From IMG/VR virus record IMGVR_UViG_3300042463_000165, positions 1 through 40,651 of that record: a stretch of 40,651 nt of DNA; one strand, written 5' to 3'. The DNA is from a virus. The notes beneath the pieces are model-generated. The model worked only from the letters and a program-made list of their open reading frames with translations, was not told where the DNA came from and made no database searches. A program made the position numbers and the translations under genes. Of the stretch, positions 1-40,651 are shown in pieces. Each line of letters begins with the position of its first letter. Position 1 is the first letter of the stretch.

Positions 1-1
1 G

Positions 2-184
2 TACACACTAAAGCGTGGGATTACCGTCTACAAGATTGGTAATGATTGGTACGAAGAGCAGTACCCTTGGCAAGATGATTTAGAACAAGCCAGTGTTGTC
101 TACCTTGGTGGACACGAATACACCGTAACGGAAGAAGAAAAAGATGACCTTGAAGCGGCTGGCTATGAGGTGTCTACGGTATGA
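2..184 (+). CDS. Small head/connector-region protein, C-terminal part (first copy)
   Basis: This open frame enters from the left edge, so its N-terminus is missing. It encodes 60 residues that match the complete 83-residue gene at 39419-39670 almost exactly over the first 40 codons (WYEEQYPW, VVYLGGHEY) and then diverge. The stop overlaps the next start (GTATGA). The complete copy follows the major capsid gene, so this fragment marks where the circular map re-enters. The function is unknown; a small head or connector accessory protein is an inference from position only. Confidence 0.8.
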   Translation, partial: YTLKRGITVYKIGNDWYEEQYPWQDDLEQASVVYLGGHEYTVTEEEKDDLEAAGYEVSTV

Positions 185-407
185 CACTGATAGAATCATT
201 GACAGTTGTATCGTTAAGTATAGGTATTATAGCCGCATTGGGTAAGTGGTTAATAGTTAAGCCACTACAGACTTTTATTAAAGAACAAACATATCCTATC
301 CAGCCCACGGCTAATGGTGGTCGTAGTCTTCCAGACATTGCCCGTGCAGTGGACAGGATTGAAAAGCGTTTAGATGAGCACATTACATTACATCTTAAGG
401 ATGAACT

Positions 408-411
<4 letters not shown>
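181..411 (+). CDS. Small single-pass membrane protein with coiled-coil tail (first copy)
   Basis: A 76-residue protein. Residues about 6-26 are hydrophobic (LTVVSLSIGIIAALGKWLIV) and form one likely transmembrane helix. They are followed by a PIQPTANGG turn and a charged amphipathic C-terminus (RIEKRLDEHITLHL). The start overlaps the previous stop and its own stop overlaps the next start (ATGAG), so translation is probably coupled. Similar one-helix proteins near actinophage structural genes are sometimes called holin-like, but the canonical lysis genes here lie at 11-13 kb. The second copy at 39667-39897 differs at about 15% of bases, mostly silently. Confidence 0.75.
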
Positions 412-2203
<1,792 letters not shown>

Positions 2204-2231
2204 AATGACACAAACGAGAAAAGAGTAACTA

Positions 2232-3236
2232 GTGACAACTAGACCAGGATTTATTTGGAGTGGCACTGAATGGGTTGCCATTGGGCAAGAAGCAGTCCTA
2301 GCCCCAGTAAGTTACCAAGCAACTGCACCTACCACACCTGCTACAGGTGACATTTGGATTGAGTCCGATGTAGACGTGCCAAGCGTTGACTCAGCACAGT
2401 TCCTACGCTGGCGTAAGACAATGGCAGGTGGAGAAACTTCCTTGTCAGGTAATGATGATTCATCCCTACCGCTTGCTTACACTCCAGGATACGAACAGTT
2501 ATACATCAACGGTGTGTTGCAGGTTCGTGGTGGAGACTACACCGCAACTACTGGCACTACAGTTACTGGACTTACAGCACTGGTAGCCAATGATGTTGTT
2601 GAAATCTTTAGCGCAGTTGCTCGCACTGTTGCTGATGTTTACACACAGACTCAAAGTGATGCTCGGTTTGTTAACCGCAATGTTGGTGGATTAAATATTG
2701 TTGTCCCAACATCTGTTGCTAATGCCACATTGCTTTCAGGTGGAAAAATTACTTTTTCATCAGTGCCAGATATTTCAATTAATGGATGCTTTACTTCGCT
2801 CTATGATTGGTACAGAATTATTGTTGACTTTACTTCTACAAGTGCTAATGGGCAAAATGCAATCCAACTACTTTTAAGTGGTTCTCCAGCAACTTCTGGT
2901 TATGCAAGTGCTGGCGTTGGATTAAATAGTGCTGGTTCGGCATCCAATAATGCTAATGAAGGATTAACCGATATGCGTTGGGGTGCTAAAAGTACATCTG
3001 GCACGATGACAATGGATGTAATTAACCCATTCATTTCCACTGCGACTAAATTTACTGGAAACAATATAAATGTTGCATCATCCAGTCCTTTTGCTTCAAC
3101 TTCAGTATTTACTGGTGTTCATACTACCGCTACCGCATATGATGGAATTAAGTTTTTTAATTACAATGCTAGTGGCGGTCCATCAGTAAATGCCTCTGGA
3201 ACCATCCGCATCTACGGCTACAATAATGGAGCATAA
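2232..3236 (+). CDS. Tail fibre / receptor-binding protein
   Basis: A 334-residue protein starting at GTG 28 bases after the collagen-like fibre. The N-terminus has a short module FIWSGTEWVAIGQ followed by YQATAPTTPATGDIWIESD; the second part is closely related to the segment at about residues 253-272 of the collagen-like fibre. A middle region (LYINGVLQVRGGDYTATTGTTV) resembles beta-structured fibre repeats, and the C-terminal 180 residues are Ser/Thr/Asn/Gly-rich beta structure as in jelly-roll receptor-binding heads. It belongs to a run of four consecutive fibre genes. The host ligand is unknown. Confidence 0.75.
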   Translation: MTTRPGFIWSGTEWVAIGQEAVLAPVSYQATAPTTPATGDIWIESDVDVPSVDSAQFLRWRKTMAGGETSLSGNDDSSLPLAYTPGYEQLYINGVLQVRGGDYTATTGTTVTGLTALVANDVVEIFSAVARTVADVYTQTQSDARFVNRNVGGLNIVVPTSVANATLLSGGKITFSSVPDISINGCFTSLYDWYRIIVDFTSTSANGQNAIQLLLSGSPATSGYASAGVGLNSAGSASNNANEGLTDMRWGAKSTSGTMTMDVINPFISTATKFTGNNINVASSSPFASTSVFTGVHTTATAYDGIKFFNYNASGGPSVNASGTIRIYGYNNGA

Positions 3237-3238
3237 CA

Positions 3239-3565
3239 ATGACTAGAGCGAGAGACCTTGCAAACTTTCAAACATCATTAGATGCCAGACCAGTTCCAGG
3301 TGCAGCAGGTATTCCATTTAGAACTCAGGCTGGTATTTTTTCCACTTACGGTGGTGTACCTACAACTGTTACTTTTACCTCTGGAAGATTTACTCAGACT
3401 CCTATTGTTACTGCAACTTCCCAAGACCAAAATCAAGGTTGGGCAAGAGCCAGTGCATCAAGCAGTTCTAGCGCATTGATTTATGCTTACTCAACTGGTG
3501 GAGTTCTTGGTATGCAAGGTTACTTTATAGCAGTACAAATGACTTCAGGAAGTGGGTCTGGATGA
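3239..3565 (+). CDS. Small fibre-tip protein, H-type beta sandwich
   Basis: A 108-residue protein beginning MTRARDLANF, a short linker found at the start of many environmental phage fibre domains. It is followed by RFTQTPIVTATSQDQNQ and a Ser/Gly-rich C-terminus. The pattern resembles the small 'H-type' lectin-like beta sandwich of fibre tips. It starts right after the previous stop, and its stop overlaps the ATG of the next small gene (ATGA). The receptor-binding role is inferred from position and composition. Confidence 0.65.
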   Translation: MTRARDLANFQTSLDARPVPGAAGIPFRTQAGIFSTYGGVPTTVTFTSGRFTQTPIVTATSQDQNQGWARASASSSSSALIYAYSTGGVLGMQGYFIAVQMTSGSGSG

Positions 3566-3720
3566 TGGAAGAATTTACTTTAATTCAAGCAATGGTTACT
3601 TGCCATACCGAAGAATGTGATAACAAAGATATTTCCATTGAGGTTACTAAAGCAGATATTGGAAATGTTATTTGCGGTCCTTGTGGTCAACAGATTGAGG
3701 ATGTGATTCCAGTTGGCTAA
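3562..3720 (+). CDS. 52-residue zinc-ribbon protein
   Basis: A short gene beginning MMEEFTLIQAM and containing two cysteine pairs, CHTEEC and CGPC, about 25 residues apart. This is a typical zinc ribbon. It overlaps the preceding stop by four bases and the following TTG start by eight, so it is embedded in the fibre operon. Small zinc-ribbon proteins are common in actinophages and their partners are mostly unknown. The initiator could be the first or the second ATG. Confidence 0.65.
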   Translation: MMEEFTLIQAMVTCHTEECDNKDISIEVTKADIGNVICGPCGQQIEDVIPVG

Positions 3721-4765
3721 AAAGGCATTTGTTTATGACGGCACTAACTGGATTGACATAGCGCAGTCCACTGCTGACCTAACTAACTACGCCAACATGA
3801 CTACCACTCCTATCAGTGGTTTCCGTAATGCCATTATCAATGGTGGGTTTGACGTTTGGCAACGTGGTACAACCTTTAGCGCTAACAACATTTATACCGC
3901 CGATAGATGGTGGCATGTAAACGATTCAGTTGGTGCAACATCAGTAACTAGAGTTGATGCTGATTCAGCGCTGATACCAGGATGCGAATACTTCCTGCGA
4001 ATGACTCGTACATCTGGAACAAATAGGTGGGTAGTTGGAACTAACCTAGAAACTTCAGTAGTTAAAAAGTTTAAGGGAAGAACCGTTACTCTTTCTTACT
4101 GGCTTCGTAAAGGTAGTGCTTTAACAGCAGATACTGGTGTTGTTCTAAAAACTTCAACACTAGAAACAAGATTCAACACCACCGTTGATAACTCAAGTTT
4201 AACAATTACGGCAGCACAGTTATCAACATCTACTTTTACCAAATTTACACAGACCTTAACAATTCCAGCGACATCAACAGCACTTGGACTTGCCGTTGAA
4301 TTTGAAGTTAAAAGTCAGGCTGGTGCTGTCAATGCTTTTCTTGATATTGCAATGGTGCAACTTGAAGTTGGCACTATTGCTACTCCATTTGAACAACGTC
4401 CTTTTGGTACAGAGTTAGCACTGTGTCATAGGTACTATCAAAAATCTGCTCGTTATAACATAGCCCCATTTAGTGGAACAGCAAATGTTGACGTTGTTCA
4501 CGCAGCAGCAGGTTATGCGGCAACTACGGGTGCAGTTGCTACACCATTTAGATTCCCTGTACCCATGCGAGCAACACCTACTTTAGTAGTTTTTGACAAT
4601 AACTATGCAACAAATAGGGTTGTGCGTTTTACTCCTGGAGTTGGTTCATCAAATAATCAAACCATTAGTTACAGTGAAGTAAGTTCAGTTTCAGTTTATT
4701 TAGAATCTACTGGTGTGTCTGCTAGTGGTATGTATTATCAATTTACTGCGGAGGCGGAGTTATAA
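3713..4765 (+). CDS. Tail fibre protein with carbohydrate-binding-like module
   Basis: A 350-residue protein with a TTG start overlapping the zinc-ribbon gene. The N-terminus FVYDGTNWIDIAQ repeats the x-G-T-x-W-hydrophobic motif of the gene at 2232. Then comes a module with NAIINGGFDVWQRGT, YTADRWW and MVQLEVGTIATPFEQRPFGTELALCHRYY. This pattern recurs in many environmental phage fibres and resembles a jelly-roll carbohydrate-binding module. The last about 110 residues are a separate beta-rich tip. It probably binds surface glycan; the neighbouring glycosyltransferase gene fits a glycan theme. Confidence 0.75.
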   Translation: MAKKAFVYDGTNWIDIAQSTADLTNYANMTTTPISGFRNAIINGGFDVWQRGTTFSANNIYTADRWWHVNDSVGATSVTRVDADSALIPGCEYFLRMTRTSGTNRWVVGTNLETSVVKKFKGRTVTLSYWLRKGSALTADTGVVLKTSTLETRFNTTVDNSSLTITAAQLSTSTFTKFTQTLTIPATSTALGLAVEFEVKSQAGAVNAFLDIAMVQLEVGTIATPFEQRPFGTELALCHRYYQKSARYNIAPFSGTANVDVVHAAAGYAATTGAVATPFRFPVPMRATPTLVVFDNNYATNRVVRFTPGVGSSNNQTISYSEVSSVSVYLESTGVSASGMYYQFTAEAEL

Positions 4766-4767
4766 AA

Positions 4768-4941
4768 ATGAATGTTTCTTACGTATTGGTTTTTCAACGT
4801 GAGGGTTTTCGCATTGAACGCACTGATGAAGCAAGTGTAACTAGCATTATTCCACAAGACGAAAGTAATATTGACTATCAAGTTTACTTAGAGTGGTTGG
4901 CACAAGGTAATACCCCAGAGGAATTTAACAATGGCTTGTAG
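4768..4941 (+). CDS. 57-residue hypothetical protein in fibre operon
   Basis: A short gene starting MNVSYVLVFQREGF, rich in acidic residues, ending in FNNGL. It starts just after the fibre stop with GGAGG upstream (positions 4751-4758), a convincing ribosome-binding site. Its stop overlaps the ATG of the next Cys-rich gene (ATGGCTTGTAG), an arrangement repeated at 6095. No domain is recognisable. Confidence 0.6.
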   Translation: MNVSYVLVFQREGFRIERTDEASVTSIIPQDESNIDYQVYLEWLAQGNTPEEFNNGL

Positions 4942-5026
4942 AACAGGATGCCCAACACAGGACTGTGAATCATACGCAGACTGCTGTAAGGGTGTAGCAA
5001 TTAATCGTTCGTCTTTACGTCCATAG
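4931..5026 (+). CDS. 31-residue Cys-rich protein, short paralogue of the gene at 6095
   Basis: The product starts MACRTGCPTQDCESYADCC, with five cysteines in 19 residues, and stops after 31 codons. Its N-terminus matches the protein at 6095 (MACRSGCPTQD), including the same ATGGCTTGTAG start embedded in the previous stop. It therefore looks like a duplicated and shortened copy lying on the other side of the glycosyltransferase. The cysteine spacing suggests metal binding; the function is unknown. Confidence 0.55.
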   Translation: MACRTGCPTQDCESYADCCKGVAINRSSLRP

Positions 5027-5043
5027 TATGATAGGGTTGCGGT

Positions 5044-6105
5044 GTGAAGATTGCAGTTTACACCATAGCCCTTAATGAAGCCAAGCATGTCAAGCGGTGG
5101 GCAGAAGCCACCAAAGGTGCTGATGTCCGAATTGTCCTAGATACTGGGTCAACTGACAACACCTATGACTTACTTCTAGAACATGGCATAGAAGCCCACA
5201 GAGTTACGCTAAGCGACTTTAGGTTTGATGTCGCACGAAATATGGCTCTAGATTTAGTGCCATCTGACGTGGACGTGTGTGTCTCCCTGGATATGGACGA
5301 GATACCTGACCCTGACTTCTTTGACAAGATTAGGGAAGCCTGGAAGCCAGATAATGGCAGGGCTTGGGTCATGTGGGACACAGGAAACATCTGGGCTAAC
5401 AATAACCGTGTCCATGCTAGACATGGATACAAGTGGCGTTACCCTTGCCACGAGGTTATTCAAACCGATGGTCCAGAAAAACTAATAGTTGTTGAAACCT
5501 TGGTTACTCATAAACCAGATGATGACAAACCACGTAGTGGCTATCTACCACTGTTAGAACTTGGACATCAAGAAGACCCAACTGACCACCGCATGATTGT
5601 CTACCTATCCCGTGAGTATTACTTCAAGGGTATGTGGCAGAAACTTATAGATGTGGGCAAGAAGTTGGAAGACATCCCTGGCTGGAATGTTGAACGTGCT
5701 CAGACTTGGCGAGGTATAGGCGAAGCCTATTGCAAGTTAGGTAACGAACGTGAAGGTCTTTACTGGTATCAACGCAATGTTGAAGAAGCACCAGATGACT
5801 TAGAGGCTTGGATGCCTTTGGCTTTCTACTATTACGAACGTAAGATGTGGAACCACTGCTACCAAGCAGCAATTAAAGTAACTGAACTTTCCCTTGAGTC
5901 TCATAATCATTATGTGGCTGACCAATCAATGCCATGGAGAATGTACGACTTGCTTTCTATTGCGTGTTGGAACCTAGGTAAGAAGGGTTCTGCTAAAAAG
6001 TACGCACGTAAAGCGGTTGAACTTAATCCAGACGATGAACGTCTAGTTAAAAACTATGAGTTCATCATGCACCAAACGGTAAAGGATTACAAGGATGGCT
6101 TGTAG
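5044..6105 (+). CDS. Glycosyltransferase family 2 with TPR-like C-terminus
   Basis: A 353-residue protein with a GTG start. The N-terminal GT-A fold is clear: KIAVYTIALNE at the start, DTGSTDNT at residues 33-40 for nucleotide-sugar binding, and a metal-binding DMDE at 83-86. From about residue 200 the sequence becomes helical repeats (AQTWRGIGEAYCKLG, KKYARKAVELNPDD) of TPR type. Together these suggest a glycosyltransferase with a protein-docking region. It lies inside the fibre cluster, so likely substrates are fibre proteins or host surface glycan; this is an inference. No signal peptide is visible, so it should act in the cytoplasm. Confidence 0.85.
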   Translation: MKIAVYTIALNEAKHVKRWAEATKGADVRIVLDTGSTDNTYDLLLEHGIEAHRVTLSDFRFDVARNMALDLVPSDVDVCVSLDMDEIPDPDFFDKIREAWKPDNGRAWVMWDTGNIWANNNRVHARHGYKWRYPCHEVIQTDGPEKLIVVETLVTHKPDDDKPRSGYLPLLELGHQEDPTDHRMIVYLSREYYFKGMWQKLIDVGKKLEDIPGWNVERAQTWRGIGEAYCKLGNEREGLYWYQRNVEEAPDDLEAWMPLAFYYYERKMWNHCYQAAIKVTELSLESHNHYVADQSMPWRMYDLLSIACWNLGKKGSAKKYARKAVELNPDDERLVKNYEFIMHQTVKDYKDGL

Positions 6106-6361
6106 AAGCGGATGTCCAACCCAAGACCACGACTCTTGGGGTGATTGCCTAAGGGCATCAAACATACAGATGTCAACTGGAGATGCCAAGGGTGACTTGG
6201 TTAATAACGGTTGGACAAACAAAAAATGGAACAACGAATTAAGTCTATACCGTGAAGCACGTAAGCAAGGTATACAACCAGATGGAACTTCCACAGCCCA
6301 GATTCGTAAGGCTATGGATGTAAGCGACAAGACAGGACACGCATATGGCTCAGCGCTCTAA
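6095..6361 (+). CDS. 88-residue Cys-containing hypothetical protein
   Basis: It starts MACRSGCPTQDHDSWGDCL with three clustered cysteines, followed by a polar helical tail (WNNELSLYREARKQGIQPDG, then a KAMDVSDKTGHAYG segment). The ATG is embedded in the end of the glycosyltransferase gene. The N-terminus is shared with the 31-residue gene at 4931. The KAMDVSD segment looks like a helix that could bind nucleic acid or a virion partner, but no family is recognised. The end overlaps the next gene's start by 17 bases. Confidence 0.65.
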   Translation: MACRSGCPTQDHDSWGDCLRASNIQMSTGDAKGDLVNNGWTNKKWNNELSLYREARKQGIQPDGTSTAQIRKAMDVSDKTGHAYGSAL

Positions 6362-6518
6362 GGCTGCTAAACAGGCTAAAGTCAAAAAAGTAATGAAAGA
6401 ATACAAGGCTGGCACACTGCACTCTGGTAAGGGTGGACCTGTTGTTAAGTCTCGCAAGCAAGCCGTTGCTATTGCAATGAGCGAAGCAAAGATGTCTAAG
6501 AAAAAGGGTAAGAAATAA
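6345..6518 (+). CDS. Small basic protein, DUF6496-like
   Basis: A 57-residue, very lysine-rich protein. It contains VMKEYKAGTLHSGKGGPVVKSRKQAVAIAMSEAKMSKKKGKK, written here as one run of shorter motifs: VMKEYKAGTLHSG, then KSRKQAVAIAMSEA, then a KKKGKK tail. This pattern is the small DUF6496-type family common in phages and bacteria. The strong positive charge suggests DNA or RNA contact, possibly a packaged or head-associated protein; no function is established. The stop overlaps the next ATG. Confidence 0.65.
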   Translation: MAQRSKAAKQAKVKKVMKEYKAGTLHSGKGGPVVKSRKQAVAIAMSEAKMSKKKGKK

Positions 6519-6670
6519 TGTGTGCTAACTGTGGATGCAACCACGTAAACTATCAACACGAAATGCCTAAGATGCCTGGTTCGTACAAGGGTATTGACAA
6601 GGTTAACTACAACATGCCGAAGGTTCCAGCAGTTCCTGCTATGCCACGGTCAACCAAGAAGGGTAAATAA
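6518..6670 (+). CDS. 50-residue protein with N-terminal CxxCxC motif
   Basis: The product starts MCANCGCNHVNYQH, giving three cysteines and two histidines in 14 residues. A Met/Pro/Lys-rich tail follows (MPKMPGSYKG, MPKVPAVPAMPRSTKKGK). The start overlaps the previous stop (TAATG). A small metal-binding role is plausible from the cysteine cluster. It is one of four consecutive tiny basic genes here. Confidence 0.55.
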   Translation: MCANCGCNHVNYQHEMPKMPGSYKGIDKVNYNMPKVPAVPAMPRSTKKGK

Positions 6671-6671
6671 T

Positions 6672-6917
6672 ATGCCAGGTCAACGTCAAGTAGGTGGCGG
6701 TAAAGGTAGCGGCGGCGGTATGCGTAGCGGTGGTGGTGTAGTTAAGAACATCAAGAACTCACCTGCTGCTAAGGACCTGAAGAAAGTTGCCAGCAACCCT
6801 AAAGTAAAAACGGCTGCAACTGTAGTTGGAACTGTCGCTGTTGGAAAAGCAGCACGTGACAAGGCTAACAGAAACGAAAAAGTTTACCGTCAGAACATGA
6901 AGAAAAAAGGGAAGTAA
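6672..6917 (+). CDS. 81-residue Gly/Lys-rich protein
   Basis: I place the start at ATG 6672, directly after the previous stop. The longer frame from 6594 would run through the preceding gene. The N-terminus is Gly-rich (GGGKGSGGGMRSGGG), a central segment KTAATVVGTVAVGKAA is mildly hydrophobic, and the C-terminus is strongly basic (NMKKKGK). It could be a DNA-binding virion accessory protein, but I recognise no family. Confidence 0.55.
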   Translation: MPGQRQVGGGKGSGGGMRSGGGVVKNIKNSPAAKDLKKVASNPKVKTAATVVGTVAVGKAARDKANRNEKVYRQNMKKKGK

Positions 6918-6919
6918 TT

Positions 6920-7186
6920 ATGGCAGTCAAGAAGGACCCACGACTAGCACGTGCAGGTGTTTCTGGCTACAACAAGCCGAAGCGTACACCTGGACATCCA
7001 ACAAAGTCACACGTTGTTGTGGCTAAAGAAGGTACACAGGTTAAGACTATTCGCTTTGGTCAACAAGGTGTGACGGGTGATAGACAACCTACCGCAAGAC
7101 AGGCTTCGTTTAAAGCCCGTCACGCTAAGAACATCGCTAAAGGCAAGATGAGCGCAGCATACTGGGCAGATAAGGTTAAATGGTAA
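6920..7186 (+). CDS. Small basic conserved phage protein (DUF6321-like)
   Basis: An 88-residue protein containing HVVVAKEGTQVKTIRFGQQGV and ending ARHAKNIAKGKMSAAYWADKVKW; the motifs to look for are KTIRFGQQGV and KMSAAYWADKVKW. This signature recurs in marine and freshwater phages, usually beside structural genes. The TAA stop overlaps the ATG of the tail gene downstream. Its biochemical role is unknown; it is likely a virion or assembly protein given its position. Confidence 0.7.
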   Translation: MAVKKDPRLARAGVSGYNKPKRTPGHPTKSHVVVAKEGTQVKTIRFGQQGVTGDRQPTARQASFKARHAKNIAKGKMSAAYWADKVKW

Positions 7187-8085
7187 TGGCAACATTCGGT
7201 TCAATGACTGATGAGGTCGTACGTAAACTAGCAGGGTTTACGCTACGTCAAGACCGTCAGACACATCTTACTGCTGCAGTTAATGCAACAGCAACTAGCA
7301 TTACTGTTGCCTCTGCACAGAACATCTCTTCAGGAATTATCCAGATTGATGACGAATTAATCTATGTAGACTCTTATGACCGCAACAGTGGTGTGCTCAG
7401 CATCCCACCTTATGGTCGTGGTTACAACGGCACATCTGCATCAACGCACCAGAATGGTGCACGTGTAATTGTATCTCCTACCTTCCCGTCTGTGGATGTT
7501 AAGGATGCAATTAACGAAACTTTACTTGCTACATTCCCAGACCTATACACTACTGGCACACACACCTTCTCGTTCTCTCCATCCAAATCTACTTACGCTT
7601 TGCCTGATGAAGTTGAAACAGTTCTTGGAGTATCTTATGAAACTACTGGTCCTTCTAAAGAATGGCTTCCTGTTCGTGGGTATCGGATTGACCCTATGGC
7701 TAATGTTGATGCTTTTAATTCTAAAAATAGTATTACTTTGCTATCTGGTGTTGAGTCTGGTCGCACTGTCCAAATATTCTATACCTCTGCTCCTACCGTA
7801 ATGGATGCAAACGATGATGACTTTGAGATTGTTACAGGTCTACCTATCTCTTGCAAAGATGTCATCGTCTTAGGTGCTACTGCACGTCTAGCATCATTCA
7901 TTGACCCAGGTCGCTTGACTTTTGGTTCTGCTGAGTCTGACCAACAGTCACAGATTGCTGGTCGTTCCTATGGTGCAGGTACTAACGCATCCAAATACTT
8001 ACTTGCTCTTTACGACAAGCGTCTAGCCGAAGAAGCAAGAAAACTTAATGACCGTAATCCAATCCGTATTCACTTCACCCGATAG
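7186..8085 (+). CDS. Tail adaptor / head-tail connector-like protein
   Basis: A 299-residue protein starting MATFGSMTDEVVRKLAG. An ATG at 7180 is also possible; 7186 is preferred because it overlaps the previous stop and has AAGG ten bases upstream. Residues about 30-90 form a beta module (SITVASAQNISSGIIQIDDELIYV, PYGRGYNGTSASTH) of the kind found in phage tail and adaptor proteins. The C-terminal half is helical with ALPDEVETVLGV and YLLALYDKRLAEEARKL. This arrangement resembles podovirus gatekeeper or tail tubular A-type proteins. The assignment is by position and pattern. Confidence 0.6.
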   Translation: MATFGSMTDEVVRKLAGFTLRQDRQTHLTAAVNATATSITVASAQNISSGIIQIDDELIYVDSYDRNSGVLSIPPYGRGYNGTSASTHQNGARVIVSPTFPSVDVKDAINETLLATFPDLYTTGTHTFSFSPSKSTYALPDEVETVLGVSYETTGPSKEWLPVRGYRIDPMANVDAFNSKNSITLLSGVESGRTVQIFYTSAPTVMDANDDDFEIVTGLPISCKDVIVLGATARLASFIDPGRLTFGSAESDQQSQIAGRSYGAGTNASKYLLALYDKRLAEEARKLNDRNPIRIHFTR

Positions 8086-8092
8086 GTAAATC

Positions 8093-9247
8093 ATGGCACG
8101 TAATTACTCATCCATTGCTGGAGTTAAGACTCTCGCCAATGATATCACAAGTTCATCTGCAGACCAGTTAACTTTATCAGAGAACACTGACGATTTACCA
8201 TCGCCACCGTTTACCCTTGTCATTAATCCTGACACTGCTAAAGAAGAAATTGTAACAGTACTAGCAGACCAGACTGGTGTGTCAGAACCAACTTACAAGA
8301 TTGCTCGTGGTCAAGAAGGTACAACTCCAACAACCCATACACAGGGTGACATTGTAAAGCACATGATTACTGGTCGTGACTTGCAGGAACCGCATGACCA
8401 TATGAGTGCTACCGAAGCACACGGTGCTACTGGTGCTGTAGTTGGCACAACTAACACACAGACACTTACTAACAAAACTTTAACTACACCAAAGGTAAAT
8501 GAAAATGTTGCATTAACTGCAACATCTACAGAGTTAAATGTTCTTGATGGTATTACTGCCAGCACTACTGAACTTAACTACACTGACGGTGTTACATCCG
8601 CAATTCAAACACAATTAAATACTTTGTTTGGTAACACTCCAGTTGGAACTATTGTTATGTACGGTGCAAACGCTGCACCAACTGGTTGGTTGCTATGTAA
8701 TGGTCAATCAACTGCTAGTTATCCTGCTCTTGCTGCTGTAGTTGGCGCTAACGTGCCAGACCTAATGGGACGTGCTCCTATTGGTTGGGGTGCTGGTAGT
8801 GGTTTAACTGACAGAACAACCATTGGCGCAAAACTTGGTGCTCAAACTCATACACTTTCAGTTGACGAGATGCCTTCGCATAACCATCCATTTGATGCTA
8901 GTGATGGTCTTGGTCTTACAAACAGAACTCACTTCATGGACCGCAACGCAAGTCACGGTCACGGAATGGACGGCGTAGGAGACCATACTCATTCTATAAC
9001 TAGCAAGTGGTCTGGCGCTCAAACTCACGACCATGCTGGTACTGGCTCTATTGGCAGTGTTGCTTCGGGTCCAGATACATCTGGTGGAACTGAAACTCAG
9101 ACAAGTACAAACGGTGCTGGTAGTCACGCTCACGGTATTCACGGAACTGATATTAACCACCGTCACACTATTCAAGCGCAAGGTGGCGGAGCAGCACATA
9201 ACAACATGCAACCATCCACTGTTGTTAACTTCATCATCAAGCACTAA
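8093..9247 (+). CDS. Tail fibre with phage tail-collar domain
   Basis: A 384-residue protein. The N-terminus shares the beta module of the previous gene (EEIVTVLADQTG, TYKIARGQEGTTPTTH). A repeat region TLTNKTLTTPKVN ... TSTELNVLDGITASTTELNYTDGV follows, a motif common in aquatic phage fibres. Then comes the collar domain: PVGTIVMYGANAAPTGWLLCNGQ, IPDLMGR-like VPDLMGRAPIGWG, and a His-rich tip (EMPSHNHPF, GAGSHAHGIHG) ending MQPSTVVNFIIKH. The His-rich tip often binds metal ions in trimeric fibres. It is one of the best supported fibre calls here. Confidence 0.85.
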   Translation: MARNYSSIAGVKTLANDITSSSADQLTLSENTDDLPSPPFTLVINPDTAKEEIVTVLADQTGVSEPTYKIARGQEGTTPTTHTQGDIVKHMITGRDLQEPHDHMSATEAHGATGAVVGTTNTQTLTNKTLTTPKVNENVALTATSTELNVLDGITASTTELNYTDGVTSAIQTQLNTLFGNTPVGTIVMYGANAAPTGWLLCNGQSTASYPALAAVVGANVPDLMGRAPIGWGAGSGLTDRTTIGAKLGAQTHTLSVDEMPSHNHPFDASDGLGLTNRTHFMDRNASHGHGMDGVGDHTHSITSKWSGAQTHDHAGTGSIGSVASGPDTSGGTETQTSTNGAGSHAHGIHGTDINHRHTIQAQGGGAAHNNMQPSTVVNFIIKH

Positions 9248-9256
9248 GGAGTATAG

Positions 9257-11245
9257 GTGACTACACCTCACGACATTACAGATGATATCCCATTAGATAT
9301 CTCTGCTTTCACTGCTCCTACAACCTTTACGCTGACAGATACGGCATATGACTTAACCATTGATGACATTCCTTTTGTTGTTAATGTGTCAAATCAAAAC
9401 CCATACCGCCGTGAAACTGCTCAGTACCGTAAGGACCAGTTTGATAACAGTCAAGAACCTGGTGAGCAGTCGCTTACTGGTTGGTGGCTACGCTCACAGA
9501 CATCATGGCATAACGGTGCAGGTATTTCGTTCTATGAACCAGGTACTGATTATCAACACGTAAGCCATAGGTTTGCTGATAGTCGTGGCATTGATGTGTG
9601 GACTATTGGCGAAGCCAAACTATTAAACGATGTGTTTCATTCTTACACTGGTGCCAATGGAATTATTGCCGTTGCTGGTGAATCAGCAGGTGGAACAGAC
9701 TACATTGTCTCAGGTGACAGTGCTGGTATCCTAAAGAAGTTAACTCTTAATGGTGATGCCGCTGCATCTACAGCCAACTACACTTTAGCCACTGGTCACA
9801 ATGCTGCTGGACAACCAATCAATCCATTCAAGGCTATAACTTCTGATGGTACTCGTTACTTTGCTGTGTGTAATTTAGCAATTCACGTAGGCAACATTGA
9901 TGGCACTGGTTCAGATGTAGTGATTGCTCGTCATTCTACTGGTGGCTTGCATTCCATTAAGTATGTTAAGGGTTACTTAATGTTTGGTGAGGCTGAAAAC
10001 CTTTACCATATTCCAGTAGCAAACCCTTTGGTAACTACTGGTCACAGCACAAGTGGCTCAACCTTGCCTACATCTGGACCAAATCTAAAGAGGCACATTA
10101 ATCCTAACTTTGTTTGGAACACCATTGAAGGTGGAGATAGGTTTATCTACGCTGGTGGTTATGCAGGTTCTGATTCAGAAATCTGGGCAATACCATTTGA
10201 CCCTGATTTATTAACACCTGACGTTGCGTCTGCCGTTCAAGTAATTCAATTACCATATGGTGAAATTGTTAAATCTATGCAATACTACCTAGGTTATATG
10301 GCTATTGGCACCAATAAAGGTATACGTATTGCTCAGTCAAACAGTGACGGTTCTTTAGTTCTTGGTCCACTGTTAGTTGAGACTGAGTTCCCAGTAACTG
10401 GATTTACTGCCACTGGTAACTACGTCTTTGCTTCAACGAGCGTTGCAGGTGACAACGGATTTGACAATGCAATTCTTATCCGCATTGACCTGTCGCAACA
10501 GTTTAGTGATGGAACCTTTGCTTATGCTTATGACTTGCAGTATGAATCAAATGAAGACTCATACGCATCAGATGTCTTATTTGCTGAAGACCGTTTACAC
10601 ATCATAGTCAATGAGGGTGGAGATGCTGGAGAAATCCAGACAGAGAAGTTAAGTCAGAAGCGTGCAAGTGGCTGGCTACAGACGGGCAAGATACGTTACG
10701 GTACGGTTGAACCTAAGTTCTTCCGTTACATCAATGTGCAATGTAACACTGGTCAAGGCGATAACATTATTGCTTACACCATTAACGACCAAGGCAATGA
10801 GTCATCTATTGCTACCCTTAGCGCTGGTTTAAGTAACCAAGATGTGTTTATCGGAACTCTATCTGCTGCTCAAGAACTTGTATCTTTTAAGTTTGTGTTC
10901 AATAACGTAACCGATGATGCTGGTGTGCCAGTGCTTAATGCTTACCAGATTAAAGCATTACCTGCCGCTAAACGTCAGAGACTAATCCAGTATCCACTGT
11001 CATGTTATGACAATGAAATGGATAAGTTTAACTCAATCTTTGGATATGAAGGTAGAGCAATCTCTACTATCCAACGCCTTGAGGCTATTGAACAAACAGG
11101 TAGGTTTGTAAACATTGTTGACTACCGTACTGGCGAACAATACCAAGGAATAATTGAAGAGGTTCGTTTCACTAACGAATCTTCCCCAGATAAAAACGGC
11201 AACGGCTTTGGTGGCTTGTTGCTGGTAACAGTTAGGAAACTATAA
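9257..11245 (+). CDS. Large tail protein, beta-propeller/nozzle-like
   Basis: A 662-residue protein with a GTG start and a good AAGGAG site seven bases upstream. Residues 1-50 (DITDDIPLDISAFTAP, YDLTIDDIPFVVNV) are a beta tail-attachment segment. The body alternates Gly and aromatic strands such as GGDRFIYAGGYAGSDSEIWAIP and YYLGYMAIGTNKGI, a propeller-like pattern. The end has a beta domain (VNIVDYRTGEQYQGIIEEV). In a phage lacking a tape measure this is likely the tail nozzle or main tail protein; the precise role is inferred. Confidence 0.65.
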   Translation: MTTPHDITDDIPLDISAFTAPTTFTLTDTAYDLTIDDIPFVVNVSNQNPYRRETAQYRKDQFDNSQEPGEQSLTGWWLRSQTSWHNGAGISFYEPGTDYQHVSHRFADSRGIDVWTIGEAKLLNDVFHSYTGANGIIAVAGESAGGTDYIVSGDSAGILKKLTLNGDAAASTANYTLATGHNAAGQPINPFKAITSDGTRYFAVCNLAIHVGNIDGTGSDVVIARHSTGGLHSIKYVKGYLMFGEAENLYHIPVANPLVTTGHSTSGSTLPTSGPNLKRHINPNFVWNTIEGGDRFIYAGGYAGSDSEIWAIPFDPDLLTPDVASAVQVIQLPYGEIVKSMQYYLGYMAIGTNKGIRIAQSNSDGSLVLGPLLVETEFPVTGFTATGNYVFASTSVAGDNGFDNAILIRIDLSQQFSDGTFAYAYDLQYESNEDSYASDVLFAEDRLHIIVNEGGDAGEIQTEKLSQKRASGWLQTGKIRYGTVEPKFFRYINVQCNTGQGDNIIAYTINDQGNESSIATLSAGLSNQDVFIGTLSAAQELVSFKFVFNNVTDDAGVPVLNAYQIKALPAAKRQRLIQYPLSCYDNEMDKFNSIFGYEGRAISTIQRLEAIEQTGRFVNIVDYRTGEQYQGIIEEVRFTNESSPDKNGNGFGGLLLVTVRKL

Positions 11246-11494
11246 ATGAGCAAGAAACAAATTAAAGATATCTCTGGTCGCATGGTGGCTGTAGTTATTG
11301 CATCTGTAATGGGTACCCTTGGTGCTGGTGCACTACTTGGTATTGATACATGGAAGTCTGCTGCCCTAGCAGCAATCATGGGTGTTGCAGTTGTATCAGA
11401 ATCCCTAGCACGTGGGTTCCTAACTGACGGCAAACTAGATGACAAAGAAATCAACGACTCCTTTGCCAAAGCAAACGAGAAGAAGTCTAAGTAG
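11246..11494 (+). CDS. Putative holin (two-helix membrane protein)
   Basis: An 82-residue protein with two likely membrane segments, MVAVVIASVMGTLGAGALLG and WKSAALAAIMGVAVVSESLA, followed by a charged tail (DGKLDDKEINDSFAKANEKKSK). The size, topology and position just before the secreted proteins and M23 peptidase match a class of actinophage holins. It starts directly after the large tail gene. A second membrane protein at 12329 is an alternative or partner holin. Confidence 0.65.
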   Translation: MSKKQIKDISGRMVAVVIASVMGTLGAGALLGIDTWKSAALAAIMGVAVVSESLARGFLTDGKLDDKEINDSFAKANEKKSK

Positions 11495-11497
11495 TAA

Positions 11498-12328
11498 TTG
11501 AAAAGGAAACTCCGCTTAGGGATTGTTTCTTTTATTGTAGGTTCTTTCATGGTGTTCACACCAACCAATGCATTTGCCGAACAGGCTATTGCTGAAGTTA
11601 CTTGTGGTAGAGACGATGGAACAGAACAAACATTTTCTATTGGCTGGGATAATAGCAACCAATTCTTTGATGGTAAAGGCGAGATACCTCGCTTGTTTTG
11701 TGAAGGTGGCTACGCACAATCTTACACTCTTTATGTAAGAGATAACCTACCTTTAGATTCTCCACTGCGTTGGTACAATGGCATAGTTCCTGTATTAGAA
11801 CCTGTGCCAAGTCCTAGCCCTGAGCCAGTCGTAAGCGTTGAACCAACTCTGGACCCAGAGCCAACGCCAATACCTGAACCTACTCAATCAGAATCACCCA
11901 CTCCAGAACCAGAGGTAACGCCAACCGTTACCCCTATCGCTGAGCCTACACCATCCCCTTCCCAGGATAGTGTCGTACCAGTACCTGTAGTACCAACTCC
12001 AGAAGTTGTACAAGAACCTGTACAAGTTGAGCCTACCCCTTCCCCTAGTCCTACGATAGAATTAGCCCCAGAAATAACCCCAGAACCACAGCCTACAATG
12101 GCTGTTCCTGCCCCTGTAAGCCCCGTAGAGGAGTTTCTAGCCGAGGTTGATATAGAACTACCAACCTACCTAGAAAACGTTCCTGGTGCCGTACAGATTG
12201 CAATGGCTGCTGAGGCAATCATGGCTATTGGTAGTGACATGACACCTGAAGAGAGAGAAGAATCTCAGGGTGTCGTAGTTGCTGCCGTTATCTTAGGTCA
12301 GTTAGCCCAAGTCAGGAGACTTAAGTAG
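11498..12328 (+). CDS. Secreted proline-rich protein in lysis region
   Basis: A 276-residue protein with a TTG start. The N-terminus KRKLRLGIVSFIVGSFMVF followed by NAFA and E is a clear signal peptide. After an about 75-residue domain with two cysteines (VTCGRDDGTEQTF, RLFCEGGY), residues about 100-210 are a Pro/Glu/Ser/Thr-rich stalk (PSPEPVVSVEPTLDPEPTP). The C-terminus is helical (VPGAVQIAMAAEAIMAIG). Such stalks usually span the cell wall. In a lysis cassette it could bring a lysis factor to the wall or act in adhesion; the role is unknown. Confidence 0.65.
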   Translation: MKRKLRLGIVSFIVGSFMVFTPTNAFAEQAIAEVTCGRDDGTEQTFSIGWDNSNQFFDGKGEIPRLFCEGGYAQSYTLYVRDNLPLDSPLRWYNGIVPVLEPVPSPSPEPVVSVEPTLDPEPTPIPEPTQSESPTPEPEVTPTVTPIAEPTPSPSQDSVVPVPVVPTPEVVQEPVQVEPTPSPSPTIELAPEITPEPQPTMAVPAPVSPVEEFLAEVDIELPTYLENVPGAVQIAMAAEAIMAIGSDMTPEEREESQGVVVAAVILGQLAQVRRLK

Positions 12329-12511
12329 TTGTTTAAACGGCTAAAGAAATACTTGAAAGAAATCACAGCAGAGACATACACCTTGGTCGGACTCGCCATT
12401 GCTTACTTTACGTTAGACGGCGGAGCCAAGAAGGTTACAGGAATCCTAGTAATATCTGGTTTTCTTGTATGGCTAGTAACAATACCACTAAGAGATGAGG
12501 ATGAAGACTAA
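12329..12511 (+). CDS. Small membrane protein, second holin candidate
   Basis: A 60-residue protein with a TTG start immediately after the previous stop and GGAG about 13 bases upstream. It has a basic N-terminus (FKRLKKYLKEI), two hydrophobic segments (YTLVGLAIAYFTL and VTGILVISGFLVWLVTIPL) and an acidic tail (RDEDED). The last base of its stop is the first base of the M23 peptidase start, which places it with the lysis genes. Confidence 0.65.
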   Translation: MFKRLKKYLKEITAETYTLVGLAIAYFTLDGGAKKVTGILVISGFLVWLVTIPLRDEDED

Positions 12512-12942
12512 TGGCTTCACCAATGCAAGATGCAAAGTATAAGGTCACAACTGCCTTTGGAGTCAAGGGACGCATGTGGTCCTCAGGACGCCACGAAGGA
12601 GTGGACTACGCAGCACCAGTAGGTGCAATCGTTGTTGCTCCATGCGATGGCAAGGTTGTAAAGGTTGGTCAGGTATGGGGTGCTGCTTTCGGACAGCACT
12701 CAGTCTTGATGAAGGTTGAAGGCGGTCACCTGCTATTCGCTCACCTAAACTCATACAAGGTGAAGGTCGGACAGGTGCTAAAGACTGGGGACTTCATCGG
12801 TAAGGTTGGGAAAGAAGGCAATGTCACAGGTCCCCATCTTCACATGGAACTACAAGCAGGTCCAGGTTGGAAGCGTGGCGGCGGTTTAGACCCTGCTAAA
12901 ATCATTGGCGATGCCAAGAAACCAGCAACACCAGAGGCTTAA
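12511..12942 (+). CDS. M23 family peptidase (endolysin)
   Basis: A 143-residue single-domain metallopeptidase. The LytM/M23 zinc site is complete: H28 and D32 in GRHEGVDYAAP, and the GPHLHME motif at residues 108-113 supplying H109 and H111. A conserved PCDGKVVKVG segment lies between them. M23 enzymes cut peptide cross-links in peptidoglycan, so this is the probable endolysin. It has no signal peptide, so it must leave the cell through a holin. No separate wall-binding domain is visible; the protein ends soon after the catalytic core. Confidence 0.9.
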   Translation: MASPMQDAKYKVTTAFGVKGRMWSSGRHEGVDYAAPVGAIVVAPCDGKVVKVGQVWGAAFGQHSVLMKVEGGHLLFAHLNSYKVKVGQVLKTGDFIGKVGKEGNVTGPHLHMELQAGPGWKRGGGLDPAKIIGDAKKPATPEA

Positions 12943-13419
12943 TTGCTTCGCAAGATAGTAGCGGTATCTCTAAGTACTGCTCTCGTTCTCATGTTGTCTT
13001 CGTCACAGGCTGATGCAGGTGCAAGCAAACTAAAGAAGGATGAGAGTACGGTATCGCTACGCACTAACAAGTGGACTAATATTCCATTTAGTAGTGGCAA
13101 CTCATTCACCTTAAACGGTGAGCGAACCCTATGGGTTGCACAGTTGCACATGAAGTGCAAGAAGAAACCTCGCTACGTCAAGATGAGACTAGCAAGAAAC
13201 CTACCTAACGGTAAGTTGGACACAACAGGTACTAACACCTACGCATACCCAAAAGGTATCAAGGTGTGGAACGGTACGTTGTTATGGGAAACCAAAAGTA
13301 ATTACCCTATGACAGTCCAATACAAAATCATGGGTGGCAGTGGATGTACCTCATCTAACCGTCAGTTCAAGTGGTGGCAACCTGGTGAATCCTTGCCAGA
13401 AGAAGTTCCATCCTCATAA
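12943..13419 (+). CDS. Secreted basic protein at end of lysis region
   Basis: A 158-residue protein with a TTG start directly after the endolysin stop. LRKIVAVSLSTALVLML followed by SQADA is a signal peptide. The mature part is beta-rich and basic with two cysteines (MKCKKKPRYVKMRLARN and GSGCTSSNR), which could form a disulfide outside the cell. No family is recognised. Its export and its place in the operon suggest an extracellular or wall-associated role during lysis. Confidence 0.65.
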   Translation: MLRKIVAVSLSTALVLMLSSSQADAGASKLKKDESTVSLRTNKWTNIPFSSGNSFTLNGERTLWVAQLHMKCKKKPRYVKMRLARNLPNGKLDTTGTNTYAYPKGIKVWNGTLLWETKSNYPMTVQYKIMGGSGCTSSNRQFKWWQPGESLPEEVPSS

Positions 13420-13422
13420 AGT

Positions 13423-13458
13423 AATAACCCCCCAAGGAGAAATCCAAGGGGGGTTATT
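13423..13458. terminator. Strong bidirectional terminator between the two arms
   Basis: An 11-bp perfect stem AATAACCCCCC (13423-13433) pairs with GGGGGGTTATT (13448-13458), with a 14-base loop, followed rightward by TTTTTT (13457-13462). It lies where the late rightward and early leftward transcription units meet, so it should stop both; the T run is best for the rightward direction. Confidence 0.85.
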
Positions 13459-13466
13459 TTTTATGT

Positions 13467-13586
13467 CTAAATTTTGTGCTGACAGTAGCACCCAATGTAG
13501 TTGCACTTAGCATGGAGCATGGCAGATACCTGAGCCATGTCTATCTTACTGGCATCTCCTGCATCACGACAGTTCTTGCATATCAT
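13467..13586 (-). CDS. 39-residue zinc-finger protein, last early gene
   Basis: The product starts MICKNCRDAGDASK and ends KCNYIGCYCQHK. Two Cys pairs (CKNC and C-x4-C-x-C-x-H) form a compact zinc finger that recurs in actinophage genomes. It starts inside the end of the sigma-like gene with a GAGGAGG site upstream. It is the final leftward gene before the terminator. The function is unknown; a nucleic-acid or protein-binding micro-zinc-finger is plausible. Confidence 0.7.
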   Translation of the reverse strand: MICKNCRDAGDASKIDMAQVSAMLHAKCNYIGCYCQHKI

Positions 13587-14262
13587 TTGGTTCCTCCTCG
13601 TTATCATCATCCTTGAATGGTGGGAAGCCACCAAGGTTTCTTACTATCTTATTCAATGCACGATTAGCAGCCATAGCCGTAGCCTTAGCAGTTGGTCGTT
13701 CACTATTAGTATCCTCATGCAACTGTGTTGAGTCTACATCCTGAGCATAGAACAAAAACACAAGGTTCTGTTCCACCTCATCTAGTTTACTAAACGCATG
13801 ACGAATGTCTGCGCCATAAGCCATCCAGTCACCAGACTCCGATGGAGCCTTGGTGCTACGACCCATGTTGGTCATTGCTGTTTCTAGTTTCTCCCAGTTA
13901 TCCGTGAGTACACCAGGAATAAGCATCTTAACAAAGTCTTTGCTGTACCAAAAGTTATCCATTGCGTTGTAGCCTTCGGCTACCGCCTTCTCCTTGACAC
14001 AGTAATCAAGTGCAGCATTACGTAGGGACTTAGCAATCAACTTGTCACAGGACTTCTCGTCCTGCTCCAACTTCCACCTAGCGATATTGTTGGGGTGCTC
14101 AGCAAACCATAGCCATAGTTCTTGTTCAATGTCTGCACGTTCTACCATGCTGTACTTGCTACGGTACTCGCTGGCTATCTGTTGTACCATGTCGTAGTAG
14201 TCAGAGACTTGTTGTTCTTGTAATTGACGGATGCGACCAGCATCTTCCATTTGGTTACACAC
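13564..14262 (-). CDS. Sigma-factor-like / HTH DNA-binding protein
   Basis: A 232-residue protein. The segment VERADIEQELWLWFAEHP followed by KSLRNAALDYCVKEKA resembles sigma-70 region 2 in its helices. A C-terminal segment (ADIRHAFSKLDEVEQNLVFLFYAQ, then AANRALNKIVRNLGG) resembles a region 4-type helix-turn-helix. The start may be GTG 14262, overlapping the phosphoesterase stop, or ATG 14250. Proteins of this type in actinophages are thought to steer host RNA polymerase to late promoters. That role, and the sigma call itself, are inference. Confidence 0.55.
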   Translation of the reverse strand: MCNQMEDAGRIRQLQEQQVSDYYDMVQQIASEYRSKYSMVERADIEQELWLWFAEHPNNIARWKLEQDEKSCDKLIAKSLRNAALDYCVKEKAVAEGYNAMDNFWYSKDFVKMLIPGVLTDNWEKLETAMTNMGRSTKAPSESGDWMAYGADIRHAFSKLDEVEQNLVFLFYAQDVDSTQLHEDTNSERPTAKATAMAANRALNKIVRNLGGFPPFKDDDNEEEPNDMQELS

Positions 14263-15005
14263 TATTTACCCCACACCTTTCCATCAACAACGAACGTTCC
14301 GTCCTTGTGGATAGGTATGAGTTTAGGTGTAACCTTTTGACCGTCAATGTATAGCACACCAATAGCCTGTTGCCAGTTGGCAATGCCACCCTTTAGGTAG
14401 GATGCCTTCTTCTGGTCCATCAAGTTACCAACCTCAAGTCCCCAGATGGTACGGGTTGATACACCTGATACGGATTCGGTGTAGTGCAGTAGTCCTGCTC
14501 TATGTGTATGACCACATACTACGGACATACCAGTCTTCTTAGCCAAACCAAGGGCTGTCTGCCCACCAGTTTGATTCACAGAACCTTCATCGCCATGTAA
14601 GAGCAGCCACTTAGGTGCAACTTCCCACGGTTTGCTGTGGTAAGTGATGCCTAAATCTTTTAGCCGAAGGAAGTTCTCTAACTCAAACTCAGGTGCACCA
14701 AGTAGACCAGGTGCTCGCTTCATAATTGTGTTGTATAAACGGTCAGTGTGGTTACTACGTGTCATGTGTGTAACCTGTAGGTCTTCTAGTACCTGAACAG
14801 TTGCGTCACGGTCACGACCAATGCTACGTTCGTACTCCATTGGTGTGCCCATAGACCAGCGACTGATAGTCTGCATGTCCATCTCATCACCAACAGATAC
14901 CACGTCATCAGGTTTAAACGCCTTGATGAACTTGGCTACGTTAGCAACAGCACGCTTGTCATGGTATGGAACTTGCAGGTCACTTACAATAACTTTAACT
15001 TTCAT
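14262..15005 (-). CDS. Calcineurin-like metallophosphoesterase
   Basis: A 247-residue enzyme with the full metal-site series: D9 and H15 in VSDLQVPYHD, GDEMD at residues 39-43, N85-H86 in TRSNHTDR, H137 in LLHGDE, and GHTH at 165-168. The family hydrolyses phosphoesters using two metal ions and includes nucleases and nucleotide phosphatases. It sits in the replication block next to the MazG-like gene, so a DNA or nucleotide substrate is likely. The ATG has GAAGGA upstream and overlaps the preceding gene's end. Confidence 0.85.
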   Translation of the reverse strand: MKVKVIVSDLQVPYHDKRAVANVAKFIKAFKPDDVVSVGDEMDMQTISRWSMGTPMEYERSIGRDRDATVQVLEDLQVTHMTRSNHTDRLYNTIMKRAPGLLGAPEFELENFLRLKDLGITYHSKPWEVAPKWLLLHGDEGSVNQTGGQTALGLAKKTGMSVVCGHTHRAGLLHYTESVSGVSTRTIWGLEVGNLMDQKKASYLKGGIANWQQAIGVLYIDGQKVTPKLIPIHKDGTFVVDGKVWGK

Positions 15006-15513
15006 TGTAGTCCTTCGCCTCAGGGAACGTGTTATCTAAAATCATAACACCAATAACCCCATAGTTGGCGATGTCCACAAACGTATCCCTAAGGGACTCA
15101 TTCTCTGGCTTAGCCCCTGATTCTATAAGGTTAATCAGCCGTGACATCTTGTCGTATAGCCGTACCTGTAGACCGTTAAGCGCACCACCTGGCGCATTGC
15201 GGATGTTGTTAGGACCATAATCATTCTGCTTCTTGATTAGGATATCCCACAGTTCTTCATACACATCAAGGGAATCTAACTCAAAGTCATCAGGGTATAG
15301 GTCATCCCATGCGGTAAAGGTGACACACGCTTCGCATATGCAGTCATCGTCTACCGCAAAGGCATCCTTGTTATCTCCAATGTTAAGGTCTCCCTTGACT
15401 CTGTTAAGCCAACTCTGGAAATCTTTAAGCCCATCTCCGAAAGCCTCCCAATCAGAAACGTTATCTCTTCCTGACTGAACGTAGTCATCCCACTCATCCT
15501 TCATATGGCTCAT
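14995..15513 (-). CDS. MazG-like / DUF1599-type nucleotide-associated protein
   Basis: A 172-residue protein. The C-terminal half carries the signature ELWDILIKKQNDYG ... LYDKMSRLINLIES ... ESLRDTFVDIANYGVIG, matching the DUF1599 (nucleotide modification associated domain 1) and MazG-like helical families. These are linked to nucleotide hydrolysis or modified-base metabolism. The N-terminal about 75 residues are acidic and contain CICEAC, a possible metal site. It lies between primase and phosphoesterase genes with short overlaps on both sides, consistent with a nucleotide-pool role. Confidence 0.7.
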   Translation of the reverse strand: MSHMKDEWDDYVQSGRDNVSDWEAFGDGLKDFQSWLNRVKGDLNIGDNKDAFAVDDDCICEACVTFTAWDDLYPDDFELDSLDVYEELWDILIKKQNDYGPNNIRNAPGGALNGLQVRLYDKMSRLINLIESGAKPENESLRDTFVDIANYGVIGVMILDNTFPEAKDYNES

Positions 15514-16127
15514 GCTGACACCTTGCTCCTTAGATAGTCGTACCCTTGTGATAGGTACATTGAATTAACATCTTCACCTTCTGGCATCTGCAATGTTACT
15601 ACTGATGAGAGTTCTTTGGCGAGGTTCTTTGCGAAGTCCGACCCTGGTTGGTCACCGTCAGCAAAAACATAGACCGTCTCAAAGTCTTGGAGGATGCGTG
15701 AGTAATGTTTCTTCCACGAGTTCGCACCAGGTACACCCACAGCAGGGATACCACACTTGTAATGCAAAGTAATTGCATCAATCTCACCCTCACATACCGC
15801 AATGAAATCTCCTGCTGATTGTAGTGCTGTTACATTGTATAGACGGGTAGAAGTCCCTGGTAAACCCATGTATTTGGGTTCACTGTTGTCCATGCTACGG
15901 AACCTAATGTCAACCACACCTGTTGGTGTGATGTACGGAATAACCAAGCGACCAACGTATGCCTCGTGACTAGGTAGAGGTTCTGCGACTACTCCGAGGT
16001 GGGCTGTAGCCCCGTCTTCTAGAGATAATCCCCTCTTGGCTAGATACCCTTCGGCTAGATGAATGTTTGCCTTGTATGTTGCCACGGCTTTCGCCAGTGA
16101 TTGTTTCTGCGATTGTGATAGCCTCAC
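15510..16127 (-). CDS. DNA primase, Toprim half
   Basis: A 205-residue protein from GTG 16127. Residues 25-80 (YLAKRGLSLEDGATAHLG, GRLVIPYITPTGVVDIRFR) match the primase core N-terminal region. The Toprim catalytic motifs follow: CEGEIDAIT at 112-120 and FADGDQPG at 155-162. The zinc-binding half is in the next frame (15970-16344), with a 158-base overlap. It is either made separately from the internal GTG or joined by +1 frameshifting. Primase makes RNA primers for the lagging strand. Confidence 0.85.
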   Translation of the reverse strand: MRLSQSQKQSLAKAVATYKANIHLAEGYLAKRGLSLEDGATAHLGVVAEPLPSHEAYVGRLVIPYITPTGVVDIRFRSMDNSEPKYMGLPGTSTRLYNVTALQSAGDFIAVCEGEIDAITLHYKCGIPAVGVPGANSWKKHYSRILQDFETVYVFADGDQPGSDFAKNLAKELSSVVTLQMPEGEDVNSMYLSQGYDYLRSKVSA

Positions 16128-16344
16128 GAAATCCCACTCCTTCTTTCTCCATAATTATTTTATAGGTGTCACCCTTAACTCCGCAAGCATGACATGCAAA
16201 TATGTTTTCTGTTACGTTGACACTAGCAGATGCAGTTGAATCCTCGTGAACCACGCATCTAATCTTTTGCCAGCCCCATGTTTCACGTATATTCGTTGCA
16301 CCGTAGTGCTCAAGCACAGGTTGTATGCTGTGCTTAGTAGTCAT
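15970..16344 (-). CDS. DNA primase, zinc-binding half
   Basis: A 124-residue frame with the CHC2 zinc finger at C30, H33, C51 and C54 (RCVVHED and ACHACGVKG). It is followed by YKIIMEKEGVGFREAITIAE, the usual end of the primase zinc domain. After about residue 90 the sequence turns into low-complexity Ser/Arg (SSSRRVSS, RRRGYSPPRSSRR). That tail looks like an out-of-frame reading of the Toprim half rather than selected protein. The full product is probably made by a frame change in the overlap, but a free zinc domain is also possible. Confidence 0.8.
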   Translation of the reverse strand: MTTKHSIQPVLEHYGATNIRETWGWQKIRCVVHEDSTASASVNVTENIFACHACGVKGDTYKIIMEKEGVGFREAITIAETITGESRGNIQGKHSSSRRVSSQEGIISRRRGYSPPRSSRRTST

Positions 16345-16588
16345 CGTTGTAGTACACGCCCTTTGCTAACTCAACAAGTGCCTTTAAGTATGCTTCTTCT
16401 TTGGCTTTGTTAATCTTTGCTAACTCCACGGCAGTGCGATAATCTCTTTCCGCCTCTGCTTTGTACTGTTGCACTTTATTGAGCAATACGCTTTGATTAC
16501 TTGTGGTTAGGTACTGCACTTGTTCAGGTGTTTGAGCCAATTCAAGTAACTGTTTACATATCTCTTCTTCTTTAACCAATTCATCCAT
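16334..16588 (-). CDS. 84-residue coiled-coil hypothetical protein
   Basis: A mostly helical, charged protein (MDELVKEEEICKQLLELA, VQQYKAEAERDYRTAVELAK, NKAKEEAYLKALVELAKG) with heptad-like hydrophobic spacing. It sits between the resolvase and primase genes and overlaps the primase start by 11 bases. No family is recognised. It could be a small replisome adaptor, which is only a guess from position. Confidence 0.65.
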   Translation of the reverse strand: MDELVKEEEICKQLLELAQTPEQVQYLTTSNQSVLLNKVQQYKAEAERDYRTAVELAKINKAKEEAYLKALVELAKGVYYNDDY

Positions 16589-16923
16589 TAGTATCCTGCT
16601 TCCTCCAGTAGTTTAAACCACTCAGACACTGGCATAGTAGCGTACCACTTGCCAACGTCTAGTGTTCCTGTCTTCTTGTGTATAACAACGCCAGTCTCAG
16701 CCTTGTCATTAGCCATCTCCACCTCAAGTTCCTTGAGCCATGCAGATAACTTCATCTCTTTGTGATTCTTAACCTCTATAACAACGGCAGGTAAACCAGC
16801 GATATCACCACGGTCATTGACACCGTTGAGTGCACGTCTCTCAACGTGCTTACGTCCCTTGCTTACAAGCCAGTTAACAACAGCAGTCTCGGCAGATGTA
16901 CCCTTTATCTTACTTTTGTTCAT
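16588..16923 (-). CDS. Holliday-junction resolvase-like PD-(D/E)XK nuclease
   Basis: A 111-residue protein. The active-site pattern is E12 (GTSAETAVVNWL), D40 (NDRGDIAG) and E50-x-K52 (VVIEVKNH), followed by LSAWLKELEVEMANDKAETGVVIHKK. This is the small archaeal-type resolvase fold found in actinophages. It cuts branched DNA made during replication and recombination before packaging. The gene overlaps its neighbours by one to fourteen bases, so it belongs to the replication operon. Confidence 0.8.
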   Translation of the reverse strand: MNKSKIKGTSAETAVVNWLVSKGRKHVERRALNGVNDRGDIAGLPAVVIEVKNHKEMKLSAWLKELEVEMANDKAETGVVIHKKTGTLDVGKWYATMPVSEWFKLLEEAGY

Positions 16924-17110
16924 GTCTTATCCCATCCGCTATCATTGAGAACTGTAACTGTTCAGCCACCCACTCTAGTGCACTGCACGCTTCATGTAAG
17001 TCTTGCTCGCAGAAGTCATCACCTATATCACGTATAGTCTTGATAATTTCATAGAAGGATACGTACTGTTCCCCGTCATAGAACACACGGGATATATGTC
17101 TGCCTTCCAT
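16910..17110 (-). CDS. 66-residue hypothetical protein
   Basis: A small helical protein (VSFYEIIKTIRDIGDDF, HEACSALEWVAEQLQFSM) with two cysteines. It begins immediately after the stop of the tiny membrane gene and ends inside the resolvase start. No family is recognised. Confidence 0.6.
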   Translation of the reverse strand: MEGRHISRVFYDGEQYVSFYEIIKTIRDIGDDFCEQDLHEACSALEWVAEQLQFSMIADGIRHEQK

Positions 17111-17188
17111 TTAATAATCATCTCTGTCCATGTACATAAGTAGTGCGAGGATACCAACTAGCCCCAGTATAATTAACCATTCCACCAT
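17111..17188 (-). CDS. 25-residue single-pass membrane peptide
   Basis: The product is M-V-E-W-LIILGLVGILALLMYM followed by DRDDY: one hydrophobic helix with an acidic tail. A near-perfect AGAGGAGG site lies five bases before the ATG. The stop TAA touches the ATG of the next gene. The good ribosome-binding site and tight fit make a real membrane micropeptide likely despite its size. Confidence 0.6.
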   Translation of the reverse strand: MVEWLIILGLVGILALLMYMDRDDY

Positions 17189-17676
17189 TGTTCCTCCTCT
17201 AAGTTCTTAATGAACACTACAAGTTCTTCCCATGGTATGCAATGTTCTATGTCAACAACGTAGAAGTTATCGTCATGCCCACGGTACTTGTCGTGCAGTT
17301 GCTTACCTACCCACTTGTCCTTTGTAGATGTGAGTAGTCCAAACATACCTTTAGTCTTGGTAGATACCATGACGTAGGCGTATGGCTTCTGCAACTTAGC
17401 CTCATACCCTGACACCGTATCAACTATGATGTTGCCCCAAGGGAAATCTTTTAGTTCAGTAAACTCTATGTTTCGTGACTTAACCTCAAGGCACTCACCT
17501 GAATCATCAAGGATGATGTCCTTCTCGGTGGCTGTCATCTCTGGTATCTCTTCACGTGACTGCACTATGTACAGGTCAGGCACGGTGCAACGTACACCGT
17601 TTAAACGTAAGCGTTCTGCAACTATGTCACCATACTTGTGACCTTCAGTCATAGATGCTACGTAATCAAATGTCAC
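17173..17676 (-). CDS. PD-(D/E)XK-type nuclease
   Basis: A 167-residue protein. I use the GTG at 17676, which overlaps the ATPase stop; a longer upstream frame would run through that gene. The catalytic pattern is D53 (EKDIILDD) and E64-x-K66 (CLEVKSRN), typical of restriction-endonuclease-fold nucleases. The N-terminus GHKYGDIVAERLRLNG and later GYEAKLQKPYAYVMVS also suit this fold. It lies between the DnaB-like ATPase and the resolvase. It may help degrade host DNA or process phage DNA; the target is unknown. Confidence 0.65.
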   Translation of the reverse strand: MTFDYVASMTEGHKYGDIVAERLRLNGVRCTVPDLYIVQSREEIPEMTATEKDIILDDSGECLEVKSRNIEFTELKDFPWGNIIVDTVSGYEAKLQKPYAYVMVSTKTKGMFGLLTSTKDKWVGKQLHDKYRGHDDNFYVVDIEHCIPWEELVVFIKNLEEEQWWNG

Positions 17677-18455
17677 CGAGCATCCTCTAAGTCTGCAATG
17701 AACATATATTCTGGCAAGAACTGCAACCACACTGGGCTATTACCCGAAGGGTCAGCCTTACCATAACGGTTCTTGACACTGGCAACACCAAGCATTCCGT
17801 CTTGTTGTCCCACCGTAAGAATGAGGGCTGGTAGTTGGTTAACCATACCTTGGACTGCTGACCTAGGTTGACATGGCGTACCAGAATATCCTTCTTTAGT
17901 GTGATGCAGTACCACAACAGCGGCGTTCGTATCACGTGCCAGATACTTAAGTTCCTTGAGCGCACTACGCATAGCACCAAACTCTTCACCACCATCCATG
18001 TTAATGTCCATCAAGTTGTCAACAACTATCAGTGCTGGGCTATCGCCCAACGTTTCTTCAAGGGCTGTAACCTCATCATCTAAGTCGTTTAAACTAGGTG
18101 ATGAATCAAATGACCAGTAAATGTGTCGTGCTTGTGCCAACTTTTCCCTAGCCAAGTCAGGTTGCTCTGAGATAATCTTCTCTGCATCTGTCTGTGACAC
18201 ACCCTCAATCATGGAATACAAACGCATTGCCATGGTGTGAGCATTGGTATCTGCTGATACGTACAGTGTTGGTGCTTGCATACGCAAGGCTAGTGCTAGG
18301 GCAAGTGTTGACTTACCTGCACCTGGTGTGCCAGCAATTAACGATACCTCTGAACGTCTAAAGATAATCTTATTCTGTTCAAACGTACGAAAGACTGACG
18401 GCATTGGTTCGCCACCAATGTCTGAACGTCCTACGGACCTGCTTAATGTTTTCAT
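17673..18455 (-). CDS. DnaB-type / RecA-fold replicative ATPase
   Basis: A 260-residue protein with a Walker A motif AGTPGAGKST at residues 41-50, a Walker B ALIVVDNL at 141-148 and VVVLHHTKEG near 181, the usual order in DnaB/RepA-like ATPases. There is no N-terminal primase-binding domain, so it is shorter than DnaB (about 450 residues). It is most likely the phage replicative helicase or a helicase loader. A strong AAGGAGGAACA site precedes ATG 18455. The stop overlaps the next gene's GTG. Confidence 0.85.
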   Translation of the reverse strand: MKTLSRSVGRSDIGGEPMPSVFRTFEQNKIIFRRSEVSLIAGTPGAGKSTLALALALRMQAPTLYVSADTNAHTMAMRLYSMIEGVSQTDAEKIISEQPDLAREKLAQARHIYWSFDSSPSLNDLDDEVTALEETLGDSPALIVVDNLMDINMDGGEEFGAMRSALKELKYLARDTNAAVVVLHHTKEGYSGTPCQPRSAVQGMVNQLPALILTVGQQDGMLGVASVKNRYGKADPSGNSPVWLQFLPEYMFIADLEDAR

Positions 18456-18595
18456 TGTTCCTCCTTGTTAAGCGTGGGATGTACTGACTTGCACAGTAAG
18501 TAGGCTTTCGGACCTACACCCCTATCTGTACTGACTGGCTTCCCCTCCAGCAGGACAGACCTTTATTCAGTTATGTTTTTCTAGTACCCGAAGTC
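18456..18595 (-). promoter_or_regulatory. Leader region upstream of the ATPase gene
   Basis: No gene fits in these 140 bases. They hold a small hairpin (GTAGG at 18500-18504 area with CCTAC about 13 bases further) and a direct 10-base repeat TGTACTGACT at 18480-18489 and 18527-18536, 47 bases apart. The spacing and position before a gene with an excellent ribosome-binding site suggest a regulatory leader or operator pair. No clear -35/-10 pair was found. Confidence 0.4.
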
Positions 18596-19042
18596 CTAGA
18601 AACTGTTCCACTCTGGTGTGTTGCGGTTAGCAAATGTTGGGGAGCACTGGTCTGCTGTACCCTTAGGTGTTGGGCAGAAGAATGCACGCCATTCTCCCTT
18701 AGCACCGTTGCCTGTTCGCTTAACCATTGCACCGTGAATGCACATCTTGTCGCTACCTGCTGGTGCAGATACTGCTACTGGTGGTGCTTTAGGTGCAAAT
18801 GCTGGTACTTCCGCAACAACTTCGCCACCTAGGGATGCCTGAACAATAGCCACTGGGTCAGTTGCTAGTACACGTGGTGTTGATACACCAGTGAATGCTT
18901 CTTCCAGTGTGCTGATTGCATCAGGTCCACCCTGTGCTACCAAGTCATTGACGTTAGCGATTAACTCTTCGGCGCTGTCACCACGTGCTGTGATGATTGT
19001 GCCCTTGCTTGTCTTTACGTTTACAACGTAGTTCTTTTCCAT
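18596..19042 (-). CDS. 148-residue protein with C-terminal zinc-like motif
   Basis: The N-terminal third is a small alpha/beta segment (NYVVNVKTSKGTIITARG, EELIANVNDLVAQ). A Pro/Ala linker follows (VPAFAPKAPPVAVSAPAG). The C-terminus has MCIHGAMVKRTGNG, FFCPTPKGTADQCSP, giving Cys-x-His and two more Cys residues that could bind zinc. This C-terminal pattern is common beside Cas4-like genes in actinophages. It may bind DNA, perhaps single strands, but that is unproven. The start overlaps the nuclease stop. Confidence 0.65.
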   Translation of the reverse strand: MEKNYVVNVKTSKGTIITARGDSAEELIANVNDLVAQGGPDAISTLEEAFTGVSTPRVLATDPVAIVQASLGGEVVAEVPAFAPKAPPVAVSAPAGSDKMCIHGAMVKRTGNGAKGEWRAFFCPTPKGTADQCSPTFANRNTPEWNSF

Positions 19043-19710
19043 TACTTATCTCCATTCTGATACTTACAATCGTTACTAAAATTACACATCTTGCAGTGGT
19101 CAAAGTTAGGTATAAAGATACCAGCCCTCCGAGCCTTGTCAAACATTCCTACAATCTCTGACACCGTTTCACGTGTCCACTTATCTAGGTTGATTAACTC
19201 TGATGTTGTTCCCTTACGTGCATCCCAGTATAGCCCATACTTGGGACGGACACCGAACACTTCCTCCATGGCTACCGCATAGATACCCAACTGAAAGTCT
19301 GATGAAGGCATACGTGCACCAGACTTAATGTCTAGTACCACAAGGCTACCGTCAGGTAGCACCATCATGCGGTCAAGTGCACCCTTAACCATGACATCAT
19401 CAAGGTTAATGTTGAACACCAATTCAATGGCAGGTACACCTTGAGGTGTGACCCATAGTTCTAGGTTGTGTTCCGCATTGCGGAAGTTAACCCAGTTGTT
19501 CACCATGTTTAAACCGTTTGACTTCCACCAGTCCCCGTCTTCCTTGTTGGGATTGGCTATGGTTGCACGTCCACCAGCACGCCACTGTGATGTGTCTTCC
19601 TGCCCCTGTACGGCACGCTGACGGGTTAAGTTATCTTCCCAGTACTGTAACCACAACTCCTCAGGCGTAGCCTGTGTGAGGGTTAGTTCCTCTTGTTTCA
19701 TCTTAGCCAT
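19042..19710 (-). CDS. Cas4/RecB-like nuclease, C-terminal half
   Basis: A 222-residue protein with the nuclease core: D113 (GALDRMMVLPDG), D127-x-K129 (VVLDIKSG) and Q140 (DFQLGIYAVAM). Near the end are three cysteines C206, C209 and C215 (HCKMCNFSNDCKY). Cas4-family enzymes bind a 4Fe-4S cluster using one N-terminal and three C-terminal cysteines. Here the matching N-terminal part is a separate ORF at 19918-20121. There are no cas genes, so this is a phage recombination exonuclease rather than a CRISPR component. Confidence 0.85.
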   Translation of the reverse strand: MAKMKQEELTLTQATPEELWLQYWEDNLTRQRAVQGQEDTSQWRAGGRATIANPNKEDGDWWKSNGLNMVNNWVNFRNAEHNLELWVTPQGVPAIELVFNINLDDVMVKGALDRMMVLPDGSLVVLDIKSGARMPSSDFQLGIYAVAMEEVFGVRPKYGLYWDARKGTTSELINLDKWTRETVSEIVGMFDKARRAGIFIPNFDHCKMCNFSNDCKYQNGDK

Positions 19711-19915
19711 TATCTCTTGTCCTTGCTACTATCTGTATGGTTTGGCATGGGTAATCTACTAAGCCACCCTCACTTGAGCAGTGCACACAAAGGACACGGC
19801 GAAAGTCATCAACTAATACACGCTTAGATGTGTGTAAAGTTTCTAAGGCTTCAAGTATTTCGTAAGCCTTTTCTAATCTCTTGTTTACTCTATGGCAAAT
19901 GGTACTAAAGCACAT
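19703..19915 (-). CDS. 70-residue zinc-finger protein inserted between nuclease halves
   Basis: I prefer the ATG at 19915, eight bases after a GAGGG; ATG 19939 is also possible. The product has a helical start (RVNKRLEKAYEILEALETL) and a C-terminal CVHCSSEGGLVDYPC zinc-finger-like pattern. The frame overlaps the next half's start by eight bases (GATAATGG), so all three genes are translationally coupled. It separates the two halves of what is normally one Cas4-like protein. Confidence 0.65.
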   Translation of the reverse strand: MCFSTICHRVNKRLEKAYEILEALETLHTSKRVLVDDFRRVLCVHCSSEGGLVDYPCQTIQIVARTRDNG

Positions 19916-19917
19916 GG

Positions 19918-20121
19918 CTATCGTCCCTCGGTTTCCCATAGTTGACGGTCATAGGCTTCGGTTGCTTCGTGAACAGCAACACCACCAGCCAACCACCATG
20001 TCTGTCCTTCAGGGACAGCCAAAGCCTTGGACAACCAATACTTGTAACCACAAGAATTGTATGTACCTATCTGGCTATGGCTAACGTGTACGGGTAACTC
20101 GTACCCATTCACCTTAATCAT
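19918..20121 (-). CDS. Cas4/RecB-like nuclease, N-terminal half
   Basis: A 67-residue protein with VSHSQIGTYNSCGYKYW (C24, the N-terminal iron-sulfur cysteine position) and LAGGVAVHEATEAYDR (H51, a nuclease-core motif). These are the first two motifs of Cas4-like nucleases. The stop TAG comes right after RQLWETEGR. It is the first gene behind the promoter at 20208-20236. The rest of the enzyme is at 19042-19710. Whether the two pieces reassemble is unknown. Confidence 0.8.
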   Translation of the reverse strand: MIKVNGYELPVHVSHSQIGTYNSCGYKYWLSKALAVPEGQTWWLAGGVAVHEATEAYDRQLWETEGR

Positions 20122-20140
20122 TTCTACCTCTGTTTCTTAT

Positions 20141-20187
20141 GTTCGCCTTTAAGGGCGAACCTATTGTTGGTTCTGCCTTAGCAGAAC
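20141..20187 (-). promoter_or_regulatory. Two-hairpin 5' leader of the nuclease operon
   Basis: Two perfect stems lie between promoter and first gene: GTTCTGC/GCAGAAC (20170-20176 with 20181-20187, four-base loop) and GTTCGCC/GGCGAAC (20141-20147 with 20154-20160, six-base loop). On the transcript they form tandem hairpins about 20 bases before the start codon. No T run follows, so they are more likely stability or translation elements than terminators. Confidence 0.6.
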
Positions 20188-20207
20188 TTATGTTGTTGTG
20201 TTGTTAA

Positions 20208-20236
20208 GTTATAGTCCATGTTTTTGTGTCTGTCAA
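20208..20236 (-). promoter_or_regulatory. Sigma-70-type promoter for the nuclease/replication operon
   Basis: On the minus strand TTGACA (20236-20231) is followed by a 17-base spacer and TATAAC (20213-20208). This matches consensus at 11 of 12 positions with ideal spacing, the best promoter in the window. Transcription would start near 20200, giving an about 80-base leader with two hairpins before the gene at 20121. Confidence 0.8.
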
Positions 20237-20250
20237 ATCGTACACGGCGT

Positions 20251-20305
20251 GTCGTGGGAGCAGTGATGAAACATGGAGGTGAAAAAATCACCGCTCAACC
20301 ACGAC
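20251..20305. repeat. 17-bp interrupted palindrome upstream of the promoter
   Basis: GTCGTGG-GAGCAGTGAT (20251-20267) pairs with ATCACCGCTC-aa-CCACGAC (20287-20305). The one imperfect pair is G-U if the minus strand is RNA but A-C on the plus strand, favouring a minus-strand RNA hairpin. It begins 15 bases upstream of the -35 box, so it could instead be an operator. The 19-base loop on the minus strand contains TCACCTCC, the same as the usual 16S rRNA 3' tail. Confidence 0.6.
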
Positions 20306-20330
20306 AGCCATACTTATTTTTCCATAAGTT

Positions 20331-20669
20331 TTACCTTATGTCAAACAAGTCCCCTTGTATTTGCTCCTCACCGTCATCAAAGATTTTGGTAGGTACAAGT
20401 AGTTTAAATACCCTGGCTACATCGCCCTGCTTGAGAGCACGGATGTTACCTCGTCCCTCGTAGTCTTTAGTAGCCATTGCATCTGACTCATAAGGTCCAA
20501 ATAGAAACTGTCCTACACCTTGATAGTTCACACCTACTACGTAGAGTTCACGGTCACGGCGCATGTCATCTATCATCTTCCAGATAATCTCTGCCAGGTA
20601 CACGACATCGTGATGTTCCTGTTCAAGGACATCTGCGATAGCCTCTAGTTCTTTCTTACGTGTCCTCAT
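20331..20669 (-). CDS. 112-residue hypothetical protein
   Basis: A soluble protein starting MRTRKKELEAIADVLEQEHHD, followed by an alpha/beta region (ELYVVGVNYQGVGQFLFGPYESD, then KQGDVARVFKLLVP). The ending GDLFDIR is acidic. Its ATG overlaps the stop of the small membrane gene (ATGA). No family is recognised; it is followed by the hairpin and promoter that start the nuclease operon. Confidence 0.65.
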   Translation of the reverse strand: MRTRKKELEAIADVLEQEHHDVVYLAEIIWKMIDDMRRDRELYVVGVNYQGVGQFLFGPYESDAMATKDYEGRGNIRALKQGDVARVFKLLVPTKIFDDGEEQIQGDLFDIR

Positions 20670-20779
20670 TTTCGTTCACGTAAGTGCTTAGATAGATACT
20701 TATTTTCTAGGTATAGCCTGTATGCTTTACTACCCAAAAACCCAGTAACTATAAGGAAAAATATTAGTTGCATAAACAT
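20666..20779 (-). CDS. 37-residue membrane micropeptide
   Basis: The product is MFMQLIFFLIVTGFLGSKAY followed by a basic tail (NKYLSKHLRERK). One hydrophobic helix fits the inner membrane with a positive cytoplasmic end. The ATG overlaps the previous stop (TAATG) and the stop overlaps the next ATG (ATGA), which supports it being a real, coupled gene. Confidence 0.6.
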   Translation of the reverse strand: MFMQLIFFLIVTGFLGSKAYRLYLENKYLSKHLRERK

Positions 20780-20970
20780 TATTTATCCTGCCCTGCCAGT
20801 AATTCTTCCTCTAGTAATGCACCTTGCATTGTGAATAGCAAGCGTTCAAATGTTTTACGGTGCATAAAAAAGTGGGTGTTACCCAGGAATACAGATGCGT
20901 GGTCAGGTTCAACCTCTACGTGTATCTCCTCATACACGTCATCCTCTTTCTCAACTGTGCTGATTACCAT
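20779..20970 (-). CDS. 63-residue acidic hypothetical protein
   Basis: Starts MVISTVEKEDDVYEEIHVEVEPD and continues HASVFLGNTHFFMHRKTFERLL. The first half is very acidic and the second is helical. It begins within the last codon of the WhiB gene and runs into the membrane peptide. Small acidic early proteins often bind host enzymes, but there is no direct evidence here. Confidence 0.6.
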   Translation of the reverse strand: MVISTVEKEDDVYEEIHVEVEPDHASVFLGNTHFFMHRKTFERLLFTMQGALLEEELLAGQDK

Positions 20971-21299
20971 TAGCGGTTACTCCAATACTCTGTGTCTTTC
21001 TTACGATACTCTGCGTTGCTATTTGAATACTGTTCGGGTGGTTGTAGTCTGATGTTACGTTTGCTACGTATCATTCGTCTTTCGTATGGCGTAGTACCAC
21101 CCCAGAATCCATAGCGTTCGTGTTTGATTGCGTACTCCATACACTCATTGAGGATGTTGCAGGTGGAACAGAACTCCTTCAAGTCTGCCACCTCCTGTGC
21201 CGTGTTCTTGTTGTCATAGTCTTGATAAAACACATCCACACCCATACGTGCACAGTTCTGTGTGCCGTCATAGTTCGGATAGTTAATCTCATTCGTCAT
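20970..21299 (-). CDS. WhiB-family iron-sulfur transcription regulator
   Basis: A 109-residue protein with the full WhiB signature: C16, C44-x2-C47-x5-C53 to bind a 4Fe-4S cluster, followed by ERYGFWGGTTPYERR (G-[VIF]-W-G-G turn at 64-68) and a basic tail (RMIRSKRN). WhiB proteins occur only in actinobacteria and their phages and bind sigma factor region 4 to redirect transcription. This is the strongest host marker in the window. It sits early in the leftward operon, suiting a role in the switch of host or phage transcription. Confidence 0.9.
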   Translation of the reverse strand: MTNEINYPNYDGTQNCARMGVDVFYQDYDNKNTAQEVADLKEFCSTCNILNECMEYAIKHERYGFWGGTTPYERRMIRSKRNIRLQPPEQYSNSNAEYRKKDTEYWSNR

Positions 21300-21408
21300 C
21301 TAAGTCCACCTCTATCTCCTCTGAATCCACACACCCGTGTTCGTTACAAGTCCAGTAGTGATAGCCGTCACGGGTATCTTGCCACACCCAATCACACATA
21401 GCGGTCAT
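21289..21408 (-). CDS. 39-residue Cys/His micropeptide
   Basis: The product starts MTAMCDWVWQDTRDG, has YWTCNEHGC in the middle and ends with acidic SEEIEVDLDDE. Its three cysteines and two histidines suggest a metal site. It overlaps the WhiB start and the previous gene's stop by a few bases each, so it is likely translated. Confidence 0.55.
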   Translation of the reverse strand: MTAMCDWVWQDTRDGYHYWTCNEHGCVDSEEIEVDLDDE

Positions 21409-21524
21409 CTTTTGTACCCCTCACATACGTGCCAAGGGTCAATCGCACCGCACCGCTTACAGATAAACTCTGGCTCTGCATACACGGTGTTACGCTCATC
21501 ATCATCTAATTCATACGGTGACAT
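21405..21524 (-). CDS. 39-residue zinc-ribbon micropeptide
   Basis: Starts MSPYELDDDERNTVYAE and contains FICKRCGAIDPWHVC, a CxxC ... HxxC zinc-ribbon pattern. An AGGAGG site lies nine bases upstream of the ATG. Overlaps of four bases with the next gene (ATGA) and fourteen with the previous one show dense packing. Confidence 0.6.
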   Translation of the reverse strand: MSPYELDDDERNTVYAEPEFICKRCGAIDPWHVCEGYKR

Positions 21525-21945
21525 CTGGTCTAGCCTCCTCTAGTTCACGTTGCGCATAGTGCAACAGTCCGTGTATGTCATTGCAATTCATAAACTCAAT
21601 GATTGAAAGTTTAAGTAACGCATCACCTAACTTATTGTGCGGATACTGTAAGTATTCGTAGAAAGTAACGGTGCTATTGTTGAAATCTACGATAGGTATG
21701 TACCCATACTCTGTATCTGTTGGGTTGTTGATACTAAAGGCATACCCTGCCTTACTGTCCCAAGATGCACCTACCAGTTGAGACATAAAGATACGGTTGG
21801 CACGTTCGCTACTATTGCTATGCGTACCTGCCTCCCACAATGCACACTTTAACTGTACGTCCCAATCCTTTCCGCCCCAATGAGAGTAAAGATACAGCAC
21901 GTCACCGCCTCTATCGGTTACACCGAATGTAAATCTGTCACCCAT
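21511..21945 (-). CDS. 144-residue hypothetical early protein
   Basis: An alpha/beta protein: FTFGVTDRGGDVLYLYSHWGG at the start, ANRIFMSQLVGASWDS in the middle and HGLLHYAQRELEEA at the end. GAGGTGAACTA precedes the ATG. No catalytic motif is evident. It resembles the general class of early actinophage proteins of unknown function. Confidence 0.65.
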   Translation of the reverse strand: MGDRFTFGVTDRGGDVLYLYSHWGGKDWDVQLKCALWEAGTHSNSSERANRIFMSQLVGASWDSKAGYAFSINNPTDTEYGYIPIVDFNNSTVTFYEYLQYPHNKLGDALLKLSIIEFMNCNDIHGLLHYAQRELEEARPDVTV

Positions 21946-22103
21946 TAGTTCACCTCTATGCTTTCATCAACTAAGGAAATCTTGTCCGATTCCCATTCAA
22001 CAACACCGCAACGTGGGTCACTTTCCCAAACGTGTAGCGCATCACTAGGGCTATCCGCCTCTACTAGGTAAGTAATTACCTGCGTTACCTCGTACTTATC
22101 CAT
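21945..22103 (-). CDS. 52-residue hypothetical protein
   Basis: Starts MDKYEVTQVITYLVEADSPS and continues DALHVWESDPRCGV. Acidic with a single cysteine. It overlaps the previous gene by eight bases and shares its stop with the next ATG (TAATG). The beta-alpha pattern resembles small dsDNA-phage early proteins, but no family is recognised. Confidence 0.55.
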   Translation of the reverse strand: MDKYEVTQVITYLVEADSPSDALHVWESDPRCGVVEWESDKISLVDESIEVN

Positions 22104-22221
22104 TGTTCATACCTCCTCTGATTACAATGTATTCGTCATACGTTTCGTCACTTGCCATACGTACCATTAGTTCATCTAGTCGTGCGAATGTGTCTTGTTG
22201 TTGCTTGTTGAATAGTTTCAT
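22096..22221 (-). CDS. 41-residue hypothetical protein
   Basis: Starts MKLFNKQQQDTFARLDELM and ends IRGGMNNG. Helical N-terminus. It shares one base with the stop of the previous gene and overlaps the next start by eight bases, the same tight style as its neighbours. Function unknown. Confidence 0.5.
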   Translation of the reverse strand: MKLFNKQQQDTFARLDELMVRMASDETYDEYIVIRGGMNNG

Positions 22222-22514
22222 TAGTTTTCCTCCACGTAAATTATGATACTTGAATCTTCATCTGTCCAAGGTATCTCCGTAACGAAATACCCAATGGGGT
22301 TATGTGCCATACCTGATACAAGGATTAAACCCTCGTACTCATCATCACGGTATGACCATACTTGTCGTGACTCTTTATGTTTGTTTACAAATTCATACTC
22401 ATCTCCATAAGTTTCAAACATAATGCCGTTGCCCTCACCGTCCTGCCAACTAGCATTGCTATCTAGGTGATTAACTACGGGCTTAAACTTTTCTTCCCAC
22501 TCTTGCACATTCAT
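22221..22514 (-). CDS. 97-residue acidic hypothetical protein
   Basis: Starts MNVQEWEEKFKPVVNHLD and continues with GIMFETYGDEYEFV and GLILVSGMAHNPIGYFV. An AGGAGGTAACACA leader precedes the ATG, a motif repeated before several early genes. It is strongly acidic. No family is recognised. Confidence 0.65.
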   Translation of the reverse strand: MNVQEWEEKFKPVVNHLDSNASWQDGEGNGIMFETYGDEYEFVNKHKESRQVWSYRDDEYEGLILVSGMAHNPIGYFVTEIPWTDEDSSIIIYVEEN

Positions 22515-22525
22515 TGTGTTACCTC

Positions 22526-22882
22526 CTAATTGTTTCCGTAAAATTCCATTTGTTCATCATTCAATTCGGTGTCCCCTACCTCACCGATAAAGAACATAAA
22601 CTCTCCCTCATTAAAGTTATCCCATTGGTAATCGTTTAACTTGTAGAGTTCTTGTAGCGTAGCCTCGTCACATACTATGGTTACTTGCTTACCTACTAGC
22701 GGTGTCTTATTCATTGTGGTTACCTCCGCTTTCCATTCCACGTTATCCCAGTTGAGGCTATCCCACGCCTCGCTTGCATCAGATAGTAAGTCAATCAACT
22801 TATCTATCTTGCTGTCTGCATCTTTAACGCTGTCTGCCTCAAAATCTAAGACATCAAACGTAACTGTCGCTGTGTATTTCAT
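22526..22882 (-). CDS. 118-residue hypothetical protein with in-frame internal start
   Basis: I use ATG 22882, seven bases after GGAGGT, rather than the frame's first ATG at 22897, which lies on that site. The N-terminal half (MKYTATVTFDVLDFEADS, KLIDLLSDASEAWDSL) is a small alpha/beta unit. At 22711 an internal in-frame ATG is preceded by GGAGGTAACCACA, almost the same leader. The second half (TPLVGKQVTIVCDEATLQEL) could be made alone. It looks like a fusion of two small genes. Confidence 0.6.
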   Translation of the reverse strand: MKYTATVTFDVLDFEADSVKDADSKIDKLIDLLSDASEAWDSLNWDNVEWKAEVTTMNKTPLVGKQVTIVCDEATLQELYKLNDYQWDNFNEGEFMFFIGEVGDTELNDEQMEFYGNN

Positions 22883-22900
22883 TTTGGTTACCTCCATAAC

Positions 22901-23083
22901 CTAGTCATTCACTAGCACATAGTGCTTTTCTCTTAGGTGTTCACGGAATCTCCGCTTAGCCTCTGCCTTGTCGTAGCCGTAGTAAGTTGTGTGTTCTAGC
23001 CACACGCCCCACCCTGCCGTGTCTCGTACCATTGCGCTTAGTTCTAACGCCCCATTGTGGGGTAGTCTGCGTACTGTAATCAT
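22901..23083 (-). CDS. 60-residue hypothetical protein
   Basis: I place the start at ATG 23083, four bases after GGGAGGTGG; the longer frame from 23119 reads through the preceding gene's end. The product (MITVRRLPHNGALELS, GWGVWLEHTTYYGYDKAEA, RRFREHLREKHY) is basic and alpha/beta. No family is recognised. Confidence 0.6.
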   Translation of the reverse strand: MITVRRLPHNGALELSAMVRDTAGWGVWLEHTTYYGYDKAEAKRRFREHLREKHYVLVND

Positions 23084-23223
23084 TACGCCACCTCCCATTC
23101 CTTGTGGCATTCCTGACATACCCAGTCAAGGCTTACGGACGGGACGTTGAATCCACCTCTCACCGAATCCCCACATTGTGGACATTGGTGGAACTGTTGG
23201 AACTTAATTAGTTCTTTATACAT
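23083..23223 (-). CDS. 46-residue zinc-ribbon protein
   Basis: Starts MYKELIKFQQFHQCPQCG and later has WVCQECHKEWEV: two CxxC knuckles 28 residues apart, a classic zinc ribbon. ATGGAGGTTTCAAA precedes the ATG. It is the first gene after the repeated cis-element at 23280-23315. Confidence 0.65.
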   Translation of the reverse strand: MYKELIKFQQFHQCPQCGDSVRGGFNVPSVSLDWVCQECHKEWEVA

Positions 23224-23279
23224 TTTGAAACCTCCATAGTTTCTGTCGTTGTGTCTAGTTAATCGGTGTCCCTGACAGG

Positions 23280-23315
23280 TGTCAAGGCTATTTGGTATCC
23301 GTTATCTAATCGTTA
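23280..23315 (-). promoter_or_regulatory. Recurring cis-element copy D (before zinc-ribbon gene)
   Basis: On the minus strand TAACGATTAGATAACGG (23315-23299) is followed after 13 bases by TTGACA (23285-23280). The same arrangement occurs at 24797-24832, identical in 16 of 17 bases of the first box. The box 17 bases downstream of TTGACA (TTAACT) is a weak -10. It lies in the only non-coding gap (23224-23318) of this stretch. Confidence 0.55.
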
Positions 23316-23318
23316 TAA

Positions 23319-23522
23319 TTAGTTTGTTGCGAGAATAAACATCCACATTATGATGCCTACGATTGCCATTAGGCAGGACAGGGCGATTAAGTTGCTACCT
23401 AACCGCCGTGCTTTAGGTGTCCAATTCCAGTTGTTTGTGCCTCTATTTTCGTAGCATTCGTAACACGTCCACCCCTCTAAGATTAAATCATCATCTAATT
23501 CCTTACAGTTGCACTTAGTCAC
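23319..23522 (-). CDS. 67-residue membrane-anchored zinc protein
   Basis: Cysteine pattern CNC ... CYEC at residues 4-23 (TKCNCKEL, WTCYEC), then a basic segment and a C-terminal hydrophobic helix (LIALSCLMAIVGIIMWMFI). It is a tail-anchored metal-binding protein by appearance. It ends just before the regulatory gap. Function unknown. Confidence 0.6.
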   Translation of the reverse strand: MTKCNCKELDDDLILEGWTCYECYENRGTNNWNWTPKARRLGSNLIALSCLMAIVGIIMWMFILATN

Positions 23523-23704
23523 GGCGTTATCTCCACTCTAAAATCCTCAACTGTTGCCGTGCCGTGCCCGTGTAGGGGCGTTACAACGTAGCGCACCCGT
23601 CCGTAGGCTTGCTTTACGTCCATAATCCGCACGGCTACCTTAAGCCCGTTAGTTTCTAGTAATGCCTCACGCCCTAGTGGGTGTGCCAGTTCCTTGATGC
23701 TCAT
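23519..23704 (-). CDS. 61-residue hypothetical protein
   Basis: Start ATG 23704 follows TATGGAGGTAGAACT; the frame open to 23827 is in the way of the preceding gene. The product (MSIKELAHPLGREALLE, KVAVRIMDVKQAYGRVRYVV, GTATVEDFRVEITP) is a small beta-rich fold. Similar short proteins with a TPLHGHG turn occur in actinophages. Function unknown. Confidence 0.6.
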   Translation of the reverse strand: MSIKELAHPLGREALLETNGLKVAVRIMDVKQAYGRVRYVVTPLHGHGTATVEDFRVEITP

Positions 23705-23844
23705 AGTTCTACCTCCATAAGTTCTACGTCCTCGTATCCCTTTAGTTCCCATTCCTCGGCTACACTTTCCGCCCTGTCTAGTGTTCGTAATTCCTTGACC
23801 GTGATACCGCCTACGGTAACCGCCCAACCCATTGTTACCTGCAT
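23701..23844 (-). CDS. 47-residue hypothetical protein
   Basis: Starts MQVTMGWAVTVGGITVKEL and ends in acidic DVELMEVEL. It overlaps both neighbours by one to four bases (ATGA at the end). Alpha/beta, acidic; no family is recognised. Confidence 0.55.
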   Translation of the reverse strand: MQVTMGWAVTVGGITVKELRTLDRAESVAEEWELKGYEDVELMEVEL

Positions 23845-23984
23845 TAGTTCGCCTCCTCTAGTGCGTCTAGTTCGGTGGCTATCCAGTTAATAACGTCATT
23901 GGCAGACATTGACCAACCGCCGAACTTTTCATAAGCCCCGTCTAGTACCTCTTGAATTGTTGTGAACTCTGTTTCTTCTTCCAT
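23844..23984 (-). CDS. 46-residue acidic helical protein
   Basis: Starts MEEETEFTTIQEVLDGAYEK and continues SANDVINWIATELDALEEAN. It is an all-helical acidic mini-protein. A GGAGGCAACACA leader precedes the ATG. It sits behind a hairpin leader (24010-24052). Confidence 0.55.
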   Translation of the reverse strand: MEEETEFTTIQEVLDGAYEKFGGWSMSANDVINWIATELDALEEAN

Positions 23985-24009
23985 TGTGTTGCCTCCTTGT
24001 TTGTCGTTC

Positions 24010-24052
24010 TGGCTAGTTAGCCAAGCCCTACCCCGTACCCGTAAGCACGGGG
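24010..24052 (-). promoter_or_regulatory. Double-hairpin leader of the gene at 23984
   Basis: TGGCTA/TAGCCA (24010-24015 with 24018-24023) and CCCCGT/ACGGGG (24031-24036 with 24047-24052) form two stems in the 82-base gap 23985-24066. The gap before the next gene (24367-24443) has a related C-rich stem and a CTAGTTA core, so the leader appears duplicated. Confidence 0.5.
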
Positions 24053-24066
24053 GAGAGCCAAGCCCC

Positions 24067-24366
24067 CTAGTCTAGTTCGTACATTGCCACCAGTTCGCCG
24101 TATACCTTAGGGGCGTAAGCCTCCTTAGTGACCTTCTCGCCTCCCCAGTAGCCCCGAACCTCTAGCCAGTCCGAACCTCTAGAGTCTAGGGTTACCCAAA
24201 TGTTAGGACCTCCGAAACTGGTTAGAATCTCAAGCCCTGTAAGTTCATCATTGCGCTTAATGGTGACTACCTCTAACTGGTCATTGAGCCAGTCAATCAC
24301 ACCGTTACGGGTTAGCCCTTGTAATTCCTCAATCTGTCCGTTAACTTGCGCCTCTAAGTCTGTCAT
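24067..24366 (-). CDS. 99-residue hypothetical early protein
   Basis: Start ATG 24366 follows AAGGAGAAAAGACA; the frame open to 24465 has no such site. The product (MTDLEAQVNGQIEELQGL, GVIDWLNDQLEVVTIK, GPNIWVTLDSRGSDWLEV) is helical then beta-rich, with a possible compact domain in the last 50 residues. No family is recognised. Confidence 0.6.
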   Translation of the reverse strand: MTDLEAQVNGQIEELQGLTRNGVIDWLNDQLEVVTIKRNDELTGLEILTSFGGPNIWVTLDSRGSDWLEVRGYWGGEKVTKEAYAPKVYGELVAMYELD

Positions 24367-24387
24367 TGTCTTTTCTCCTTGTTTCTT

Positions 24388-24429
24388 GGGGCTAGTTACC
24401 CCGTCCCGTCCCCCTCCCGAAAGAGGGGG
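24388..24429 (-). promoter_or_regulatory. Double-hairpin leader of the gene at 24366
   Basis: GGGG/CCCC (24388-24391 with 24399-24402, CTAGTTA loop) and CCCCCTC/GAGGGGG (24410-24416 with 24423-24429, CCGAAA loop). The layout repeats that of 24010-24052. The stems could slow or protect the transcript, or terminate part of it, though no T run follows. Confidence 0.5.
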
Positions 24430-24443
24430 GCGAGGCGTACCAA

Positions 24444-24632
24444 CTAGACTGGGATTAGTCTCCACTTTAGGGCTGGGTTCGTATGGTGTGGGCGAAAGTT
24501 CTTAACCTCCGCTAGACATTCGGCGCAAACATTCACACGGCTCTTGTATTCCCCTAGGGCTTTTCCTTTCAAGTGATACCAAGCCTCTAAAGCCTCGGCG
24601 GATTCAGTTCCGCAGGATTCGCATTCGTACAT
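24444..24632 (-). CDS. 62-residue zinc-ribbon protein, first early gene
   Basis: Start ATG 24632 follows GGAGGTTAGAACAA and gives MYECESCGTESAEALEAW ... NVCAECLAEVK: two CxxC pairs about 31 residues apart. The longer frame from 24689 would start inside the promoter at 24681-24708. It is the first gene of the leftward operon. Zinc-ribbon early proteins often act on host transcription or replication; unproven here. Confidence 0.65.
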   Translation of the reverse strand: MYECESCGTESAEALEAWYHLKGKALGEYKSRVNVCAECLAEVKNFRPHHTNPALKWRLIPV

Positions 24633-24680
24633 TTGTTCTAACCTCCATTTTTTGGGGGGCTTTTCCCTCCAACAAGAACA

Positions 24681-24708
24681 ACAATACACGGTCTATTGTC
24701 CTTGTCAA
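24681..24708 (-). promoter_or_regulatory. Candidate leftward early promoter
   Basis: On the minus strand TTGACA (24708-24703) and TATTGT (24686-24681) are 16 bases apart; six of six and four of six matches to consensus. Transcription would start about 40 bases before the first early gene. A divergent copy C of the cis-element lies at 24743-24759. Confidence 0.5.
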
Positions 24709-24742
24709 GCCCAACGACACGAAACACGCAACCTTTACCAAA

Positions 24743-24948
24743 CTGTTATCTAATTTCATAATGTGGAACTGTGGCTAATGCACACCTTCAAGCCAATGTC
24801 AAGGCGACACGCCGTCCGTTATCAAATCGTTACCAATTAAATTGTGCGCCCCGAATTGGTGGGGGGAGAAGGTAGGGAGATAGTCCACCCGTCCAAACGT
24901 GTTGACATTACTTGTCAAGTCCGACACGCCGTTGTTATGGAATTGTTA
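24743..24948 (-). promoter_or_regulatory. Cluster of recurring cis-elements A, B and C
   Basis: Minus-strand boxes related to TAACGATTNGATAACGG occur at 24929-24948 (A, TAACAATTCCATAACAACGG), 24816-24832 (B, TAACGATTTGATAACGG) and 24743-24759 (C, weaker). Each is followed by TTGACA at 24918-24913, 24802-24797 and 24708-24703. A 9-base CGACACGCC lies between box and TTGACA in A and B. Copies B and A have no good -10, so these are more likely operators or activator sites than three full promoters. Confidence 0.5.
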
Positions 24949-24992
24949 TAAAGTATTTTCACCCCCCGTAGGGGGTAGGGGTTGGATACAAT

Positions 24993-25035
24993 TCATCCAC
25001 AACCTTATCCACACCTGTGGATAACCTGTGGAAAA
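24993..25035. other. DnaA-box cluster, probable replication origin
   Basis: TTATCCACA (25005-25013) and its exact inverted copy TGTGGATAA (25016-25024) match the DnaA-box consensus perfectly. TCATCCACA (24993-25001) and TGTGGAAAA (25027-25035) match eight of nine. They lie in the divergent control region, beside A+T-rich DNA (25080-25180), as bacterial origins do. The phage has no polymerase gene in the window, which fits a host-DnaA-dependent start. Function is inferred. Confidence 0.7.
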
Positions 25036-25164
25036 CCTATGACCCCCAGTTGTTAAGGGGTCGGACGCTGTATGTATATGACTCCCATCAAATATTTTTT
25101 CCAGTATTTTGTAATTAGGCACACAATTAAAACCCATTAGATAAAGGACTTTAAAAATAGTTTA

Positions 25165-25230
25165 TAACAATTTGGTAACGAAACGTTACAGTCCCTTTGT
25201 AACAGGGTTAGTATATATGTAGGATAAAAT
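25165..25230 (+). promoter_or_regulatory. Candidate rightward promoter with palindromic operator
   Basis: A forward copy of the cis-box (TAACAATTTGGTAACG, 25165-25180) abuts a palindrome GTAACG-AAA-CGTTAC (25175-25189), then another GTAAC at 25199-25203. TTGTAA (25197-25202) and TAGGAT (25220-25225) are 17 bases apart. A TAAAAT at 25225-25230 is a better -10 match but has no -35. The element would drive the structural operon. Confidence 0.45.
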
Positions 25231-25237
25231 AACATAA

Positions 25238-25339
25238 GTGCGCTTTGCGCACACAACCTAATGGCAGCCTTTTGTGGCTGCCTTTAACAACCTAAAGCAG
25301 CCCTTTGGGGGCTGCTATTATGAGCGCCTTTCGGCGCTC
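25238..25339 (+). promoter_or_regulatory. Array of four hairpins in the structural-operon leader
   Basis: Four consecutive perfect stems: GTGCGC/GCGCAC (25238-25252), GGCAGCC/GGCTGCC (25263-25282), AGCAGCCC/GGGCTGCT (25296-25316) and GAGCGCC/GGCGCTC (25322-25339). Loops are 3 to 6 bases and T-rich. They lie between the probable promoter and the terminase start at 25412. No T run follows any stem, so transcript protection, attenuation or protein binding is more likely than termination. Confidence 0.75.
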
Positions 25340-25411
25340 TTATATTAAGTTCTTTATATCATTTTATTTGAACTTGATATTAGGTGAATGCTTTAGATAG
25401 GATAACTTCAT

Positions 25412-27298
25412 ATGGCAGCCAAAGGCGGTGCAGAGCACCATAATGTGGTACGCCTCAGAGAAGATAAGTCCAAAGTTATAGCCCATGTAGAAACTGGCAT
25501 TGAGGTGCGAGCCGCTATTGCTATGGTGGGGCGCAAGCCCGATGTTCTAAAAAAGTGGCTCACAGACCCTATGTTTGCCAAAAACCTAGAGATAGCCCGA
25601 ACTGCTGGCTCAGACCTAATGAAGGTCACGCTAGGCAGCGAGAACGGCAAGAACATAGACTTTGCCACATTCTCCAAAGAGTTCTTAGGTAACGAAGTAT
25701 TCCCTCACCAGCAGGACTGGATTGACGTTCTGGAGGGAAGGGAGCCTAGTTGGCTCCATCCAGCCATGTCCTATGAAAAGGGCAACAAGAACCGTATCTT
25801 AATTAATGTGCCACCTGAGCACGCAAAATCCACCGTAATCACCGTAGGCTATAGCACCTATCGTATTGCTATGGATTCCAACGTGCGTATCATTGTGGTG
25901 TCCAAGACTTTAAATAAAGCCCGTGAGTTCGTCTACTCCATCAAGCAGCGACTTAGCCATCCACGCTATGCCAAGTTGCAGCAGGTCTATGGACCTTCTG
26001 GTGGTTGGAAAGAAGACTCTGACACCTGGAAAACCGATACGGTCTACCTAGGTCAAGAAGCCCGTGACTCATCCGAAAAGGACCCTACGCTTCAGGCGCT
26101 AGGTATTGGTGGTCAGATTTACGGTGCTCGTGCTGACCTCATCATCCTTGATGACGTTATCACTACTGCCAACGCCCACGAGTGGGAGAAGCAGTTAGAG
26201 TGGCTCCAGAAGGAAGTAATCACCCGTCTGGGTAAGAACGGCAAGTTGCTCATTGTAGGCACTCGTATCGGGGCTGTAGATTTATACCGAGAACTTAGAA
26301 ACCCAGAACACTGGTCTGGTGGTGTCAGCCCGTTTACACGTCTGGCTATGCCAGCCGCACTTGAGATTGACGATGACCCAAATAAATGGGTTACCCTCTG
26401 GGAGCGCTCAGACCGTCCTTGGGATGGCGATGATGACGCTGTGCCAGATGAAGATGGTTACTACCAGAAGTGGGATGGACCAGCACTCTTTGCAAGACGT
26501 AGCGAGGTAACAGCCTCAACATGGGCTTTAGTTTACCAGCAACAGGACATAGACGATGACGCAATTTTTAATCCAACGATTGTTAACGCCTGTGTTAACC
26601 GTATGCGTAAGCCTGGTCCTCTCCGCATGGGAGCGCCTGGACATCCACGGGACGGACAATGGGTCACGCTAATTGGCATGGACCCTGCTATGGCAGGAAA
26701 GACTGCTCTAGTTGTCTACGCTGTAGACCGTCAGTCTGGTAAGCGTCTAGTCCTAGATGCTTACAATATGTCAGACCCAACACCTGGCAAGATTCGTGCA
26801 ATCATTGAAGACTGGATTAACACCTACCGCCCAGTAGAACTGCGTATTGAAATCAACGCCCACCAGAAGATGTACGAGGTGGACGAAGAGTTCCGCCAGT
26901 ATCTGGCTAACAAGGGCGTAAGGTTCTCCAGTCACTTCACTGGTAAGAACAAGTGGGACACTGACTTCGGTGTGGCTGCTATGCAGGGCTTGTTTGGCAC
27001 TATGACAAACGCCAAGCACAACCGAGATAACCTTATTGAACTACCAGACCCTCAATACCACGAGGGTATCAAGGCTCTAATCAATCAGTTGATTACTTGG
27101 AAGCCTGGAACTCGTAACCCTACAGACGTTGTAATGGCTCTGTGGTTCTGCGAGATTAAAGCCAAGGAAATGATTCAGCACTCTGGGAATCAAATCTGGC
27201 ACGCAACTAGCCGCTTTGTTACTCAACGACAGATGGCAAAACAAGCAGTTGTTAATCTTGACGATTTAGCAATGGAACAATTTACAACTTATCTTTAA
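25412..27298 (+). CDS. Terminase large subunit
   Basis: A 628-residue packaging motor. Walker A-like NVPPEHAKST lies at about residues 132-141 and Walker B LIILDDV at 243-249 with a following acidic pair. The C-terminal nuclease starts at GMDPAMAGKTALVV near residue 422 and has further acidic residues. The N-terminal 90 residues (KPDVLKKWLTDPMFAKNLE) look like a DNA-binding helix-turn-helix, so a separate small subunit may not be needed. It pumps DNA into the prohead. The ribosome-binding site is weak; a downstream start is not excluded. Confidence 0.9.
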   Translation: MAAKGGAEHHNVVRLREDKSKVIAHVETGIEVRAAIAMVGRKPDVLKKWLTDPMFAKNLEIARTAGSDLMKVTLGSENGKNIDFATFSKEFLGNEVFPHQQDWIDVLEGREPSWLHPAMSYEKGNKNRILINVPPEHAKSTVITVGYSTYRIAMDSNVRIIVVSKTLNKAREFVYSIKQRLSHPRYAKLQQVYGPSGGWKEDSDTWKTDTVYLGQEARDSSEKDPTLQALGIGGQIYGARADLIILDDVITTANAHEWEKQLEWLQKEVITRLGKNGKLLIVGTRIGAVDLYRELRNPEHWSGGVSPFTRLAMPAALEIDDDPNKWVTLWERSDRPWDGDDDAVPDEDGYYQKWDGPALFARRSEVTASTWALVYQQQDIDDDAIFNPTIVNACVNRMRKPGPLRMGAPGHPRDGQWVTLIGMDPAMAGKTALVVYAVDRQSGKRLVLDAYNMSDPTPGKIRAIIEDWINTYRPVELRIEINAHQKMYEVDEEFRQYLANKGVRFSSHFTGKNKWDTDFGVAAMQGLFGTMTNAKHNRDNLIELPDPQYHEGIKALINQLITWKPGTRNPTDVVMALWFCEIKAKEMIQHSGNQIWHATSRFVTQRQMAKQAVVNLDDLAMEQFTTYL

Positions 27299-27306
27299 GG
27301 ATATTC

Positions 27307-29088
27307 ATGGCACTCTCAATGGAACAGGTCGCTGACAAGGTACTTTACCTACGCCAGCGATACTCAGTACGTGACCAGCGTATGGCTGATATCACTGCTG
27401 TACGCCGTGGTGACATGGTATCGGTATACCCTGACATGTTCCCTGAGGGCATGAACAAGCCGATGATTGCCAACTTCGTTGACGTTGTTGCTCGTGACTT
27501 GGCTGAAGTATTGGCTCCACTGCCATCGTTTAATTGTCAGACACCTGACGTAACATCTGACAGGGCAAAGAAGAACGCTAACTTGCGTTCCATGATTGTC
27601 AACAACTACGTTGAATTTTCTGGGTTACAAACCCAGATGTATACAGGCGCAGATTGGTATAATACCTATGCCTTCCTGCCGTTTGTTGTAGAGCCTGACT
27701 TTGAGGCTCGTATGCCACGCATTCGTGTAGAAAACCCATTGGGTGCTTACCCAGAATATGACCGCTACGGACGATGTGTTTCATATAGCAAGCGTTACCT
27801 AAAGTCCATTGGTGAACTTATTGTTGAGTTCCCAGAGTACGAACGCCAAATCCTTGGTGGAAATGACCGCAGAGATATTGACCTCGGCACTCTACTTGAT
27901 TTGATTCGTTACGAGGACAAAGACCAGGTAGTCCTGTTTCTTCCACAGCGAGGAAACCTTCCCCTACGTAAGGCAAAGAACCCACTTGGTAAACTAAGTG
28001 TGCGTATTGCCAAGCGTCCAGGCATTGACACTGAAGACCCACGTGGTCAGTTTGATGATGTCATCTGGGCACAGATTGCTCGTGCACGTTTTAGCCTTCT
28101 AGCCATGGACGCTGCTGAGAAATCAGTTAATGCGCCAATGGTTGTTCCACAGGATATGCAAGAGTTTGCATTCGGTCCTGATGCAGTTATGCGTACTGCC
28201 AACCCACAGGGTGTTCGCCGTGTTGGTTTAGAAATCCCTATGGGTGCCTTCCAAGAACAACAGATTCTTGAGCAAGAAATGCGCATGGGTGCTCGTTACC
28301 CAGAAGGTCGCTCAGGTAGCGTAAACGCATCCGTAATTACAGGCTCTGGTGTTCAGGCACTTCTTGGTGGCTTTGATTCCCAAATTAAGGCTGGTCAGCA
28401 AATCCTTGCAGAAACATTGCAGGATGTCATGGCACTAGCCATGGAAATGGACGAGAAGTTATTCCCTGGCGAGAAGTCAACACAGATGACTTACAACGGT
28501 GCTCCATATGTTTTGAAGTACAGCCCAGAAAAAGACATCAAGGAAGACTACAGCGTACAGGTGCGCTACGGTCTGATGTCAGGTCTTGACCCATCACGTG
28601 CCCTTATCTTCAGCCTACAGGCACTACAGGCAAACCTAATTTCACAAGAATTTGTAATGCAGGAACTTCCATGGAACGTAAACGTATCCAAGGAGATTGA
28701 ACGCATTGACATTGAGAAAATGCGTGGCGCACTTATGGGTGCACTTAACGCAACCTCAACTGCTATCCCACAAATGGCAGCCCAAGGTCAGGACCCATCG
28801 GATATCGTGATGAAGATTGCTCAGGTAATTGACGCACGCCGCAATGGTAAGACCGTTGAAGATTCCGTAATGGAAGTATTCAAAAAAGAAGAAGTAGAAG
28901 AAACGCCTCAAGAAGCACCGCTAACGCCAGAAGATATGATGGCTGCAATGGGCGGTGCCCCACAAGCAGCCCCAGGCGAGGGTGCTCCAGTTGAAGCACA
29001 AGGACCCGATACTATGGGTGGTGCTCCTGTTGCAGCATCCCCTGGGGCACCTAACATTCAGGATATCTTAGCGCAACTAGGTGGATAA
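27307..29088 (+). CDS. Portal protein
   Basis: A 593-residue protein directly after terminase (start with AAGGATATTC upstream). Typical portal segments include the helical N-terminus (LRQRYSVRDQRMADITAVRRGD), KPMIANFVDVVARDLAEVLAP, a long stem helix (QQILEQEMRMGARYPEGRSG) and ILAETLQDVMALAMEMDE. The C-terminal 90 residues are acidic, Pro/Ala-rich. Portals form the dodecameric ring for DNA entry and the tail. The last base of its stop overlaps the next ATG (GATAATG). Confidence 0.85.
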   Translation: MALSMEQVADKVLYLRQRYSVRDQRMADITAVRRGDMVSVYPDMFPEGMNKPMIANFVDVVARDLAEVLAPLPSFNCQTPDVTSDRAKKNANLRSMIVNNYVEFSGLQTQMYTGADWYNTYAFLPFVVEPDFEARMPRIRVENPLGAYPEYDRYGRCVSYSKRYLKSIGELIVEFPEYERQILGGNDRRDIDLGTLLDLIRYEDKDQVVLFLPQRGNLPLRKAKNPLGKLSVRIAKRPGIDTEDPRGQFDDVIWAQIARARFSLLAMDAAEKSVNAPMVVPQDMQEFAFGPDAVMRTANPQGVRRVGLEIPMGAFQEQQILEQEMRMGARYPEGRSGSVNASVITGSGVQALLGGFDSQIKAGQQILAETLQDVMALAMEMDEKLFPGEKSTQMTYNGAPYVLKYSPEKDIKEDYSVQVRYGLMSGLDPSRALIFSLQALQANLISQEFVMQELPWNVNVSKEIERIDIEKMRGALMGALNATSTAIPQMAAQGQDPSDIVMKIAQVIDARRNGKTVEDSVMEVFKKEEVEETPQEAPLTPEDMMAAMGGAPQAAPGEGAPVEAQGPDTMGGAPVAASPGAPNIQDILAQLGG

Positions 29089-29600
29089 TGACTACAATCA
29101 TTGCCATCAAAAAGCGTAAAGGGTTTACCTTTGCTGCTGATGCACAAGTAACTGATACCGAACGACCATACATGCACAACAGCATGAAGAAGGTTGTTGA
29201 AGTTGGTGACTATGTTATGGCTGGTGCAGGTAACTCACGATGCTGTGACGTTATCTTGTACGGGTGGGAACCACCATACTATGACGGAAGCGAACATTAC
29301 ACCTTTATGGTGTCAAAGTTTATTCCAGAGATGCGTAGACAACACGAAGAGTCTGGCATCACACTAAAAGAAGATGAAGACTTTGTTTTCCTAGTTGGTT
29401 TCAACGGGAGAGTATTTCATGTCGCTGGTAATTATGCGGTACTAGAAACCAATACTGGTTTGTACGGCATAGGAACTGGCGCAGCCTACGCACTTGGTGC
29501 TTTAGCCCAAGGTGCAACTATTACAGAAGCAATGAATGTTGCTAAAAAATTTGATATTAATACTGGTGGAAAAATCCAGATAGTTGAAAGAGGACAATAA
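29088..29600 (+). CDS. HslV/proteasome-like Ntn hydrolase
   Basis: A 170-residue protein that begins M-TTIIAIKKRKG, the same start as HslV. If Met1 is removed, the catalytic Thr is residue 1, and D18 (FAADAQVT) and K34 (SMKKVVEV) become Asp17 and Lys33, the canonical proteasome triad. GIGTGAAYALGALAQGATITEAM matches the conserved beta-subunit turn and helix near 124-146. The length equals HslV. It lies between portal and head genes, where many phages have a prohead protease. No ATPase partner is visible. Its substrates are unknown. Confidence 0.85.
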   Translation: MTTIIAIKKRKGFTFAADAQVTDTERPYMHNSMKKVVEVGDYVMAGAGNSRCCDVILYGWEPPYYDGSEHYTFMVSKFIPEMRRQHEESGITLKEDEDFVFLVGFNGRVFHVAGNYAVLETNTGLYGIGTGAAYALGALAQGATITEAMNVAKKFDINTGGKIQIVERGQ

Positions 29601-30058
29601 TGGCTAAAGGTGGATATCGTAAGCCAGCAAACCCTGCTGCAGTATCAGGTCCAGGTTCTCTTTCACGCCGTACCGATGGTGGTCCTATTCAGGCTGCTAA
29701 AGAAATTCCAGGTGGCGGTAAGTACGGGGAACGTAAAGAACTAGCAGACCTACAGGCAGGTGCAGCAATGCAGGGAAATCCAACCCCTAACGTACCATCG
29801 CCAACAGTACCTGCTGCCCCACCTCAGCAACTAACAAATCTTTTTGCACCAACAGAACGACCAGACGAACCAATCACCGCAGGTGCTTCATTCGGTCCAG
29901 GGTTTACTCCAACTCAAGAAGTTACTGGTCGCTACAAGATGGTGTCTAAGTACATGTCAATGCTTAATGAGCAAGCAAGTAACCCAGATGCACCTGACAC
30001 ATTTAAGAACTTTGTAAAATATGTAAATGCTGCAAACGAATTGGATGGTATCGTCTAG
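29600..30058 (+). CDS. Small head-associated protein
   Basis: A 152-residue protein, Gly/Pro-rich at first (KPANPAAVSGPGSLSRRTDGG, a segment seen in many actinophage and aquatic phage head regions). Disordered Pro-rich middle, then a C-terminal helix (YKMVSKYMSMLNEQASN, TFKNFVKYVNAANEL). Its start is embedded in the end of the Ntn gene and its stop overlaps the next GTG. Likely a virion or assembly protein. Confidence 0.65.
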   Translation: MAKGGYRKPANPAAVSGPGSLSRRTDGGPIQAAKEIPGGGKYGERKELADLQAGAAMQGNPTPNVPSPTVPAAPPQQLTNLFAPTERPDEPITAGASFGPGFTPTQEVTGRYKMVSKYMSMLNEQASNPDAPDTFKNFVKYVNAANELDGIV

Positions 30059-30234
30059 TGAAGTTAGCAAACAATGTTGCAGCATTTGTTAACATGTTTG
30101 GTATTTCTGACCCAGACTTTGTAATGGCATTTGCTACCCTACCTTGGGAAAATGATAACGAGCGTAATGCTTTCATCAACGAACTTGTAAACATCAATAG
30201 TGGCGCACTTGTAAAAGAGGATGAGAATGAGTAA
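30058..30234 (+). CDS. 58-residue acidic protein before the giant head protein
   Basis: GTG start overlaps the previous stop (TAGTG). The product (KLANNVAAFVNMFGISDPD, LPWENDNERNAFINELVN) is acidic and helical. Its stop overlaps the ATG of the giant gene (ATGAGTAA). It could be a small chaperone or coupling gene; function unknown. Confidence 0.6.
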   Translation: MKLANNVAAFVNMFGISDPDFVMAFATLPWENDNERNAFINELVNINSGALVKEDENE

Positions 30235-33200
30235 CACAACTCCTCCTCCAGCGACACCAGAAGATACTGGTTTTATTTCTTCACTTGCAAATGCTGTTCG
30301 TGAGTCTGACGGAAACGTACTAAAGGCATACACTGGTGTTTGGAAAGTTGCTGGTAGTCAGGTCCTAAAGAACCTAGAGTATCTAACTGTTCCATATCGT
30401 GAGATTGTTTCACGTCCATTGTCAACTGCATTCCTTGCTTCCAACGCTGACTACCGTGATGACATTGACGGTGGCTTCTTTGACGTTAACACATGGAAGA
30501 CCGCATACAACACATCACGCCAGGTTTCTCCTGGACAGTCCATCGTTGGATTTGTTGGTGGCTCATTAGTTGCTGGAGACCAAGGCACAGATAAGATTGA
30601 CTGGGCAGACTCAACTGAAGTAAAAGATTACTTCTCACGTGGTCCACAGAAGTATATCTCGTTTGCTTCTGACTTTGCAACTTCGTTATTCCTTGACCCA
30701 CTTGCAGTAGCAGGTCGTGGTGCCGCATTAGCACGGCGTTCAATCGTTACACGTCCTGTAACCAGCAAGACAATGCCAGTGCTGAGTAAAGAACTTGATG
30801 ATGCCTTACTTGGTAAAGACAATACCGCACGTCAAACTATTGATTACTTCAAGGCTAATGTAAATAACTTTAGCAGAATTTCTGCTCACCCAATGATTTC
30901 TGGTTCACAGATGGGTGAAAGTTCAGCAAAAGTTGCACAGCAAGCAGCACGTCTAGCCATTGAAACTGGTGACGATTCCTACCTAGTTAATTTTATGAAG
31001 GTTGGTATTGGTGACGAGCGTGCACGTGATGCACTTCGTGTGCAAAGCGAAAGCCTTGCTAACCTAGTTGACAACATTGAAGGTCGCAAATCCGAAGTTG
31101 ATAAGTACCTTCGTGGTAAGACCGTTGTTGAAGATGCTGACTCAACAGAGTTCATGTTACCTTACAGCGTTGAGATGGCTGCAGCGCAGCGTGCTCCTAA
31201 GTACGTAGAACAAGCACAACTACAAGAGCAACTAGACAAGGCAACAAGGCAGTCAAACTTCCTAACTCGTTTAGTTAACTCAGACGAATCCGTGCAAGGT
31301 ATCTTTAAAGATGTAACCTGGTCGCCTTATGCAGTTGTTGAAGCACAGAAAATTAAGAACTCTATTAAGTTTGATGAGTCTTTCTGGGGTGTGGTTGAGG
31401 ACGGAACTGGTGTTCGTGTCCTTCGTTGGTTCAATCCATCACAGCCACTACGTGAACGACCAGCAGGTGTTGCTCGTATTGGTGCAGTAGTTGGTGACCG
31501 CTCATCTTTAGAGGCTCGTGCTCGTGTACGTCAGACTGGTAAACTTGGTGGCTTGTCCGCTCAGGCGCAACGTACAATTTTCAACACGTTTCCTGCAGAC
31601 GGAAACAAAGCCCAACGCTTTCAGTGGTTTAATAAACTACAAGAAACAACTGTTGCCGCTATGGTTAAGAAGCACGTAGCAACTCCTGACATGTCAGACG
31701 ATGAAATTAATTTACTTGAAGAACTTGCCATAACTATGGCTCGTCAGTCAAACAACTACAAGCGTCAAACAATGTCTCGTATCATTGATGACCCTAACTA
31801 CACCATTGCTGATGAGTATGGCAATAGAGTAACTGTTGAGTTAATCAAAGATTATGTGGATGAAATTGCAAAAGAGATTTCTGCTAACGCCAACAAAACA
31901 AAAGTTGACGAGGCTGATGTAATTAATGCACGCAAGGTAGCCAAAGACTTGCTATCTGATGTGCCTACAACCACATCTCAGGTTCCAACACTGCACGTTG
32001 GCATGGATATGGAAATCTTTAACGATGTTCTTCGTGAGAACTCCAATGTATTCAAACTATTACTTGATGATATTAGACTTAATCCAGAAGATTACGCTGG
32101 TAAGTCTCCATCAAAAGTCGTTGATGAGATTCTTGAAAGAAAAATTGGTCAACTTACTGCAAGTGAAGAACTTCCGCAGCGCATAAGAGACCGTGCCGTC
32201 AAAACAAGAGACAGTGCAGAGTACCTTACCGAAAGTTTGTACACTTTAATCTGGAAACCTACGACTCTTATGAGTTTTAAGTACACTTCACGTAACGTTA
32301 CTGAAGGTTGGCAGCGAGTAATTGCTGAAGCATTTGAATTTGCTAGAAGTTCTGACCTATCTGTTAGCGAAGTCCTTAGCGGAACCTACGAAAAGGGTAT
32401 AAGAACCCGTGCCATTGCACGAAGAAACAATAAGGCTAACGCTAAAGCAGCAAACATAGTATTTAACGAAGAATACCCAAGATTAAATCAAGATGCTAAA
32501 AGATTGTACAGAGATATTGATGAAGCCTTCAGAGGTTCATCAGATAGTCTGTCTGGCAACCTACTACAGGCTCTAGATAACTCACGTGCTGTCACCGAAA
32601 GGTACGGACAGGTAAATACACTACCTAATAGTGCGTTTGAAAAAGCATTGCGCCAGTTAAAGTTCCTTCCAAACCGTATCGTTGACGATATCGGTATTGA
32701 AGACCCTGCATCTCTAGAACTTTACGACTCATTGTCAAGTGGTGACATCACTAACGCTAGAAACATCATCATATCTGCAGATGAAACCGTAGTGTTTGAC
32801 ACCTTGCGTGTATTCCAACAGCGAGTTCGTGAACAGTATGATGCACTTGAAGATATTAGAATTGCTGATGATTACCAGTCAATACCTCCTAAACTACGTG
32901 AATACATTGAGTCAACGCTTGATTCATTCCGTGGTATGGATGATTCAATCCAGAACCTATCTCAGATTGCACTAACACGTGCAGGTTTACGTGGACGCAT
33001 TGATGAGTTAATAGCCAACAAGACTATTAATCCAAAGGTTGTTGCTGCAGGTACTGAACAGTATGAAGTTATTCCTGGTGTATTTATTGATGGGTTCCGT
33101 GCTGGTCCTATTGGTCAGATTATGTCCAAGGAAGCCAGTGCATCACAGAGTAGTATGCGCACTATCTTTGACTCACAGCGTGTAAGTGATTCAAGATGGA

Positions 33201-35629
33201 TTAATGGTAGAGTGCGTGAGCGCAAGATTACTCCAAGCGAACCAATCTGGGCAGAAGCGGCGGCTGACTTTGCTAATCACCACATGAACGACTTCGTTGC
33301 ACAGAAGTTTATTAAAGATGTTGGCGTTGATGAAGTAGTATCTTGGGCTAAAAGCAAGGACCCTTCAGCAGTTAAATGGCGTGAGACCAAGCAGTATGAC
33401 CTAAGAAAGTACCGTGCTGCTGGTGTAAATGACCCAATCAGAAGAATGGTAACTGAAATTCAACTAATCGTTGATAACGTAATGCCCAAGGTAGGCATTG
33501 ATGGCAACATAGTTGATGGTGTTGTAGACGAGGCTGGTAACATTACTCCTGGATTACGTGCTAAAGCACTAAAGGGAGAACTTACAGCAGAAGATATGCT
33601 TAAGATTCCAGAGTCACAACGTGCAACTGTTGTTGGAGATACACTAGCAGACCGTGATTCAGGTTCATTCCGCACCGCATGGGGTGGAGTTGTCAACAAG
33701 ATATTTGATGTAATTGGTACAAGACCTGAAGATACTTTAGTTCGTCATCCTTACTACAGCATGATGTACAAGGCTGAAGGCAAACGCCGTGCCAAACTAT
33801 TGCAGAGTCAAGGTTATACACCTGAGCAGATTCAGAATATGTCTGGAGAAATACAAACACAGTCACATCGCTTTGCCTACAAGATGTTAATGGAACGCCT
33901 ATACAGCGTTGAGCGATACACAGACCCTGGTCAAGTACTGCGTTTCATATCACCATTCTATATGGCTAAGCAGAACTCTAACCGTTACTGGTTTGGATAT
34001 ACACTTCGTAACCCATCTGCCGCAGCACGTTACTTTATGATTTACCAATCACCTGCTAGAGTATTTAGCGTTGAAGATGAAAACGGTAGAGAAGTAAAGA
34101 CTGTTAATCCTTTTGATGCGCAAGATGTCACTGTAAAGGTAACTATACCTACTGCTGTTGCAAGGTTCTTTGGTAAGGATATTCCAGAAGGCGTATCTCT
34201 TAATACACCAATCTCGTCCTTTGACTTGATTAACAATGGATACATCCCGTTTGTTCCTGAAGCAGGTGGACCACTTGTTGATGTTGGTGCTGCAACTGTC
34301 CTTAACTCTCTAAGCGGTAAAGACTATGACCCAGAACTATTCTTAACAAAGATGGGTGTAGACCCAGAGTTCTTGCGCAAGAAGTTGTTCCCTTACTACA
34401 AGTCACAGCAGGACATGAGCACCAGTGAAGTATTGCTAAGTATTGCAATCTCACCTAACTCTTGGATGCGTAGCCTTGCTGCCAGTGAAATTCCAGTTAT
34501 CAGTGATGTGATAGGCGCTATTGACCCTATGGCAACTGAGCGTTACAACCGCAGAGTAATCGTTGCCTACAACGATATCTTCGCTAAGTGGGATTCAGAG
34601 CGTGACCCATACAATCCTGAGCCATTAACTGATGAGAAGCGTGCAGAGATGTTGGCACAGGCTATGGGTGCTGCTACTCAGATGAACTTTGCTGAGGCTA
34701 TGTTCTCTGCATTTGGCTACGTTGCTGCTCCTAAGTTCTCCACACAACAGGAAGAACTACGCAAAGACCTACGCATTATGAAGCAGGATGCAGTTAACAA
34801 TGGTCTAAGTGAAGACCATGGCTTACTTGAGTTCATTAGCCAGTATGGTTTTGAACGTGCATCTATTGCTCAGTTCACACCACGTGAACAGAATCCTTTT
34901 GGATTCCTGTCTACACCACAGACTCTCAACAACTTAAACAAATACTCTGAAGCATTTGCCAATGCTTATGGAGAAGTTGGAGATACTAAGGTTGCTGGTG
35001 CGATGCTTAACGCTGGTGACCCTGTTAAAGACTACAGCGCAGTTGCCAACTCTAAACTATACTCATCAAAGGTTAGTGGTATTGGTGCAGTTAAGGCTAA
35101 ACTAACTGACCCTGATGAGGCTAAGCGTGAAGTTGAAGTTAATCAAGGATTCAAGGCACAGTTTGCTGCTAAGGATTACTTTGATGCTCAGGTTGCTGCT
35201 GGTGAAATAACCGAGAAGCAAGCCAAGGAAAACTACAAGCAAGCAAAGATTGCCATTGGTAAAAGATATCCAGCATGGCTTGCTGACAGTGGAACCATGA
35301 ACACACAGAAGGCTAACAACAATGTCAAGGCTATCTTTAGGTTCCTTGGTAATGAGAAGTATGTTAATGGTGTAGTCAAGAACAGTGACCTACATCAGGC
35401 TGTTTACTACTACATGAGCCTACGTAAAGACTTAGTTAATGCTCGTTTAGAGATTGACTCAAACCCAAATGCTGACATTGATTCAGCAAAGTTTGAGGGA
35501 ATTAAGGCTGAGCAAAAACGTGTTGCAGAAGACCTAACTAACCAAGTACCAGAGTTTGGGAACTTCTTTAAATACTACTTGGAAAACGACCCCCTATCCT
35601 ATGACTCTGAGATTGTGAGTATTGACTAA
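30227..35629 (+). CDS. Giant (about 1800 aa) probable internal virion protein
   Basis: I use ATG 30227 with GAGG eight bases upstream; ATG 30221 is two codons longer. The protein is mostly soluble and helical, with coiled-coil-rich stretches. A conserved-looking core near residues 1240-1280 (VLRFISPFYMAKQNSNRYWF, FMIYQSPARVFSV) resembles large polyvalent and internal virion proteins. A phage with no tape measure often packages such proteins in the head and ejects them with DNA. Neither lytic transglycosylase nor polymerase motifs are obvious, but I cannot exclude distant ones. Confidence 0.6.
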   Translation: MSNTTPPPATPEDTGFISSLANAVRESDGNVLKAYTGVWKVAGSQVLKNLEYLTVPYREIVSRPLSTAFLASNADYRDDIDGGFFDVNTWKTAYNTSRQVSPGQSIVGFVGGSLVAGDQGTDKIDWADSTEVKDYFSRGPQKYISFASDFATSLFLDPLAVAGRGAALARRSIVTRPVTSKTMPVLSKELDDALLGKDNTARQTIDYFKANVNNFSRISAHPMISGSQMGESSAKVAQQAARLAIETGDDSYLVNFMKVGIGDERARDALRVQSESLANLVDNIEGRKSEVDKYLRGKTVVEDADSTEFMLPYSVEMAAAQRAPKYVEQAQLQEQLDKATRQSNFLTRLVNSDESVQGIFKDVTWSPYAVVEAQKIKNSIKFDESFWGVVEDGTGVRVLRWFNPSQPLRERPAGVARIGAVVGDRSSLEARARVRQTGKLGGLSAQAQRTIFNTFPADGNKAQRFQWFNKLQETTVAAMVKKHVATPDMSDDEINLLEELAITMARQSNNYKRQTMSRIIDDPNYTIADEYGNRVTVELIKDYVDEIAKEISANANKTKVDEADVINARKVAKDLLSDVPTTTSQVPTLHVGMDMEIFNDVLRENSNVFKLLLDDIRLNPEDYAGKSPSKVVDEILERKIGQLTASEELPQRIRDRAVKTRDSAEYLTESLYTLIWKPTTLMSFKYTSRNVTEGWQRVIAEAFEFARSSDLSVSEVLSGTYEKGIRTRAIARRNNKANAKAANIVFNEEYPRLNQDAKRLYRDIDEAFRGSSDSLSGNLLQALDNSRAVTERYGQVNTLPNSAFEKALRQLKFLPNRIVDDIGIEDPASLELYDSLSSGDITNARNIIISADETVVFDTLRVFQQRVREQYDALEDIRIADDYQSIPPKLREYIESTLDSFRGMDDSIQNLSQIALTRAGLRGRIDELIANKTINPKVVAAGTEQYEVIPGVFIDGFRAGPIGQIMSKEASASQSSMRTIFDSQRVSDSRWINGRVRERKITPSEPIWAEAAADFANHHMNDFVAQKFIKDVGVDEVVSWAKSKDPSAVKWRETKQYDLRKYRAAGVNDPIRRMVTEIQLIVDNVMPKVGIDGNIVDGVVDEAGNITPGLRAKALKGELTAEDMLKIPESQRATVVGDTLADRDSGSFRTAWGGVVNKIFDVIGTRPEDTLVRHPYYSMMYKAEGKRRAKLLQSQGYTPEQIQNMSGEIQTQSHRFAYKMLMERLYSVERYTDPGQVLRFISPFYMAKQNSNRYWFGYTLRNPSAAARYFMIYQSPARVFSVEDENGREVKTVNPFDAQDVTVKVTIPTAVARFFGKDIPEGVSLNTPISSFDLINNGYIPFVPEAGGPLVDVGAATVLNSLSGKDYDPELFLTKMGVDPEFLRKKLFPYYKSQQDMSTSEVLLSIAISPNSWMRSLAASEIPVISDVIGAIDPMATERYNRRVIVAYNDIFAKWDSERDPYNPEPLTDEKRAEMLAQAMGAATQMNFAEAMFSAFGYVAAPKFSTQQEELRKDLRIMKQDAVNNGLSEDHGLLEFISQYGFERASIAQFTPREQNPFGFLSTPQTLNNLNKYSEAFANAYGEVGDTKVAGAMLNAGDPVKDYSAVANSKLYSSKVSGIGAVKAKLTDPDEAKREVEVNQGFKAQFAAKDYFDAQVAAGEITEKQAKENYKQAKIAIGKRYPAWLADSGTMNTQKANNNVKAIFRFLGNEKYVNGVVKNSDLHQAVYYYMSLRKDLVNARLEIDSNPNADIDSAKFEGIKAEQKRVAEDLTNQVPEFGNFFKYYLENDPLSYDSEIVSID

Positions 35630-36798
35630 TGGCTAGAACGGATAATTCAGGTATTAAAAAACCAGAACCAATTAATTTACCTGGTATAACTGAAGGCTCT
35701 ACTACTCCACTGCCTGGTGTTACAGCAACAGCGACAGAGCAAGATGGTATCTTATGGCAGCCTGGTACGACCTTAACTGGTGGACCAGCAGCCAAGCGTG
35801 GCAAGACTGCAGACACCTACAAGTCCAAGGCATACGCTAAGTCAGCATTCAAGACTGGAACTCTACCGAAGTCTCAGATGGATGTAATCAACAGTGCCTA
35901 CGCTAAGTACGGCAAGTCACTGGGATTCAAGAAGGCTTCGTCTTTCTGGACTGCCATTGTTGATGGTTCAGATAGTGCGACAAGTCCGTTCCAGATTCTT
36001 TCACAAATAAATTCTGAAGGTATTGAAGGTGTTGAAGGAACTGGTAGTGGTAGCGGTGGAGGACCTACTACAAGTGTAAACATTCAGCAGTATGACAAAA
36101 CATTATCTGACACACTAATTGATTCAACATTACTTTCAACCTTTGGTCGTAAGGCTACTGATGCAGAGAAGACTAGATTCTTTAAAGAACTTAATGCTGC
36201 GTCTAAGGCTGGTACTGTAACTAAAACCACTCGTAAGGGTGGTAAGACAGTAACAACTACTGTTAAAAAGTTTGATGAAAAAGATTTCCTTGGCAAGTAC
36301 GAAGGTACCGTTCTTGAGGGAATGCTTGCTGGTCAAGAAAGTGTAGACCTAAGCGGAGAAGCAGGAAAGATTCAAGATACTCTTCGCCAGTATTCAAATG
36401 ACATGGGTATCATTCGCAGTGACCGTGACATCCTTTCAGATGTTCGCCGTGTTATTAAAGGTGAAGTAACTGCTGATGATGCAGCAATGGAAGTACGCAA
36501 GCAAGCAGCGTCACTATACAAGAACTTTGCAGACCGCATTAACACTGACTCAACTGTAACTGTTCGTGATTTGGTAAACCCATACATCAAGTTAATGGCT
36601 GATACATTTGAGCAGGACATGGAAAGCATCTCACTAACTAATCCAACAATTCAAAACATATTGGCTTCAGATAAGACACCATCATATGGTGACTTCTACA
36701 AGCAACTAAGAGGAATGTCAGAGTTCCGAAACACAACAACCGCACAAAAGGAAGCATCAACATTTGCTTCTGGTCTAGCCTCTGCGATGGGATTCTAA
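35629..36798 (+). CDS. Probable head/internal virion protein
   Basis: A 389-residue protein. N-terminal 60 residues are Pro/Thr-rich and disordered, then a basic helical stretch (AYAKSAFKTGTLPKSQMDVINSAYAKYG), then SIQ-rich. A Gly/Ser linker (TGSGSGGGPT) precedes a second half with STFGRKATDAEKTRFFKELNA, a pattern in phage internal and ejection proteins. It begins at the stop of the giant gene and stops next to the following start. Role inferred from position. Confidence 0.55.
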   Translation: MARTDNSGIKKPEPINLPGITEGSTTPLPGVTATATEQDGILWQPGTTLTGGPAAKRGKTADTYKSKAYAKSAFKTGTLPKSQMDVINSAYAKYGKSLGFKKASSFWTAIVDGSDSATSPFQILSQINSEGIEGVEGTGSGSGGGPTTSVNIQQYDKTLSDTLIDSTLLSTFGRKATDAEKTRFFKELNAASKAGTVTKTTRKGGKTVTTTVKKFDEKDFLGKYEGTVLEGMLAGQESVDLSGEAGKIQDTLRQYSNDMGIIRSDRDILSDVRRVIKGEVTADDAAMEVRKQAASLYKNFADRINTDSTVTVRDLVNPYIKLMADTFEQDMESISLTNPTIQNILASDKTPSYGDFYKQLRGMSEFRNTTTAQKEASTFASGLASAMGF

Positions 36799-37680
36799 AT
36801 GGCTTTCAAAGATGAAGAGGCGTTTGCCAAGATATTTGCACAACTAACTGGTTTAGATATTGCAAAGAACCAGTGGATTAATAATCTCTACTCAGTTGGT
36901 AAAAAGTATGTTGATACCAACATGGTTTCTTGGGACGATTCAAATATCTACAACTTGATTCTTACTGACACAGAGTCCCCAGAACTTGCTGGTTTTCGTG
37001 ATAGGTTCTCTACCTACCTACAGAAGCGTAACGAAGCCACGTCAAAGGGACTACCCGTTGGTGAAGCATTCCAGAATATCCGCAACTACATGGCACTGGA
37101 AGATTCTTACACTCAGGCTCTAAGGTCAAAGCCAGGATTCGGAAACTTAGCAACTTCAGAGAATGTTAAAAGATTTATTGGTGGTGACACATCCGTTCAG
37201 GAAGTAACCTCAAGAATAGATAACGCTTACTTTGCAATTAACAATGCTGACGAAGCATTGAAGGAACAGATTAGAGAACAGTTCCCAAGCGTTGATGATG
37301 CCTCGTTAGCCCAGGCTTTAGTTACTGGTCAGACAGATTCTATTCAACAGCAGATTAAGATTGGTGCTGCTGGCATTGCAGCATCTGCCAAACTTGCTGG
37401 TGTTAGGGCAGAGTCCAACCTTGAGGACCTTGCCAAGCAAGGTGTTACTCGTGAGAGTGCACTTAAGGGATTCCAGCAAGTTGCTCGTGAACGTAGTGGC
37501 ATCCAACAGGCTGCTCGCACCTTTGGTGGAACAGCACCTACGCAAAGAGAACTTGAAGCCGAAGCATTAACTGGTGCGGAATCAGCATCAGCCAAACGAC
37601 TTCGCTCACAGGCTCGTGCACAGTTCGGTGGTACTTCTGGTATCACGACTGGTTCACTAAGTCGCAAACGACAAGCATAA
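36799..37680 (+). CDS. Probable head/internal virion protein
   Basis: A 293-residue, helical protein. It begins directly at the previous stop (AAATGG). It includes AKIFAQLTGLDIAKNQWI, and an Ala-rich C-terminal third (IGAAGIAASAKLAGVRAES, GFQQVARERSGIQQAAR) with heptad spacing. It resembles an ejection or scaffold-type helper by composition. A stable hairpin follows its stop (37685-37711), probably separating it from the scaffold/capsid genes. Confidence 0.55.
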   Translation: MAFKDEEAFAKIFAQLTGLDIAKNQWINNLYSVGKKYVDTNMVSWDDSNIYNLILTDTESPELAGFRDRFSTYLQKRNEATSKGLPVGEAFQNIRNYMALEDSYTQALRSKPGFGNLATSENVKRFIGGDTSVQEVTSRIDNAYFAINNADEALKEQIREQFPSVDDASLAQALVTGQTDSIQQQIKIGAAGIAASAKLAGVRAESNLEDLAKQGVTRESALKGFQQVARERSGIQQAARTFGGTAPTQRELEAEALTGAESASAKRLRSQARAQFGGTSGITTGSLSRKRQA

Positions 37681-37684
37681 AACT

Positions 37685-37755
37685 CTCAGTGGATTAACCG
37701 CCCCCACTGAGTAAAAGAGCGGTAGTACATACCAACCTACATACCCCTGTGTAGG
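37685..37755 (+). promoter_or_regulatory. Two hairpins before the scaffold/capsid genes
   Basis: CTCAGTGG/CCACTGAG (37685-37692 with 37704-37711) and CCTACA/TGTAGG (37736-37741 with 37750-37755). They lie in a 121-base gap. The first could end or trim upstream transcripts; an A-rich run follows it, so rho-independent stopping is not favoured. They may help raise capsid mRNA relative to upstream genes. Confidence 0.55.
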
Positions 37756-37801
37756 AGTGAGACATGTACGAACAACAACTAATGTAAGGGAGATAGTTGC
37801 G

Positions 37802-38293
37802 ATGAGCAACAATAATCAAGACTGGGACGATGACTTAGAGTTTGAGGACTATGACGATGCACCATCACGTGGTTCATCTGATGATGTACTCAAGAAAGTC
37901 CGCCGTGCCGAACGTGCGAAAGACAAACAACTCAAAGAGTTGCAAGCCGAATTGGATTCATTGCGCAAATTCCAACGGGAAGCAACAATCAGCCAAGTCT
38001 TGGCGGAGAAAGGTGTCAACCCAAAGGTTGCCAAATTCATTCCAGCAGATATTGAAATGTCCTCGGACAGCATCAGTAACTGGCTGACTGATAACGGTGA
38101 ACTATTTGGTGTTGCTGCACCTGTACAACAATCAGCAGAACAAAGTGAAAACTACGCTGCTTTGCGTCAAATAGATGCAGTAACATCTGGGGCTATTTCT
38201 CCAGATGATGTTAATGATGCATTCAACATCATGAATAACGCTGGCTCTGCAGAGGAATTACTTAACTTCCTTTACAGCCAAGGCGTTGAATAA
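37802..38293 (+). CDS. Scaffolding protein
   Basis: A 163-residue protein from ATG 37802, with GGGAGAT nine bases upstream; the frame open from 37757 lacks such a site. It is very acidic at first (DWDDDLEFEDYDDAPS), then a coiled coil (KVRRAERAKDKQLKELQAELDSLRKFQREA), then a helical C-terminus (DDVNDAFNIMNNAGSAEELLNFL). This is the usual scaffold pattern just upstream of the capsid gene. Confidence 0.75.
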   Translation: MSNNNQDWDDDLEFEDYDDAPSRGSSDDVLKKVRRAERAKDKQLKELQAELDSLRKFQREATISQVLAEKGVNPKVAKFIPADIEMSSDSISNWLTDNGELFGVAAPVQQSAEQSENYAALRQIDAVTSGAISPDDVNDAFNIMNNAGSAEELLNFLYSQGVE

Positions 38294-38327
38294 TCGCAAA
38301 TCAATCTAACCCCTAAGGAAATATATT

Positions 38328-39338
38328 ATGCCGAATACAGGCTTATCAGGTGGTAGTGCTGGTACTAACGGTGGTCTTGGTGGTGGCGCTTACGCTTCCG
38401 CTAACAACGTTGGTGCTTTCACCCCGTCAAACGCCGCAGGTCTAGTTCAGAAGGCTTACGACCGCCTTGTTGAATTTGAACTGCGTGCAACCCCACTCAT
38501 CCGCTCAGTAGCGGACAAGAAGCCAGCACGTCAGGCAATGCCTGGTTCAAGTGTTGCGCTACAAATCTACAACGACCTTGCTGTTGCTAAGACTGCTTTG
38601 TCAGAAGATGTAGACCCAGCAGCAGTTGCACTTGCTACTCCAGACATCGTAACCGTAACTCTAAACGAGTACGGTAACGCAACTGTAGTAACTCGCAAGT
38701 TGCAGTTGATGTCTCTTGCAGACGTTGACCCAGCAGTTGCTAACATCCTTGCATTCAACATGGCTGATTCCATTGATGAACTAGCACAGGATGCACTTCT
38801 AACAGGTACCAACGTACTATACGCAACTGGTGGAACAACAACCGCAACAACAACTTCAGGTATCACCTCAGATGACACAATCTCTGCTGCTGACATCCGC
38901 AAGGCTGTTGCTAAGTTGCGCAGCAACAAGGCTAACGGACGTAAGGGTTCACTTTACTGGTGTGGTATTCACCCAGAAGTATCCCATGACCTTCGTGCCG
39001 AAACTGGTGCTGCTTCATGGCGTAACCCACACGAGTACCAGAGCAATGATGCAATCTGGGCTGGCGAAATTGGTCAGTTTGAAGGTGCATACTTCATTGA
39101 ATCACCTCGTCTACGCAAGGCTAATGATGGCGATAGCAGCATTCCTGTTTACCGCACATTCCTAGCAGGACAGCAAGCACTTGCTGAGGCTGTTGCCGAA
39201 GAACCACACGTGGTTATTGGTCCAGTCGTTGACAAGTTGATGCGTCAGCGTCCAATCGGTTGGTACGGTGTTCTAGGACACGCAGTATACCGCAATGAGG
39301 CACTGTTCCGCATTGAGTCTGCTTCAAGCATTGCTTAA
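38328..39338 (+). CDS. Major capsid protein (N4 gp56-type)
   Basis: A 336-residue protein. It has a Gly-rich N-terminus (GLSGGSAGTNGGLGG). The body matches the N4-gp56 capsid family: ELRATPLIRSVADKKPARQAMPG, ALQIYNDL, TVTLNEYGNATVVTRKLQLMS, and GRKGSLYWCGIHPEVSHDLR. It has the HK97-type fold by family knowledge. AAGGAAATATATT precedes the ATG. No obvious cleaved delta domain is seen, although the N-terminus could be trimmed by the Ntn protease. Confidence 0.85.
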   Translation: MPNTGLSGGSAGTNGGLGGGAYASANNVGAFTPSNAAGLVQKAYDRLVEFELRATPLIRSVADKKPARQAMPGSSVALQIYNDLAVAKTALSEDVDPAAVALATPDIVTVTLNEYGNATVVTRKLQLMSLADVDPAVANILAFNMADSIDELAQDALLTGTNVLYATGGTTTATTTSGITSDDTISAADIRKAVAKLRSNKANGRKGSLYWCGIHPEVSHDLRAETGAASWRNPHEYQSNDAIWAGEIGQFEGAYFIESPRLRKANDGDSSIPVYRTFLAGQQALAEAVAEEPHVVIGPVVDKLMRQRPIGWYGVLGHAVYRNEALFRIESASSIA

Positions 39339-39357
39339 TTAGCGACACTAATCTCAT

Positions 39358-39383
39358 CCCCAGGTCACATAGCGGTCCTGGGG
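39358..39383 (+). terminator. Hairpin after the capsid gene, possible attenuator
   Basis: CCCCAGG (39358-39364) pairs with CCTGGGG (39377-39383), with a 12-base loop. A short T-rich stretch (GTTATGTTTCT) follows. It lies in the 80-base gap after the major capsid gene, where many phages place a partial terminator so that capsid mRNA exceeds downstream mRNA. Confidence 0.5.
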
Positions 39384-39418
39384 GTGGGGTTATGTTTCTA
39401 ACATAGAAGGAAAACATA

Positions 39419-39670
39419 ATGGCTTATCTATTCGTACCACCTACAGTGGACCAGGGACCAGCAGGTGGTGGCTGGTTGTTCTGGCGGTACACACTAAAGC
39501 GTGGGATTACCGTCTACAAGATTGGTAACGATTGGTACGAAGAGCAGTACCCTTGGCAAGATGATTTAGAACAAGCCAGTGTTGTCTACCTTGGTGGACA
39601 CGAATACAAAGTAACTGAAGCCGAGAAGGATGACCTTGAGGCTGCTGGTTATACGGTGAACACGGTATGA
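39419..39670 (+). CDS. Small head/connector-region protein (complete copy)
   Basis: An 83-residue protein directly downstream of the capsid hairpin, starting MAYLFVPPTVDQGPAGGGW with GAAGGAAAAC upstream. A beta-rich body (LKRGITVYKIGNDWYEEQYPW) is followed by an acidic tail (EYKVTEAEKDDLEAAGY). Its stop overlaps the next start. It is the complete version of the fragment at 2-184. By position it may be a head decoration or connector accessory, but nothing confirms this. Confidence 0.75.
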   Translation: MAYLFVPPTVDQGPAGGGWLFWRYTLKRGITVYKIGNDWYEEQYPWQDDLEQASVVYLGGHEYKVTEAEKDDLEAAGYTVNTV

Positions 39671-39897
39671 CATTATTAGAATCGCTAACAGTTGTATCGT
39701 TAGCCCTAGGTATCATTGCCGCATTAGGCAAGTGGTTAATTGTTAACCCACTAAAAAACTTTATTAAAGACCAGACATATCCTATTCAGCCTACGGCTAA
39801 TGGTGGACGTTCGCTTCCAGACATTGCCCGTACGGTGGACAGGATTGAACAACGTTTAGATGAACACATTAACTTACACCTTAAGGATGAAGTATGA
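39667..39897 (+). CDS. Small single-pass membrane protein (second copy)
   Basis: The 76-residue second copy of the gene at 181-411. The transmembrane helix (LTVVSLALGIIAALGKWLIV), the PIQPTANGGRSLPDI turn and the RIEQRLDEHINLHL tail are conserved. Most of the roughly 35 base differences are silent. The preserved protein under heavy synonymous drift indicates purifying selection in both lineages. Confidence 0.75.
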   Translation: MTLLESLTVVSLALGIIAALGKWLIVNPLKNFIKDQTYPIQPTANGGRSLPDIARTVDRIEQRLDEHINLHLKDEV

Positions 39898-40223
39898 GCG
39901 GTAAGCACAACATTGTAGCCGAACAGGGTGCAACGTTTAATCTCAACTTCCGTGTTGAGACTGATGGCACTCCATGGAACTTATCGGACTACACCTTCGC
40001 TATGCAGGTTCGCCGTTCCACATCCTCAAACACAACTTTACTTAACATCACATCAGCAACCATGACAAACCTAGGTCGTGTATCTGTCTCTGTTCCTGCT
40101 ACCACAATGAACACTGTATCTGCTGGTCGCTGGGTTTATGACATTGAACTTACTTCATCTGGTGGAGAAGTAACTCGTATTCTAGAAGGTCGTTTTATTG
40201 TAACTCCGCAGGTGACACGATAA
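39894..40223 (+). CDS. Beta-rich fibre-adaptor protein (second copy)
   Basis: The 109-residue second copy of 408-737, with only a few residue changes ([10 protein letters not shown] for [20 protein letters not shown] for TMNTVPSGRW). It again overlaps its neighbours. The high protein similarity over changed DNA supports a functional structural protein. Confidence 0.75.
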
Positions 40224-40651
40224 TGTCAGACGTAGTTGTAATTATTGAAGATGACATTGTATCTACAAATGTTATTATTGAAGGTCCAGAAGAAACCGTT
40301 GTTATTGTTGACAGCGCTCAAGGTCCACAGGGCAACCGAGGAGTTACAGGTCCAACAGGTGCACAAGGTATCCAGGGTATCCAAGGTATTACGGGTCCTA
40401 CTGGTAGCACTGGTGCTACTGGTCCAACGGGACCAACTGGTGCAACAGGAGCGACAGGCTCTACTGGTCCCACAGGGGCTACGGGTAGTACGGGAGCAAC
40501 GGGACCTACGGGTGCGACAGGTCCTACGGGACCGCAAGGCATACAGGGCATCCAAGGAGAGCAGGGCATAACAGGTCCTACAGGACCAACAGGTTCAACT
40601 GGACCTACAGGTGCAGACAGCACTGTAGTTGGTCCTACGGGCTCTACAGGG
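40223..40651 (+). CDS. Collagen-like fibre, N-terminal part (second copy, cut by the window end)
   Basis: It begins [21 protein letters not shown] and enters the Gly-X-Y repeat at [13 protein letters not shown]. The window ends after 143 codons. From the repeat onward it is nearly identical to 836-1165 at the DNA level (about four differences in 330 bases), in contrast with the diverged segment before it. It is the same gene as the complete fibre at 737-2203 if the map is circular. Confidence 0.85.

Follow-up and report, generated by a model that had tools for sequence, protein, structure and literature searches.

A phased array of DnaA boxes near a predicted genome end of an actinophage and its possible part in starting phage DNA synthesis

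The control region and the genes around it

The stretch of viral DNA analysed here in full (40,651 bp, hereafter the window) has a non-coding region between its leftward genes (13.5-24.7 kb, early) and its rightward genes (from 25.4 kb, terL first), and in this region lies a compact DnaA-box array. It consists of a DnaA-box-like site with one mismatch (TCATCCACA, 24993-25001, plus strand), two perfect boxes (TTATCCACA, 25005-25013 on the plus strand and 25016-25024 on the minus strand) and a fourth box with one mismatch (TTTTCCACA, 25027-25035, minus strand), so that the layout reads ++-- with start-to-start distances of 12, 11 and 11 bp. The two perfect boxes, inverted and with 2 bases between them, are the only ones in 40,651 bp, where 0.45 would be expected. 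Four is also the highest number of boxes with at most one mismatch in any 43 bp of the window; dinucleotide shuffles of the window gave three at most (one shuffle in 1000), and shuffles restricted to the intergenic region gave two at most (5000 shuffles). The cluster, in other words, exceeds chance, and the preliminary description of four boxes in 43 bases, two perfect and inverted and two near matches, was confirmed by motif scan and shuffles alike.

The sequence to the right of the boxes resembles the ends of other phage genomes. GACCCCCAGTTGTTAA follows the boxes immediately. The conserved terminus element here (GACCCCCAGTTGTTAAGGGGTC...TATATG, 25041-25080, plus strand) has GACTCCC 39 nt downstream of the first base of GACC. 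The records of three Streptomyces phages, Manuel, Immanuel3 and WRightOn, hold terminal repeats that are exact over 276, 275 and 264 bp, respectively. All three repeats end in this element; GAGTCCC again stands at 39 nt, its G being followed by the edge of the repeat. The GACC...39 nt...GASTCCC spacing is therefore identical in the window and in all three phages. Based on this homology to mapped repeats, which is a new observation as far as the element right of the boxes is concerned, the direct terminal repeat of the window is predicted to end at 25080/25081, with the boxes 46-88 bp inside, and we think it probable that the boxes do sit within the terminal repeat of this phage. Right at the predicted terminus begins a segment of 73% A+T (25081-25180), a candidate unwinding region; such an element adjoining the boxes is what an origin would be expected to have, but it is also conserved in box-less relatives. 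No DnaA-trio was spotted beside the boxes on inspection by eye. The clean 39.5-kb circle of the preliminary description was not borne out, as the contig ends (1-1165 and 39487-40651) overlap by 1165 bp at just 89.8% identity, with the mismatches concentrated between 100 and 900; from their sequence, the overlapping ends are two strain variants.

The large terminase subunit (25412-27298, plus strand) is homologous to annotated terminases, and its matches include the cultured Planktophila phages E7 and F5 (54%) and the Streptomyces Beephvirinae (about 42%), which identifies the virus, by homology, as an actinophage related to both groups. Since E7 and F5 are reported to infect 'Ca. Nanopelagicales' (PMC10202952), the host is likely a freshwater actinobacterium, of a kind abundant in lakes. 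On the minus strand the phage encodes a DnaB-like, RepA-type hexameric helicase of 260 aa without the N-terminal domain (17673-18455; phrog_243 at 6.8e-77, AAA_25, DnaB_C), a primase zinc-finger part (CHC2; 15970-16344; phrog_360, PF01807), a primase TOPRIM part (15510-16127; phrog_849, PF13155), a RusA-like Holliday junction resolvase (16588-16923; phrog_244) and a PD-(D/E)XK exonuclease (19042-19710; phrog_1870, PF12705); the primase, DnaB-type ATPase, resolvase and nuclease genes reported earlier are thus confirmed by family matches. The two primase reading frames overlap by 158 nt in different frames, which may reflect a frameshift or a true split; the records of Manuel, Immanuel3 and WRightOn annotate a similarly overlapping pair. 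A WhiB protein and a sigma factor are also encoded. The absence of a DNA polymerase gene held as well: no PolA or PolIII-alpha homologue was found in the window, in full-length and partial relatives, or in the isolates E7 and Manuel, and none of the larger leftover reading frames of the window looked like a family-B polymerase by its matches, the proteins of 1802 and 662 aa matching phage families of unknown function. No initiator was recognised in the window, in its full-length relatives or in the isolates E7 and Manuel, and no helicase loader among the genes of the window.

The control region holds further repeats. The pattern GTTAY-N6-GTTAY occurs four times in the window, always in non-coding DNA and flanking the boxes: GTTATCAAATCGTTAC (24818-24833, plus strand) and GTTATGGAATTGTTAT (24934-24949, plus strand), GTTACCAAATTGTTAT (25164-25179, minus strand), the copy most widely conserved in relatives, and GTTATCTAATCGTTAT (23301-23316, plus strand), in a gap between early genes. 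These direct repeats match the consensus of the Streptomyces response regulator MtrA, quoted as GtnAcC-n5-GTnAcn in PMC13189361. In 25 of 27 relatives the last 1 kb before terL contains the pattern, mostly by shared descent, so that these do not count as 25 independent events; it overlaps tandem DnaA boxes in a few of them, and is missing from 163 kb of other relative sequence. Two conserved, non-coding GTnAC half-sites 11 bp apart are what an MtrA-type promoter region would be expected to show, and the control region has them. Downstream, the presumed terL leader carries strong tandem G+C-rich hairpins (25236-25343, plus strand), and relatives have similar hairpins that differ in sequence but keep the same layout; Rfam has no match for them, and the window as a whole gave no Rfam or tRNA hit.

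Turnover of the array among relatives

A TerL search matched 498 viral stretches, the best 80 of which were used, and sequences at 79% TerL identity or more, the window counted in, form a close-relative set of 32. Conservation of the boxes, proposed earlier as a check, was found in part: at least three boxes at the same 11-bp pitch are present in 18 of the 32, but roughly one close relative in three is box-less. In most of the box-bearing close relatives the array lies 0.4-0.8 kb upstream of terL, next to an upstream flank that is highly variable. Single boxes drift solely to DnaA-type variants (TTATACACA, TTGTCCACA, TTTTCCACA, TTATCAACA and similar); the slot of the first box is taken by TTGTCCACA, TTATACACA, TTATCAACA or others, box 3 is the best conserved of the four, box 4 is TTATCCACA in several relatives, and two relatives (L006 and L008) keep a tandem box pair.

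Eleven of the 32 have no box or one, two of these being too short upstream to judge, and nearly all the others carry TAGTTGAA/TTCAACTA palindromes at the position of the array. Such palindromic arrays upstream of terL were seen in L005, L022, L024, L026, L034, L037, L039 and L044, and no extra phage gene goes with them in the box-less relatives. A perfect parS core, GTTTCACGTGAAAC, lies in the control region of four box-less close relatives (L005:9118-9131, L022:9474-9487, L029:70-83 and L039:8006-8019); no ParB gene was found in these phages, on which the core is, judged by sequence, an orphan host centromere site. From these comparisons the array appears to be one interchangeable option, in whose place sister phages use TTCAACTA palindromes. 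Box-bearing and box-less states alternate along the TerL tree, the replication genes are the same in close relatives of either kind, and boxes are not retained wherever the replication module occurs. A swapped-in initiator gene in the box-less relatives was considered and rejected, as gene comparison found none. Farther away, none of the sampled relatives at about 60% TerL identity has boxes in this region, nor do the isolates E7 and F5; arrays upstream of terL reappear in L088 (8 boxes, TerL 47%) and L152 (4 boxes, TerL 43%). This scatter over close and distant relatives suggests that the array was repeatedly gained or lost.

The turning point of GC skew that had been anticipated at the boxes does exist, but it is identical in box-less relatives. 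In full-length relatives, two with boxes and two without, and likewise in Manuel, the cumulative minimum falls within about 0.3-0.6 kb upstream of terL and coincides with the switch in gene direction, which confounds it. Because the minimum is the same with and without boxes, skew speaks neither for nor against an origin there, and we dropped it as evidence. Comparison with the host oriC was likewise abandoned: the TerL search yielded no Nanopelagicales genome, and a sample of 396 genomes of the phylum gave small low-GC genomes below the MtrA cut-off, whose dnaA regions are no reliable guide to the host.

DnaA-box arrays in other phages

Scans of viral contigs, which are samples rather than censuses, indicate that arrays of this kind are not peculiar to this phage group. 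Among the matches listed, DnaA-box pairs are most frequent at distances of 11-13, 21-22 and 32-33 bp; a reversed-motif control, by contrast, gave a codon-like 3-bp spacing. At least 100 loci pack four boxes or more into 250 bp. A regular-expression search found no DnaA signature at any of 100 array loci, and misfiled host oriC was rejected as their source. The array lies upstream of TerL in all ten loci with a recognisable TerL among the matches listed, not all of which are independent. Very large arrays of 12-17 boxes were noted in unrelated viral contigs (L083:656-902, L085:7869-8111, L086:7940-8152 and L154:1467-1703), the L085 phage also encoding PolIII alpha, and a tandem DnaA-box query also matches several Microviridae/gokushovirus and Lactococcus 949-type records, mostly at unannotated places.

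In three T7-like phages, Ship_A7, phiEap-1 and Kp7, exact direct terminal repeats (177, 195 and 238 bp) enclose 5-8 boxes at an 11/22-bp pitch; arrays of this size in exact terminal repeats of different T7-like genera span NC_048180.1 22-147, NC_028772.1 71-174 and ON148527.1 118-222. Each of the three phages has its own polymerase, and PolIII alpha is encoded by a 79-kb phage with 12 boxes. Arrays, then, do not simply mark phages that lack a polymerase, and Ship_A7, phiEap-1, Kp7 and the L085 phage rule out a missing polymerase as the general explanation for boxes. The T7-like arrays resemble that of the window, and the T5 stop signal (PMC13250531), in having boxes near or in terminal repeats with an 11/22-bp pitch, but they run in a single orientation in phages with their own polymerase, whereas the window array is ++-- in a phage with none. 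We found no description of DnaA arrays in the terminal repeats of T7-like phages or actinophages in the open-access literature.

Possible roles of the array

The array is real and selected, and in our judgement it is very probably bound by host DnaA. As to its role, our leading reading, which we hold tentatively, is that it assists DnaA-dependent initiation of phage DNA synthesis. Host DnaA would assemble on the ++-- boxes, which are in helical phase and lie in the non-coding stretch that separates the early from the late arm, and synthesis would start at the array, at the junction made by the joined ends; DnaA would melt the adjoining AT-rich segment and load a helicase, after which the phage helicase and primase and the host polymerase would take over. 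This is close to what the preliminary description proposed, an origin fired by host DnaA and copied by host polymerase III, and the evidence sustains it in some respects and weakens it in others. In its favor are the non-random cluster, the conserved register, the helical phasing of the box pairs sampled across the collection, the nearby AT-rich segment, and a gene set with helicase and primase but with no recognised initiator, loader, PolA or PolIII-alpha. Against it stand the close relatives that lack boxes and have the same replication genes, the box-less state of the sampled relatives at about 60% TerL identity and of E7 and F5, the skew minimum that does not depend on boxes, the arrays that polymerase-encoding phages carry in their terminal repeats, the terminal-repeat location itself (placed by homology), and the failure to see a DnaA-trio by eye. 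To name the cluster the origin is plausible, but the label is unproven because the cluster lies at the predicted DNA ends and its motif is swapped in sister viruses.

Bacterial oriC and the DnaA-box plasmid origins, such as P1 oriR and R1, have several boxes in helical register by an AT-rich segment. The phage array is like them in its phased boxes, in the adjoining AT-rich segment and in doing without a phage polymerase, but it has four boxes, no initiator gene or iterons were found beside it, and sister phages do without it. Manuel, Immanuel3 and WRightOn, which share the split primase, RusA, DnaB-like helicase, exonuclease and terminus element with the window phage, have terminal repeats that contain other repeats and lack a DnaA-box cluster; E7 and F5 (OX376640/1, PMC10202952) share the TerL (54%), the helicase (62%), WhiB, the sigma factor and the genome size, and they too differ from the window phage in having no cluster.

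Of the alternatives, the strongest, a serious rival although doubtful, is that host DnaA, probably together with MtrA, binds the control region and couples the timing of the divergent early and late promoters to the cell cycle of the host. The position between divergent transcription units agrees with this, as do the four MtrA-consensus repeats flanking the array, one of which near terL is shared by most relatives, and the parS core that replaces the boxes in some of them. There is moreover a precedent in some alphaproteobacterial phages, where sites for the regulator CtrA cluster in terminal repeats or gaps, as shown by EMSA and reporter assays (PMC9437464), so that timing by the cell cycle could be a rival or a companion role. 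The two cases are alike in that sites for a host cell-cycle regulator lie in a terminal repeat or gap and turn over among close relatives; they differ in that ours involves DnaA (with MtrA-like sites and parS) in an actinophage, with sites predicted from sequence. MtrA binding, however, is deduced from a consensus, the MtrA-like site stays while DnaA boxes come and go, and the CtrA study, for its own set of tested phages, saw no positional signal of DnaA sites.

It is unlikely, in our view, though again a serious rival, that the array serves instead as the short-repeat element of a terminal repeat, with host DnaA aiding concatemer processing, repeat duplication, end protection or DNA entry. 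The predicted repeat end 46 bp to the right of the array, at the spacing of the three Streptomyces phages, would fit such a function, and so would the arrays within the exact repeats of Ship_A7, phiEap-1 and Kp7, the position upstream of TerL in the ten loci listed, and the DnaA boxes reported in the injection stop signal of T5 (PMC13250531). On the other hand, 2.7 kb of DNA that contains genes separates the boxes of L088 from the terminus element, the terminal repeats of Beephvirinae have no DnaA boxes, and some of the ten loci are not independent. Comparably speculative is a wider proposal, according to which unlike phages would have incorporated host-DnaA arrays into their terminal repeats time and again, with DnaA starting synthesis at the joined ends (priming replication, duplicating the repeat, or both), and the array studied here would be one of several interchangeable sets of host cell-cycle sites (DnaA, ParB/parS, MtrA-like) at the genome end.

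A decoy that titrates host DnaA and so stops host initiation is very unlikely: phage DNA in many copies, each with two strong and two weaker boxes, could take up DnaA, but four sites per genome make a small sink, and the fixed 11-bp pitch, ++-- layout and fixed position exceed what a sink needs. Least credible of all is that the palindrome merely looks like DnaA boxes and is in truth a structural hairpin or the operator of some phage protein. It does have two perfect 9-bp arms, and as single-stranded DNA it folds weakly better than shuffles (z -1.7), but boxes change singly to DnaA-type variants while the partner arm shows no compensating change, and motif and pitch alike recur in unrelated phages.

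Should DnaA-assisted initiation prove to be the role of these arrays, phages without an initiator would commonly start replication by borrowing host DnaA at their own genome ends, and phage DNA synthesis would be coupled to the cell cycle of the host. That arrays go together with terminal repeats in unrelated phages, cultivable relatives of T7 among them, also opens an old gap to experiment, namely the role of the short repeats in T7-like terminal repeats.
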